Assembly (NCBI GenBank): GCA_001304875.1 | Contig: BBZO01000006.1 | Span: forward strand, 62,001 to 126,000 | Direction of reading: 5' to 3' | DNA length: 64,000 bases | Source of the DNA: Clostridia bacterium UC5.1-2E3 | GTDB taxonomy: Bacteria > Bacillota > Clostridia > Lachnospirales > Lachnospiraceae | Shown here: positions 1 through 64,000 of the stretch, piece by piece | Layout: each line of letters begins with the position of its first letter | Position numbering within the stretch: position 1 is the first letter of the stretch | Program-made: the position numbers and the translations under genes | The notes under the pieces: model-generated | Told to the model about the DNA's origin: nothing | Seen by the model: the letters and a program-made list of their open reading frames with translations, nothing else | Databases searched by the model: none

Positions 1-420
1 CTCAGAAAATCCAGCGCCAGGGACGCGATCATGAAGAGCGGAATTTCAAAAAAGACCGTCGTCCAGGCACTGATCGTCGGCGTGATCATGGGCTTCTACA
101 ACAGCCTGTTCGGCCCCGGCATCGGAACCGTGGCGATCATCGCCTTCACGATGATCATGCACTACGATTCCAGGGTCGCCTCCGGAAACGGAAAGGTGCT
201 GATCGTGCTGACCAACGCGGTGGCCCTTGTCAGCTACGTGAAAACCGGAAATGTGGCCTATGAGATCGCAGTTCCGGCCGCCCTGTCGGCGATCCTGGGA
301 AACCTGGTGGGCGTGAATCTGGCGATCAAAAAGGGAGACAAAATCATCAAGCCGGTGATGTTAATTATCGTAATTCTCACAGTCGTTAAATTTGCGTGGG
401 AGAACCAGCTCTGGGGGTAG
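1..420 (+). CDS. TSUP (TauE/SafE) family permease, C-terminal part
   Basis: The reading frame is open from the first base of the window, so the gene is cut by the window edge. The visible 139 codons encode hydrophobic segments and the glycine-rich motif GFYNSLFGPGIGT, which resembles the GFYDGFFGPGTG signature in the second half of TauE/SafE anion exporters (family knowledge). These are membrane permeases for sulfite, sulfonates or other organic anions; the substrate cannot be told here. It ends with TAG just before an AT-rich gap leading to the TRAP operon. Confidence 0.75.
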   Translation, partial: LRKSSARDAIMKSGISKKTVVQALIVGVIMGFYNSLFGPGIGTVAIIAFTMIMHYDSRVASGNGKVLIVLTNAVALVSYVKTGNVAYEIAVPAALSAILGNLVGVNLAIKKGDKIIKPVMLIIVILTVVKFAWENQLWG

Positions 421-504
421 AGAACCTGCCCCCGGCTTCTTAGCGCATTTTTAACGGCTTTTTTTGCCTTTGAGGCGCGATTTTGACACTTCATACCAAT
501 AACC

Positions 505-533
505 TTGTCTGTGTTTATGAGAAATTGTAAAAT
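505..533 (+). promoter_or_regulatory. Predicted sigma-A promoter for the TAXI-TRAP operon
   Basis: TTGTCT (505-510) and TAAAAT (528-533) are separated by 17 bases and lie 50 bases upstream of the TAXI gene, which has a GGAGGAG ribosome site. Prediction from consensus only. Confidence 0.5.
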
Positions 534-583
534 TATACCATAATGTATAAACATTTTATAAACATTCAGGAGGAGAAGTCAGT

Positions 584-1651
584 ATGAAATTGAAAAAAAT
601 CGCAGCAATCGTTCTTGCAGCATCCATGCTCAGTTCACTTACCGCGTGCTCAGGCGGAAGCAGCAGCGGAACCACCGCAGCGCCGGCTGACACCACTGCG
701 GCAGCCGCAGCAGGAGAGGCATCCGGCGAAGACGCAGGCGGCTCTGCCCCCCAGATCGACCGTGCCACCGAGTTTGTCACCGTGGCAACCGGTCCTACCA
801 GCGGCATCTACTATCCCATCGGCGGCGCATTCGCCACGGTTCTCGGAACCGCAGGCTATAAGACCTCTGCACAGGCCACCGGCGCATCCGTCGAGAACAT
901 CAACCTGATTCTGAATAACGAGGCGGAGATCGCCATTGCCATGCAGGACTCCGTGATGCAGGCCTACGAGGCTTCGGTGCGTACGACACGCCGTCCGAGG
1001 ATCTTCGCGCGATGATGAGACTGTGGCCCAACTACGTACAGCTTGTAACGGTTGAGAGCACAGGCATCAAGAGCGTGGAGGACTTAAAGGGCAAGAGAGT
1101 CGGCGTCGGCGCTCCCAACTCCGGTGTGGAATTAAACGCCAGAATGATCTACGAGGCCTACGGCATGACCTACGAGGACAGCCAGGTGGACTACTTATCC
1201 TACGGCGAGGCCATCGACCAGATGAAGAACGGCCAGTGTGACGCCGCCTTCGTTACCTCCGGTCTTCCCAACGCCACAGTTTCCGAGCTGGCGTTCAGCT
1301 ACGACATGGTGGTCGTTCCGATTGACGGAGAGGGAAGAGACAACCTGATCGAGAAATACCCGTTCTTCGCAGCCAGCACCATTCCGGCCAACACCTACAA
1401 CAACGAGGAGGACGTGGAGAGCGTATTCGTTTACAATATCATGCTGGTAAATAAGAACCTGTCCGACGATATGGTTTACGATATGTTGGACATCATCCAC
1501 TCCGACGAGGCATGGCCAACATCAAGCGTCCCACAACACAGCGGATGAGAACATCGACATTACCTTCGGAGTCGAGGATGTAAAGATCCCGCTTCACGAC
1601 GGCGCTGCCAAGTGGTGGCAGGACCACGGCTATGAGACGCCGCAGAACTAA
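584..1651 (+). CDS. TAXI-family TRAP transporter solute receptor (lipoprotein), frameshifted
   Basis: Extracytoplasmic solute-binding protein of a TRAP-TAXI transporter. It starts with a lipoprotein signal (MKLKKIAAIVLAASML, lipobox LTAC), a Ser/Ala-rich linker, then a receptor fold opening with VTVATGPTSGIYYPIGGAFA, typical of TAXI receptors. The frame breaks near 970 (GGG to GG), near 1510 (GGG to GG) and near 1530 (a C run); restoring one base at each gives a continuous protein of about 355 residues ending KWWQDHGYETPQN. The stop overlaps the following DUF1850 gene by 20 bases. The breaks look like sequencing errors because all three parts are well conserved. The ligand is probably glutamate or another dicarboxylate-like solute, by family analogy only. 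Confidence 0.88.
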
Positions 1652-2104
1652 ATGGCTATTTGCAGGGCTTGTCCTTGCAGCAGCACTTATCTCTGCCGCC
1701 CTGTATACGGGGCGGCAGAAAAAGATTTTAGTGGTGGAGGAGCTGGAGACGGGAAAGATCTACGCAGAGCTTCCTGTCGAGACGGGGGAGGAGGTGTCCT
1801 TCCAGTGGGAGCATTCCTTCGAGCATATTCCATGGTATGAGTATTACGAGATCCAGGAGGACGGGAGCTTCCTTCTGAACACCATCGCCGTGGCCGGCTT
1901 CGGCGCGGGATCCCGGCGGAGATGGACTGCACCTACCGCTACGAGGACGGTCTGATCTACATGGACGATATCGGCAGCGTCTTCCCGCAGTTTAACTGGA
2001 TCAATTCGCAGACGGCTCTGATCAATATTAAGGTCGGCGGCGAGCTGCTCCTGGCGGGCTCCGACATGCCCCACCACGAAAAAATGGTTCTGCGTATCAA
2101 ATGA
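1632..2104 (+). CDS. DUF1850 protein of a TRAP-TAXI operon, frameshifted
   Basis: Small protein with one N-terminal membrane segment (about residues 8-25) and an extracytoplasmic beta-rich DUF1850 domain containing FQWEHSFEHIPWYEYYEI. DUF1850 proteins are regularly encoded between a TAXI receptor and the fused 4TM-12TM TRAP permease, as here; their role is unknown. The frame breaks near 1908, where a GGGG run reads as GGG; the downstream part (CTYRYEDGLIYMDDIG) continues in another frame to the TGA at 2104. Translation is likely coupled to the overlapping upstream gene. Confidence 0.8.
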
Positions 2105-2133
2105 GGGTTTGAAAATTGAAAGCAGGTGAGTCA

Positions 2134-4126
2134 ATGAGTGAGAAAGAAAAAATGAAAGAACCTGTCATGCAGGTAGAGGGGGAGCTGACCGAAGAGCAGA
2201 AACAGGAGCTTCTGGAACAGTTCGACAAAGAGAGCAAGACGAGAAAGTTCGCGTCGCCGGTTCTCAAAAACGCCTACAAGGTGTTTGCGATCCTTGTGAC
2301 GCTGTATCATCTGGTTTACGCCTCCGGCTTTTACATGCCGGAAACCTTAAAGCACCGTTCCATCCACGTGGCCATGATCCTGGTGCTGGCGTTTTCCTTA
2401 TATCCGGCCACGAAGAAGTCCAGCCGGAAAATCATCGTCTGGTATGACTGGATTCTGATGGGACTTTCCGCCGGCGTCGCGATCTACATGTGCCTGGACT
2501 ATGTAAATATCATCAACCGGGCAGGCACGCCGAACATGGCGGACGTGGTGATCGGAACGATTCTGACGCTGGTTGTCCTGGAGGCGACCCGGAGAGTGTG
2601 CGGCATCGCCCTCCCGATTATCGCCATTGTATTTATCATTTACAGCTTAATGGGAAGCAAGCAGGGACTGATCCCCATCGACATTCCCGGCATCTTCCTC
2701 CACAGAGGATATACCTGGCAGAAGCTGATGAGCCATTTCTTCTCCAACACGGAGGGAATCTACGGTTCGTCGGTCAACGTGGCCTCCACCTACATATTCC
2801 TGTTCATCGCCTTCGGCGAGATCATGAACAAGTGCGGAATGGGCCAGTTCTTCAATGACTTTGCCAACTCCATCGCAGGCGGCACCAAGGGCGGCCCCGC
2901 CAAGGTTGCCGTCGTGGCCTCCGGGCTTCTGGGAATGATCAACGGCGCGGCCGTTGCCGTGGTTGTGACCACCGGTTCCTTCACAATTCCGCTGATGAAA
3001 AAATCCGGCTACGATGACGAGTTTGCCGCGCGTCGTGGCGACGGGCTCCGTAGGCGGCCAGCTGATGCCTCCGGTTATGGGCGCAGCTGCCTTCATCATG
3101 GCGGACACCCTGGGAATGAAGTACAACGAGCTTCTGATCTCCGCGATCATCCCGGCCGTAATCTACTATCTGGGCATCCTGTTCCAGATCCAGTTCAGGG
3201 CGGAAAAGCTGGGCATGCAGGGAATGCCGAAGGACCAGATCCCGAAGATGTCCGGCGTTATGAAGGAGTACGGCCATCTGGCGCTCCCGATTATTTTCCT
3301 GGTATACATGCTGTTCTTCTCCGGAAGAACCGTTATCATGGCTGCGTTCTACACCATCATCTTTACGATTGTGGTGGCACAGTGCAGAAAGAACACCCGC
3401 ATGAGCGTTCAGGACATCCTGGATGCCATGGTAGCCAGCGCGAAGTCCACCGTGTCCGTGGCCATCGCCTGCGCCTGCGTCGGTATTATCGTGGGCTCCT
3501 GCTCCATCACCGGCTTTGCCCTTAACATGGCGAACACCATTATCAGCATCGGCGGAAAGAGCCTGATGTTCACACTGGTATTCACGATGGTGACCTGTAT
3601 GATCCTGGGAATGGGTCTTCCGAGCATCCCGTCCTACATCATCACCTCCACCATCGCGGCTCCGGCTCTGATCCAGCTTGGGATCCCGGCGCTGGTATCC
3701 CATATGTTCTGCTTCTACTTCGCAATGTTTGCGAACCTGACTCCGCCGGTTGCCCTGGCAGCGTTTGCGGCGGCGGGCATCGCGGGAGGCAGCCCGATGA
3801 AGACAGGATGGGCTTCGGTGAAGCTGGCCCTGGCCGGTTTTATCCTTCCGTACATGTTCGTATACAACACCGACCTTCTGCTCCTTGACACGCCCATTGC
3901 CAAGGCGGTCCAGGTGGCGATCACGGCGGCCATCGGCGTGTTTATGATCAGCATTGCCGTGGAGGGCTTCCTGTTCAGGAAGGTCAGCGTGCTTGTAAGG
4001 ATTCTGAGCCTGGTGGGAGCATTCCTGTTAATCGACAGCGGAGCCGTCACAGATCTTGTGGGTATCGCAATTTGTGCGGCCGTGGTTATTTATCAGAAGA
4101 CAATTCATAAAAAAGTGCTACAATAG
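2134..4126 (+). CDS. TRAP transporter fused permease (4TM/12TM, TAXI type), frameshifted
   Basis: Membrane part of the TAXI-TRAP system, a fusion of the small (DctQ-like) and large (DctM-like) subunits, using an ion gradient to import the solute delivered by the TAXI receptor. The N-terminus is charged and cytoplasmic, followed by many hydrophobic helices. The conserved GGQLMPPVMGAAAF is typical of the large subunit, and LGMGLPSIPSYI follows later. I chose ATG 2134, preceded by AGGTGA, over the TTG at 2116. The frame breaks near 3030, where about two bases are missing after GAGTTTGCCGCG; both halves are otherwise intact. A strong terminator follows. Confidence 0.88.
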
Positions 4127-4145
4127 CTGGGTAGCAGAGATGGTG

Positions 4146-4199
4146 GGATGGGAGCTGCAAAAAATAAAATTTTGTCGCTCCCATCCTCTTTTTTTATTT
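4146..4199 (+). terminator. Rho-independent terminator of the TRAP operon
   Basis: A 10-base perfect stem, GGATGGGAGC (4146-4155) with GCTCCCATCC (4177-4186), is followed by TCTTTTTTTATTT. Confidence 0.92.
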
Positions 4200-4219
4200 G
4201 ACGAGCGGGGAAATGAAAT

Positions 4220-5965
4220 ATGCTTTTTGAGGTAGTATACAATATCTGCTTTAATATCTGCCTTTTGGTCGTGCTGGCCTTTGTGCTGACAAGAATGGAC
4301 TTCATGCAGCGCCTCCTTTTAAACGACGGGGAGCCGGAAGGCGGCCACGGGGTGTGCAGGGCGAAGGAAAAGGTCATTCTGGGCATTATCTTCGGAGGCT
4401 TCTGCATGATCTCCGACATGATCGGGCTTCAGGTGACGGGAGCGCTTCCCAACGCCCGCGTGATCGGCATTCTCTCGTCGGGATTTTTAGGCGGGCCTGT
4501 GTCCTGCACCATCACCACCGTGATCGCAGCCGTTCACCGGTATATGGTTTTCCCGGAGCGGATCTCCACGGTGGCCTGCGTGATCTCCGCGGTGCTCCAC
4601 GGATGCATCGGCTCGTGGATTGGCTGCAGAAAGAGAAACGACAGACAGTATTCCAATTATTTTCTTCTGGGAGTCACATTCCTCTCGGAGCTGATTCATA
4701 TTGTGATGATCCTTCTGCTCACCAGGCCGTTCATCGAGGCGATGGACATTGTAAAGATCGTCATTGTTCCGATGGTGATTATCAATTCCGTGGGTATGGT
4801 GATCTTTTTCAATGTGTTTAAGCTGATTTTCAGCGCGGATGACCAGAAGGTGGCCTGGCAGATTTCCCTTGCCATGAGGACGGCGCAGCAGTGTACCCCG
4901 TATCTTGCCGACGGGCTGAAGAAAAAGGAAGACATCGACCGGGTCATCGATATCATTATGAACGAATACCGCTGCCAGGGGGCGGCGTTGATCGAGGACA
5001 AAAAGTTCCTGGGAAGAAGCGGCGCATTCCTCGACATTTCCCTGACAGACGACAATTACCCCAGGCTTTTATCGGCCACGAAGACCTACAAAACCACAAG
5101 AGTCAGCCGGATTCCCCTTCCGGAGGACGGGTTTTATCCCCTTTACCGGAGCAACGTCATCATTTCCGCACCGATTCTTCTCGACGAGGGGAGAATCATG
5201 GCGCTGGTGATCCTGGTAAAGAAAAATGCCTATTCCTACCGGGCGGATGTGGAGTTTGCCACCGGTCTGGCCAACCATTTCGCCATGCAGTTAAAAATCG
5301 CCGAGATGGAGGCGCAGAAGGAGGCTCTCAGAAGGGCGGAGATCACGACGCTGCAGTCGCAGATCAACCCCCATTTCCTGTTCAACTCGCTGAACACGAT
5401 CTCCTATTTCTGCAGGGAGAAGCCGGAGAAGGCCAGGGAGCTTCTGCTGGCGCTGAGCTCCTACTTCAGAAGCACGTTGGAGAGCGTGGACTTCATGGTG
5501 ACGCTGGAGGCGGAGCTGGAACAGGTGAAGGCCTACACCAAGCTGGAGGAGGCCAGGTTTGAGTCCAGGCTGCAGGTGAGCTTTGAGGCGGAAAGCAGGG
5601 ATCTGACCTGCTGCGTTCCCAACCTGATTCTCCAGCCGTTAGTGGAGAATGCCATCCATCACGGGGCCATGAACCGGGAGGACGGCGTCGGGCGCGTGGT
5701 CGTCCGGATCAGGCGGGAAGAGAAAAATACGGTTATCGATATCATTGACAACGGGCCCGGAATCGATTACAGGATCATCCGGAGTCTCTACGGAGGGGAG
5801 GAGGTGAAGCACCGGGGCATTGGTCTTATGAATGTCCAGCAGCGTCTGGTAAGTATTTACGGGAAGGACTACGGACTCCAGATTGTCTCCAGCGAGACGG
5901 GGACCGATGTGCGCATGAAAATACCGAACAGGGAGGAAAAAGGGTATGAGGATAGTGATTGTTGA
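4220..5965 (+). CDS. LytS/YpdA-like sensor histidine kinase
   Basis: Intact 581-residue membrane kinase. About six hydrophobic helices (residues 1-205) form a 5TMR-LYT-like sensor. A GAF-like region follows (about 220-360), then the His_kinase domain with QINPHFLFNSLNTI (phospho-acceptor His near residue 381), and a HATPase domain with LVENAIHHG and the G-box DNGPGI. It overlaps the LytTR response regulator by 20 bases, so the two form one unit. Members of this group sense small extracellular metabolites such as pyruvate. Its position directly after the TAXI-TRAP operon suggests it may control that transporter, but this is inferred from position only. Confidence 0.9.
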   Translation: MLFEVVYNICFNICLLVVLAFVLTRMDFMQRLLLNDGEPEGGHGVCRAKEKVILGIIFGGFCMISDMIGLQVTGALPNARVIGILSSGFLGGPVSCTITTVIAAVHRYMVFPERISTVACVISAVLHGCIGSWIGCRKRNDRQYSNYFLLGVTFLSELIHIVMILLLTRPFIEAMDIVKIVIVPMVIINSVGMVIFFNVFKLIFSADDQKVAWQISLAMRTAQQCTPYLADGLKKKEDIDRVIDIIMNEYRCQGAALIEDKKFLGRSGAFLDISLTDDNYPRLLSATKTYKTTRVSRIPLPEDGFYPLYRSNVIISAPILLDEGRIMALVILVKKNAYSYRADVEFATGLANHFAMQLKIAEMEAQKEALRRAEITTLQSQINPHFLFNSLNTISYFCREKPEKARELLLALSSYFRSTLESVDFMVTLEAELEQVKAYTKLEEARFESRLQVSFEAESRDLTCCVPNLILQPLVENAIHHGAMNREDGVGRVVVRIRREEKNTVIDIIDNGPGIDYRIIRSLYGGEEVKHRGIGLMNVQQRLVSIYGKDYGLQIVSSETGTDVRMKIPNREEKGYEDSDC

Positions 5966-6668
5966 TGATGAAAGACCGGCAAGAAGCGAGCTTAAATATC
6001 TGGTGAGCCTGTGCGAGCCCGAGGCGCAGATCACGGAGGCGGCCAGCAGCGAGGAGCTGCTGGAGCTGATGGACAGAGAGTCGTTTGACGTCTGCTTTGT
6101 GGATATCAACCTGGGAGGAATCAACGGGACGACCGTGGCGTCCATGATCAAAAAGCAGATGCCGGATGCGCAGATTATTTTCGCCACGGCCTTCCGCGAT
6201 TACGCCGTCAAGGCGTTTGAGATCGGGGCCATGGATTATCTTTTAAAGCCCTTCGACTACGAGCGGGTGAAGAAGACGATGGAGCGGCTCCGTGAGCAGA
6301 TGAAGGAGAAGCCCCAGCCGTCGGAGTACGAGATCAATAAAATCATGGTAAACACAGCCAGCGGATACCGCGTGGTGGACGCGGCGAAAATCGTGTATAT
6401 CGAGACGGAAAACCGCGCCTGCAAGATCCACATGGCGGACGGCAGCTTTTACCTGCAGAAGGAGTCCTTAAATAACTATGAGAATGTCCTGCGGAAATGC
6501 CGTTTTTTCCGGATTCACAAGAGCTTCCTGATCAATCTGGACTACGTGCAGGAGATGCGTGTCAGCTACAACAGCGGATACTGTGTGGTCTTAAGACACT
6601 ATGAGAATGAGTGCCTTCCCATCGGCAGAAGCCAGATCCGGGAGTTCCGCCAGATCTTCGACCGTTAG
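5946..6668 (+). CDS. LytTR-family response regulator
   Basis: Intact 240-residue protein. The receiver domain (1-120) has the acidic pair D7/D8, the probable phospho-acceptor D53 in FVDINL, the conserved T/S region (FATAF) and K in LLKPFDY. The LytTR DNA-binding domain (about 135-240) contains the typical CRFFRIHKSFLINLDYV. It is cotranscribed with, and overlaps, the LytS-like kinase. LytTR proteins bind direct repeats upstream of target promoters; no target site was identified here. Confidence 0.92.
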   Translation: MRIVIVDDERPARSELKYLVSLCEPEAQITEAASSEELLELMDRESFDVCFVDINLGGINGTTVASMIKKQMPDAQIIFATAFRDYAVKAFEIGAMDYLLKPFDYERVKKTMERLREQMKEKPQPSEYEINKIMVNTASGYRVVDAAKIVYIETENRACKIHMADGSFYLQKESLNNYENVLRKCRFFRIHKSFLINLDYVQEMRVSYNSGYCVVLRHYENECLPIGRSQIREFRQIFDR

Positions 6669-6688
6669 CGCCGCGGCTATAAAAAACG

Positions 6689-6717
6689 TTGCGTCCATCC
6701 GGAGTTTCATATATAAT
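6689..6717 (+). promoter_or_regulatory. Predicted promoter of cmk-ispH-rpsA
   Basis: TTGCGT (6689-6694), a 17-base spacer and a perfect TATAAT (6712-6717) lie 42 bases before the cmk start codon. Confidence 0.65.
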
Positions 6718-6725
6718 GGCTTTAA

Positions 6726-7417
<692 letters not shown>

Positions 7418-7421
7418 CGGG

Positions 7422-8272
7422 ATGGAAGTGATCGTTGCAAAGACCGCCGGCTTCTGCTTCGGGGTGAAGCGGGCGGTGGATAAGGTCTACGAGCAGATTG
7501 AGAAGGGAGGAAGCCCCATTTACACCTACGGTCCCATCATCCACAACGAGGAGGTGGTGAAGGACTTAGAGGCGAAGGGCGTCCGTGTCCTGGAAACAGA
7601 GGAGGAGCTGGCCGCGCTGGAGCGGGGCGTGGTGATCATCCGCTCCCACGGCGTGGGGCGCCATATCTACGAGCTTCTGGACCGCCCCGGGATAACCGTG
7701 GTGGACGCCACCTGTCCCTTCGTGAAGAAGATTCACCGCATTGTGGAGGAACAGAACGCGGCGGGCCGGCGGGTCATCATCGTGGGAAACGAGGAGCATC
7801 CGGAGGTCCAGGGAATAAAAGGCTGGGGAGATACCAATACTTTAGTCATAGAAAGCGCTGAAAAGCTGGACGATTTCCACATCCCGGAGGAAGAACGGCT
7901 GTGCATGGTGGCGCAGACGACATTTAATTACAATAAATTTCAAGTTATAGTTGAAAAATTTTAAAAAAGGGTTATGATATACTTGTTTTAAATACGATTT
8001 GCAATGCAACACAGGAAAGGCAAGTGGAAGCGAAACAGATTGCGGCCAGTGTGGACGCCATGATCGTCATCGGCGGTCAGAGCAGCTCCAACACGCGGAA
8101 GCTGTATGAGATATGCAGTAGCGAATGTGAGAACACTTACTTCATCCAGACACTCGATGACTTAGATCTTCAAAGTGTAAGTTCTGTGCGCAGCGTAGGT
8201 ATTACAGCAGGGGCATCGACCCCGAATTATATTATCGAGGAGGTTCATACTAATGTCAGAGTTAAGTTTTGA
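7422..8272 (+). CDS. ispH: 4-hydroxy-3-methylbut-2-enyl diphosphate reductase, frameshifted
   Basis: Last enzyme of the MEP isoprenoid pathway; reduces HMBPP to IPP and DMAPP using a 4Fe-4S cluster. The three cluster cysteines are present: C12 in AGFCFGV, C96 in DATCPFVKKIH, and the third in NTICNATQERQ near residue 193. GQSSSNTRKL and STPNYIIEEV are also typical. A premature stop at 7962 arises because a T run after GTTGAAAAA is one base short; adding it joins VIVEKF to LKKGYDILVLNT. In many clostridia IspH is fused to ribosomal protein S1; here they are separate but overlap by 20 bases. Confidence 0.93.
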
Positions 8273-9362
8273 ACAAATGTTAGAAGAATCATTAAAAACA
8301 ATACGTACAGGAGAGGTTGTCACTGGAAAGGTCATCGACGTGAAAGAAGACGAGATCGTTTTGAATATAGGCTACAAGTCTGATGGTATCATTCCGAAAA
8401 ACGAGTACACCAACGAGCCCGGTGTTGACCTCCGCGACGTGGTAGCCGTGGGCAGCGAGATGGAGGCCAAGGTGGTCAAGGTCAACGACGGCGAGGGCCA
8501 GGTGGCTCTCTCCTACAAGAGACTGGCTGCCGACAGAGGCAACAAGAGACTGGAGGAGGCCTTCAACAACCAGGAGGTTCTCACCGCAAAGGTTACCCAG
8601 GTACTGGACGGCGGACTCAGCGTGAACGTTGAGGAGACCAGAGTGTTCATTCCGGCCAGCCTTGTGTCCGACACCTATGAGAGAGATTTAAGCAAGTACG
8701 CCGGACAGGAGATCGAGTTCGTGATCACCGAGTTCAATCCGAGAAGAAGACGCATCATCGGCGACCGCAAGCAGCTTCTCGTAGCGAAGAAGGCAGCGAT
8801 GCAGAAGGAGCTCTTCGAGCGCATCGAGGTAGGCCAGACCGTTGAGGGCGTGATCAAGAATGTCACCGATTTCGGCGCATTCATCGACCTGGGCGGCGCA
8901 GACGGACTGCTTCACATCTCCGAGATGTCCTGGGGCAGAGTGGAGAACCCGAAGAAGGTATTCAAGGTCGGCGAGACCATCAAGACCTTTATCAAAGATA
9001 TTAACGGCGAGAAGATCGCCTTAAGCCTTAAGTTCCCGGAGGCAAATCCGTGGATGAACGCCGCTTCCAAGTACGCGGCAGGCAATGTTGTGACCGGTAA
9101 GGTTGCGCGCATGACGGACTTCGGCGCATTCGTTGAGCTGGAGCCGGGCGTGGACGCTCTGCTTCACGTGTCCCAGATTTCCAGAGAGCACGTGGATAAG
9201 CCCGCTGACGTTCTGAAGATCGGCCAGGTGATCGAGGCGAAGATCGTTGATTTCAACGAGGCAGACAAGAAGATCAGCCTGAGCATGAAAGCTCTGGAGA
9301 GCGCGAAAGAGGAGCCGGATGTGGCTGACGTTGACGTGGAGGCCGTTTCCGCAGAGCAGTAA
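8253..9362 (+). CDS. rpsA: S1 RNA-binding domain protein (ribosomal protein S1-like)
   Basis: Intact 369-residue protein with four S1 domains, roughly residues 15-85, 100-165, 185-255 and 272-342. The third and fourth have the clearest S1 signatures (TDFGAFIDLGGADGLLHISE and TDFGAFVELEPGVDALLHVS). The start at 8253 lies inside the 3' end of ispH, so translation is probably coupled. S1-like proteins help mRNA binding on the ribosome or RNA turnover. The four-domain form is usual in Firmicutes. A rho-independent terminator follows. Confidence 0.93.
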   Translation: MSELSFEQMLEESLKTIRTGEVVTGKVIDVKEDEIVLNIGYKSDGIIPKNEYTNEPGVDLRDVVAVGSEMEAKVVKVNDGEGQVALSYKRLAADRGNKRLEEAFNNQEVLTAKVTQVLDGGLSVNVEETRVFIPASLVSDTYERDLSKYAGQEIEFVITEFNPRRRRIIGDRKQLLVAKKAAMQKELFERIEVGQTVEGVIKNVTDFGAFIDLGGADGLLHISEMSWGRVENPKKVFKVGETIKTFIKDINGEKIALSLKFPEANPWMNAASKYAAGNVVTGKVARMTDFGAFVELEPGVDALLHVSQISREHVDKPADVLKIGQVIEAKIVDFNEADKKISLSMKALESAKEEPDVADVDVEAVSAEQ

Positions 9363-9383
9363 GAGTCAGACAAGAACAGGAGA

Positions 9384-9415
9384 GCCTCCGCACAGACTGT
9401 GCGGGGGGCTTTTTG
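9384..9415 (+). terminator. Terminator after rpsA
   Basis: AGCCTCCGCACA (9384-9395) pairs with TGTGCGGGGGGCT across the three-base loop GAC, followed by five T. Confidence 0.88.
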
Positions 9416-9471
9416 CGGCAGTAAATACTGTGCAGACACGATACTGCGCAGATATACAAAGGAAGAGACAT

Positions 9472-10751
9472 ATGTATACCATCGTAGTTGCAGACGACGA
9501 AGAAGATCTGAGAAGAACCATCATACGAAAAATTGACTGGGAGTCCATCGGCTTTCAGGTGGTCGGCGAGGCCGAGAACGGCGTGGAGGCCCTGGAGCTG
9601 GTGACGAAGAACGAGCCGGACCTGCTGCTGACGGATATCCGCATGCCGTTCATATCGGGGCTGGAGCTGGCGAGGCAGGTGCGGGAGGTGCGTCCGTCCA
9701 CGCAGATCGCATTTTTAAGCGGATATGACGATTTCTCCTACGCCCAGGAGGCCATACGCTACAACATCATAAGCTATCTCTTAAAGCCCATCTCCCTGGA
9801 AGAACTGAGTGAAAATTTAAGACAGATAAAGGAGAAGCTGGACCGTATTTTCTCCGAATTTTCCGAGCGCAGGAGGACCGGCCCGGATGTGGCGGAGTTT
9901 CTGCTGCCGCTGCTGCTGGACGGCAGCCAGGCGGAGGCGTCCGGGGACCGGGAGAAGAGGGAGGCGCGGCTCATGGAGCAGGCGGTGGCCTGCCGTTTCC
10001 TGGAGCCGGTTCATTCCAACATCCATTATGTGGTGATTTCCGTCTCTCTCTGGGACGGGGAGGAGCAAAACTGCACCAGCTACGGGGATGTTCACGCCAT
10101 CAACGGCATTCTGCAGAAATATATCAAGGGCGAGGCGTTCTTCCTGGAGGACAAGATCACCGCAGTGCTGGCGGCGACGCCCGCCGCCCTGGACAAATAC
10201 CTGCACATTATTATCGACGAGATCGTGCAGAGCATCGAGCGTATTCTGGGACTTCACTGCTACATCGGGGCGGGCCGTGTGACCGGTCGCCTGTCGGGGC
10301 TTGCGGAAGGATACCGGGCCTCGGTGAGCGCATGAACAGTGCCGGCCAGAGCGGCGGCAGCAGCGTGCTCTACATCGCCGATCTGGAGGCGCAGAAGAAT
10401 AAGGGCAGCATGGACATCTGTGAGCGGGCGCTCCGCTATATTGAGGAGACCTACGCGGACGCCGGTCTCTCTCTGATGACCACCAGCCAGGAGGTGGGAG
10501 TGAGCCCCAACTATTTAAGCGCGCTGATCAAGAAAAAGACGGGCAAAAGCTTCGTGGACTATCTGACGGCGAAGCGCATGGAGACCGCCAGGCGGCTGCT
10601 CCTGGACACGGGCATGAAGGTGCGGGAGATTGCCCAGGCCTGCGGCTACAGCGATCAGCATTATTTCAGCTACTGCTTCAAAAAATACGCCGGCCTGTCG
10701 CCCAATATGCTGCGCCAGCAGGCCGGGGAAAGAGAAAAACATGAACAGTAA
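9472..10751 (+). CDS. YesN-type response regulator (receiver + AraC HTH), frameshifted
   Basis: Receiver domain (1-125) with D8/D9 and phospho-acceptor D55 in LLTDIRMP, lysine in YLLKPIS, a central linker, and a C-terminal AraC-type double HTH (VGVSPNYLSALIKKKTGKSF and ACGYSDQHYFSYCFKKY). The start is ATG 9472 after GGAAGAGA. The frame breaks at 10331, where GCGCCATG reads as GCGCATG, the same local change as in cmk. The stop overlaps the histidine kinase start by 11 bases. It probably controls the sugar transporter downstream, since the kinase and a sugar-binding sensor are encoded in the same operon. Confidence 0.9.
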
Positions 10752-12469
10752 GAGAACCCTGCGCCGCATCTGGTCCAGCTCCGCCGTCATGACGGCGATG
10801 GTGGTCGGCATGGTGACGGCGGCGCTCCTTGCCGGAATGATCGTGTTTGTGGCGATCTACCGGCACTCGATGATACAGAATGTGAAGACGTCCAGCGAGC
10901 AGATCACGGGCCAGGTGTCCAACATTGTGGAGGATTATATGAACGACATCAGCAGCTCCATGCGCCTGATCCGGGAAAGCTGCGCACTCCCGGACCGGAT
11001 GCGGGATGAGAAGCTGAATGCCCTGGCGGAGTACCGCCCGGAAGTCATCGCGATCACCGCCTACGACAGTGAAACCGGAAAGATGCTGAACGCCTGGACG
11101 GGAAAGCGGCGTCTGAAGGACAATATTTCCACAAACCTTTCCCTTCCCAGTAAGACGCCTCAGGAGGTCACCGAGTTCTTGATCTCGGCGCCCCACGTCT
11201 CCAGCATCCTGGCCAACGAGTATCCCTGGGTGGTCTCGGTGTCCGGCGTGGTGCAGGAGCCGGACGGCACGGAGCGCATTCTGGTGCTGGACACCAATTT
11301 CTCCCAGATCGCCTTCTACGTGGACAACGTGGGGATCGGAAAGCACGGCTACTGCTACATCATGGACGCAGACGGAACCATCATCTACCATCCCCAGCAG
11401 CAGCTGATTTTCGCCGGGCTCAAGGAGGAGAAAACCGGGCTTCTGCGGGATATTTCCGACGGGAGCGTGGAGGAGGACGGCGTCATCTACACCGTGCACC
11501 GGGAGGCGGAGAACGGCTGGCGCATCGTGGCTGTGAGCTACGTGGACGAGGTGATTTCCGTGGGACTTATGAACTGCCTGTACCTGCTGCTGGCGCTGCT
11601 GCTGTGCGTGCTGCTGGCGACGCTCATCTCCAGCCTGGTTCTCTCGAGGCTCATCTCCGGCCCATCAGCCAGCTGATGTTTGCCATGCGCGATTTTGAGA
11701 AAAATGCGGAAGGCTTTGCCTTCACGCCCATCGGCGGGACCAGCGAGATGATGGCCCTGTCCGACTCCTTCGGCGACATGGTGGTGCGCATCCAGGAGCT
11801 GATGACCCGTGTGAGGAGCGAGGAGGTGGCCTTAAGAAAGACGGAGCTTCGCGCGCTGCAGGCCCAGATCAATCCCCATTTCCTCTACAACACGCTGGAT
11901 TCCATCGCCCTCATGTGCGAGGACGGGAGAAATAAGGACGCCGTGGACATGGTGAATGCGCTGGCGAGGCTGTTCCGCATCAGCATCAGCAAAGGCCACG
12001 AGCTCATCCCGATCCAGAAGGAAGTGGAGCATGCGCAGAGCTATCTGAAGATCCAGAAATTCCGCTACAAGAACCAGTTTGAGTACGGGTTCGAGGTGGA
12101 GGAGCAGTGCCTTAAATATTACTGCAACAAGATCACCCTGCAGCCCATCATCGAGAACGCCATCTACCACGGCTTAAACCGCATGATCGACGAGGGTACA
12201 TAAAAATACGCATTTACGAGGAAGGCGGGGACGTGGTGTTTGCCGTGTCCGACAACGGCGTGGGGATGACGAAGGAACAGTGCGAGAGCATTTTAAAGAA
12301 GGAAAACAATCCCAACGCAGGTATCGGAATAAAGAATGTCAACGACCGGGTGAAAATCTATTTCGGTGAGCGCTACGGCATGAAGATCGTGAGCGAGCTG
12401 GACGAGGGAACCACCGTGTATATCCGGATGCCGAAGGTGGAGGAGGGCAGCTATGAGAGCAGATTATGA
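10741..12469 (+). CDS. YesM-type sensor histidine kinase (dCache-HAMP-HisKA_7TM type), frameshifted
   Basis: Two membrane segments (about residues 15-40 and 280-305) enclose an extracellular Cache-like sensor with GYCYIMDADGTIIYHP. After a HAMP-like region comes the YesM phospho-acceptor QINPHFLYNTLDSIA and an ATPase domain with IIENAIYHGL and DNGVGM. Two frame breaks are seen: near 11663 (CCCC to CCC) and near 12196 (GGGG to GGG). The reconstructed length is about 576 residues. It overlaps the regulator upstream and the sugar-binding protein downstream, forming a three-gene signalling unit. Confidence 0.9.
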
Positions 12470-13492
12470 GAAAATGGCCAGACAGGCGGGAAGGAAGCCG
12501 GGGAGAATGCTCGCCGCCCTGATCGCGTTTCTGCTGATTCTCCTGATTGTGGCCGTGATGATTCTCCGCGCTGCTTTCTCCGGCAGCATGGGATTTTCGG
12601 GCGGCGAGCCGGAGGAGAAATATAAGGTGGCCATGATCGTCAAGTCCACCAAGTCCGCATTCTTCCAGTCGGTGTTTGCCGGCGCGGGCGTGGCGGCCAC
12701 CGAGTATAACATCGAGCTGACGACGGAGGGGCCGGAGACCGAGGAAGACTACGAGATGCAGAATGCCCTCATCGACCAGGCGGTGAAAAACGGCGCCGAC
12801 GCCATCGTGATCTCCGCCGTGGATTTCGAGGAAAACAAGGCGGCCGTGGACCGTGCGGCGGGCAAAGGGCTTCCCGTGGTGGTCATCGACAGCGACGTGA
12901 ACAGCAGCCTGGTGAGCTGCCGCATCGGCACCGACAATCTGGAAGCAGGACGCATGGCCGCGGAGGCGGTTCTGGCGCAGACGGAGGGGGAGCTCATTGT
13001 GGGCATCGTCAACTTCGATGAGAACACGGCCAACGGGCAGGAGCGTGAGGCAGGCTTCCGCCAGGCCATGGAGGAGAGCGGCCGCGTGGAGGATATGACA
13101 ACCATAAACGTCCTCTCCACGACGGAGGACGCCAGAGAGGGGACCAGAGAGCTGATCGGCGCGACCCCCGGTCTGGATGTCATCGTGACCTTCAACGAGT
13201 GGACCAGCCTGGGCGTGGGCTGGGCCATCCGGGACGAGGGAAAGAAGGACGACATCATGGTAACCGCGTTTGACAGCAATGTGATCTCAGTGGGAATGCT
13301 GGAGACCGGGGAGGTGGACGCCTCATCGTGCAGAACCCCTATGCCATGGGCTATCTGGGAGTGGAGAGCGCCTACCGCCTTCTGACGGGGAAGGAACCGG
13401 CCGCGAAGCGGGTGGACACCGCCACCACGCTGGTCACACGGGAGAACATGTACCGCCCGGAATATCAGAAGATTCTCTTCCGCTATGAATAA
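12453..13492 (+). CDS. Membrane-anchored periplasmic-binding-protein sensor, frameshifted
   Basis: RbsB/MglB-fold sugar-binding domain tethered by one N-terminal membrane helix (about residues 18-40: MLAALIAFLLILLIVAVMIL) rather than a cleaved lipoprotein signal. The ligand domain opens with YKVAMIVKSTKSAFFQSVFA and has DAIVISAVD and VVVIDSDVN. The frame breaks at about 13322 (GCCC to GCC); the tail continues IVQNPYAMGYLGVE to the TAA at 13492. It overlaps the kinase gene by 17 bases. In similar clostridial loci such proteins pass the ligand state to a YesM-type kinase; here that role is inferred from operon position and the membrane anchor. Confidence 0.82.
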
Positions 13493-13534
13493 TGGTTTCT
13501 GTTGGATTTTGAACAAAAACAGTGGAAAATTGTA

Positions 13535-13563
13535 TGGACTTTTGTGCAATTAGGATATATAAT
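13535..13563 (+). promoter_or_regulatory. Predicted promoter of the sugar transporter operon
   Basis: TGGACT (13535-13540), a 17-base spacer and TATAAT (13558-13563) precede the binding-protein gene. The weak -35 box would suit activation by the upstream AraC-type regulator. Confidence 0.5.
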
Positions 13564-13626
13564 GGATACAGACAGTGTGGGACATGCCCAAACTGATCTT
13601 GTAAACATTTTTAGGAGGAATGTCTT

Positions 13627-14951
13627 ATGAAAAAAAGAACATTAGCACTCGCTATGGCTTCCGTGATGGCCTTAAGCTTGCCGGATGCGGAGGCGGCGAT
13701 ACCGCTAGCACAACAGCAGCTGCAACTGAGGCAGCAGCAGAGGGCGCAGAGACCACAGCACAGGCAGAGGCGCCCGCTGAGAACGCAGAGGTTGCAAACA
13801 AGGATAAACCTCTCGTATGGTTCAACCGCCAGCCGTCCAACAGCTCCACCGGTGAGCTCGACATGGCTGCGCTGAGCTTCAACGAGGACACTTACTATGT
13901 AGGATTCGATGCAAACCAGGGTGCTGAGCTTCAGGGCCAGATGGTTTTAGACTACATCGAGGCAAACATCGACACCATCGACCGCAACGGTGACGGCATC
14001 ATCGGTTACGTATTAGCAATCGGCGATATCGGACACAACGACTCCATCGCACGTACCAGAGGCGTTCGTAAGGCTCTCGGCACCGGCGTTGACAAAGACG
14101 GCAACATCAACAGCGATCCGGTTGGTATGAACGCAGACGGCTCCGCAACAGTTGTCCAGGATGGTACTCTTGAGATCAACGGAACCACCTACACCGTTCG
14201 TGAGCTTGCTTCCCAGGAGATGAAGAACTCCGCAGGCGCCACATGGGATGCCGCTACCGCAGGTAACGCAGTAGGCACATGGGCTTCCTCCTTCGGCGAG
14301 TCCATCGATATCGTTGTTTCCAACAACGACGGTATGGGAATGTCCATGTTCAACGCATGGTCCAAGGACAACCAGGTTCCGACCTTCGGTTATGACGCGA
14401 ACGCAGACGCAGTGGCAGCCATCGGCGAGGGCTACGGCGGAACCATCAGCCAGCACGCTGACGTACAGGCTTACTTAACCCTTCGTGTTCTCCGCAACGC
14501 TCTTGACGGCGTAGACGTTGACACAGGTATCGGCACCGCTGACGACGCAGGCAACGTTCTTTCCGACGATGTATACGTATACAACGCAGACGAGCGTTCC
14601 TACTACGCATTAAACGTAGCGGTTACCGCTGAGAACTACCAGGATTTCATGGATTCCACCAAGACCTACGAGCCGGTTTCCAACCAGCTTGACGCAAGTG
14701 CACATCCGGAGAAGAGCGTATGGCTGAACATCTACAACGCAGCAGATAACTTCTTAAGCGCTACATATCAGCCGCTCCTTCAGAACTATGACGATCTGCT
14801 CAACCTCAAGGTAGAGTACATCGGCGGCGACGGCCAGACCGAGTCCAACATCACCAACCGTCTGGGCAACCCGAGCCAGTACGATGCATTCGCCATCAAC
14901 ATGGTTAAGACAGACAACGCAGCTTCTTATACAGCTTTACTTAGTCAGTAA
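13627..14951 (+). CDS. Circularly permuted galactose/glucose-binding lipoprotein, frameshifted
   Basis: Substrate receptor of an Mgl-type ABC importer. The signal peptide MKKRTLALAMASVMALSL continues after a one-base loss (TTGGCCGG to TTGCCGG, near 13681) into the lipobox LAGCGGG. The order of the fold is permuted relative to E. coli MglB. The protein begins with the strand KPLVWFNRQPS (MglB VPVVFFNKEPS), then YYVGFDANQGAELQGQ and the calcium loop DRNGDGIIG, then NNDGMGMSMFNA. It ends with VWLNIYNAADNFLSATYQPL and DAFAINMVKTDNAA, which match the N-terminal lobe of MglB. GGAGG precedes ATG 13627. It is followed by a stable hairpin, then the ATPase and permease genes. Confidence 0.88.
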
Positions 14952-14979
14952 TTATTAAAGTCACATAAGAATGTATGAG

Positions 14980-15009
14980 CTATTAGGGAGAAGTGATTCT
15001 CCCTAATAG
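14980..15009 (+). promoter_or_regulatory. Intercistronic hairpin between binding protein and ATPase genes
   Basis: A perfect 13-base stem, CTATTAGGGAGAA with TTCTCCCTAATAG, and loop GTGA, with no T run after it. Such hairpins commonly protect the abundant binding-protein mRNA from 3' decay or cause partial termination; that role is inferred. Confidence 0.8.
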
Positions 15010-15051
15010 TGTATCTGAGGCTGTCAATGAAGGATAGATAGGAGTAAGAAT

Positions 15052-16560
15052 ATGGCAGATAAGAAAGATGATATCGTCTTATCAATACGCGGTATGAGCA
15101 AATCCTTCGGCCGCAACCGGGTTCTGGATCACATCAATCTGGATGTGAAGCGCGGAACCGTCATGGGGCTGATGGGGGAGAACGGAGCCGGTAAATCCAC
15201 GATGATGAAGTGCCTGTTCGGTACATATCAGAAGGACGAGGGCACGATTTACCTGGACGGAAAAGAGATCAGCTTCTCCGGCCCGAAGGATGCTCTGGAG
15301 AATGGTATCGCCATGGTTCACCAGGAGCTTAACCAGTGCCTGGAGCGGAACGTGGTGGACAACCTGTTCCTTGGCCGGTATCCGGTCAACTCCATGGGCG
15401 TCGTTGATGAAGGACGAATGAAAAAGAAAGCCACAGAGCTTTTCAGAAGACTCGGAATGACCGTAAACCTTTCCCAGCCCATGCGGAATATGTCCGTATC
15501 CCAGAGGCAGATGTGTGAGATTGCCAAGGCCATCTCCTACAACGCCAAGGTGATCGTGCTGGATGAGCCGACATCCTCCTTAATGGTTCAAGAGGTAGAA
15601 AAACTGTTTGAGATGATGCGGATGCTGAAAGAACAGGGCATCGCGCTCATTTACATTTCCCACAAGATGGACGAGATCTTTGAGATCTGCGACGAGATTT
15701 CCGTGCTGCGGGACGGCAACCTTGTCATGACAAAGAGCAGCAAGGAAACCAACATGAACGAGCTGATCGCAGCCATGGTTGGACGTTCCCTGGAGAACCG
15801 GTTCCCGCCGGTGGACAACGTTCCGGGAGACGTGACGCTCTCCGTGCAGCATCTGTCCACGAAATTTGAGCCGCACCTGCAGGACATCACCTTCGACGTG
15901 AGAGAGGGCGAGATCTTCGGCCTCTACGGCCTGGTGGGAGCGGGAAGAACGGAGCTTTTAGAGACCATCTTCGGCGTGCGGACGAGAGCCGCCGGGCGCG
16001 TCTATTTCAAAGGCCGTCTGATGAACTTTGAGAACGCCAAGGAGGCCATCGAGCACGGCTTCGCCATGATCACCGAGGAGCGAAAAGCCAACGGTCTGTT
16101 CCTGAAAGCAGACCTCACCTTCAACACGACCATCGCCAACTTAGAGCAGTACAAGTCGGGAGCGGCGCTCTCCGATACCAAGATGGTGAAGGCGACGGCG
16201 AAGGAGATCAAGATCATGCACACCAAGTGTATGGGCCCGGAGGATATGATTACCAGCCTGTCGGGCGGAAACCAGCAGAAGGTCATTTTCGGAAAATGGC
16301 TGGAGCGCAGTCCGCAGGTGTTCATGATGGACGAGCCCACGCGAGGCATCGACGTCGGCGCGAAATATGAGATATACGAGCTGATCATCAACATGGCAAA
16401 GCAGGGAAAGACGATCATAGTTGTCTCCTCCGAGATGCCTGAGATCCTTGGTATCACCAACCGAATCGGCGTTATGTCCAACGGCCGCCTCTCCGGTATC
16501 GTCAACACGAAGGAGACGAACCAGGAAGAGCTGCTGCGGCTTAGCGCAAAATATCTGTAA
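15052..16560 (+). CDS. mglA: Sugar ABC transporter ATP-binding protein (MglA-type, two ABC domains)
   Basis: Intact 502-residue tandem ATPase. The N-terminal domain has Walker A GENGAGKST (42-50), Walker B VIVLDEPTSS and a Q-loop. The C-terminal domain has the degenerate Walker A GLVGAGRTEL, signature LSGGNQQK and MMDEPTRGIDVGAKYEIY, the pattern of the MglA/RbsA/AraG family. It powers import with the permease encoded 18 bases downstream. The ribosome site is AGGAG. Galactose or glucose as the substrate is inferred from the binding protein. Confidence 0.92.
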   Translation: MADKKDDIVLSIRGMSKSFGRNRVLDHINLDVKRGTVMGLMGENGAGKSTMMKCLFGTYQKDEGTIYLDGKEISFSGPKDALENGIAMVHQELNQCLERNVVDNLFLGRYPVNSMGVVDEGRMKKKATELFRRLGMTVNLSQPMRNMSVSQRQMCEIAKAISYNAKVIVLDEPTSSLMVQEVEKLFEMMRMLKEQGIALIYISHKMDEIFEICDEISVLRDGNLVMTKSSKETNMNELIAAMVGRSLENRFPPVDNVPGDVTLSVQHLSTKFEPHLQDITFDVREGEIFGLYGLVGAGRTELLETIFGVRTRAAGRVYFKGRLMNFENAKEAIEHGFAMITEERKANGLFLKADLTFNTTIANLEQYKSGAALSDTKMVKATAKEIKIMHTKCMGPEDMITSLSGGNQQKVIFGKWLERSPQVFMMDEPTRGIDVGAKYEIYELIINMAKQGKTIIVVSSEMPEILGITNRIGVMSNGRLSGIVNTKETNQEELLRLSAKYL

Positions 16561-16578
16561 TGAGGGGGATGGACAAGA

Positions 16579-18231
16579 ATGGCGAACGAGAATAAAATAC
16601 TGACAGCCGAGCAGGAAAAAAAGCTGCTCCAGCCGATTGACGACTATGTCGGCAAGATACAGAGTAAGATCGACGCGCTCCGGGCGGACGGCACCGAGAA
16701 GGTCATTTCTCTGCAGGACGAAATCGATTCTTTAAAGAAAGACAAGATCTACACGAAAGAGGAAAAGGACGCGCGGCTTGCTGCAGCCCAGAGCGCTCTG
16801 GACAAGGCGAAAGCGGTGGAGGCCCAGAACAAGGACGAGATCGCAAAGCTGATCGCCGACGCGGAGAACTATCTGAAAGCGCATTACGATGCGGAGTACT
16901 ATCAGCCGGTCTGTGAGAGCTGCAAGGAAGAGAAGGTTCTGGCGCAGGAGAAGTACAGCGCGAGGAAGGCAGAGCTTGAGAAAGCTCACCAGGAGAACCT
17001 GTCGAAGCTCTCCGACAGCCAGGAGATCAAGGACGAGAAGTACGTTCACAAGAACCGCCTTTTCGACGCCAAGATGGAGTATGAGAAAAATCTCCAACAG
17101 GTGAAGGACAGAAGGCATGCCGCCTACGCCCACAGACATCACCTGCTCGATATGCTCCGGCTTTCCAAATTCTCCTTCATGGAGACGAGAGCGGAGAGAT
17201 GGGAGAATTACAAATATAAATTCAATGCCAGACAGTTCTTCCTCAACAACGGACTGTATATTGCCATTATTATTATATTTATTATCCTGTGCGCGATCAC
17301 GCCGATCATCAAGAATGTGCCGCTGCTGACCTACAACAACGTGCTCAACATTCTTCAGCAGGCGTCCCCGAGAATGTTCCTGGCGCTGGGCGTTGCCGGC
17401 CTCATCATGCTGGCTGGTACCGACCTGTCCGTAGGACGTATGGTTGGTATGGGTATGACCACCGCGACCATCGTCATGCACCAGGGCATCAACACCGGCG
17501 GAGTGTTCGGTCATATCTTTGACTTTACCTCCCTGCCGGTTCCCGCTAGAGTCGTGCTGGCACTGGTTATGTGCATCCTTCTGTGCACCGTGTTTACGAC
17601 GATTGCCGGTTTCTTTACCGCGAAGTTTAAGATGCATCCGTTTATCTCCACCATGGCGAACATGCTGGTTATCTTCGGACTTGTTACATATTCCACCAAG
17701 GGCGTGTCCTTCGGTGCCATCGAGTCCTCCATTCCCGGCATGATCATCCCGAAGATCAACGGGTTCCCGACCATTATCCTCTGGGCAGTGGCGGCGATCA
17801 TCGTGGTATGGTTTATCTGGAACAAAACGACGTTTGGTAAGAACCTGTACGCAGTCGGCGGCAACCCCGAGGCGGCGTCAGTTTCCGGTATTTCCGTGTT
17901 CCGCGTGACGGTAGGCGCATTCGCCATGGCCGGTATCCTCTACGGATTCGGTTCCTGGCTTGAGTGTATCCGTATGGTGGGTTCCGGTTCCGCAGCCTAT
18001 GGACAGGGCTGGGAGATGGATGCCATCGCAGCCTGCGTAGTGGGCGGCGTATCCTTCACCGGCGGTATCGGTAAGATCTCCGGCGTGGTAGTCGGTGTGT
18101 TCATCTTCACCGCGCTGACCTACTCCCTGACGATCCTGGGTATCGATACGAACCTGCAGTTCGTATTCTCCGGAATCATCATTCTGGTGGCGGTTATGCT
18201 GGACTGCTTAAAGTACATTCAGAAGAAATAA
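16579..18231 (+). CDS. mglC: MglC-type sugar ABC permease with long N-terminal helical extension
   Basis: Intact 550-residue protein. Residues about 230-550 are a normal MglC/RbsC-type permease with many membrane helices and motifs LIMLAGTDLSVGRMVGM and GGVSFTGGIGKISG. Residues about 1-220 are soluble, highly charged and heptad-like (EKKLLQPIDDYVGKIQSKID, LQDEIDSLKKDK, ARKAELEKAHQENLSKLSD), with one CESCKEEK segment; family members are usually about 330-350 residues without this part. It may be a cytoplasmic coiled coil. ATG 16579 follows GAGGGGG. A terminator follows. Confidence 0.9.
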   Translation: MANENKILTAEQEKKLLQPIDDYVGKIQSKIDALRADGTEKVISLQDEIDSLKKDKIYTKEEKDARLAAAQSALDKAKAVEAQNKDEIAKLIADAENYLKAHYDAEYYQPVCESCKEEKVLAQEKYSARKAELEKAHQENLSKLSDSQEIKDEKYVHKNRLFDAKMEYEKNLQQVKDRRHAAYAHRHHLLDMLRLSKFSFMETRAERWENYKYKFNARQFFLNNGLYIAIIIIFIILCAITPIIKNVPLLTYNNVLNILQQASPRMFLALGVAGLIMLAGTDLSVGRMVGMGMTTATIVMHQGINTGGVFGHIFDFTSLPVPARVVLALVMCILLCTVFTTIAGFFTAKFKMHPFISTMANMLVIFGLVTYSTKGVSFGAIESSIPGMIIPKINGFPTIILWAVAAIIVVWFIWNKTTFGKNLYAVGGNPEAASVSGISVFRVTVGAFAMAGILYGFGSWLECIRMVGSGSAAYGQGWEMDAIAACVVGGVSFTGGIGKISGVVVGVFIFTALTYSLTILGIDTNLQFVFSGIIILVAVMLDCLKYIQKK

Positions 18232-18254
18232 CTGCATATTCTGCATTCAGCAGA

Positions 18255-18312
18255 GAAGGAGCCATTGCAGGGCAGGCGGATTCCCGCCTGCAGAGCGGTG
18301 GCTCCTTCTTTT
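18255..18312 (+). terminator. Terminator of the sugar transporter operon
   Basis: GAAGGAGCCA (18255-18264) pairs with TGGCTCCTTC (18299-18308), with an inner GCAGGCGG/CCGCCTGC stem and a T run after it. Confidence 0.9.
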
Positions 18313-18371
18313 AAAATCGTTTAGTAATTTCTTAAGAAATACGAAAGGACAAAAAGAACCGCGTTTTTTGT

Positions 18372-18508
18372 GGTATAATATGAGCACTTAGCGAGGTCTC
18401 TCACGAGCTTAGTGCGAGTCATACCTGGCCACTTAGCGAGGTCTTCCACGAGCTTAGTGGACATGGTATAATATGAACACTCAGTGAGGCTTCTCACGAA
18501 CACAGCGA
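18372..18508 (+). repeat. Three tandem hairpin-forming repeats with embedded TATAAT boxes
   Basis: Three related 32-base units at 18384-18415, 18429-18460 and 18477-18508, spaced 45 and 48 bases apart. Units 1 and 2 share CACTTAGCGAGGTCT and CACGAGCTTAGTG, so each can fold on itself; unit 3 is diverged. GGTATAATATGA occurs before units 1 and 3. The block fills most of the 309-base gap before the lipoprotein gene. It could be a regulatory leader or a dispersed intergenic repeat of this genome. Confidence 0.75.
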
Positions 18509-18540
18509 GAATGAAAAAGCAAAAGGAGATACCCACAGCC

Positions 18541-19152
18541 ATGAAAGGCTTAAGAAAAACGGTTCTTTTATGTGCCTTCATCGCGCTGGCTGCCGGATGC
18601 AGCCGGCCGGCGGTGATAAGCGGCGACAGCATCCGTCCGGCGGAGCTGAGCCAGGAAGAGAAAGACATCATAAACCTGTACGGAGGGGAGAATAACTCCC
18701 GCATATTCGATTTTGCCGCGGGCGAGGAGTTTAACTCCGCCAGCGTGAGATTAAAGATATTGAGCCCGGAGGGACAGTGGATGGATCACGGGCGCACGGT
18801 GCTGGACGGCAGTGACGCCAGCTCCGGGCGCATTCTTCTGACTACTCCCGACGAGTGGCAGAGCGTGCGGATGGTGCTGCAGGATTCGTCCGGCACCAAT
18901 TCCGTGTCCTATCAGACCGGCTCGGAGGATAGCTTTGTTCCCGGCCAGCTGACTGCCAGCAGCTGGCTGTCGGAGGCGGCCGCCATCGAGAGCGGAGAGG
19001 AGATTCCGCTTCTGATCCATGTGGAGAAAAACGACGGGACCGGCATCGAGACCTTCGGGACGGCCATGTTCGAGCAGCCGGAGGCGCTCGCCCAGTACGA
19101 CCGCGTGTTTGCCGTGACCATCACATTTTCGGAAAATGACAGCGCCGGATAG
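18541..19152 (+). CDS. Hypothetical lipoprotein
   Basis: Intact protein of about 203 residues with signal peptide and lipobox (MKGLRKTVLLCAFIALAAGC). The rest is soluble, acidic and rich in Ser/Glu; no family was recognised. I chose ATG 18541 because it gives a clean lipoprotein signal and follows AAAGGAG; an in-frame ATG at 18511 would add ten residues. It sits between the hairpin repeats and its own terminator, so it is probably transcribed alone. Confidence 0.7.
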   Translation: MKGLRKTVLLCAFIALAAGCSRPAVISGDSIRPAELSQEEKDIINLYGGENNSRIFDFAAGEEFNSASVRLKILSPEGQWMDHGRTVLDGSDASSGRILLTTPDEWQSVRMVLQDSSGTNSVSYQTGSEDSFVPGQLTASSWLSEAAAIESGEEIPLLIHVEKNDGTGIETFGTAMFEQPEALAQYDRVFAVTITFSENDSAG

Positions 19153-19160
19153 CGTGGGAA

Positions 19161-19187
19161 AGAGAGTGGAGACACTCTCTTTTTTAT
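19161..19187 (+). terminator. Terminator after the lipoprotein gene
   Basis: AGAGAGTG (19161-19168), loop GAGA, CACTCTCT (19173-19180), then a T run. Confidence 0.9.
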
Positions 19188-19310
19188 ACAAAAATTTAAC
19201 GCATTTTGCCCGGCCTTTTGGGTTATGTGCTGTTGTATTTCTCTGTCATCCTTGCTATAATGTATGGCTGGAATAGAAATATTAAAATATGTCATTGGAG
19301 GTTGTTGGAA

Positions 19311-20752
19311 GTGAAAAAACTAGTTGCGATCTGCATGAGCCTGGGAGCCTTGCTCGGCTGCAGCCCTATGACTGTTCTGGCCGCGGAGACGGCGGCTGAG
19401 GGGAGTGCGGCGGTTCCGTTCTGGCTCTGTGTTCCGTTTGCGGGGCTTCTTCTGTGTATTGCCCTGTTCCCGCTCCTCAAGCCGGTCTGGTGGGAGAATC
19501 ATCAGCCCTATGCGGTGATTTTCTGGTCTCTTTTGTTTATCATACCGTATGCACTGAGCTTCAGCGCAGGGACGGCGCTGGAGACGGTTCTGGAGTGCAT
19601 GATTAACGATTATCTTACATTTATCATTCTGCTGTTCGGCCTGTTCTGCGTGTCGGGCAACATTACCATGACCGGGGACCTGGCCGGTTCGCCCAGGATC
19701 AATGTGGGACTTCTGGTGCTGGGAACACTGCTTTCCAGCTGGATCGGCACCACGGGAGCCAGTATGCTGATGGTCCGTCCGGTGATCAAGATGAACTCCT
19801 GGAGAAGAAGAAAGCGCCATATTATCGTGTTCTTCATTTTCCTGGTGTCCAATATCGGAGGCGTGCTGACGCCCATCGGCGATCCGCCCCTTCTGATGGG
19901 ATTCATGCGGGGCGTTCCTTTCTTCTGGAGCCTTAGGATGCTCCCGGTGCTTCTGTTTAACATGGTCCTGCTCCTGTTTGTCTTTTACTGGATTGACAGA
20001 CGGGCGTATCACCTGGACATCGCGGCGGGCCTTAAGCCGGATATCAGCAAGCCCGGTACGGAGGTGAAGATCAAAGGACTTCACAACCTTATTTTCCTGG
20101 CGATGATCGTGGCTGCGGTGATCTTAAGCGGTACTCTTCCGGGACTGCCGGCCTTTCAGGATGCGGCGGGAAATGTGAAGGGACTTCACATTTTCGGCGA
20201 GGTGACGCTGGGGTATCCGTCCATCATCGAGATCGTGATTATCCTGCTGGCAGCGTTTCTGTCCTTTAAGACCACGGGCGCGAGATCCGCAGGGAGAACC
20301 ACTTTACCTGGGGTGCCATCAAGGAGGTTGCGGTCCTGTTCGTGGGTATCTTTATCACGATGCAGCCGGCGCTGATGATCTTAAAGGCCAACGGCGCGAA
20401 CCTGGGGATCACGGAGCCGTTCCAGATGTTCTGGAGCACGGGATTTCTGTCCAGCTTCCTGGATAATACGCCCACCTATCTGGTATTCCTGACCACCGCC
20501 GGTTCCCTGGGCTTTACCGAGGGAATGGTGACGACGTTAGGCACCGTGCCGGTGAAGATGCTGATGGCGATCTCCGCCGGGGCCGTGTTCATGGGAGCCA
20601 ACACGTACATCGGAAACGCGCCCAACTTCATGGTTAAATCCATCGCCGACGAGAACGGTATCCATATGCCGTCCTTCTTCGGATATCTGAAGTGGTCCCT
20701 GGGGATTCTGATTCCGGTGTTTATCCTGGATATGTTCATATTCTTTATGTAG
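19311..20752 (+). CDS. Sodium:proton antiporter-like carrier (ion transporter superfamily), frameshifted
   Basis: Polytopic membrane protein of the ArsB/NhaD/CitMHS superfamily. GTG 19311 follows GGAGG by nine bases and gives a signal-like first helix (MKKLVAICMSLGALL). Hallmarks are SNIGGVLTPIGDPPLLMGF in the first half and FLDNTPTYLVFL plus MGANTYIGNAPNFMVKSIAD in the second, the pseudo-repeat motifs of this superfamily. The frame breaks near 20282 (GGGCCGCG to GGGCGCG). The substrate is uncertain; Na+/H+ exchange is the usual annotation for this subgroup. Confidence 0.85.
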
Positions 20753-20767
20753 GGAGGAGGACGTAAG

Positions 20768-21816
20768 ATGCAGGAGACGATAATGAATAAGGAAAAGATC
20801 AATGAGGAGACTCTGCGGAATCTGGCGGAGCGCATTTACGACCTGGACGCCGAGGTTTACGTGCAGCTGGGGTCCTCCCTGGGCCGCGTGTTCAACAACG
20901 ACCGGAAGCGCTGCGTGGACGATATGGTGAGCCTGATGTTAAACCGGCCGGAGGCCACCGGATACGGAGCGAGCTGGCGCTGATCGCCAACATGGCCCGC
21001 ACCATCAAGGACAAGGAAGAGCGCGCGCTGGTCATGCGCGAGTATAATATCATTTTAAAGGAGCTCATGAGCCTGCCCACCAGCTTTGCCGGGTGCGATA
21101 TCATCGATCCCAACATGGCGCGGCTTAACACCTTCAATCTGAACGACCGTTTCAGCAAGGACGACCATCTGATCATCTGCATGAGCTGGACCTACGGAAG
21201 CGGCGGCAGCACGGTGGGATTCAAGCTCTCCGACAAGCTGAAGATCAATTACTACGATGAGGAAATTTTCGACGCCGTGCTGAAGCGGCTGGAGGTGGAG
21301 CAGGATTCCGTGCAGGACGTCAGCGGCTACAACACCGATCTGCCGGACTGGAACGGATTTGTGAACACGCTGCTCCCGGACAATCATATAAGCATCCGTG
21401 AACGGCTCAGAGAGTTCAGCCGCTACCACGGGCTTTCCAAGCGGGACGCGGTATTTTTCAACCAGAGCGATCTGATCTGCGACATGGCGAAGAAAGAGGA
21501 TTTTATTCTGATGGGCCGGTGCGGGGACGTGATTCTGACCAACAACAACATTCCCCACATCAGCATCTATGTTACGGCTCCCTTTGAGCAGCGCATACAC
21601 CGCGTGATGGAGATCAACAAGGGCATGGATGAGAAGAAGGTGCGTCATCTGCTTCACCATCTGGACAGACAGCACTCCCATTACTACCGGTTCTACACCG
21701 GACGCAAGTGGGGACACGCAAACAACTACGATCTCTGTGTCAACAGCGCCAGCTACGGCATCGACGGCACGGTGGACTTTATCATGAAGATGCTGGGAAA
21801 TAAGGCGGTGCGGTAA
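20768..21816 (+). CDS. Cytidylate kinase-like protein with N-terminal extension, frameshifted
   Basis: The C-terminal part (from about residue 130) matches the cytidylate-kinase-like family: WTYGSGGSTVGFKLSDKL in the P-loop position, YYDEEIFDAVLKR, FILMGRCGDVILTN and YVTAPFEQRIHRVMEI. The P-loop lacks a GKS/GKT lysine, as in this family, so catalysis on CMP is uncertain. The first 130 residues are helical and unlike Cmk. The frame breaks near 20970 (GGAAGC to GGAGC). ATG 20768 follows GGGAGGAGG right after the antiporter gene, suggesting cotranscription. Confidence 0.78.
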
Positions 21817-21824
21817 AAAACAAG

Positions 21825-21853
21825 TTGAAAGACTTGTCAGAATGTTCTAGAAT
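21825..21853 (+). promoter_or_regulatory. Predicted promoter of the PfkB kinase gene
   Basis: TTGAAA (21825-21830), a 17-base spacer and TAGAAT (21848-21853), 44 bases before the start codon. Confidence 0.55.
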
Positions 21854-21896
21854 ATTACCAGAAGGTTTATACAAACCGATTGAAGGAGGGTATTCA

Positions 21897-22983
21897 ATGG
21901 AACACTACAATCCGCTTTTAAACATAACCAGCGATCAGAAGTTTATCACCATCGGGGAGATCATGCTCCGTCTGACGCCGCCCAACTATGAAAAGATCCG
22001 TCTGGCCACCAACTTCGAGGCCAGCTACGGCGGCAGCGAGGCTAATATCGCGCTGGCGCTGGCGAACCTGGGCGTGGACAGCACATTTTTCACGGTGGTG
22101 CCCAACAACAGTCTGGGAAAGAGCGCCATCCGCATGCTGCGCAGCAACGACGTGCACTGTACGCCGGTGATTCTCACCACGCCGGAGCAGACGCCGACCC
22201 ACCGGCTGGGCACCTACTACCTGGAGACCGGCTACGGAATCCGCGCCAGCAAGGTGACCTACGACCGGAAGCACAGTGCCATCACGGAGTTTGATTTTGA
22301 CACCGTGGATATCGAGAAGCTTCTGGAGGGCTTTACCTGGCTGCACTTAAGCGGCATCACGCCGGCGCTGGGGGACAACTGCCGCAAGTTTACCATGGAC
22401 TGCATCCGCAAGGCGGAAGGAGATGGGGCTGACCGTCAGCTTCGACGGAAACTTCCGCAGCAAGCTCTGGAGCTGGGAGGACGCCAGGGATTTCTGCACG
22501 GAATGTCTGCCGTACATCGACGTGCTCCTGGGCATCGAGCCCTACCACCTGTGGAAGGACGAGAACGACCACAGCAAAGGGGACTGGAAGGACGGCGTGC
22601 CGCTGCAGCCCAGCTACGAGCAGCAGGACGAGATTTTCCAGGCGTTCGTGGAGCGCTACCCCAACCTCAAATGCATCGCCAGGCATGTGCGCTACGCCCA
22701 CAGCGGAAGCGAAAACAGCCTGAAGGCGTTTATGTGGTACGAGAACCACACGTTTGAGAGCAAGCTTTTCACCTTCAATATCCTGGACCGCGTGGGCGGC
22801 GGTGACGCCTTCGCCAGCGGACTGATCTACGCGATGATCCACGAGTACCGGCCCATGGACATGATCAATTTCGCGGTGGCCAGCAGCGTGATCAAGCACA
22901 CGATCCGCGGCGACGGAAACATTACCGACGATGTGTCCACGATCCGGAATCTGATGAATATGAATTACGATATTAAGAGATAG
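21897..22983 (+). CDS. PfkB-family sugar kinase (2-keto-3-deoxygluconate kinase-like), frameshifted
   Basis: Ribokinase-fold carbohydrate kinase. ATG 21897 follows GGAGGG. Motifs: ITIGEIMLRLTPP at the start, YGGSEANIALALANLG, LTVSFDGNFRSKLW and the C-terminal PfkB signature DRVGGGDAFASGLIY with the catalytic Asp. The FRSKLW region and overall pattern are closest to KDG kinases. The frame breaks near 22419, where an extra G (or two missing bases) separates MDCIRKA from KEMGLTV. It has its own promoter and terminator. KDG as the substrate is an inference. Confidence 0.85.
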
Positions 22984-23053
22984 AAACGATTCGGAACTGG
23001 AAATGTTCCGGAGTTGGAAACGATTCAAAATTGGAAAAGACAGGGAAACAGGA

Positions 23054-23097
23054 GACGTCCCTGGAAGGCGGCAAAGCGCTTTCCGGGGGCGTTTTTT
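23054..23097 (+). terminator. Terminator after the PfkB kinase gene
   Basis: Imperfect stem of ACGTCCCTGGAA.GCG with CGC.TTCCGGGGGCGT, followed by TTTTTT. Confidence 0.8.
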
Positions 23098-23140
23098 GTG
23101 TCGAACATTTAGTGTTTTTGTGTCAAACATATAGTATCGC

Positions 23141-23169
23141 TTGCCGACCGGGCGGGGGCTTGGTATAAT
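23141..23169 (+). promoter_or_regulatory. Predicted promoter of the AAA-methyltransferase-helicase operon
   Basis: TTGCCG (23141-23146), a 17-base spacer and a perfect TATAAT (23164-23169), 55 bases before the start. Confidence 0.6.
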
Positions 23170-23224
23170 CGGGGGTAGACAGATGTGAGATAAATAGAAG
23201 TGAGACAAAAGGAGAAATGTTATC

Positions 23225-24714
23225 ATGCCAGTATTTGATTTCAGCAATACACCAGACGCGAAGAACGAAGCCCTGTGCACCTACACCACGTTTCAGTCCG
23301 ACAATCCGGCCCCGTCGCCGGAGCAGCCGATTCTGGTTCTGGACAACCGGAAGAATGCCTGGGCGCACCATTCCATCGGCGTCTTCACCAACCCCGTCAA
23401 GCGCACGGCGTTTGAGTCTGAGCAGGAGAACGGGAACGGCGTGGTCAGCGCGGACATTCTGCGCATCGACGCCCGGTTTGTGAGTCTGCTTAAATGGCTG
23501 GGCGAGAATCACATCAACGTCCGCCTCTCCGGGCAGAACCGGGAAGACGGCTACGCGGTCTATAAGATCCGGGAGATCGCCTTCGGCGGCGGAACGAAGC
23601 TGTCGGCGGAGGACGGATTTCTGCAGTTTATGATCGAGCGCCTGCTGGCCAGCAGCGCGCCGGAGGAGAGGACGGAGGAGGAAGAGGAGAGCGAATCCGG
23701 CGATGACATGAAGCTCACCAGCCTTCAGAGCATCACGGACTTTATGACCTGCGCGGGGCGCACGCTCCCGGACAACATCCGTCTCTGGGCCCGCCGCAAT
23801 CTGGCGGTGGCCCGCTCTCACGAGGTGTCTCCGGAGGAGCGCCGCCACGCCCAGCGGGCGCTGTCCATCATGATGAATATTCAGTGGAGGAACAATTATT
23901 TCGAGGCCATTGACCCGGCGGAGGCCCGCCGGATTCTGGACGAGGAGCTCTACGGGATGGAGCGGGTGAAGCAGAGGATCATCGAGACCATCATCCAGAT
24001 TAACCGCACCCACACGCTGCCGGCCTACGGCCTGCTGCTGGTGGGCCCCGCCGGCACGGGAAAATCACAGATCGCCTACGCGGTGGCCCGCATTTTGAAG
24101 CTGCCGTGGACCACGCTGGACATGAGCTCCATCAACGACCCGGAGCAGCTCACGGGCAGCTCCCGCATCTACGCCAACGCCAAGCCGGGCATTATTATGG
24201 AGCATTCTCCGCCTCCGGCGAGTCCAACCTGGTGTTTATCATCAATGAGCTGGACAAGGCGGCCTCGGGAAAAGGAAACGGGAATCCGGCGGATGTGCTG
24301 CTGACGCTTCTCGACAACCTGGGATTCACGGACAATTACATGGAGTGTATGATTCCCACGGTGGGCGTCTACCCCATCGCCACGGCCAACGACAAGAGCC
24401 AGATCAGCGCGCCGCTCATGTCCCGCTTCGCGGTCATCGATATTCCGGATTACACGGAGGAGGAGAAGAAGATTATTTTCCTGAAATACGCGCTGCCGAA
24501 GGTGTTAAAGCGCATGAGCATGAAGACGGATGAGTGCACGCTGACCGACGGGGCCCTGGACACGGTGATCGAGATGCACCGCGGCACCAGCGGCATCCGC
24601 GACCTGGAGCAGGCGGCGGAGCACATCGCGGCCAACGCCCTGTATCAGATCGAGGTGGACGGGGTGTCGAAGGTGCGGTTTGATGAGGAGATGGTGAGGA
24701 GAGTGCTGGGGTGA
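23225..24714 (+). CDS. Lon-like AAA+ ATPase without protease domain, frameshifted
   Basis: The AAA+ domain begins near residue 240 with ILDEELYGMERVKQRIIETI, close to the Lon ATPase entry (ILDEDHYGLEKVK), and has Walker A GPAGTGKS (about residue 273). The Walker B region reads LVFIINELDKAA, with Asn where the first acidic residue is expected. Sensor and arginine regions (PIATANDKS, LMSRFAVIDIPDYT) are present. There is no C-terminal Lon peptidase with its Ser-Lys dyad; the protein ends after the lid. Residues 1-230 match no family I recognise and contain an acidic stretch. The frame breaks near 24200 (GAGGCA to GAGCA). The stop overlaps the methyltransferase start (GTGA). Confidence 0.8.
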
Positions 24715-25298
24715 GGGACGGGACGATTCGGTATTATGAGGAGAATGCGGAAACGTTCATAGCGGGGACGGTTTCTGTGGATTTTAAGGAGATACAGGAG
24801 AAATTTTTATCCCGCCTTTCCTCGGACGCGCGGATTCTGGACTTTGGATGCGGCTCCGGGAGAGACGCGAAGTGTTTTAAGGAGGCGGGATACAGGGTGG
24901 AGGCGTCGGACGGCTCCGAGACGCTCTGCAAATTCGCATCCGGATATGCGGGGATCCCGGTGAAGCATATGTTTTTTCGGAGCTTGACGAGGAGGACCGG
25001 TACGACGGCATCTGGGCCTGCTCGTCCATTCTTCATCTGCTTTGACGAGCTGGGAGAGGTTCTGCAGAAAATGGCCAGAGCTCTGAAACGAGAAGGCGTG
25101 ATCTATACCTCTTTTAAATATGGAACGTTCGAGGGCGAGAGGAATGGACGGTATTTTACGGACATGACGGAGGAGCGTTTCGAGACGCTGATGGCCGGGA
25201 CGCCGGAGCTTAAAACGGAGGAGCAGTGGATCACGTCGGACGTGAGGCCGGGGAGAGGGAAGGAACAATGGCTCAATTTGATTATACGGAAAATCTGA
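24711..25298 (+). CDS. Class I SAM-dependent methyltransferase, frameshifted
   Basis: Rossmann methyltransferase of about 196 residues. SAM motif I is ILDFGCGSGRDAKCF near residue 45, then a probable acidic motif II in VEASDGS and the motif IV-like DGIWACSSILHL. It starts with GTG 24711, overlapping the ATPase stop. Two compensating breaks near 24976 (a T run) and 25040 scramble about 20 residues between VKHMFF and FDELGEV; in the other frame these read SELDEEDRYDGIWACSS. Its 3' end overlaps the helicase start by 31 bases. The substrate is unknown. Confidence 0.8.
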   Translation: MRDGTIRYYEENAETFIAGTVSVDFKEIQEKFLSRLSSDARILDFGCGSGRDAKCFKEAGYRVEASDGSETLCKFASGYAGIPVKHMFFRSLTRRTGTTASGPARPFFICFDELGEVLQKMARALKREGVIYTSFKYGTFEGERNGRYFTDMTEERFETLMAGTPELKTEEQWITSDVRPGRGKEQWLNLIIRKI

Positions 25299-27759
25299 AT
25301 GTGATGACCGGAGGGGAGAATCCGGGACATTTTCTTCTGTATCATCTGAAAACAAGCATCCAATACGCCAGTCAGATCGATATAATCGTCGCGTTTCTGA
25401 TGGAGTCGGGTGTGAAGATGATTCTGGATGACATAAGGATTGCCCTGGACCGCGGGGCCAGAGTGCGCATTCTGACGGGGAATTACCTTGGCATCACGCA
25501 GCCGTCCGCGCTGTATCTGATCCGGCGGGAGCTCGGCGACCGGGTAGATCTGAGATTTTATGACGAGAGCAGAAGATCGTTTCATCCGAAGGCGTATATC
25601 TTTCACTACGGGGAGAGAAGTGAGATTTATATCGGTTCCTCGAACATCTCGAAGAGCGCGCTGACTTCCGGGATCGAATGGAATTATTGTCTGCACAGTG
25701 AGCGGGATCCGGAGAGTGCCGGCAGCTTCTGCGACGCGTTTGAGGATCTGTTTCAGAACCACTCGGTGATGCTCGACGATAAGGAACTGGAAAAATACTC
25801 GAAGACATGGCATAAGCCGGCGGTTTTCAGAGATTTTGAGTGGTACGAGACGGCGGGAGAGGAAAAGGACGCGGAGCTTCTGTTTCTGCCGCGGGAGATC
25901 CAGCCGCGGGGCGTGCAGATCGAAGCGCTGTATGCGCTGGAGAAAAGCCGCGGGGAGGGAGCACAGAGGGCTCTCGTCCAGGCGGCCACGGGAGTCGGAA
26001 AAACATATCTGGCGGCCTTTGATTCGGCGGCATATGAGCGGGTGCTGTTTGTGGCACACCGGGAAGAGATTCTCAAGCAGGCGGCGAAGGCCTTCGAGCA
26101 TGTGCGAAAATCGGATGACTATGGATTTTTCTATGGAAAGAGAAAGAAAACAGGAAAGGCGGTTATTTTTGCCTCGGTGGCCTCTCTGGGAAAGGCGGAA
26201 TATCTGTCGGAGAAATATTTTCCGGCGGATTCCTTTGATTACATTGTGATCGATGAGTTTCATCACGCGGTGAATGAGCAGTATCTTCGGATCGTGGACT
26301 ATTTTAAACCGAAATTCCTTCTGGGGCTGACGGCCACGCCGGAGCGGATGGACGGACGGAATATTTTTGAGATATGCGATTACAATGTGCCCTATGAGAT
26401 TTCGCTGAAGGAGGCTATTGATAAGGGCGTGCTGGTTCCGTTCCACTACTATGGAATCTATGATTCTACGGACTATTCCGGGGTGAAAAGGGTAAAAGGC
26501 CGGTATGACGAGCGGCAGCTGACGGCTCTCTATCTGAGCGGGGAAGGCAGCAGGAAACGGTTTGATCTGATTTACAGGTATTATAAGAAATACCCGTCAA
26601 GGAGGGCGCTTGGTTTCTGTTGCTCGCGGACCCATGCGGAGGTGATGGCGGCGGAATTTTGCCGGAGAGGGATTCCTGCGGCGGCGGTTTACAGCAACGC
26701 GGACGGAGTTTTTTCAGAGGACAGGGAGCGGGCCATCGAAAGGCTGGAACGGCAGGAGATCCGCGTGATTTTTCCGTGGACATGTTCAACGAAGGCTGGA
26801 TATCGCGTCTCTAGATATGGTCATGTTTCTGCGCCCGACAGAATCCCCGGTGGTGTTTTTGCAGCAGCTTGGGCGGGGACTTCGCACATACAGGGGAAAG
26901 GAATATCTGAATGTCCTGGATTTTATAGGAAATTATGAGAAGGCGGGCAGAACTCCGGCGCTGCTTCGCGGGGAGCGGGAAGACCGGCCGTTTGAGGAAA
27001 CCGGGGCTTATGGGAACGGGGCTTATGGAACCGGGGCGACAGGGCTATCCGGATGGCTGTATCGTGGATTTCGATATGCGTCTCATCGACCTGTTTGATG
27101 AGATGAGCAGGCGCTCTCTCACAGCGCGGGAAAGGATACGTCGGGAATATGTCCGGGTGAAGGAGCTGCTGGACGGAAGAGTGCCCTCCAGGATGGAGTT
27201 TTTTACGTACATGGAGGATGAAATTTATCAGTATTGTATCCGCCATGCAAAGGACAACCCATTCCGCGGATATCTGGAGTTTTTGAAAACGATGGGGGAC
27301 CTGACCGGGAAGGAGGAAACGCTTTGCGGGGGAACCGGCGGGGAGTTTTTAAATCTGATCGAGACGACGGACATGCAGAAGGTTTATAAAATACCCGTTC
27401 TGTATAGCTTTTATAACGGCGGAAATGTCCGGACGGAGGTGACGGATGCACAGGTCCTGGAGGTGTGGAAGGCGTTCTTCGACAGGGGAACAAACTGGAA
27501 GGATCTGGGGGACGGTATGACACTGGAGAGCTATAGGGCGATCTCTGACCGGCAGCATCTCTCAAAGGCAAAACGCATGCCGATTCATTTTTTGAAGGAA
27601 TCCGGGAAGGGATTTTTCGTGGAGCGGGAGGGCTGTGCACTTGCGCTCCGGGAGGATCTGGCGGATGTGATCCGGGAAGAGGCGTTTGTGAGACATATGG
27701 GGGATATTCTGGAGTATCGGGCGATGGAGTATTACCGGAGGAGATATATGGGGATGTAG
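25268..27759 (+). CDS. PLD-domain SF2 helicase (DEAD/DEAH family), frameshifted
   Basis: Large fusion of about 830 residues. A phospholipase D-like domain comes first (about 20-170) with RSFHPKAYIF and IGSSNISKSALTSG, one HxK motif. Then follow helicase lobe 1 with Walker A ATGVGKT and the DEFHHA box, LLGLTATPERMDG, and lobe 2 ending in QQLGRGLRTYRGK. A C-terminal domain of about 250 residues follows. Frame breaks: near 26770 (T run), 26794 (GGCCTGG to GGCTGG) and once between 26990 and 27040. ATG 25268 follows AAGGAA. Such proteins occur in defence islands and act on DNA ends or foreign DNA. Confidence 0.83.
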
Positions 27760-27764
27760 ATGAA

Positions 27765-27797
27765 TGTGCCCGGTGGACGTGGCAGCCACCGGGCACA
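27765..27797. terminator. Bidirectional terminator between convergent genes
   Basis: A perfect 12-base stem, TGTGCCCGGTGG (27765-27776) with CCACCGGGCACA (27786-27797), followed by TATTTT. It separates the helicase gene from the oppositely oriented AIPR gene. Confidence 0.85.
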
Positions 27798-27824
27798 TAT
27801 TTTATGTGTATTGTGCGGAAATGC

Positions 27825-29018
27825 TTATCTGCGCGCGAGAAGCTTCCGCAGGCTCTGGTTTTCTACGATTCTGTAGTTGGAGAGCCAGATCTGTTTATCC
27901 TTACCGGCAAGCTGGGGGTTGGTGCAGGTCTCGAAGGTGTTCTGGACGAGGGAGGTACCGACCTCATTCCAGATATCCACGGGATTGAACAGCCAGGAGA
28001 CCGTTCCCGCTGATTCGTCGAATCTGAGCAGGCTGCGGAACGCGCCGAAAATCGGATAGATGTAGCCGCTGGAAACGGAGTATTTGGTGGGGGAGGCAAG
28101 GAACTCTGTCCTGGCTGGTTTGTCGAGAGATTCGATGCCTCTGACGCTGCCGAAACGCGGATTTGCGACGCCCTGGGCTTTTTTATATTCTTTATACTTC
28201 GCGGGAAGCTCGCGCTCAATGATGTCGTAGAGCTCAACCAGCGTGGGGAGCTGTAAGGTTAATGACTGGTAGAACGGAGTTTCAAATACCTGCTTATAGC
28301 GCTTAAATACCTGCGCTTTGCCGGAGTAGCTCTGCACCGGAGCCGCATTGTCGTCCGGGTATTTGTCGATGTCAAAGGCATACATTAAGCGGAGGAACTC
28401 AGAAATATGAATGGGTTTGTTCTCGTTGTCCTTGTAGGCAATCCGGTCCGTATATGACTGGCCTGCGAGGGCGGCTTTGATGCCGTCAAACTTGTCGTCG
28501 AGATTGAAAAGCGCGATGTCGGAAACCTGGACGGAGGTGTTGCGGGCATCGGAGAGGCGCGTGATATTCTGCACGTTGGTGATGACTTCGATGCGGACAT
28601 ATTTGCGGATATTTTCGGGAATCTCGTCGCGCTTCTGCATGATCGCCGTGTATGTATGGCCGCCGTCGAGAATGCCGTACAGGAATTTGTCATTCTCGTC
28701 CTCCTGGTTGCCGATATCGATGGTGACTTCCGAATCGCTGCTGTTGAAGGTCAGCGATCTGGCGGCGATGACGATGCCGCGGTTATTGATGTAGAAATCA
28801 GTTTCCGGTTCTACCACGGCAGCGAGCAGGTTATGGGCCACATTGGTCGTCATCTTGGGCTCGCGGGGATTGACATCCAGAGGAATGTCGGCGGGCAGCT
28901 CTTTCATGTCGGCCAGCAGATAGTAGATGGTTTCAAAGGTGCTTTCGTCTTTGTCTCCCCTGCGGTAGGGGGACGTGAGGGTGCGCAGTGCCTCAACTTT
29001 GAATTTTAAATTTGCCAT
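27825..29018 (-). CDS. AIPR-family (abortive infection phage resistance) protein
   Basis: Intact 397-residue protein. The central part has FYINNRGIVIAARSL and YGILDGGHTYTAIMQ, the pattern of the AIPR domain (NRG... DGGHT), followed by NITRLSDARNTSVQVSD. AIPR proteins were first linked to lactococcal abortive infection; the mechanism is poorly known. On the minus strand, GGGAGG precedes the ATG at 29018. It is divergent from a small HTH gene, with a 14-base palindrome between them, and convergent with the helicase gene. Confidence 0.78.
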   Translation of the reverse strand: MANLKFKVEALRTLTSPYRRGDKDESTFETIYYLLADMKELPADIPLDVNPREPKMTTNVAHNLLAAVVEPETDFYINNRGIVIAARSLTFNSSDSEVTIDIGNQEDENDKFLYGILDGGHTYTAIMQKRDEIPENIRKYVRIEVITNVQNITRLSDARNTSVQVSDIALFNLDDKFDGIKAALAGQSYTDRIAYKDNENKPIHISEFLRLMYAFDIDKYPDDNAAPVQSYSGKAQVFKRYKQVFETPFYQSLTLQLPTLVELYDIIERELPAKYKEYKKAQGVANPRFGSVRGIESLDKPARTEFLASPTKYSVSSGYIYPIFGAFRSLLRFDESAGTVSWLFNPVDIWNEVGTSLVQNTFETCTNPQLAGKDKQIWLSNYRIVENQSLRKLLARR

Positions 29019-29102
29019 AGCGATGGCCTCCCTGGTATTTTCTTCCCGAGAGCTGTTGCTCTGGGAGTAATTTTAGTATATCATATTTATTGAAATAAAC
29101 AA

Positions 29103-29116
29103 TGCACCATGGTGCA
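29103..29116. promoter_or_regulatory. 14-bp perfect palindrome, probable operator
   Basis: TGCACCATGGTGCA is exactly self-complementary. It lies in the divergent region between the AIPR gene and the small regulator, 16 bases before the regulator start and overlapping its leader. Binding by the neighbouring HTH protein is inferred. Confidence 0.6.
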
Positions 29117-29131
29117 CTTTTGGAGGAATAC

Positions 29132-29410
29132 ATGGCTGAAAAGAGTGTGGAAAGCGAGGCCCTGGTCCGGATCGGGAAGCTGCTGGAGCAGAAGAGAAAG
29201 GCCTTGGGGAAGCAGTATAAAAGCCGGGCGCGTTTTATCGAGAACCGGAGCGACGAGCTGTTTGGCTCAGAGGACTGGATCTCGCTGCGGCATCTTTATA
29301 ATATAGAGCATGGGAAAAACTGGATCAGTATTGAGAAACTGATTCTGCTTGCCGATGCGCTGGAGGAGGATCCGGGGGGAGTTGTTTGGGGAGATTGTGA
29401 GGATTTATAG
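29132..29410 (+). CDS. Small helix-turn-helix regulator
   Basis: 92 residues from ATG 29132, preceded by TTGGAGGAATAC; the in-frame ATG at 29102 lacks a ribosome site and lies within the palindrome. The sequence (ALVRIGKLLEQKRKALG, LFGSEDWISLRHLYNIEHGK, LILLADALEEDP) has the spacing of an XRE-like HTH in which the recognition helix is followed by an EhGK turn. It probably represses itself and the divergent AIPR gene. Confidence 0.7.
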   Translation: MAEKSVESEALVRIGKLLEQKRKALGKQYKSRARFIENRSDELFGSEDWISLRHLYNIEHGKNWISIEKLILLADALEEDPGGVVWGDCEDL

Positions 29411-29514
29411 AGGGGCGGAGGGGTGAAAGAACCTTGCATTTCTGCTGTGTTTTTACTACTATTGTGGTAGGTGTTGACAAAACTCGCTAACCAAAGAAAG
29501 GGCGGTAAACAGAT

Positions 29515-32371
29515 ATGATCAACCTTGAAAAATTAAAACCTATACTCACCGGCTATAAAACCTATTTCCCAGAACACTGGGACGATGAAAAATATAAGTG
29601 GGAGGCAGTCGGGCATTTCCAGAAATATTGGAATATAGAAGCGGAAGATTTCAGTGAAATGTTCAGAAAGGCTACGGAAAAGACCTATAATCTGCTGGCC
29701 TCTGGCTACGCGTATCCCAGAAGAATGATTATCAATTGGCCAAAAAGGACGATGAAGCGGTACGCCAGATGTTTCGCGGGCTGGCTGACGAATCACGCAA
29801 CCTGGCGGAGCGGGTAGACGCATTCCGGGCTTCAGCGAATTCCCTCCGGGCGTTATATGACGATGGAACCTGGCATAATCATTATCAGAATACCAATGCC
29901 ATCAGTACATATTTATGGCTGATGTATCCGGATAAGTATTACATTTATAAATATGAAATTTGCCGCAATGTGGCCATGGAGCTGGATTCTGAATATTACC
30001 CGAAATCGGATGGGTCTGCCGACAGTATGATCGGCGGATATCGTATGTACGATGAAATCTGCGAAGTGCTTAAAAGGGAACCGGAGATTGCCGCAATGAT
30101 TCGTGAGACTGTCACGGATGGCTGTTACCCGGATTTGAATTTAAAGACGACGACCATGGACGTTGGCTTTTATGTGAGCAGGTATTATATTGAGGAAAGG
30201 AAAATGGCAGGAGAGAAGGATGGATGGTTTCCGAGAAATTATGACCCGGGTATTACGGCGGAAGAGTGGGGCGAACTGTTAAAGGACTCCTCTGTTTTTA
30301 CGCAGAATGCGCTGCAAATCATGAAGCGCATGAAAGATTGCGGCGGTCAGGCCACATGCACGCAGCTTTCTGCAAAATACGGGGGAGCGGAGAATTTTTA
30401 TAGTGCCGGTTCCGTTGCCCTGGCCCGCCGTGTGGCAGAAAAACGGGCTGTGCTGTGATGACGAAGGACAATGAGGAGGTCGTATGGTGGCCTGTTTTGT
30501 ATACGGGAAAAGAGATGAATCCGAATGAACCGGGAGTATACGTCTGGAGACTTCGCAGTGAACTGTCAAAAGCGTTGGAATTAGAAAATCTGTCTGATGT
30601 CTCTCTTTATGTAAATGCGTCTCCAGCGATCTGGAAGATCAGTGAAGGGACGGAAAGCACGGGGATTTCTGATGCGTATAAACAGATTTTTCTGGAGAGG
30701 CAGGTTGTGGTTGTTCACAGCACTACCAGGGCGAAGGCGAGTTCCAGAGTATCCCAGGGGCAGCTATTCATGAATACGATCAAAAAGGGAGATTATTTTT
30801 ATCTGTGCTATGGAAACAGCATCCGGCTGCTGGGGCAGTTTACGGATGAAAAGCCGACGGAAAATCCGGAAATGCAGGACGGCTGGTATGAGCGGAAGTA
30901 CCGTGTGCTTGCGGAATCGTCGGATACGTCTTCCTATGAGGGCATGAAAAAATGGTGGACACCCAACGACAATTCAACCTGTATTAAAGTAGACGAGGGC
31001 GATTACGCACTTTTTGAAAAACTGATTCTTTATCCATATTTTGGAATGACTGTTGACAGCATTTTGGGCGGAAGTATTGATTCCAGAAAGTATTGGTGGC
31101 TGACCGCAAATCCGAAGATCTGGAGCTTTTCAGATATGAAAGTCGGCGGGGAACAGAGCTATACGCTGTATAATGAAAATGGGAATAAGCGACGGATCTT
31201 CCAGAACTTTCTGGATGTCAGAGTCGGTGACATTGTCATTGGCTACGAGGCGAATCCGGTTAAGAAGATCACGGCCTTAGCCGAAATCACACAGGCCAGT
31301 GACGGACACAGCATTTATTTTTCCAAAACGGAAGGTTTGTCAGTTCCAATCGAATACGCTGTACTGAAAGAATGTCCGGAGCTTGAGAAAACGGAGTTTT
31401 TTGTCCAGCCAAACGGGAGTCTGTTTAAACTGACAAAAGGTGAATTTGATTTTATTATGGATCTCATTCGCGAGGAAAATCCTGTAAAGCCGGCGACCGC
31501 TTCTATTACGCGATATACAAAAAGGGATTTTCTGAGTACAGTATTTATGACTGAAGAGAGGTTCGACGTTCTGGCTGCTTTGCTCCGGAACAAGAAAAAT
31601 ATTATTCTTCAAGGGGCACCGGGAGTCGGAAAAACCTTTGCTGCCAGAAAACTGGCCTATGCCATAATGGAGGAAACAGACGATTCCAGAATAGAATTTG
31701 TCCAGTTTCATCAGAATTATTCGTATGAAGATTTTGTCATGGGGTATCGTCCCGATGGAGCGGAGTTTAAACTTACCGAGGGGATTTTTTATCGGTTCTG
31801 TCAGAAGGCGGCAAACCATCCGGATAAGAAATACTTTTTTATTATCGATGAGATCAACCGGGGCAATATGAGTAAAATATTCGGAGAGCTGATGATGCTG
31901 ATTGAAAAGGATTACCGGGGGACGAAAGCGACGCTGGCTTACAGCGGGGTACCGTTTGCTGTACCGGATAATTTATATATAATCGGTATGATGAATACGG
32001 CTGACCGAAGTCTGGCCATGATCGACTACGCCCTTCGCAGAAGATTCAGCTTTTTTGAGATGGAGCCTGGTTTTGATTCTGAGGGATTTCAAAGCTATCA
32101 GAGTGCGTTTTCCAGTGAAATTTTCGATGCTCTCATCGATCAGATCAGGGCGCTTAACAGGGAAATTTCAAAAGATCCGTCACTGGGCCGTGGCTTCAGA
32201 ATCGGGCACAGTTATTTCTGCGGCAGAGAGAGTACGGACGGCATGACGGACTGGCTGCGTTCCGTGGTGGAATTTGATATTCTTCCCACGCTGGCCGAAT
32301 ACTGGTTTGATGAGCCGGCAACGCTGCAGCGCTGGGAAAAGAATCTGCGTGGTGTGTTTGATGACGAATGA
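29515..32371 (+). CDS. mcrB: McrB-type 5-methylcytosine restriction GTPase, frameshifted
   Basis: Motor subunit of a type IV (modification-dependent) restriction system. The gene is read in three frames joined at about 29740 (TGGGCC to TGGCC) and 30440 (six A to five), giving about 950 residues. Residues 1-230 form an N-terminal domain; about 525-640 looks like an EVE/PUA-fold base-reading domain (KYWWLTANPKIWSFSDM, VGDIVIGYEA). The AAA+ domain has Walker A GAPGVGKT (about residue 700), FIIDEINRGNMSKIFGEL and the McrB signature MMNTADRSLAMIDYALRRRF. It overlaps mcrC by 11 bases. Confidence 0.9.
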
Positions 32372-33422
32372 TAAAGGGATTTTTATAAAAAACATATATT
32401 ACATGCTTTCCTATGCGTTCCAGGTGCTGAAACAGTCAAATTATGAGAGTATTGCGGCAGAACGCTTTGAAAATGTGCAGGATCTGTTTGCCGCCATTCT
32501 TGCCAGAGGCACGGCAAGACAGGTAAAGCAGGGGCTGTATCGTGAGTATGTGACGCAGAATGAGATGCTTTCTGTCATGCGGGGCAAACTCGACATGTCA
32601 CGGACGATCTTAAACCGCATCCAGCATAAACAAAAGCTGGCCTGTGAGTTTGATGAATTGTCAGAGGATAATCTTTATAATCAGATTCTGAAGACGACGA
32701 TGTATTTTCTGTTGAAAGACAGCTGTGTAGCTGTGGAGCGGAAGGCGGCGATTCGTAAAGTGCTTTGTTTTTTCGACGGCGTGTCATTTCTGGAGCCGTC
32801 GGCAATCAAGTGGAGCAGACTTCATTACCAGCGCAATAACAGGAACTACGAGATGCTTCTCAATGTCTGTTATTTCGTTCTGGACGGTATGCTTCAGACG
32901 ACGGACAAAGGCGGGTATAAAATGGCGTCGTTTTCGGACGAGCATATGGCCCGTCTGTATGAACGGTTCATTTTAGAGTATTACCGCCAGCATCATACAT
33001 ATCTGTCCGAGGTGAAGGCTGCGCAGGTCAAGTGGAATCTGACTGGAGAGAATGACGAGACGATGATTCATTTCCTGCCTGTGATGCAGACGGATGTTTT
33101 CCTGCGCCTTGATGAGAAAATTCTGATTCTGGATGCGAAATATTACGGAAAAACCCTGCAGCGCCGATTTGACAAATATTCTTTGCATTCCGGCAATATC
33201 TATCAAATTTATACGTATGTCAAGAATCAGGATAAAGACGGTACTGGAAATGTCGCCGGAATGCTGCTGTATGCAAAAACAGACGAGGATATTACACCAG
33301 ACTGTGTATTTAATATGGGTGGAAATCGGATTGGGGCGAGGACGCTGGATTTGAATAAGGAATTCAGAGTGATTGCGGGGGAATTGGATAAGATTGTGGA
33401 GGAGTTTTTGTGGAGAAGTTGA
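32361..33422 (+). CDS. mcrC: McrC-type nuclease subunit
   Basis: Intact 353-residue partner of McrB. It starts at ATG 32361 inside the end of mcrB (MTNDKGIFIKNIYYMLSYAF). The C-terminal half has a PD-(D/E)XK nuclease core with QTDVFLRLDEKILILDAKYY, and NIYQIYTYVKNQ further on. McrC is recruited to the McrB hexamer to cleave DNA carrying modified cytosine. Its stop overlaps the next small membrane protein gene by 13 bases. Confidence 0.92.
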   Translation: MTNDKGIFIKNIYYMLSYAFQVLKQSNYESIAAERFENVQDLFAAILARGTARQVKQGLYREYVTQNEMLSVMRGKLDMSRTILNRIQHKQKLACEFDELSEDNLYNQILKTTMYFLLKDSCVAVERKAAIRKVLCFFDGVSFLEPSAIKWSRLHYQRNNRNYEMLLNVCYFVLDGMLQTTDKGGYKMASFSDEHMARLYERFILEYYRQHHTYLSEVKAAQVKWNLTGENDETMIHFLPVMQTDVFLRLDEKILILDAKYYGKTLQRRFDKYSLHSGNIYQIYTYVKNQDKDGTGNVAGMLLYAKTDEDITPDCVFNMGGNRIGARTLDLNKEFRVIAGELDKIVEEFLWRS

Positions 33423-33818
33423 TTAATCTGTTAAAAGGTATGCAGATAGGAGACTGGATCAATTCTATTATAGCTTTGTTTACATTTTTCTCTTTGCTTT
33501 TAGTATTTTGGAGTATTGTAGAAATGAGGCGGGACAGGGATGCTGCATATAGGCCATCTTTAATGATAAATCCTGCAGAATATTCTGTAGTGTGGAATGA
33601 TGAAGGAGAGGAATTGTGGTTGTCATCATCTCAAAGAAAGTGCTGGGAATATCGGGGACGAATTTATTTATTTCAGTTTAGATATGGAGTATAAAGATGT
33701 TCAGGGGAAAAAGTTTACAGATACCTGTCTGTTTTATGTGAAAAGGATTTTTTCTAAGGAAGATTTAGATAATAAAAATCGTATTTCATATCAGCTGGTT
33801 CCTAATTTGCTGGAATGA
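33410..33818 (+). CDS. Small single-pass membrane protein, frameshifted
   Basis: Starts with GTG inside the end of mcrC: a short amphipathic stretch, then one membrane helix (IALFTFFSLLLVFWSIVEM, about residues 21-39), then a soluble tail with YRPSLMINPAEYSVVWNDE. The tail changes frame between about 33610 and 33650 and continues GNIGDEFIYFSLDMEYKD to 33818. No named family was recognised. The overlap links it to the McrBC operon. Confidence 0.6.
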
Positions 33819-33879
33819 AAGAGAGAAGGCATGAAAGTGCGATAACTCGCAAAAATTTTCAGTAAAAAGCACAATGGAC

Positions 33880-34400
33880 TTTGTTTAAGAATTATTTGCT
33901 GGCAAAAGAAACGGATGAGCAACATGTTATTGAAATCCGACAAAGTTGTCAGCTGCATTAGTGTTAAGCAAAAGACCATCAGCAACACGACCATCAAAAG
34001 ATATATCGATTACTTTTGCGATTCTTTCCTGATTGACAGTGCTGTCCGCTATGATATTAAAGGGAAAAAATATATAAACACACCGGTCAAATATTATTTT
34101 ACCGATCTGGGACTGTGCAATGCCCGTCTCAATTTCCGTCAACTGGAAGAAATGCATGCTATGGAGAATATCATTTTTAATGAGTTGAAGATACGTGGTT
34201 TTAACGTAGATGTGATAACTTTGAATAAAACAAACGAAAAAGGTCACGGAATCCGCAAACAGTTGGAACTTGATTTTGTCTGCAACAAAGGCTCCAGGCG
34301 TTACTATATCCAGTTGGCCTATGCGATTCCGGACCGGGCAAAGATGGAACGGGAACGGCGCTTACTACACTACTACTATACCATTTTGAAAAGGTCTTGA
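33880..34400 (+). pseudogene. Remnant of an ATPase with DUF4143 C-terminal domain
   Basis: Only the C-terminal part survives. The open stretch from 33915 has TTIKRYIDYFCDSFLIDSA, KYYFTDLGLCNARLN and GIRKQLELDFVCNKGSRRYY, the typical DUF4143 tail of AAA_14 ATPases, ending abnormally near IPDRAKMERERRLLH. The N-terminal AAA domain with its P-loop is missing. These ATPases are common, readily decaying genes in clostridial genomes. Confidence 0.75.
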
Positions 34401-34511
34401 TGTGACTTTGCGTATAAGACAATTGGGTCTTGCCTTGGAACGGTTTGTTTGTAGTTCAATCCCATTTTGATAACTCGGGGTAAAGGATTAGGAGATAATG
34501 ACAGTTGTAAT

Positions 34512-34537
34512 GCGGAATGTTTTGAGAGGCATTCCGC
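34512..34537. repeat. Inverted repeat in a 266-base gene-free stretch
   Basis: GCGGAATG (34512-34519) and CATTCCGC (34530-34537) form a perfect 8-base stem with a 10-base loop; only a short AT tract follows. Nothing else was seen between 34401 and 34666. Confidence 0.6.
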
Positions 34538-34666
34538 TTAAATTTTGTCCCAGAACGGCAAAAAATAAAATGGCAGAACAATTTTATGTATCAAAATTGC
34601 CGATGATATGGTATACTTAGTATAAGAATTAAAACAGATTATATGGTGTGAATGTGAGGTAAGGTA

Positions 34667-35025
34667 ATGCTTGAAAGCAAACTGGGAATTACAGATTCGG
34701 CGGAATTAGCAAGAATAGAAGAAAAAATCAGCAAGCAGAAAGCAGTTGAAATGTTTGAAAGTGAATATTTCAAAAGGAAATTTTCGATCTTCTCCATTGA
34801 TGTATCTAAATGCAATTTTACAGAGCATTGACAAAATGCCCCAGTCCACATTTGATGAAATTAAAGTTTCTTTTGAAAAATGCTCTTACAGACAATATAA
34901 ATGATAGAGAAATCTATATGAAGGGTATTGATCACAGCTATTACTATGAAGGCTACTGTGTATATAAACCAAGGAACTGTAAACGAGTTGGAAGATATAA
35001 GATTGAGTTAGGCGGAGGATATTAG
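34667..35025 (+). pseudogene. Internally deleted Fic-family gene
   Basis: The beginning, MLESKLGITDSAELARIEEK followed by KQKAVEMFES, matches the N-terminus of Fic proteins. In another frame [21 protein letters not shown] follows, and the end has [24 protein letters not shown], the usual Fic C-terminus. The part that should carry the HPFxxGNGR catalytic loop is absent. This is a real deletion, not just an indel error. Confidence 0.75.
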
Positions 35026-35922
35026 ATGCGATACCTTTCTGTTGCAGAGACAGCAAAAAAATGGGATATATCGGAGAGAAGTGTTCGTAATTATTGTGCG
35101 CATGGACGTGTTCCGGGGGCGTTTCTTACCGGAAAGACCTGGAATGTACCGGAAGATGCAACTAAGCCGTTGCGAGCAAATCAGAAGGAGAATAAGCCGA
35201 AAACGTTGCTTTCCATTCTTCAGGAAGAAAAGAAAAGTAAATATTCCGGTGGAATTTATCATAAGACACAAATTGATTTAACCTATAATTCCAATCATAT
35301 GGAAGGCAGCCGGTTGACTCACGATCAGACAAGATATATTTTTGAGACAAATACCATCGGTGTGGAAAATGAAACATTGAATGTGGATGACGTGATTGAA
35401 ACAGCCAACCATTTTCGCTGTATTGATATGGTTATTGATAATGCAAAATCTACGCTGTCCGAGAAGTTCATCAAAGAGTTGCATTTGATTTTAAAATCCG
35501 GAACCAGTGATTCACGCTTGGAATGGTTTGCGGTTGGAGATTATAAGAAAAGACCAAATGAAGTTGGTGGTATGCCGACAGCAATGCCGGAAGATGTTGC
35601 AGATGAGATGAAAAGCCTGCTGGCAGAATACAATGGGAAAGAAAAAAAGACCTTCGAGAATATTCTGGACTTCCATGTTAAATTTGAAAAGATACACCCG
35701 TTCCAGGACGGCAACGGTCGTGTAGGCAGACTAATTATGTTTAAAGAATGTCTAAAATATAATATTGTCCCGTTCATTATCGACGATAATTTGAAATTGT
35801 TCTATTATCGTGGATTAAAAGAGTGGAGTAACGAAAAAGGATATCTGACCGATACTTGTCTGACAGCACAGGATAAATATAAGGCATATCTTGATTACTT
35901 TAGGATTGAGTATGATAAGTAG
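35026..35922 (+). CDS. Fic/DOC family AMP-transferase with N-terminal HTH
   Basis: Intact 298-residue protein. Residues 1-45 look like a MerR/excisionase-type winged helix (MRYLSVAETAKKWDISERSV). The Fic core carries HPFQDGNGRVGR near residue 223, the full catalytic motif for AMP transfer to protein hydroxyl groups. The inhibitory motif SNHMEG ([S/T]xxxE[G/N]) near residue 88 sits before the core, so the enzyme is probably self-inhibited (class II). It directly follows the deleted Fic gene and precedes hsdM. Confidence 0.88.
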   Translation: MRYLSVAETAKKWDISERSVRNYCAHGRVPGAFLTGKTWNVPEDATKPLRANQKENKPKTLLSILQEEKKSKYSGGIYHKTQIDLTYNSNHMEGSRLTHDQTRYIFETNTIGVENETLNVDDVIETANHFRCIDMVIDNAKSTLSEKFIKELHLILKSGTSDSRLEWFAVGDYKKRPNEVGGMPTAMPEDVADEMKSLLAEYNGKEKKTFENILDFHVKFEKIHPFQDGNGRVGRLIMFKECLKYNIVPFIIDDNLKLFYYRGLKEWSNEKGYLTDTCLTAQDKYKAYLDYFRIEYDK

Positions 35923-35943
35923 AAAATTTAAGAGGGAAATAAA

Positions 35944-37765
35944 ATGATAAACATTCGTAAATTAGAAGCAGAATTATGGGAATCGGCAGACTTACTGCGC
36001 GCAGGCTCAAAGCTGACATCTAACCAGTACTGTATGCCGGTGCTTGGTTTGATTTTTCTGCGTTATGCGTATAGCAGATATAAAATGGCAGAGGCGGAAA
36101 TTTTGGAAAACCGTCCTTCTCGCGGCGGGCGTGTAATGCCTGTGGAGGCAAGTGATTTTGCGGCGAAAAGCGCGCTTTATCTTCCAAAATATGCTCAATA
36201 TGATTATTTGCTGAATCTTCCGGATGATATTGCATCTGCAGGTATTCTGAACAAAGATGGTCACACAATGACCAGTCTGGGTGAAGTGGTAAACAATGCA
36301 ATGCAGTTGATTGAAGAACAAAGCGAGCAGCTTACCGGTGTCCTTCCAAAAAGCTATACGGATTTTTCTGATGAGTTACTGTCAGAGCTTCTTCGTATAT
36401 TCAACAACAGCGCATTGGACGAAGTGGGCGGCGATATAATCGGCCGCATTTATGAATATTTTCTGAATAAATTTGCAAAAAATATTGCTTCTGATGACGG
36501 CGTGTTCTTTACCCCAAAGTCATTGGTAAAAATGATTGTAAATGTTATCGAGCCAAAGAGCGGTATTCTGCTGGATCCTGCTTGTGGTTCGGGAGGTATG
36601 TTTATCCAGTCCGGCGACTTTGTAAATCATTCCGGTATGAATGTCAATAACACAATGACATTTTATGGACAGGAAAAAGTGGAATACAACGCTCAGCTGT
36701 GCTTGATGAATATGGCTGTTCATGGTCTTGCCGGTGTAATCAAATCCGGCGATGAAGCAAACAGCTTTTATCATGATGCACACAATTTGAACGGCTGTTG
36801 TGATTATGTAATGGCAAATCCGCCGTTTAATGTCGATAAAGTAAAAGCGGAGTCGGCTGAAAGCGCAGGACGTCTCCCATTTGGCATGCCAGCGGTTAAT
36901 AAAAACAAAGAAATCGGCAACGCTAACTATCTGTGGATTTCTTATTTCTACTCATACCTTAATGAAAACGGTCGTGCAGGCTTTGTTATGGCGTCCTCAG
37001 CTACGGACAGCCAGGGCAAAGACAGGGATATTCGTGAAAAATTGATAAAAACAGGCCATGTGGATGTAATGGTAAGCGTGGGAAATAATTTCTTCTACAC
37101 AAAATCCCTGCCTTGCTCTCTGTGGTTCTTTGACAAAGGAAAATCAGAAGAAACAAAGGACAAAGTGCTGTTTATTGATGCAAGAAACTATTATACAGTG
37201 GTAGACCGTACCTTGAACGAATGGTCTGAATGGCAGCTGAAAAATTTGAATGCCATTGTTTGGCTATATCGCGGCGAAGCAGAAAAATATCAGCATCTTA
37301 TTGCCGAATATAAAAATGTACTCGGAAAGGCTATATCTTTTGAAGAATCGCTTCACCTTTTGAAAGAAGAACTGAAAGATTTACAGAAACGGGCAAAAAT
37401 CGAAAGCAAAAGCCGCTGGAAGAAATGATAAAAAACGGGTGCAGGTATATTATGACGAACTGATAACAGCTAAGAATGAAAAAATCACTGTCGCAAAAGA
37501 GGCAGTGTGGCTTTATGAAAAGTTTGGCGAAGGCGTTTATACGGACGTACTTGGCCTGTGCAAAGTTGCAACTATTGCAGAAATTGAAGAAAAAGGCTGG
37601 TCGCTGACGCCGGGAGCGTATGTAGGAGTAGCACCGGTGGAAGATGACGGCGTGGATTTTGAAGAACGTATGGCGGAAATACATAGAGAATTGTTATCGT
37701 TGCAAGCGGAATCCAATGAGTTAATGGATATCATCTCTAAGAATATGGAGGAGATGGGGGTATGA
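35944..37765 (+). CDS. hsdM: Type I restriction-modification DNA methyltransferase (system 1), frameshifted
   Basis: Adenine methyltransferase subunit. The N-terminal HsdM helical domain opens with INIRKLEAELWESADLLRAG. SAM motif DPACGSGGMFIQSG lies near residue 210 and the catalytic NPPF near 292. The frame breaks near 37410 (a G/C step) and 37434 (A run); the C-terminal helical part (YYDELITAKNEKITVAKEAV) continues to 37765. It overlaps hsdS by four bases (ATGA). With the hsdS and hsdR downstream it makes a full type I system. Confidence 0.92.
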
Positions 37766-38979
37766 GTTGGGAATATGTAACCTTAGATAAACTTGGAACC
37801 ATTTCCAGAGGTCGATCTAAACATCGTCCTCGAAATGATAAAACGTTGTTCGGTGGTAAATATCCGTTTGTGCAGACTGCAGACGTAAAAGCGGCAGAAC
37901 TTTATTTGACGGAGTATACAGATACATATAATGAACGAGGACTCGAACAGAGTAAGCTGTGGAAAGCTGGTACATTATGTATTACAATAGCTGCCAATAT
38001 TGCAGACACAGCTATTTTGGGTATGGATGCCTGTTTTCCAGATAGTGTTATGGGATTTATACCTTATAATGGCGTATCAAATGTTAAGTTTGTGAAATAT
38101 GCATTTGATATTTTACAAAGAGATTGCCAAAAGATATCACAAGGAACAGCTCAAGATAATCTTTCTTGGAAAAAACTTTCAACCATTAAATTTCCAGCAC
38201 CACCTATTGAAGTGCAAGATAGAATAGTAGCTATTTTATCTGCCTATGATGATTTAATAGAAAACAATAAAAAGCAAATCAAACTTCTTGAAGAAGCGGC
38301 ACAGCGTTTGTATAAAGAATGGTTTGTTGATTTGCGTTTTCCTGGCTATGAAGACACTCCTATTGTAGACGGTGTGCCAGAAGGGTGGTCAGTGATGCCA
38401 TTATCAAGTGTCTTTGAATATGTGCGTGGCAAATCATACACTTCAAAAGAATTGGTTGAAGATGGCGGAGTCGTGATGATTAACTTGAAAAACATTAGGG
38501 CGTTTGGCGGTTATAATCGAAATGCAGAAAAACGATATGAAGGTAAATTTAAAGAGAATCAAGAACTGTTTGCTGGAGATATTGTTATGGGTGTTACTGA
38601 CATGACCAAAGAAAGAAGATTGGTGGGGCATGTGGCAATCGTGCCAGATTTAGATGAAACAATGACTTTTTCAATGGATTTAATTAAATTAGTACCATTA
38701 TGTGTTAAGAAAAGTTTCTTATATTCAACTATGCTTTATGGGGGCTATAGCAAAAGAATCTCGCCTTTGGCTAATGGTGTAAATGTATTACATTTAAAGC
38801 CGGAAACTATGATGAATATGGAAATGTTAGTTCCAACTGAAGAAATAATGGAACAGTATGATGTTTTATTCGATATCTATCAAAGACAAATTGAAGCATT
38901 ACAAAAGCAATGTGATATTGCGACGGAAGCCCGCGATCGCTTATTACCAAAACTCATGAGCGGAGAAATTGAGGTGTAA
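37762..38979 (+). CDS. hsdS: Type I restriction specificity subunit (system 1)
   Basis: Intact 405-residue HsdS with two target-recognition domains. TRD1 covers about 1-155 and ends IKFPAPPIEVQDRIVAIL; TRD2 covers about 215-375. Each is followed by a helical spacer (DDLIENNKKQIKLLEEAAQR, and RQIEALQKQCDIATEARDRL) that sets the distance between the two half-sites. It determines the DNA sequence recognised by the complex. The target cannot be predicted from the sequence alone. Confidence 0.93.
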   Translation: MSWEYVTLDKLGTISRGRSKHRPRNDKTLFGGKYPFVQTADVKAAELYLTEYTDTYNERGLEQSKLWKAGTLCITIAANIADTAILGMDACFPDSVMGFIPYNGVSNVKFVKYAFDILQRDCQKISQGTAQDNLSWKKLSTIKFPAPPIEVQDRIVAILSAYDDLIENNKKQIKLLEEAAQRLYKEWFVDLRFPGYEDTPIVDGVPEGWSVMPLSSVFEYVRGKSYTSKELVEDGGVVMINLKNIRAFGGYNRNAEKRYEGKFKENQELFAGDIVMGVTDMTKERRLVGHVAIVPDLDETMTFSMDLIKLVPLCVKKSFLYSTMLYGGYSKRISPLANGVNVLHLKPETMMNMEMLVPTEEIMEQYDVLFDIYQRQIEALQKQCDIATEARDRLLPKLMSGEIEV

Positions 38980-38980
38980 T

Positions 38981-40344
38981 ATGGATAAGGTTGACATTCT
39001 TGATAGAGGACCATTTGTAGAGCAAGTTGTAAAGCTGATAGAAAATATATCTGGGAATAATGTAACAACTTGTTTTGCTATAAACGGCGAATGGGGGACA
39101 GGTAAAAGTTTTGTTTTAGATATGCTTGAAAATGAGCTTTCTAAAATTCAATCTGAAGAAACACTTACCGAAAAGTATTTTTTTATTCGCTATAATTGTT
39201 GGAAATATGATTACTATGAAGAACCATTGATAGCTATTGTGTCTACAATAATTGCGGGGATAGAGAAAAAAATAACCCTTTTCCCTGACAGTAAAGAAAA
39301 ACAAGAAATACTTGGAATGTTTAAAGCGGCAGGAGTTTCTTTATTATCACTTGCTAATACTGCATTTAAGGCTAAAACAGGCATTGATATTCAAAATGCA
39401 GTCGAAACTGTAATTAATGGTAAAAAAGAAGGTGCAGCGAAATTTGATAAAGAACATGCTTATGATACATATTTAGATCTTAACAAAGTTATTGATAAAC
39501 TTGCTGAACTTCTCCAGAGTATAGCAGAAAGATATACAGTTATAATAATTGTCGATGAATTGGACAGATGCATTCCGGAATATGCAATAAAAGTGTTGGA
39601 GCGTCTGCATCATTTGACAGAAGAAAAAAACAATATAATTACAATTATTGCTATAGATAAAAACAGTTGGATTGTAGCGTCAGACATCTGTTTGGTTTTG
39701 AAGAAGGAAATAAATACCTCGAAAAATTTATAAATTTTGAAATCAAACTTGACAGAGGTAAAGTGTCTGAAAAAATCACCGAAAAATATGCTGCATATAT
39801 AAGGCTGTTTGATAAAGATATTTTTCAATTTGATGATTCTGTGGAAGAGTGTTTACAGGCAATATTCAAAGATATAGATATTCGTACACAAGAACAAATT
39901 GTAAACAAAGTTATAATTATACACAAACTTTTATTTACAGATAAAAAAGATTACTCATTTATGTGTATGGAATTATTAACTGCTGTAATGGTTTGCGTAT
40001 ATAAATATCAGGGTCTTTTTGCTGGTAGTACATTTAATACTTCCTCATATGGAGGATTGGTTACTTCAAGTTCAAACGTATTTGGGGATTTTTTTAAGGA
40101 CAAATTCGAAGCTATCAATTTAAGGCAGAGTTATTCATTTCCTAATGAATCATCAAAGTATATACTACCAGAGAAAGCGAACCTATATGGCGCAATGTTA
40201 TTTACTTGGTGTTGGATGCATAGTGAAAGATCGATTTTGATTCAACATACTCAAGATAGTGTTTATACAATAATAAGTAAGAATCATAAGGAACTTATTA
40301 GATTTGCTGAAATTATAAAATTGATGCAGGAAAACAAAGAATAG
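38981..40344 (+). CDS. KAP-family P-loop NTPase inside the type I operon, frameshifted
   Basis: KAP NTPase: INGEWGTGKSFVLDMLENEL is Walker A near residue 38, followed by NCWKYDYYEEP (the NAWxY-like KAP motif) and IIIVDELDRCIPEYAIKVLE (Walker B). The frame breaks near 39663, where an A run is one short; the rest continues HLFGFEEGNKYLEKFI. About 453 residues. KAP proteins often carry membrane helices, but I see no clear ones here. It begins two bases after hsdS and ends 31 bases before hsdR. Confidence 0.82.
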
Positions 40345-40375
40345 GAAAAATTTCTGTTATTAGGGAGGTTATATT

Positions 40376-43300
40376 ATGAGCTACGATTATTCCGAAAACA
40401 TATTAGTTCAAGAAAGTGCCGGTAATCTGCTCCGTGATGAACTGGGCTGGGATGTCCGGTTTGCTTACAATACAGAAGTTTTAGGAAAAAACGGCACTTT
40501 CGGCAGAGAAAGTTATCACGAGATATTATTGCTTCGTTATTTTCGTGTAGCTTTGAAAAAACTGAATCCATGGATTAACGATAATCAGATTTCCGAAGCT
40601 CAGAAGGCTTTGGAAAACAGGCTTTCCACATCATCTCTCTTGCAGGTAAATGAAGAGAAATATTTTCTGATTCGTGATGGAATCCCGGTTACTGTAAAGA
40701 AGCCGAATGGACAAACGGAAACAAGGAAAGCAATGGTCATTGATTTTCAGAATCCGGACAACAACTATTTTCTTGCTGTTAAAGAACTGAAAATCCACGG
40801 CGATTTGTACCGCAGAAGGACGGATATCGTTGGCTTTGTAAATGGTATTCCACTGCTGTTTGTGGAGCTGAAAAAGAATACTGTGGATGTACAGAATGCA
40901 TATGACGATAACTATACTGATTATCAGGATACCATTCCACATCTGTTCTATTACAATGCCTTCCTTATGCTTTCTAACGGAACAGAAGCGAAAGTGGGTA
41001 CTCTTGGAAGTAAATATGAGTTCTTCCATGAGTGGAAACGTCTTGCTGAGGATGACCAGGGCAGTGTTGCGATTGAAACCATGCTTCGTGGTATATGTAA
41101 AAAGGAAAATTTCCTTGATTTGTTCGAGAATTTTATTCTGTTTGATCATTCCGGCGGACGTACAGCAAAGATTCTTGCCCGTAATCATCAGTACCTTGGT
41201 GTAAATGAGGCTATGAAAGCTTACTCTGCAAGAAAACTGAATGACGGTAAATTGGGGGTATTCTGGCATACGCAGGCTCTGGAAAGAGTTATTCTATGGT
41301 GTTTTTTGCTCAGAAAATACGCAGAAAATTTGAGGGTTCACCGACCTTTGTCATTCTGACAGACCGTGAAGAACTGAACTCACAGATTAGTGATACATTT
41401 GAAAATTGTGGCCTTCTTGGAAAGAATAAGTCCTCACAGTTTATAGCTGCCAGCGGTGAGGACTTGGTGCAGAAGTTAAAAGGCAATCCGAGTTTTATAT
41501 TCACGCTGATTCAGAAATTTAATAAGCCAAATTTAGAACCGATATATCCGGACCACGATATTATCATTATGTCTGACGAGGCGCACCGCAGCCAGTATGG
41601 TATTTTTGCTGACAATATGATGAAACTGCTGCCAACGGCAGCTCGTATTGGATTTACCGGCACGCCTTTGCTGTCCAGTGACAATATTACGGCCCGTACC
41701 TTCGGTGGCTATGTATCGGTTTATGATTTCAAAAGAGCGGTAGAGGATGGTGCGACAGTTCCACTTTATTACGAAAATCGTGGTGAGAAAATTCTTGACT
41801 TACATAATCCGGAAATTACAGAGCAGATTTTGGATGCGATTGAAAATGCAGACCTTGACGTGGATCAACAGGATAAATTGGAAGCTGAATTCGCAAAAGA
41901 AATTCATCTTATGATGGCTGAACCAAGGTTAAAATCTATTGCAAAAGATTTTGTAAACCATTATTCTGATCTGTGGACAAGCGGAAAAGCCATGTTCGTT
42001 TGCCTCAATAAAGTGACTTGTGTTCGTATGTACAACTATGTGAAAGAATACTGGAAAGAAGAAATAAAGCAGTTAAAGGTTAAAATAAAAACCGCTGCTC
42101 AGCAGGAAGCACAGGAGCTGGAACGCAAACTGAAGTGGATGCAGGAAACGGAAATGGCTGTGGTAATCAGCCAGGAACAGAACGAAATTCAGACCTTCAA
42201 AAAGTGGAATTTGGATATTAAATATCACCGCACGAAAATGGAAAAAAGAGAACTGGATAAAGAGTTTAAGGATTCTAAAAATCCGTTGCGAGTAGTATTC
42301 GTTTGTGCAATGTGGCTTACTGGTTTTGATGTAAAATGTCTGTCCTGCCTGTATCTGGACAAGCCATTGAAAGCTCATACTCTTATGCAGACAATTGCTC
42401 GTGCAAATCGTGTATCAGAAGGAAAGAGCAACGGTTTGATTGTCGATTATATCGGCATTGTAAAAGCTCTCAGAAAAGCACTTGCTGATTATACGGCAAA
42501 TGTTGGCGGTAATGGTGGTGCTGATCCAACAGTAGATAAAGAGAAACTAATTGACCGTATTATTGAAACAATCGGAAAAGCAAAAACGTTTTTGGCAGAG
42601 AATGACTTCGACTTGCAAATGCTGGTTGATGCCTATGATTTTCAGAAACTTTTCTATCTGCAGGAAGCAGCCAATGCGGTATGTGGGACGGTTGAGGACA
42701 AAAAAACTTTTACAACATATGCGTCTGAACTGAACCGCTTGATGAAGTATACGGATCGAGATGATATTACCGGTCACACCAGAAAAGAATATGAGGCAAT
42801 TTCTGCTATCTATGCAGAACTGCAGAAAAAAACGTAAACATATCAATACTACGGACTTGATGGTAGAAATTAATGCGATTATCAACTCATATGTTGAAAT
42901 TCAACATATGCCGTCAATGGTGCGAGAAGAGACACGCCGTTTTGATATCAGTGCGATAGATTTTGATTTACTGCGAAGAGAATTTGCCAAGGTAAAGAAA
43001 AAGAATCTGGTTCTAAAAGACTTAGAAGAAGTGATTCGCCAGAAATTGGACAGAATGATGTTCTGCAATCCTAACCGAATCAATTATTATGAACGTTATC
43101 AGCAGATTATTGATGATTATAATAGTGAGCAGGACCGGGCAACCATTGAAAAAACATTTATGGATCTGATGGATTTGGCAAATCAAATGAATCAAGAAGA
43201 GCAGAGATATGTTCGAGAAGGATTCTCCAGTGATGAGGAACTTTCTTTTTATGATATGTTGTTCCGTGAAGATTTAAGTGAGAACGATATAAAAAAATTG

Positions 43301-43515
43301 AAAGAAGTTGCGGCAGATTTACTTCATAAAATTAAGGGCAAGATATCTGAACTTGACCACTGGACGGATAAACAAGAAACGAAAGCAGCAGTCGATAATC
43401 TGATTCGGGATACACTCTGGCAGAATTGCCGGAATGCTATGACGAGGTAAGTATATCCGGATATCGTCAGAAGATATATGAGTATGTATATACACGGTAT
43501 AAAGAAGTTGCATAA
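40376..43515 (+). CDS. hsdR: Type I restriction endonuclease subunit (system 1), frameshifted
   Basis: Translocating nuclease subunit of about 1045 residues. The N-terminal PD-(D/E)XK nuclease has RRTDIVGFVNGIPLLFVELK. SF2 motor motifs include [10 protein letters not shown] (only after repairing a GGG run at about 41277), [19 protein letters not shown] and QTIARANRVSEG. Further breaks lie near 42835 (A run) and 43425 (AA to A), after which the end reads YEYVYTRYKEVA. GGGAGG precedes ATG 40376. The motor reels in DNA and cuts at a distance when host methylation is missing. Confidence 0.93.
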
Positions 43516-43590
43516 GAAGGTTTCTTATATGATTTTGAAGGTTTATCAAGTGTGTTAAAATGACAGTTTCAATAATAAAAGAGGTCCAAT

Positions 43591-44004
43591 ATGAAATTGA
43601 TATCGGGAATTACGAAAGAAGATTGCTCTGATTTTATTATCTATTTTATTGAGGACGAGGAGTTTTCGGATGAGCTAAAGCAAGAAATTCGCAATAGATT
43701 GGTAAATGTTTGATGATGTTGCTTTGTTTGAAACTGTGACTAATGAATTGTGGATTGAAGAAGTTAAATCTGGCAATATTCAAAAAATTGAAAAAATGTA
43801 TTGTCTGCTGTTGTCGGGCTAATAAATACTGCACAAAAAAAAGACTTAATTTATCAGTATCGTTATACAGACATTCGAGAAAAACGACAGACCGTTTATT
43901 CCTCTGATTTAAAGGAACTGCGGGAAAGGGTAGAGCACCATACGAAATATTATGATGAGTTGGTCATGTTGCTGGGAATGGAGGGATATAAAAAATATGA
44001 TTAA
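43591..44004 (+). pseudogene. Degraded ORF carrying a Tn916-type integrase N-terminal segment
   Basis: The first part (MKLISGITKEDCSDFIIYFI, then FDDVALFETVTNELWIEEV after a frame change) is unrecognised. The second part contains IYQYRYTDIREKRQTVYSSD followed by LKELRER, which matches the arm-binding domain at the start of Tn916-family tyrosine integrases; the same motif opens the integrase at 63901. No catalytic domain follows. This is a mobile-element scar. Confidence 0.65.
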
Positions 44005-44047
44005 AATACTTTTCATCTGCCACGGCAGTATCTGCAGAAATCTCTAA
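43997..44047 (+). pseudogene. N-terminal remnant of a low-molecular-weight tyrosine phosphatase
   Basis: Sixteen codons, MIKILFICHGSICRNL, then a stop. They reproduce the first strand and CX5R loop of LMW phosphatases (ILFICHGNICRS). The remaining 140 or so residues are absent. Very short, so the assignment rests on one motif. Confidence 0.5.
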
Positions 44048-44154
44048 AAACCCAGTAATACCAAGGTTTTTCAGACTTGAGGGTGGTGAATTTACACCAC
44101 TTTTACGACACCGAGTCTCGATGTGACGAAAATCATGAAATCGAGGTCAAGTTT

Positions 44155-44535
44155 ATGAAAAACAAAATGAGCGAAAATGGCATTGAATATGTGCTGGTTG
44201 GAGATTACTACATCCCGGATCTGAAGCTCCCAAACGAAGAACGCTCCATCGGAAAATACGGACGGATGCACCGTGATTATCTCAAAGAGCATCATCCTGT
44301 GCGGTTTAACCATCTCGTTCTGGAAGGACAGCTCTGGACTTATCTTGCCGATCTGAATGAGCAGGCACAGCGCAGATTGCAGCTGATTATCCGTCAGATG
44401 CAGGAGGCCGAGTCTGTGAATGAGGAATTAAAAGCATACGATCAGTTGGCATGGGTACGAGCTATGAACAGCATCCATAACCGGGCAGAGGAAATCACCC
44501 TCCGGGAATTGGTCTACGGGGAGGATGTTGTATGA
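44155..44535 (+). CDS. TnpV-like transposon-encoded protein
   Basis: Protein of about 126 residues matching the TnpV family of mobilizable clostridial transposons: YVLVGDYYIPDLKLPNEERS, IGKYGRMHRDYLKEHHPV, LWTYLADLNEQAQRRLQLII and MNSIHNRAEEI. Function unknown. I chose ATG 44155 at the start of the conserved part; the frame is open further upstream. A GTGGTG/CACCAC hairpin (44083-44100) lies ahead of it. It overlaps the next gene by four bases. Confidence 0.82.
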   Translation: MKNKMSENGIEYVLVGDYYIPDLKLPNEERSIGKYGRMHRDYLKEHHPVRFNHLVLEGQLWTYLADLNEQAQRRLQLIIRQMQEAESVNEELKAYDQLAWVRAMNSIHNRAEEITLRELVYGEDVV

Positions 44536-44795
44536 GAATCCTTGAAGAATTCTGGTACGGCAATATCGAGCCGACCGAGTATGACACCTCTTCCTGTACG
44601 GAGTATAAGAAACTGCAGGAGTTGATCTGCAGGAACGAAGAAAAGCTCCGGGCAACTATGACGGATGAGCAGAAGGAGTTGTTTGAGAAGTACACAGATT
44701 GCACCCGTGAGTTCCAGACGATAACGGATTGCCTGATTTTTCAAAATAGCTTCAAGTTGGGCGCCAGAATGATGCTGGAAGTCATGGAGGAATAA
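44532..44795 (+). CDS. DUF6809-like conserved hypothetical protein
   Basis: Intact 87-residue protein: MRILEEFWYGNIEPTEYD, a middle helical region EEKLRATMTDEQKELFEKY, and FQNSFKLGARMMLEVMEE. Genes of this kind regularly follow TnpV in gut Firmicutes mobile elements. No function is known. It overlaps TnpV (ATGA) and is followed by a terminator. Confidence 0.7.
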   Translation: MRILEEFWYGNIEPTEYDTSSCTEYKKLQELICRNEEKLRATMTDEQKELFEKYTDCTREFQTITDCLIFQNSFKLGARMMLEVMEE

Positions 44796-44810
44796 CGGAA
44801 TACATAGCGC

Positions 44811-44852
44811 AGCACCCATCGGTCACAACAGATTGATGGGTGCTTCTTTGTT
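44811..44852 (+). terminator. Terminator after the TnpV/DUF6809 pair
   Basis: AGCACCCATC (44811-44820) pairs with GATGGGTGCT (44835-44844), followed by TCTTTGTTTT. Confidence 0.85.
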
Positions 44853-44956
44853 TTCACATAACAAAAAATAACAGAAATGAACCGTTATTTTCGGCCTATG
44901 AAAAAGATTAGATTTGATAGTTATTGATTAACTAAAAAATAAAATGCAGTTTTCTA

Positions 44957-44985
44957 TTGACTTTTGCTTGGGTACGTGATATATT
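44957..44985 (+). promoter_or_regulatory. Predicted promoter of the second type I restriction operon
   Basis: TTGACT (44957-44962), a 17-base spacer and TATATT (44980-44985), 23 bases before the first start codon, which has AAGGAGGGG as its ribosome site. Confidence 0.7.
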
Positions 44986-45008
44986 CACAATAGAAGGAGG
45001 GGTGTCCG

Positions 45009-45590
45009 ATGATCCCCATCGAAAGACAGCTTGGCGAAGTGGCGGAAGTTATGGCAGGTGTGACAGGATTCGGAACGGTCGGTAACTACCGTTACAGAGT
45101 TGTCCAGCCAAACAGTTTTTCTGACACTGGCGTTATGGATACAGTCGAACCGCAAAACCGCAGCGACGAGATTTCTGAAAAGCAGAGGCTGGCGATCGGT
45201 GACATCCTCGTCAAGCGCCTGAACCCCTCGTTTGTACATGTTGTGGCGCTTGAGTCTGTTGGTACGGTCGCTTCTCAGAACTTGTTGGTCGTGAGACCGT
45301 CTGTCGAGATTGACCCATATTATCTCGGATACCTGTTGGAACAGAAAGAGGTTCTCGGGCAGGTTGAGCATGTGACCGGCAGTGCCGCGGCAATTAAAGC
45401 AATTTCGGTGAAAAAGCTGGCGGCGATTACAATCCCGATTATCTCCATAGCCGAGCAACGCAAAGTCGGAGAGATATGGAAGCTGAGCCGAAAGCGCAAA
45501 GAATTGCTGAACGAATATATGGCCGAAAACGACCGCTTGGTGTCGATGTTGGCTTCGAAAATTATAAGCGGTGGAGGAAATGAACGATGA
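45009..45590 (+). CDS. Half-size type I specificity protein (single TRD)
   Basis: Intact 193-residue HsdS-like protein with one target-recognition domain (KRLNPSFVHVVALES, LLVVRPSVEIDPYYLGYLLE) and one closing spacer helix (EQRKVGEIWKLSRKRKELLN). Full HsdS has two of each. It is the first gene of the operon and overlaps hsdM by four bases. Half subunits can dimerise to read symmetric sites; alternatively it may modulate or compete with the full HsdS encoded 2.6 kb downstream. Its role is inferred. Confidence 0.82.
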   Translation: MIPIERQLGEVAEVMAGVTGFGTVGNYRYRVVQPNSFSDTGVMDTVEPQNRSDEISEKQRLAIGDILVKRLNPSFVHVVALESVGTVASQNLLVVRPSVEIDPYYLGYLLEQKEVLGQVEHVTGSAAAIKAISVKKLAAITIPIISIAEQRKVGEIWKLSRKRKELLNEYMAENDRLVSMLASKIISGGGNER

Positions 45591-47170
45591 GCAAGACAAC
45601 TTCTCAGGATATTAAGGCAACCCTTTGGAAAGCGGCAGGAACGTTCCGCGGCACGATTGACGCCGCAAACTATAAGGATTTTGTCCTCTCCATGCTGTTT
45701 CTTAAATACCTGGACGATACATACAAGGAGCATCTCAGAGCGCTGGAAGAGCGCTACAAGGGCAATGAGGTTCGTATCGAGCGCGCCAAAAAGAATCTCC
45801 CTTTGCTCTTGGTGAGAAAGAGCGCTTTGACTATCTGTACGATAACCGCTTTGACCCTAAGATCGGCGAGATGATCAACACCGCCCTCCAGGGTATCCAA
45901 GATAACAACGCCGAGCTGAGAGGTGTATTCCGCAGCATCAACTTCAACAGCGAGTCCATGCTGGGCAATCCGCAACAGAAGGTTACGAAGCTTCGTACCC
46001 TGCTGGAGGATTTTAAGCCGCTGTGCCTGGAGCCCTCTCAGATTGAGGTCGGCCCCGGTGAGGATCCTGCCTATGTGATCGGCGATGCTTATGAGTACAT
46101 GGTTGGAGAGTTTGCGGCTGAAGCGGGCAAGAAGGCAGGTAGCTTCTTCACCCCGAGCATGGTTTCTGAACTGATGGGTATGCTGACCGCGCCTCGTGCG
46201 GGAGACTCGATTTACGACCCCACTTGTGGTTCTGCTTCTCTGCTGATCCGTACCGCTCGTCAGGCTGGCAATTTGGATCAGGTTGCCATCTACGGACAGG
46301 AAATGAATGGTTCTTCTTGGTCGATGGCAAGAATGAACCTCTTTATCCACGGCATCCATGTCAGCGGTAATGATATTGCCTGGGGTGACACCTTGGCGAA
46401 TCCCCAGCATCTGGACTCTGACGGCAATTTGAAGCAGTTTGATGTAATCGTGGCTAACATGCCCTTCTCCCTCGACAAGTGGCAGAAGGCTTTAATCCCG
46501 GCGGTCAGGATGACGGTGCCAGCGACAAGGAAAAGAAGTTCAAGATGACTGCAAACCTCGACCGTTTCCATCGCTTCGACTGGGGTGTTCCCCCAGCAAG
46601 CAAAGGTGACTGGGCATTCCTGCTCCACATGCTGCATTCTCTGCGCAGCAATGGCCGTATGGCGGCAGTTGTTCCCCACGGTGTTTTGTTCCGCGGTTCC
46701 GCCGAGGGACGTATCCGTCAGACCGTGATCGAGAAGAACCTCTTGGACGCAGTCATCGGCTTGCCTGCCAACCTTTTCTACGGCACTTCTATTCCTGCAT
46801 GCATTCTGGTTTTCAAGAAAAACCGAGCCACCAACGATGTGCTGTTCATCGATGCTTCCGGCAAGGATGCAAACGGCAATCTGAGATACCGCAAGGACAA
46901 GAACCAGAACAAGCTGGATCAGTGCCATATTGACGACATTTTCCGTGCATACACCGAGCGCGTGGATGTGGAACGCTTCGCCCATGTGGCCTCTTTTGAG
47001 GAGATCGCTGCCAACGAGTTCAACCTGAACATCCCCCGCTATGTGGACACCTTTGAGGAAGAAGAATTGATCGACATCGAAGAGGTGCAGGGCAACATTG
47101 AGCGCATCAAGGCCGAGATTGCAGTAGTCGAGGCCAGATGGCGCAGTATCTGAAGGAGCTTGGTTTATGA
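45587..47170 (+). CDS. hsdM: Type I restriction-modification DNA methyltransferase (system 2), frameshifted
   Basis: HsdM of about 528 residues opening with SQDIKATLWKAAGTFRGTID. SAM motif DPTCGSASLLIRTA and catalytic ANMPF are present. Breaks lie near 45803 (run shortened before TTTGCTC), 46496 (GG run) and 47132 (CCC to CC); after the last one the protein ends MAQYLKELGL and the TGA at 47170 overlaps dinD by four bases. It is clearly different from system 1 HsdM, so the two systems are not recent duplicates. Confidence 0.92.
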
Positions 47171-48010
47171 GCGAACTTGTGAAATACAATGAACAGACCT
47201 TTGAAAGCATCAAGCACATAAACGAGTACGGCGAAGAATACTGGCTGGCCCGCGAACTTCAGCCGGTTCTGGAATACTCGCAGTGGCGTCGTTTCTCGGA
47301 TGCAATCGAACGCGCAAAACTCGCCTGTAAAAACAGCGGATTTGCAATCGAAGACCATTTTGCGACGTCGGCAAATGGTTGACATCGGATCCGGCGCAGA
47401 GCGTGAAATTGATGATGTCATGCTTTCCCGATACGCCTGTTATCTAATTGTCATGAATGGCGACCCTCGCAAAGAGGTTATCGCCGTTGGTCAGACTTAC
47501 TTTGCGGTCAAGACCCGGCAGCAGGAGCTGATCGACAATTATGATCAGCTGTCCGAAGATCAGAAACGACTGGCGATTCGCAATGAGATGATCGCCCACA
47601 ACAAGTCTTTGGCAGAGGCTGCTCAGATGGCGGGCATTGAGGATCCCCGCGATTACGCAATCTTCCAGAACAAGGGCTATCAGGGCTTGTATGGTGGCCT
47701 CGGAGCGAAGGAAATCCACGCCCGGAAGGGGCTGAAGAAAAGCCAGAAGATTCTGGACCACATGGGTAGCACCGAACTGGCAGCCAATCTCTTCCGTGCT
47801 ACTCAGACCGACGAGAAACTGCGCCGCGAAAACATCCAAGGCAAGCAGGCTGCTTATGACACGCATTATGAGGTCGGTAAGAAGGTCCGCCAGACCATCA
47901 AGGAACTGGGCGGCACGATGCCGGAAGACCTGCCCACGCCTCAGAAGAGCATTGCTCAGATCGAGCGCGAGCAGGAAAAGCGGAAACTGAAATCCGGCGA
48001 AGAGAAATAA
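47167..48010 (+). CDS. dinD: DNA damage-inducible protein D homologue, frameshifted
   Basis: Protein of about 280 residues: EEYWLARELQPVLEYSQWRR (a BRO-N-like opening) and YACYLIVMNGDPRKEVIAVG, then QTYFAVKTRQQELIDNYDQL, the core of DinD. The frame breaks near 47370 (GG or AA run). In E. coli DinD inhibits RecA strand exchange; homologues lie inside type I restriction operons in many bacteria. It overlaps hsdM, so it is cotranslated with it. Confidence 0.85.
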
Positions 48011-48090
48011 ACTACCACTTATTTGTGGAGACGGTAGGGGCTTGCATCCCATTCGCACTAACCCATTTAAGAGCAAAGGAGATGATGCCA

Positions 48091-48228
48091 ATGGCACAGT
48101 TTATGAATACCCAGCTTTTCCCCGCAATTACCAAGGCGGCATCATTTGCCGCATACTCTGTCGCACTGCGTACCACCGGCGATGCAAGCTTCGCTACTGC
48201 GCTGCACGATTTACAGATAGAGGATTGA
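48091..48228 (+). CDS. Small hypothetical protein
   Basis: 45 residues (MAQFMNTQLFPAITKAASFA start) from ATG 48091, nine bases after AAGGAG, ending three bases before hsdS. No family recognised. Its ribosome site and tight spacing argue that it is translated, but it is short and may be chance. Confidence 0.4.
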   Translation: MAQFMNTQLFPAITKAASFAAYSVALRTTGDASFATALHDLQIED

Positions 48229-48231
48229 GTT

Positions 48232-49490
48232 ATGAACGAGTCAATCAAAAAACGAATAGAGGCAGTTCGCCGTGGCGAAGTACCGGAGGGGTACATTACC
48301 GAAAACCATCAGCTTCGCCCCATGGAGTGGCGGTATGAGAAAATCGGCAAATATTTGGAAGCTTACGATGAATTTTCAAATGACACAGGGGCATATCCGC
48401 TGGCGACATCATCCAGACAAGGACTGATGTTACAGTCGGAATATTATAACGATCAGCGCTATGAAGAAACAACCGGCGGGTTCCATGTGGTACCAGAGGG
48501 CTATGTTACTTATCGTCACATGAGCGATGATGATATTTTTCGGTTCAACGTCAACAGGATGGGAACACCGGTTTTGGTAAGCCCGGAATATCCTGTCTTT
48601 ACAACATCGGATGGGTTGTGTCAGGATTTGCTAATTGCATATCTCAACAACATGAAGGAGTTCACGGCTTATTGCAGTGCTCAAAAAAAGGGCAGCACGC
48701 GTACAAGAATGTATTTCAGCCGCTTGGGTGAGTTTGTGATGCCCATTCCTCCTGTTTCTGAGCAGAAGAAGATTGCTGAGATTTTGGCTACCTGCGACCG
48801 GGTGATTGAACTGAAGCAGCAGTTGCTGGAAGAAAAACGCCGACAGAAACAGTGGCAGATGCAGAAATTGTTATCAGAGACGTCAGGCGTTAACGAGGTT
48901 AAGTTGTCTACATTGTGTTCAACTGTATGCGATGGAGATTGGATTGAAAGCAAGGATCAAAGCGAATCTGGAATACGCTTGATACAGACCGGAAATGTGG
49001 GTGTTGGCAGGTACCTCGATAAAGAAGGTCACGCGCGATTTATCAGCGAAGGAACTTTCAAAAGACTCAATTGCACAGAGGTTTTTGCTGGAGATATTCT
49101 GTTATCAAGACTACCCGATCCAATCGGACGCGCCTGCATGGTCCCCGACTTGTATACAAGGGCAATAACAGCGGTTGATTGTACGATTCTTCGTTTCAAG
49201 GATGTGGATGTGGCCGAATTCTTTCTGCAGTATGCCACAAGTAATGAATATTTCAACAAAATATCCATATTAGCAGGAGGATCCACAAGAACAAGAATCA
49301 GTCGAAAAGAGATAGAAAAACTTTTGATTCCTGTCCCCCCCAGCAAAACGGCTATGCAGAAGATCTCTAAAGGGTTATCGTTAGCGGATCAAGAGATTTC
49401 TGCGTTGGAACAAGAATTGGCAGCTTGGCAACAAAAGAAAAAAGCCTGATGCAGCTTCTGCTGACAGGACTTGTGCGTGTGAACGCTTAA
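48232..49490 (+). CDS. hsdS: Type I restriction specificity subunit (system 2), frameshifted at the end
   Basis: Full HsdS of about 419 residues with two TRDs, each closed by a helical spacer: PPVSEQKKIAEILATCDRVI and KQQLLEEKRRQKQWQM after TRD1; SLADQEISALEQELAAWQQK after TRD2. The stop at 49449 is caused by CCC read as CC; restoring it adds ALMQLLLTGLVRVNA, the usual HsdS tail. GTTATG at the start follows GGATTGA. Confidence 0.9.
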
Positions 49491-49497
49491 GAGAAAA

Positions 49498-49680
49498 GCC
49501 GGTGCGGCGGCAACTGCACCGGCACCCTCAAATATAAGCGAGTATTATAAAAGGTGGTGAGGCCTATGAGGGAACAAAAAAAGAGTGCTTAAACTGCTGC
49601 AACAGTTTAAGCGCTCACATAAGCAGACGGAAATCAACTTACATGTGCTATTGTAGCACGCGAGCTTGACATAAGTCAAG
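49498..49680. repeat. Series of four inverted repeats in the gene-free gap before the GIY-YIG gene
   Basis: GCCGGTGC/GCACCGGC (49498-49523) may end the hsdS transcript. It is followed by a 13-pair stem at 49584-49615 built on GCTTAAACTG/CAGTTTAAGC, by GTGCTA/TAGCAC (49645-49659) and by CTTGAC/GTCAAG (49665-49680). A short reading frame, MREQKKSA, starts at 49566 after GGTGGTGAGG and ends inside the large stem. Confidence 0.65.
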
Positions 49681-49693
49681 AGAAAGGAACCAT

Positions 49694-50050
49694 ATGGCAA
49701 CATTAAATATGAATGGCCCTTACGAGCTGACAAGAAGTAAGATTAACGAGGTTGTTACCCGAACCAGTCCCGGAAACTATGCGCTGGGATACGTAAATAG
49801 CGAGAACACCTTTATTGTTCAATATGTTGGCAGGTCGGATAGCGATGTAGCTTCTCGACTTAGGCAGCATGTTGGAGAAAAGTATAAGCGTTTCAAATAT
49901 AGCTACGCAACTTCTCCCAAGGCGGCATTCGAGAAAGAATGTATAAATTATCACGACTTTGGAGAAAGCCGGCTGCTGGATAACAGCATTCACCCTGATA
50001 GACCTGCTGGCTCAGGCTGGAAGTGTCCTCGTTGTAGAATTTTTAGATGA
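49694..50050 (+). CDS. GIY-YIG-like small protein
   Basis: Intact 118-residue protein. GNYALGYVNSENTFIVQYVG corresponds to the GIY...YVG strands of the GIY-YIG fold, followed by RSDSDVASRLRQH with the conserved Arg. The middle (CINYHDFGESRLLDNSIHP) contains a possible catalytic Glu, and the end has a WKCPRCRIF zinc-knuckle half. Such proteins sit beside restriction genes. Nuclease activity is unproven. AAGGAACC precedes the ATG. Confidence 0.7.
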   Translation: MATLNMNGPYELTRSKINEVVTRTSPGNYALGYVNSENTFIVQYVGRSDSDVASRLRQHVGEKYKRFKYSYATSPKAAFEKECINYHDFGESRLLDNSIHPDRPAGSGWKCPRCRIFR

Positions 50051-50059
50051 GGTGATAAT

Positions 50060-50293
50060 ATGCCAAGAAAAGAACATCATGTTGTCCCCAACCCTGATGG
50101 TGGTTGGGATGTGAAGCGTGAAAACGCGAAGCGCAGCAGTGGACATTATGACACAAAGCAAGAGGCCATGGAAGCTGGCCGAAGAATGAGTATCAACCAG
50201 GGTACAGAACTCATTCCCCACCGCAAGGACGGAACTATCCAGAATCCCAATAGCCACGGCAATGACCCCTGCCCACCAAGGGACAAGAGATAA
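50060..50293 (+). CDS. DUF2188 protein
   Basis: Intact 77-residue protein. HHVVPNPDGGWDVKRENAKR followed by SSGHYDTKQEAMEAGRRMSI and GTELIPHRKDGTIQNPNSHG is the whole DUF2188 domain. The function is unknown. It begins ten bases after the GIY-YIG-like gene with its own AGGTGA ribosome site. Confidence 0.85.
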   Translation: MPRKEHHVVPNPDGGWDVKRENAKRSSGHYDTKQEAMEAGRRMSINQGTELIPHRKDGTIQNPNSHGNDPCPPRDKR

Positions 50294-50362
50294 TCTGCAT
50301 TAGGCCAGCGGGGCCTTGCGCCCTGCTGCGCCTTCTTATCATATCGGTCGGAGGTTTTCACT

Positions 50363-53300
50363 ATGCCGAATCATCAGATTTTTAATGAGCGTCCGGAATC
50401 CCAGGACAGAGCCCTAAAAGAATTGCAAGCTATGGGGTATCAATATATCCCCCGTGCAGAGGCCGAGCAGAAGCGCGGCCATCTTTCGCATGTCCTTTTC
50501 CCGGATGTCCTGAGGGAGTTTTTAGCGTCTCAGTCTTTTATGTACAGAGGCAAGCAGACGCCCTTCCTGATGAGGCCATTGGTGAGGCCATTCGAGAACT
50601 GGATGCTCCCTTGGAGCGCGGACTCATGTTCTCCAGCAAGGCAGTCTATGACCGCCTGATCTATGGAAAAAGCTGCGATGTGAACCTATACGACGGCAAC
50701 ACGCAGTCTTTTGATATTTCCTATATCAACTGGGACGAGCCGGACAAGAACATCTGGCAGGTTACCGATGAGTTTTCTGTGGAACGCTCAAACGGCAAGT
50801 ATGCACGCCCGGATATTGTCATCCTCGTCAATGGCATCCCTCTGGTCGTGATCGAATGCAAGAAGTCCAGTGTGGATGTAGAAGAGGGCGTGAAACAGAA
50901 TGTCCGCAACTGGCAGCCGGATTACATTCCTCAACTCTTTAAGTTTACACAGCTGGCGATGGCCATGAATCCGGAAACCGTAAAATATGGTACTGCCGGA
51001 ACTAAGCAGGAGTTTTACTGCAAGTGGCATGAAGAAAATGTACAGTGGCAGGAAGAAGCTGCAAAGCGCTATGTAGATGATGGCCACATCACCGAGCAGG
51101 ATAAGGTAATCGTATCCATGCTCTCCAAGCAGCGCCTGCTCAATCTGATTCGGTTTTACATTCTGTATGATAGCGGTGTGAAAAAAGTCGCCCGTTATCA
51201 GCAGTTCTTTGGTGTTGAAAATACGATGCGTCGCATCCGGGGAGAAGATGATTGCTCTAACCGAGGCGGCGTCATTTGGCATACTCAGGGCAGCGGCAAG
51301 TCCCTGACAATGGTCATGCTCGTTAAGCGGATTATTGCCGACAAAGAAGTTAAGAATCCTCGTTTTGTGCTGGTCTGTGATCGTCTGAACCTGATCAAAC
51401 AGCTGCGAGATAACTTCGTTCACACCGGCATGGATCCCGTAGAGGCAACTACCGGCCGTGGGTTGGTATCTTTGCTCAAAGATAGCGCAAATACACTGAT
51501 TGCCACTACTATCAACAAGTTTGAGGCAGCAGCAAAAGCTCGCGCAAGATCACAGACGAAAATGTTTTCCTCTTGGTTGACGAGAGCCATCGTTCTCATA
51601 CCGGTGAGTTCCACAACATGATGAACGAAGTGCTTCCCAATGCCTTCAAAATCGGCTTTACGGGAACTCCCCTGCTCAAGAAGGATAAAAGCAATACTTA
51701 TTTGAAGTTTGGCAAACAGATTGGTCGTTCTTATCGGTTTGAAGATGGGATTCGTGACGGTGTTATTGTCCCTCTGGTTTATGACGGTCGAGTTATTCCT
51801 CAGAAAGTAACCAGCGATAAAATCGATGATTACCTCAAGAGTATTCTCGCGCCGCTGACTGAACTGCAAAAAGAGGACATGCGCAAAAAGTGGAGTTCTT
51901 TCATGCACTTGGCGCAAACAGAACAGCGCCTGTCCATGATTGCGTTTGATATTCACGAACATTTTCTGAACTATTGCAAGCCTCGCGGATTTAAGGCTAT
52001 GGCTGCAGTGTCTACTCGTGCACTTGCTGTTCAGTTGGCGCGTGCCATCAATGGTCTGGGGAGTGTAAAAGCGGCTGCGCTGATCTGCGACGATTCCGTT
52101 TCTGCCGAAGGTGATGAGGGGCTTGTCACCAAGAGTGACAAAGCAATTATCCGAGACTTCTTCAAGAACGAAGTCGAGCCGCGTTTTGGCACTAAGTACG
52201 ATGATTATGAAGAATACGTAAAAACAATATTATTGGCGGTGAAGACATCGATATCGTCATCGTTCAAAGCATGCTCTTGACCGGTTTTGATGCGCCGTCT
52301 CTTGGTGTGCTGTATGTCGATAAGCCGATGAAGGAACATTCTCTGCTGCAGGCAATTGCGCGTGTCAATCGAATTGCTGCAGGTAAAGATTTTGGTTTGA
52401 TTGTTGACTATTGGGGCTTGTTTGGCAATCTGAACAGCGCCATGGAGATGTACAGCGACGATCAGTCTGGTCTGTCCGGCTATGACCCCGCTGATATTGC
52501 GGATTCCATCGCCACAGCGGCAGAAGGTCAGGAAAAGCTGAAGGAAGCGCACAAGTTTTTGTGGGATTTCTTTGGTGATGCCTCCTTTGACCAGAACAAT
52601 TCTCGGGCATGGGTTGCGTTTTTCGAAAACGAGGATCCTGCCGAGAGTGAAAAACTGAGAAAAGCGTTTTATGAGAGACTGGCAGCGTTCTCCAAGATGA
52701 TGACCATGGCAGTCGGAAATTATTCTTTGTATCAGAGTGTCGGTTTTGAGCAGATGCAGAAATATAAGGCTGATTTGCTGTTCTTCCAAAAACTGCGCTC
52801 TGCGCTGATGATGGTCTACGCAGAGAAAGTTGATTTTAGCAAGTACGAAGATGGCATCAGAAGTTTGCTGAACACTTTTGTTACTTCTGAACCTGTTGAA
52901 ATTGTAGTTGAGCCGGTGGCAATTCACGACAAGGCTGCAATGGACAAGCAGCTCGAAGAAGTTGAAGGACAGAAGGCAAAGGCGGCATACATCCATACAC
53001 GCATTGTGTCCGAACTGGAATCCAGAAGATATGAAGATCCTATGCTGTTTAAGCGGTTTTCAGAGAGAATCCGCGAGACCATTGCGGAATACAGAAGATC
53101 CAGAGACGAGAATGTATATCTTGCCAGCATGAAGCAAATGGCAGAAGATCTCAGACAAGGATTTACCGGACATTCTTATCCAACTTCGATCTCAAATGAT
53201 AGTGATGCCAAGGCGTTCTATGGTGTTGTCTCTGATACTCTTAAGCAGTATGGTCAGGATAATTTGGAATTCGATGATGCTGTTGGTAAGCTCGCGCTGG

Positions 53301-53491
53301 ATATGAAGCAGGCGGTACAATCACTTGCTCGTGTCGATTGGAGAACCAGTACTCCCATTCACAAAAAGATGAACCAAGCAGTAGAGGATTTGCTGTGGGA
53401 CTTCTGTGACGAATTCGGTATGGATTTGCCTATCGACAAGATGGATATCCTAATCGAAAATGCAATCAAGACAGCAATGAGCAGGTATTGA
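50363..53491 (+). CDS. hsdR: Type I restriction endonuclease subunit (system 2), frameshifted
   Basis: About 1042 residues in four frame segments. Nuclease core: [20 protein letters not shown] with K next. Motor: [28 protein letters not shown] (across the break near 51560), [10 protein letters not shown] and [14 protein letters not shown]. Breaks lie near 50565 (run before GACGAGGCC), 51555 and 52230. The C-terminal helical domain ends [14 protein letters not shown]. It completes the second type I complex and is followed two bases later by the YgjP-like gene. Confidence 0.92.
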
Positions 53492-53492
53492 T

Positions 53493-54207
53493 ATGGACTA
53501 TTCAGTTACTGTAAAAGGAATCGTGTTGCCGGTGTCGGTTTCTTTGAAAAAAATGAAGCAAGTCCGGCTAAAAGGTGTTTCCTTCTGGCGAAATAAAGTT
53601 GTCTGCTCCGGTAGGAACACCATCGGATTGGATCATTGAATACCTAAATGACAAAACGAGTTGGATAGAAGAAAAAATGGATCTCTTTGTTCAAACTCGG
53701 GCCATCGAAAAAGAAGAGCATTTTGTATCAGGTTCTTCCACTCGTATTTTAGGACGACAGCTTACAATCCAAGTTCATAATGCGCACCGTAAACAGATTA
53801 TACGCGAAGACAGTGTTCTTCATATATACACGCCGGAAACCGATCAACTTGCAATCGACAGACAAGTAAACAACTGGTGGCAAAAATCCTCTAAAGAGTA
53901 TTTCCAAGATATTCTTAACTGCCTATATCCAATCGTTGAAAAGCATGGGATTGAGTATCCAGATATATGCGTAAAGAAAATGCGTACGTTATGGGGTAGC
54001 TGTAGCAGAAACAGCCATAAGATCAACTTGAACTTCTATTTGTACAAGGCAAGTGTTCCGTGTGTGGAATATGTTATCCTGCATGAATTGACGCATTTTC
54101 TTTATCCGCATCATGACAAGGATTTTTATGATTTCCTCACGATACACATGCCTGACTGGCAGTACCGCAAGCAGCAACTTGATTTCGAGTTTGTGTTGGG
54201 GATATAA
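53493..54207 (+). CDS. YgjP-like metal-dependent peptidase (DUF45/M48-like), frameshifted
   Basis: About 238 residues from ATG 53493, two bases after hsdR. The zinc motif is HELTHFLYPHHDKDFY near residue 196 (HExxH plus a distal His). The preceding MRTLWGSCSRNSHKINLN is the conserved WGSC segment of this family. The frame changes near 53567 (an extra G or two lost bases). YgjP-like genes often accompany type I restriction operons; the role is unknown. Confidence 0.88.
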
Positions 54208-54321
54208 ATTCAAATTCATAGGTTAGGTCATCTGAACAAACTGATTGCAGAAGGCAACAATAAAAAATCGCGTATACAAGTTGAAAGCATGAATTCAGCG
54301 TCGTCCCTACAGGAGGTTTGT

Positions 54322-54834
54322 ATGAAGAAATTCAGAAGCAATCTCTATACCAAAGAAAAGATCGTCCTGCGGGATCATCGGCATCAGTATATAGAGGATA
54401 AAAATGGATATCTCTTTGCCCAAGCGATTTATCCTACAAAAATTAAGGCTGAAGATTTACCGGAATGGTATGTGTATGGCAGGTACTACAAGTGTTTCGG
54501 ATATCTGTCTGCTAAAGGTGTCGTGGATATGAAATACGTTCCGAGTAAATTCAGTAACCACTTCCTGAAGGATGACTTCCTTTTCATCTCCTACAACACC
54601 CCGATTTCTGAAAACCCAGAGGCAAACAGCATCATTGATATGTATGCTGGCTATGACGAGAGGATCTATGGAAATGAAATTCTTGATTTTCTGAAAGCTG
54701 CAAAGAAGCACTCTGCGTATGATATCTCGGAGATTGCGCAGATGCTTCAAGATAAAGCCGTCTGGATAGTGCAAACATTTCCAGAAGAATACTCTGGTTT
54801 TAAATTTGATGTCCGGTCCCTTGAAGAAAATTGA
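54322..54834 (+). CDS. Hypothetical protein
   Basis: Intact 170-residue protein from ATG 54322, preceded by AGGAGG. It has an aromatic-rich N-terminal half (WYVYGRYYKCFGYLSAKGVV) and a helical acidic C-terminus. No family recognised. It lies between the YgjP-like gene and the interrupted NDT-like effector gene, so it may belong to either unit. Confidence 0.65.
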   Translation: MKKFRSNLYTKEKIVLRDHRHQYIEDKNGYLFAQAIYPTKIKAEDLPEWYVYGRYYKCFGYLSAKGVVDMKYVPSKFSNHFLKDDFLFISYNTPISENPEANSIIDMYAGYDERIYGNEILDFLKAAKKHSAYDISEIAQMLQDKAVWIVQTFPEEYSGFKFDVRSLEEN

Positions 54835-55139
54835 AATCAAGACTTGTTGACAAATAATAACTTGTCATTATAAAGACACCTGAAAGGAGATTAATGATGC
54901 CTAAAGCTAAAGTATTTGTTATCATGCCTTTCTCTGACGAGTTTTTTTGAATCCTACGAAATGATAAAGAACCATTTTGAGGATGAATTTGAATTCTCTC
55001 ACGCCGGAGACGAGGACAATCAGCAAAATATTCTTGCTGATATTATTCCGCCAATCTATAGCGCAGATATCGTATTGGCAGACTTGACAGGCTTAAACGC
55101 AAATGTGATGTACGAATTAGGTATTGCGCATAGCTTTAA

Positions 55140-56261
55140 GGCAACACCGCACAAAGGGGAAAAATGTGATATAATAAAGACATGGATAAGCAGATGAGTC
55201 TGTCGGGCCTGAGCGATGAATTGAGCCAGGTGCGGACGAAGAAGAAAGAATTTCTGAGTCAGATAGAGCGCATCGTGCCGTGGGGAGAGTGGATCGAACT
55301 GATCCGGCCGCACTATTACAAAGGAGAGCGCGGCAACAAGCCCTACGATCTGGAACGGATGCTGCGGATTTATCTGGTGCAAAACCTGTACGATCTGTCG
55401 GACATGGCAACGGTAGCGGAAGTGATCGACAGCCGTGCATTCTCGGAATTCTGCGGAGTGGAATCGAGCAATCAGGTGCCGGACGGCGATACACTGGGTC
55501 GGTTCCGGAATTTGCTGCTCCGCAGCGGGCTGCAGGAGAAGTTGTTTGCGCAGGTGGTATATCTGCTGCAGGAAAGAGGGCTGCTGCTGAAGAAAGGAAC
55601 CATAGTGGACTCTACCCTGATCGCAGCGCCGTCCTCGACAAAGAACAGGGAAAAGAAACGAGACCCGGAAGCACACTCGGTGAAAAAGGGGAATAGTTGG
55701 CATTTTGGCTATAAAGTCCACATCGGTGTGGATAAAGACAGCGGTTTGGTGCACACAGTAAAGGTCACCAGCGCCAACATCCACGATGTGACGATGGTGC
55801 CGGAGCTTTTAACCGGCGATGAGGATATCGTATATGGGGACAGTGGATACCTGGGCGCCGAAAAACGCGAAGACGCCGTTCTTTTCAATACCCAGAGGAA
55901 ACGGATCCGTTACAAAATCAACAGACGGCCCTCGCAGAGTAAACACGCAGACAATCGTTCCCTCGCGCAAATCAAACGCCGCGAAAGGGGGAAATCCTCC
56001 GTACGGGCCAAGGTGGAGCATGTCTTTGGGGTAGTAAAGGGCCAGCTTCGATACCGGAAAACTAGGTACCGAGGTCTGCGAAAACAGATTGCCAAACTGA
56101 ATATCCTGTTCGCGCTGGCGAATCTGATTCTGGCTGACAGGCGGTCCTGCCTGACGGCTTGAATCTGTGCGCCCGCATCGCTGATGGATTGGCCTACATA
56201 TGCCCTGCCGGATGGAATCTTCCCGCAGGGCTTTTTCTTTTGCGTGTTCTGCGGTGTTGCC
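55140..56261 (+). mobile_element. IS5-family insertion sequence, 1122 bp
   Basis: Terminal inverted repeats GGCAACACCGCA (left) and TGCGGTGTTGCC (right) are perfect over 12 bases. The target duplication TTAA lies at 55136-55139 and 56262-56265 and fits the YTAR target of the IS5 group. It carries one transposase gene. Confidence 0.93.
55182..56162 (+). CDS. IS5-family DDE transposase
   Basis: Intact 326-residue transposase. The N-terminal domain has YYKGERGNKPYDLERMLRIY. The DDE residues are in IVDSTLIAAPSS, IVYGDSGYLGAEKR and VRAKVEHVFGVVKGQLRYRK, matching the IS5 Y-(2)-R-(3)-E-(6)-K pattern at the last acidic residue. No frame breaks, so the element may be active. GTGATATAATAAAGAC just upstream offers a TATAAT box. 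Confidence 0.95.
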   Translation: MDKQMSLSGLSDELSQVRTKKKEFLSQIERIVPWGEWIELIRPHYYKGERGNKPYDLERMLRIYLVQNLYDLSDMATVAEVIDSRAFSEFCGVESSNQVPDGDTLGRFRNLLLRSGLQEKLFAQVVYLLQERGLLLKKGTIVDSTLIAAPSSTKNREKKRDPEAHSVKKGNSWHFGYKVHIGVDKDSGLVHTVKVTSANIHDVTMVPELLTGDEDIVYGDSGYLGAEKREDAVLFNTQRKRIRYKINRRPSQSKHADNRSLAQIKRRERGKSSVRAKVEHVFGVVKGQLRYRKTRYRGLRKQIAKLNILFALANLILADRRSCLTA

Positions 56262-57093
56262 TTAATAATCCCGTAAATGATTTCCTTGACAAGAACAAAA
56301 TAGACCCTCAGCAATTATTCAAGAGAGACGCTATTGTGATAGGGCTCGATGACGGCGAAAAAGGATTTGTTGACTTTTTGGCAGACATTGAGGAAGATAC
56401 TGAAAAAATGACAACGCACATCCGGGACATGAGCGGCGAAATGAATGTTATGAGTACGGGGATGGACAGGTGTACTCAAGAAATTGAACGTGTAAAAAAG
56501 ACCGGTGGTAGTGGATCAGCCTCTTTCTTCAGAAAACAAACTAAAAAAGTGGCTGAGTATGTCGGCACTTTTAGTAAGCAACTGAAAGTGCACAATGATG
56601 CGATTGGAACATTGTGGAGCGGTGTTGAGAAAAACATTTTAGGTCTGCTCGAAAACGATTTTGCTTCGAAGGAAGGCAATAAGGAAGCCCTCATTGATTT
56701 TCTTAAATCTTTGTTTAATATGCAGATTTCAATACTGGAATCCAATGAATCGGTCAAGGGAATGAAGGTGGCCTCTCTAAACAACATTGGATTGGAGCGC
56801 AGCTTGAACCAGTCCATTCGGTTTTTAGATGAAGATTTAGATACTTATTTAAATCTCACAGAACAGATGAGCAATTCTATAAATCGAATCCTTGCCAAGA
56901 GCAAATTCGTAGTTGGCGACATTGACTTTTCCTGTGTACACGAAAGCAACGATGACCAAGCCACACGATCTGAAGAATAGTAGAATGCCATGCGTCATCA
57001 CAAATATCAACAGATCTAAAAAGGTTTACACTGGGTGTTTTTCCGTCACTCCTCCATGGGAATTTGCAAATCCGCAGCAAACTTCCATGGACG

Positions 57094-57141
57094 AAAATCC
57101 GAAATTTCTTCAAGCCGCCGCGAGGAGATTTTTCGGATTTT
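57094..57141. repeat. Inverted repeat between the NDT-like gene and oriT
   Basis: AAAATCCGAAA (57094-57104) and TTTCGGATTTT (57131-57141) form a perfect 11-base stem with a 26-base loop, followed by CTATTTTTG. It could be a terminator or mark the end of the integrated element. Confidence 0.6.
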
Positions 57142-57270
57142 CTATTTTTGACGGCACGAGATCCAAACCGGTTTTGATGGTTTGGGTACCTTTTGCGGTC
57201 AAAAATATTGGGGTATCCAAAGGGGAAAATTCCCTTGGCGTGGGTTTCCAATAGGGGCGCGGAGCACCCT

Positions 57271-57320
57271 GTTGCACACACTTTGCGGGCAAAGTATAGT
57301 GTGTTAGACCTTTGGCGACC
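57271..57320 (+). other. Predicted MobV-type origin of transfer (oriT)
   Basis: GCACACACTTT, a short spacer, AAAGTATAGTGTG and TTAGACCTTTG follow the order of the pMV158 oriT (ACTTTA..., then TAAAGTATAGTGTG with the nick before TTA). By analogy the nick falls between 57303 and 57304. ACACACT/AGTGTGT forms the expected stem. A MobV relaxase is encoded at 62615. The gap 56981-57516 holds only this site, the hairpins and the terminator. Confidence 0.8.
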
Positions 57321-57377
57321 GCTGACGCTGAAAAGGGGTTGTCCCGGGGGCGGACAAACGCTTTACGGCGGCAGCAG

Positions 57378-57426
57378 AAAGAGGCTATCCACAAGCACAT
57401 TCCATGCTTGGTGGATAGCCTCTTTT
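57378..57426. terminator. Long terminator hairpin at the end of the minus-strand operon
   Basis: GAGGCTATCCAC (57381-57392) pairs with GTGGATAGCCTC (57411-57422), extended by AAGCA/TGCTT with one bulged G, with A and T runs on either side. It can stop transcription from both directions. Confidence 0.85.
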
Positions 57427-57516
57427 CGTGTGTAAGTGATGGTGCGAAGTGACGAGCTTGCGAGGAACGCAGCAGCATCACTGGGGAGCCAAAGGGCTAC
57501 AAACCCGCCGCAGCGA

Positions 57517-58741
57517 TCAGCCCCCGTATCGTATTTTCTCCAATTCCAACTCAAAGTGAATCGTCAATTTCTTCGGAAGCTCACTCATGGAGAGTTTCAG
57601 AATTTGACGGATTGCGATTTTGGCAAAGACATTCGTTCTGCTCAAATCGCCGTTTGCAAGTTTTACGATCTGAGTAGTTCCGGCAGAAAAGTCAAACCGG
57701 ATTTCTCCCCATTCATCGTCGTCGTTGGCATACCGATGTACTGCTTTGTACTGGTATGCAGCGGCGGCGATTTTTTTGTTTTTCTCGGTCAGCTTCAATT
57801 CCACCACACCGAGGACACCAGCATCCACCAGAAGTCCGGTCAGCTTGTCCACGATCTTTTTGTAAGCTCGCTCTGCGCCGCTGGTGCTGCTGTACTCGTA
57901 AGCGGTGGCAAGCTGTTCAAACGAATAACGCTCGTCCCACGGCATCACCCGTCCGCAATTCATGCAGATGGCGTTTCGCTTTTCAAGGAAAAACTTTTCC
58001 TTGTGGCTTAGTTTCTCAAAAGCTGCTTGCACAGCATCGGCACGAATCCCGTTCCAGAGAATGTCCGCATAGTTCCAGCTATCGTCACGGGTCACATCCT
58101 CGCCCGTTTCCTCGCTGTCCTCGTCCTGCATGATCGCATAGAAAGGAACACGGCTGCGGTTCTGCCTTGCAATGGTCAGATACTCGGCGGCTGTATCTTC
58201 GGAACAGTTCTGCTCGGCGGCATACTCGGCAATAACTTCCTTTGCGCTCTTGTCGGAATTGTTATAGAGCCAAGCAATACCACGGGCGGCTTTGTACTCA
58301 TCCAGAGATTTGAACGAGCCTGCTTCTTCCTGTCGGCGGCAATCCAGAAGTGCGTTGCCGATGAAGTGATGGGCATAGGTCAGAAAGTCTGCGCTTATCG
58401 GGATCATAATTCTGTAGGCACTCCAACATGGCGAGAACACAACTGAGCTTGTAATCCAGAAAACGCAGGGGGTCATATCGGTCAATGCCCTCTGTCAGCA
58501 GAAAGCGGTACACTCGCTTATTCAGCCTGGACTCGTAATGGTGGAGGAAGTATGTAAAGAAGGTCAAATCATTTTCACGGACAGTGGAAATGATGTGCTC
58601 GTTGATGTCCTCCGCCTTGGGCGGCGCAGGTTCAAGACGGAAGATGCGCCCTGCCTGCCGCATGGTCATAGCTCCGTCCTGCACAGCGAATTTTGCTGTG
58701 CTGACATATTCATCGGTATTCCAGAAGCGTTCTTCAGACAT
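57517..58741 (-). CDS. Divergent sigma-70-like factor of a mobile element, frameshifted
   Basis: About 407 residues. The part LAMLECLQNYDPDK followed by DFLTYAHHFIGNALLDCRRQ resembles sigma region 2 (YDPEKGxSFxTYAxxxIRNAI). EKLSHKEKFFLEKRNAICMN and YSFEQLATAYEYSSTSGAER then resemble region 4, with an inserted CxxC. The frame breaks near 58390 (about two G lost). The start at 58741 follows GGGAGGTG on the minus strand. It is probably cotranscribed with the DUF6076 gene 25 bases upstream. The sigma assignment rests on motif resemblance only. Confidence 0.6.
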
Positions 58742-58766
58742 TCGGCGCACCTCCCTTCAAGAAAGT

Positions 58767-59877
58767 TTATTTCATGCTCGTTCTTGCTTCTTTGAGCAAA
58801 GCATCCTGCGACATCTCCACTTCAAAGCTGCCTTTGGCATACGCATGATCGAAGATCGCACGTTCCAATTTATCTTTCGCCAACCGCTTCATGACAGCGG
58901 CGGTCTGCTCGTCCAGAGTGCCACGGTGGAGATACTGCGTGATCGTGTTCATGCGGCGTGTGTAGATCGCCTTGATGGGATGATCGTCCGCAAGCTCTCG
59001 CTGCTCTCTGCCTTTCAGGTTTCCGATCTGACGGCAGGTGCGCCCCAGCTTGTCCCCCGGTGCAAGACCTCCGCAGTATTTGGTCTGCCTTGCATCGGTG
59101 GTCAGAAACCACTTGCCGCAAATGGGGCATAACCTTGGTGCATGACCGACACACAATCCCTCAAACAAATCGGAACGGAACATCCCCACAAAGGAAACGT
59201 AGTGCATACGCTTCACAAGCTGCGGTATGCCTTTCTCCAGCATGACAGCGGACACATACTGCATCGTGGTATTGGTCAACTGCATCCACATAGGATTATC
59301 CAATGACAAGGTTGGAGCAGCATTGAAATGTTCCGCAAAGGTTTCCGCATATCCCTCCGGCGTTCGTTTGCTATTGTGGAGCTTGTGGGCAAATTCAATC
59401 ATACCATTCTTGTAGATCATCAAAGTGCCGCCAAGCTGTGCCAGCTCGTTTATCAGCTTTACAACGCCTACGCCCTTTTTGTACTGTTCATCAAAGGCTG
59501 CTCCTGCACCGATTTGCTGCGCCGCATTTATGTAGGCAATGGCGTTTTCGATATATTCATCGGAAAGATCTTCTGAATGTCATGCCCATTGGCGGGAAAA
59601 TCGAACAGCGAAAAGGGGTAGGTGGTACGCATCATCTGCGTAATCTGCAACACGCTTTCCTTTGCGGCGGCAAAGTGTTCTGCCGTAGGTGTTCCGGCTT
59701 TTATCAGTTCAACTACTGCTGCCAAAGGAATGGCAAGTTGCATAAGCTCCCCGATCTGTTCATCGGTGATATTCATGCAGCACAGCCGACACTGCCCGTG
59801 GGCAAGGTATGTCCGGCATAGGTTACTTTGTCCTGCCAGAAATCAAGGCTCAGCAGATTTTGATTAAGGATGCTCAT
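58767..59877 (-). CDS. DUF6076 protein with zinc-binding cysteines, frameshifted
   Basis: About 370 residues from the ATG at 59877 (minus strand GGAGGTAGGCAC precedes it). It opens MSILNQNLLSLDFWQDKVTY and AGHTLPTGSVG. The C-terminal half contains LCPICGKWFLTTDARQTKYC then TCRQIGN, a four-Cys cluster typical of DUF6076. Frame breaks near 59775 and 59573. Function unknown; genes of this kind are common in clostridial mobile elements. Confidence 0.75.
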
Positions 59878-59892
59878 GTGCCTACCTCCAAT

Positions 59893-59980
59893 CTGTCATG
59901 TTTTTTGTTTTTTCTATTATATCATATGATTAGGGCGAAATATAGGACACTGTCATGTTTTTTGAAATGAGCCTGTCATG
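59893..59980. repeat. Direct repeats in the divergent control region
   Basis: CTGTCATGTTTTTTG occurs at 59893-59907 and 59950-59964, and CTGTCATG again at 59973-59980. They lie between the DUF6076 gene and the primase gene, with TATATCATATGAT between them; probable operator or iteron sites. Confidence 0.65.
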
Positions 59981-60069
59981 CCATCAGCACCCTTTTTTCA
60001 AATTCTCCCATAATATACATGAAGAGGTGAGACAACTGCCTCTTACACAAAAGAAATGGAGGATAACAT

Positions 60070-62009
60070 TTGGATTTATTCAGCACCGTAAAAACGAACA
60101 TCAGCACCATCGACGCAGCGGAGCGGTATGGGATTGAGGTCAACCGCTATGGAAAAGCACTCTGCCCGTTCCATAATGACCGCCATCCGAGCCTGTTTGT
60201 GGACGATGACCACTACCATTGCTTCGCTTGCGGCGAGCATGGGGGATGTGATCGACTTACATCCAAGCTCTACGGTCTGTCCCTGTACGACGCGGCGAAG
60301 AAGCTTGCATACGACTTCGGCATCACGCAGGACAAGCCGCCCAACAAGGCAATGCAGGAAAAACAGAATAGGAAAAGCGAAGCACAGCGACTCAGAGAAA
60401 ATGAGAAGCTGTGCTTTTCTGCGCTCATGGAGTATTACAAGCTCCTGCAGAAGTGGATGGTACTGTATGCGCCAAGGGCCCCGGAGGACACACTGCATGA
60501 CCGCTTTGTGCAAGCCTGTCACCAGCTCGATTATGTGGAATATCTGGTAGATCTGCTGATTATGGGAGATTCCCATGAGCGCACCGAGGTGATCGACATG
60601 ATGATGACCGATGGCAGGCTGAAAAACCTGCAGACCTATCTGGAAAAAGTGAACAAGGAGGGAAAATCATTTGAACGAAGAGAAGATTTATACGATGAAG
60701 CTAAGGACGAGGACAATGAGTGGGCGTTCTGGTTTGACGGTAAGAACATCAACGAAGTTCTGTTCTGTCAGCATTTCTTGCAGCTTCATCCCATGAAATG
60801 TGTCCGTGGCCGCCTGTTCACCGTTGACGGCATCGTTGAGGATGAGGCGAGATCAGCCAAATGATACTGGATGAAGTACGTGGATGTCTGACAAACGGCG
60901 TTGCCAAGGCAGTATCCAATCTGCTTGCCAGTCTGAAGCTAATGGCATACTCGCCGCCGCTGCCCGTGGAAACAGACCGTATTCATGTGGCAAACGGCAC
61001 GTATTTCTTGAACGGCACATTTACCGAGGATAAGACCTACTGCAACAACCGCTTGAAAGTGGCATATAACCCCAACGCACCGCAGCCGAAACGATGGCTG
61101 CATTTTTTGTCTGATCTGCTTGTATCCGAGGACATTCCCACTTTGCAGGAGTATCTCGGCTATTGTCTGATACCCTCCACCAAGGGACAGAAGATGCTCA
61201 TGCTGATCGGCAAGGGCGGCGAGGGCAAAAGCCGTATCGGTCTTGTGATGCGATCCATCCTTGGTGACAGCATGAATACCACAAGCATCCAGAAGATCGA
61301 AAACAACCGCTTCAGCCGAGCCGATCTGGAAAGCAAGCTCCTTATGGTGGACGATGATCTGGATATGAGCGCCCTGCCCAAAACCAACTATATCAAGTCC
61401 ATCGTCACAGCGGAGTGCAAAATGGATATGGAACGCAAGGGTGTACAGAGCTATCAAAGTCTGCTGTACGCCCGTTTTTTATGCTTCGGCAACGGAGCCC
61501 TGACCGCACTCCATGACCAGTCGGACGGCTTTTTTCGCCGCCAGATCGTGCTGACCACCAAAGACCGCCCCTCTGACAGAATGGATGATCCCTTCCTTGC
61601 TGAGAAGCTGATGCAGGAAAGCGAGGGCATTTTTCTATGGTGCATGGAGGGGCTGTACCGTCTGCTTGCCAACAACTATCAGTTCACCATCAGCGGCAAA
61701 GCCAGGGAGAATGTGGAAACGGTGAAGCGCAGCAGCAACAATGTGATCGAGTTTCTGCAATCGGAGGGGTACATCCGCTTCAAGGCAGATTGTGAAGCAA
61801 GCTCCAAGGCAATTTATGAAGCCTACAAGCTGTGGTGCGAGGACAATGTACGCAAACCGCTGTCGGCAAACAGACTCAGCTCCGAGCTTGCCCAGAACGA
61901 ACGGCTTTACAACGTGGAGGCTACCAACAACATCTACGCCGGTGGAAAACGGGTGCGTGGGTTTGTAGGTATCGAGGTACTGGCAAAGACACCTTTGCTG
62001 AAATGGTAA
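60070..62009 (+). CDS. CHC2 zinc-finger primase fused to P4-type helicase, frameshifted
   Basis: TTG start at 60070, nine bases after GGAGG. The N-terminal CHC2 finger is LCPFHNDRHPSLFVDDDHYH followed by CFACGEHG. Just after it, a one-base insertion (G run) and a one-base loss turn the expected GDVIDLTSK into GGCDRLTSK. The frame then breaks near 60851 (GGG to GG), joining VEDEGEISQ to MILDEVRGCL. The helicase domain has Walker A MLIGKGGEGKS and LLMVDDDLD (Walker B), as in phage/plasmid P4-family primase-helicases. About 646 residues. It probably primes or unwinds the excised element. Confidence 0.85.
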
Positions 62010-62027
62010 GAGAAGAGAAAAAGTGCT

Positions 62028-62049
62028 GTACGTACTGTACGGTACGTAC
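62028..62049. repeat. Two copies of the self-complementary octamer GTACGTAC
   Basis: GTACGTAC at 62028-62035 and 62042-62049, with TGTACG between them. It lies in the 375-base gap after the primase gene, which holds no gene; a weaker AAATCATCC/GGTGATTT hairpin is near 62158-62178. Confidence 0.5.
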
Positions 62050-62393
62050 GGCAAATTTTGCTTTCTGTCCTATATGTCTTTCCGGAACAAAGGCAAAAAC
62101 AGGCATCGAAAATCAAGCCTTGTGCAATCCGTGAAGATTTACACCGCAGGAAGTACCGAAATCATCCTTCGGTGATTTACGGGACAGTAAGGCCATTTTG
62201 CGGAATTGTGGTGTTTCTTTCTGTTCGGTCTGTTATCCCACAAAACAGTAAACCCGATGGAGTGCTGTTCTGAACAGGACTACGCAGAACGAAATCTGAG
62301 AAGAAATCACCATCAAGAAAACCATCATTCAGCGGTGACAACAGTTCACCACACAGAAAACCAACATCACGAAACTATGGAGGAATGAACAAT

Positions 62394-62615
62394 ATGAAAT
62401 CCAATCTGAGGAACGAAATCAAGTCGTACATTGTACGGCAAGGGATGACCATGCAGGAGGTCGTTGACCTTCTGGCCGATGAATACGGATGGAGCGACAG
62501 TGTCTCCAACCTCTCCAACAAATTGCAGCGGGAATCTCTGCGCTATCCGGAGGCGGTACAGCTGGCCGAGGCTCTTGGCTATGAAATCGTATGGAAGAAG
62601 CGGGGTGAGCGGTAA
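62394..62615 (+). CDS. Small HTH-like protein upstream of the relaxase gene
   Basis: 73 residues. I chose ATG 62394, ten bases after GGAGG; the ATG at 62385 is too close. MTMQEVVDLLADEYGWSDSV and SNLSNKLQRESLRYPEAVQL resemble a lambda-repressor-like (DUF6471-type) HTH. Its stop overlaps the relaxase start by one base, so it may regulate or help the relaxase. Confidence 0.65.
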   Translation: MKSNLRNEIKSYIVRQGMTMQEVVDLLADEYGWSDSVSNLSNKLQRESLRYPEAVQLAEALGYEIVWKKRGER

Positions 62616-63592
62616 TGGCAAAGCCGCAGTATGCGATCCTTCGCTTCGCCAAGTACAAAGGGCCGGGCATCCACGATATTGAAGCTCACAACGAGCGCAC
62701 CAAGGAGAAGTATGCCAGCAATCCCGACATCGATCCCGAGAGAACTCATCTGAATTTCCATCTGGTAGAGCCCGCCGACCGCTACCGCAAAGAATCCAAC
62801 CGGCAAATTGATGAGGCGGGCTGCCGCACCCGAAAGGACAGTGTCCAGGTGGTGGAAGCCCTGTTCACCGTCAGCCCGGAGTTTTTCAAGGGCAAAAAAC
62901 GCTCCGATGTAAAAGCGTTCTATGAATATGCGTTGGAATTTATGAAACAGGAGCAGGACCCCAAAACCTATATTTCTGCCGTGGTGCATATGGATGAGAA
63001 AACGCCCCATATGCACCTTTGTTTTGTCCCCCTGACTACCGATAACAGGCTCAGTGCCAAGGAAATCGTAGGCAACAAGAAGAAGCTGTCGGTCTGGCAG
63101 GATAAATTCTGGGCGCACATGGTTCAGAAATACCCCACTTTGGAGCGCGGCGAAAGTGCCAGCGAGAGCGGGCGCAAGCATATCCCGGTGCGGGTATTCA
63201 AACAGATGACACGGCTCACCAAGCAGAAGGAGCGGCTGGACAAGCTGCTGGGTGATGTGAAGCTCACCAACTACAAAGAGCGCACACAGCAGATCATCGC
63301 GTTCCTGGACAAGTATATCCCCGACATTGAGCAGATGGACACGGAGCTGCAGAAATACAAGGCCACCTTTGAAAGCGCCGACGCGGAAATCAAAGCCTTG
63401 GAGGAATCCAACGAATCCATGTCCGAGAAGCTGAAAAAGCTCCAGACCGAAAGCGCCATCAAGAAACTGAAAGACAACCAGCTTCGGCAGGACTATGAGG
63501 ATGCAAGAGCCATCCTTGACCGCATCCCGCCGGAGATCCTGCGACAGTACAGAAGCCGCGCCAACAATCAGAAACAGGAAATTCATCGTTGA
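62615..63592 (+). CDS. MobV-family relaxase (Pre/Mob)
   Basis: Intact 325-residue protein. The N-terminus has YAILRFAKYKGPGIHDIEAH followed by NERT (the MobV motif I). The metal-binding motif is VVHMDEKTPHMHLCFVPL near residue 125 (HxDExTPHxH), and LSAKEIVGNKKKL follows. The C-terminal third is a long coiled coil. It nicks oriT and pilots the strand into a recipient using the conjugation machinery of another element. The matching oriT is predicted at 57271-57320. Confidence 0.93.
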   Translation: MAKPQYAILRFAKYKGPGIHDIEAHNERTKEKYASNPDIDPERTHLNFHLVEPADRYRKESNRQIDEAGCRTRKDSVQVVEALFTVSPEFFKGKKRSDVKAFYEYALEFMKQEQDPKTYISAVVHMDEKTPHMHLCFVPLTTDNRLSAKEIVGNKKKLSVWQDKFWAHMVQKYPTLERGESASESGRKHIPVRVFKQMTRLTKQKERLDKLLGDVKLTNYKERTQQIIAFLDKYIPDIEQMDTELQKYKATFESADAEIKALEESNESMSEKLKKLQTESAIKKLKDNQLRQDYEDARAILDRIPPEILRQYRSRANNQKQEIHR

Positions 63593-63611
63593 AAACAGGA
63601 GGTAAATGCCC

Positions 63612-63809
63612 ATGACAAAAGAAGTTCCTATTTGGGAAAAGTCGAATTTAACATTAGAAGAAGCCGCAGCGTATTCCGGTATCGGAACCGGCAAGCTGCG
63701 TGAGATCACCAACGATAAGAATTGTAATTTTGTACTTTGGGTGGGCAACAAGCGGCTGATCAAAAAGCGCTTGTTTGATAAGTTCATCGAACAGGCATAT
63801 TCCATCTAA
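63612..63809 (+). CDS. xis: Tn916-type excisionase
   Basis: 65 residues from ATG 63612, nine bases after GGAGG. VPIWEKSNLTLEEAAAYSGI, GTGKLREIT and NFVLWVGNKRLIKKRLFDKF form the winged-helix excisionase of the Tn916 family. It helps the integrase cut the element out. Confidence 0.93.
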   Translation: MTKEVPIWEKSNLTLEEAAAYSGIGTGKLREITNDKNCNFVLWVGNKRLIKKRLFDKFIEQAYSI

Positions 63810-63830
63810 TATTTGCAGATTCGTCATAGA

Positions 63831-63881
63831 AAAAGGGGTCTTGATGTGGTATCATGTAGATGTCACATCGAGACTCCTTTT
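63831..63881 (+). terminator. Hairpin between excisionase and integrase genes
   Basis: AAAAGGGGTCTTGATGTG (63831-63848) pairs with CACATCGAGACTCCTTTT (63864-63881) except at two G-T pairs. A hairpin at this place is usual between xis and int of Tn916-like elements and limits read-through. Confidence 0.8.
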
Positions 63882-63900
63882 CATTGAAAGGAGATCGAAA

Positions 63901-64000
63901 TTGAGCGAAAAAAGAAAAAGACTCAAAAGGGCGTGTCCTGAAAACAGGTGAAAGTCAGAGAAAGGATGGGATCTATCAGTACAGGTATACTGATTGCCGA
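63901..64000 (+). CDS. int: Tn916-type tyrosine integrase, N-terminal fragment at window end
   Basis: TTG 63901 follows AAGGAGATCGAAA. After removing one extra A (AAAAA for AAAA near 63917) the protein reads MSEKRKDSKGRVLKTGESQR followed by KDGIYQYRYTD, the start of Tn916-family integrases. The rest lies beyond the window. It would catalyse integration and excision of the element. Confidence 0.85.

Follow-up and report, generated by a model that had tools for sequence, protein, structure and literature searches.

A circularly permuted MglB-like receptor and an extended MglC-like permease in a Clostridia genome

The closest described relative of the receptor reported here is TP0684/MglB-2 of Treponema pallidum (TpMglB-2), the structure of which was described in 2016 as that of a naturally permuted protein (PMC4990184). 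That paper proposes the name "Type Ic / Cluster Bc" for such ligand-binding proteins, reports that homologues occur in spirochaetes as well as in Gram-positive bacteria, often those of the gut, and describes a distribution of homologues of the TP0686 permease that is similar to that of the receptor homologues. According to the same source, TpMglB-2 binds D-glucose with conformational change/closure, and a role in chemotaxis is discussed. The PDB entries 6bgc and 6bgd were released in 2018. A follow-up paper on TpMglB-2 from 2018 reportedly exists. Because the permutation, the class name, and the Gram-positive homologues are already given in PMC4990184, the permutation analyzed below is not new and the receptor is an added member of the described Type Ic (TpMglB-2) class; the view of an earlier, sequence-only reading that permuted receptors are known mainly from engineering fails for this protein.

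The gene lies in a 64,000-nucleotide stretch of DNA from Clostridia bacterium UC5.1-2E3, a bacterium that probably lives in an animal gut; we refer to this stretch in its full length as the window. It contains the following features.

13627..13680, + strand: start of the lipoprotein signal peptide (MKKRTLALAMASVMALSL), from translation and sequence, with an AGGAGGA ribosome-binding motif upstream
13672..13688, + strand: frame change from signal peptide to body, with the lipobox LAGC and its Cys codon at 13686-13688, from frame translations
13689..13799, + strand: low-complexity Ala/Glu/Thr-rich linker of 37 residues, from the putative lipid-bearing Cys to the folded domain
13800..14948, + strand: mature permuted body of 383 residues, predicted to bind glucose/galactose, with the stop at 14949-14951 (phmmer, rotation scan, fold search)
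13980..14006, + strand: calcium-binding-type loop DRNGDGIIG, aligned to MglB D134, N136, and D138
14625..14711, + strand: probable crossover (connecting) segment from C lobe to N lobe, with approximate limits set by alignment to 5jx2; a fourth hinge is described in PMC4990184
14709..14921, + strand: Pfam Peripla_BP_7 (PF18610), which covers the N-terminal strands of MglB type in their relocated position (141.4 bits, E 9.7e-42)
15052..16560, + strand: MglA-type double ATPase (NCBIfam MglA 662.7 bits, the best of the rows shown, under the cut-off of 828)
16579..17223, + strand: 215-residue extension at the N-terminus of the permease, with long helices predicted and no Pfam match above cut-off
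17224..18231, + strand: MglC-type permease core (NCBIfam MglC 270.7 bits, residues 215-550; Pfam BPD_transp_2)

We conclude that the gene almost certainly encodes a putatively lipid-anchored glucose/galactose receptor of the TpMglB-2 class that would serve the neighboring MglA/MglC-like importer, a reading built on the chain order, homology, binding-site residues, and gene neighborhood established here. The chain of the mature receptor opens at a point that lies about 90 residues into MglB, and the strands that form the N-terminus of MglB come last. This rotated order, already proposed in the sequence-only reading, is confirmed by a rotation scan, a collinear match to 5jx2, and an end-to-end alignment of a structure model. 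In a phmmer search of the PDB, 5jx2 and 6bgc are matched over residues 54-441 and 6bgd over 61-441, each in one stretch, with E-values from 1.9e-91 (5jx2) to 1.1e-88, whereas MglB chains in the same search match in two stretches. The native order also matches the MglB equivalog NCBIfam NF011924 in two pieces, at 89.8 bits versus a cut-off of 420. Pfam places Peripla_BP_4 at residues 89-297 of the open reading frame (62.3 bits) and PF18610 at 364-434, both over cut-off; PF18610 at the C-terminus with Peripla_BP_4 in the body is the class marker that we chose for this analysis. The genome contains one match to the receptor protein and one to PF18610.

For the rotation scan, we took all rotated forms of the mature protein (383 residues) and scored each against two MglB proteins, one from a record with the label Pseudomonas sp. 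A2, where it is annotated as mglB (L120), and one from Cetobacterium (L119). The score rises from 238 in native order to a maximum of 264 against L120, and from 228 to 269 against L119, the maximum being a plateau that spans the sampled rotations from 260 (L120) or 240 (L119) to 300, plus 301-306. Shuffling the moved segment (from 306) gave a mean of 240.9 (sd 4.4) against L120 and of 232.0 (sd 4.9) against L119, and the observed maxima lie about 5 and about 8 sd above these respective means. The sequence similarity of the moved segment to MglB is weak, with at least one of 200 shuffles tying the score of 264 for L120, while the best of 200 reaches 249 for L119. The profile-profile score increases from 206.8 in native order to 238.6 when rotated at 300 (ten rotations tried), and the DNF sugar motif of MglB (D14, F16) aligns with identical letters in the C-terminal segment.

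An AlphaFold2 model of the receptor, made from 34 sequences (33 of 80 fetched relatives and the window protein), is of moderate quality, with a pTM of 0.64 and a mean pLDDT of 61. Its alignments with 5jx2, 6bgc, and 6bgd start at model residue 1-3 and run to 383, with Z of 20.4-23.6 and rmsd of 4.7-4.8, whereas the MglB-type chains at ranks 4-15 of the fold search align model residues 1-275 at most with chain residues from 82 or later. The segment corresponding to the fourth hinge is present in the 5jx2 alignment, and model confidence close to it is low (residues 257-276 below 50).

Homologues with the same domain order, for which the sequence-only reading had proposed a search, were found among genome relatives, on a Treponema plasmid, and in the solved structures. 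All 80 of the relatives compared, which are the best 80 of 421 from a search that favors the permuted order by having the permuted protein as its query, keep this order in separate assemblies, with 85.6-92.7% identity across 382 or more aligned columns. The named nearest relatives are mostly from Lachnospiraceae and similar genera. A 252 kb plasmid of Agathobacter rectalis carries one such operon, in which the permease has 549 residues and which has integrase and transposase genes within about 6 kb, a setting consistent with horizontal spread.

The binding sites agree with this assignment to the TpMglB-2 class. At ten MglB sugar-contact positions taken from PMC4990184, nine residues are those of MglB and the tenth, N256, is replaced by Q, which is the TpMglB-2 residue; none of the ten positions varies among the 34 aligned rows, which comprise the window and 33 of the 80 relatives. 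In the calcium site, D134, N136, and D138 of MglB are kept, with Q140 changed to I, Q142 to G, and E205 to D, and the calcium site of TpMglB-2 as published also has G and D at the latter two positions (PMC4990184). The most likely role of the receptor is to bind glucose/galactose and supply it to the MglA/MglC-like transporter encoded next to it.

The listed open reading frame, 13620-14951 (+), comprises 443 residues, the first of which are read in the wrong frame because the signal peptide from ATG 13627 changes frame near 13672-13683, where a frame shift joins the signal-peptide frame to that of LAGC and the body. ATG 13627, which the coordinates of the sequence-only reading implied, is the better start, opening the signal peptide behind AGGAGGA, and very likely the true one. 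The frame break is likely a sequencing or assembly error, since several neighboring genes also look split between frames and the assembly (GCA_001304875.1) is a draft of 80 contigs with 86.7% completeness and 5.83% contamination. It leaves the permuted body untouched; as the signal peptide is frame-broken in the assembly, this copy of the receptor could nevertheless be inactive. The genes that seem split lie at 9319-13385 and 19206-22757 and include a response regulator, a histidine kinase, and an upstream sugar-binding protein, as well as a transporter and a sugar kinase-like gene that we named by the look of their sequence, a pattern that suggests indel errors in the assembly.

Three further explanations were weighed against a natural permutation that serves uptake. 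The draft state of the assembly and the seemingly broken frames of the neighbors would suit a rotated order that arose by misassembly or by local loss of a normal N-terminal lobe. However, the best 80 of 421 relatives, query-biased as this sample is, have the same order in other assemblies, as do the Treponema plasmid and the solved structures, and translation of 13382-13833 in all three forward frames showed no MglB-type N-terminal lobe. We therefore reject the artefact, to which we assign practically no weight. The C-terminal segment might instead have been acquired from another gene and have converged on the same role, rather than being the relocated MglB N-terminus, an option that the 2016 authors considered (PMC4990184). 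Low identity fits such an origin, with 13% in the published comparison of the C-terminal segment with the MglB N-terminus (PMC4990184), as do the separate Pfam family PF18610 and the one of two shuffle controls that reached the observed score. The pairwise and profile scores, however, rise on rotation, and the DNF motif falls on the same letters, such that we regard acquisition as improbable and relocation as the better account.

The third explanation, that the receptor is mainly a sensor or chemoreceptor and not for uptake, draws on the genes directly upstream (9319-13385), which encode the response regulator, the histidine kinase, and the sugar-binding protein, the last with an N-terminal hydrophobic stretch, and on the chemotaxis role discussed for TpMglB-2. 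It is possible that these two-component genes and the sugar-binding protein form a sugar-sensing system for the operon. As neighbors they are inconstant, however: in 87 loci, two of which are the window's own, two-component genes were not found as constant neighbors, with the kinase piece HK_b matched within 6 kb upstream in 19 and the sugar-binding protein in nine (68 of the 87 loci have more than 4 kb of upstream sequence), while regulator matches lie downstream of the receptor in 36. The permease core, in contrast, was found in 74 of 80 loci, and the remaining six sequences end before or within the permease. A role mainly in sensing is thus very improbable, and we retain uptake as the function of the putative receptor.

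Lipid anchoring is predicted from the signal peptide and lipobox. A lipobox-like Cys is present in 16 of 17 relatives inspected, the exception (L047) having a receptor frame that starts with a signal peptide without a lipobox Cys, so a lipid anchor need not be common to every member. The tether from Cys to fold ranges from 23 to 90 residues in 84 of 87 loci (three are without Cys), a crude range, as the count began at whichever Cys came first in each open frame and the frame starts were uncorrected. The suggestion of the sequence-only reading that a shifted lipid anchor could alter docking seems weak here, as the 37-residue low-complexity linker that separates the Cys from the fold would argue against a strict geometric effect; in the homologue from Treponema saccharophilum, only about a dozen residues lie between the lipid Cys and the fold.

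The ATPase and permease genes directly follow the receptor gene. The permease comprises 550 residues, and its core matches positions 7-336 of the 336 in the MglC profile, with a score that stays below the cut-off of the MglC equivalog NCBIfam NF007014 (270.7 versus 386 bits). The first 215 residues, the extension, are 39% charged and were modelled as helices at 10-37, 39-54, 60-143, and 147-194, with a ten-residue mean pLDDT of 75-94 over residues 11-190; outside the extension, the permease model is poor (pTM 0.36). The helices may pack as a hairpin, and the extension is probably cytoplasmic, although the side of the membrane is one that we infer.

The permuted receptor and the extended permease occur together. 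Within the 74 loci that have a core (among the best 80 of 421 relatives), the extension match shares the open frame of the core in 73 and falls in the adjoining frame in one (L064); one of the 73 (L072) has a 385-residue frame with 50 residues before the core, and its extension is thus partial as listed. In another locus (L096, 7282-10551), the ATPase and extended permease share one 1090-residue open frame, which appears to be a fusion or a sequence error. Across 200 genomes of the family, PF18610 was found in 21 and the extension in the same 21, which bears out the co-occurrence that the sequence-only reading proposed to check; in one of them (G001), receptor and extension are on separate contigs, and the match to the extension is split in two. 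Across 398 genomes of the phylum, PF18610 was found in two (G000 and G292) and the extension in the same two. A weak extension match in a further genome, G268 (E 2.8e-4, positions 13-92), was not counted, the protein being apparently unrelated and looking chemoreceptor-like with coiled coils. Receptor, ATPase, and extended permease (550-568 residues) stand side by side in the operons of G292, G093, G142, and G215. The same order is seen on the T. saccharophilum plasmid, the one Treponema record that makes up the spirochaete evidence for the pair. Its permease of 562 residues is 42% identical to that of the window over 571 columns with the extension included, and the extension alone is 23% identical over 218 columns (E 5e-10, a single comparison).

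Of five regions with an ordinary MglB-like gene only (L107-L111), four contain a permease, always of normal length (335, 347, 352, and 340 residues), and L107 shows none. A search of 60 family genomes with the permease core does not support the extension as a general feature of the permease superfamily: among the matches listed, eight frames exceed 500 residues, all in the eight permuted-receptor genomes, and the remaining matches listed have open frames of 278-466 residues, an open frame not being equal to gene length. The terms "coiled" and "N-terminal extension" are absent from the main text of PMC4990184, and no description of the permease extension was found in the literature searched, which mostly excluded subscription papers. 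Since receptor and extended permease belong to a single operon and may share a single origin, their co-occurrence by itself is no proof that either needs the other. Tentatively, they could be one co-evolved transporter type in Lachnospiraceae-type bacteria and Treponema, in which the extension, unlike anything in ordinary MglBAC, gates or positions the ATPase or links an intracellular partner, an idea that we hold with more doubt than belief.

In the proposed mechanism, the chain would open with strand four of the MglB N lobe, build the C lobe, and recross by an extra hinge, with the first three N-lobe strands coming last. With N-lobe strands at start and finish, both chain ends would lie in the same lobe, a placement made by analogy with TpMglB-2. 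The sugar cleft and calcium site would be rebuilt from the rearranged segments, and the receptor would close on its sugar and hand it to the MglA/MglC-like importer, the permease of which bears the conserved, probably cytoplasmic, helical extension. Binding of glucose/galactose in this species, lipidation, docking, and transport are each predicted.

A transporter receptor that is circularly permuted by nature allows the importance of chain order to a Venus-flytrap protein to be tested cleanly, and gut commensals supply harmless relatives of the Treponema protein for such work. Its pairing with an extended permease offers a specific explanation, open to testing, for a possible difference between this type of transporter and MglBAC, and the long helical tail of the permease is a less explored part of the system.

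When compared to TpMglB-2 (5jx2, 6bgc, 6bgd), the window receptor has the same rotated order and is collinear over its mature length. Its sugar site likewise follows the published pattern, with Q in place of N256, and its calcium site carries the same two changes, to G and to D. It differs in sequence (about 40% identity), in a longer insert around residues 157-190 of the window protein (P0001), and in having D where TpMglB-2 has N311. With MglB of ordinary order, it shares the sugar-contact residues, the calcium loop, and the gene set of receptor, ATPase, and permease, whereas its chain order is different, it has a probable extra crossover segment, and its score is 89.8 bits versus 420. Finally, the permease resembles MglC over profile positions 7-336 of its core and differs from it by about 215 added N-terminal residues, the annotated Cetobacterium MglC having 336 residues in all.
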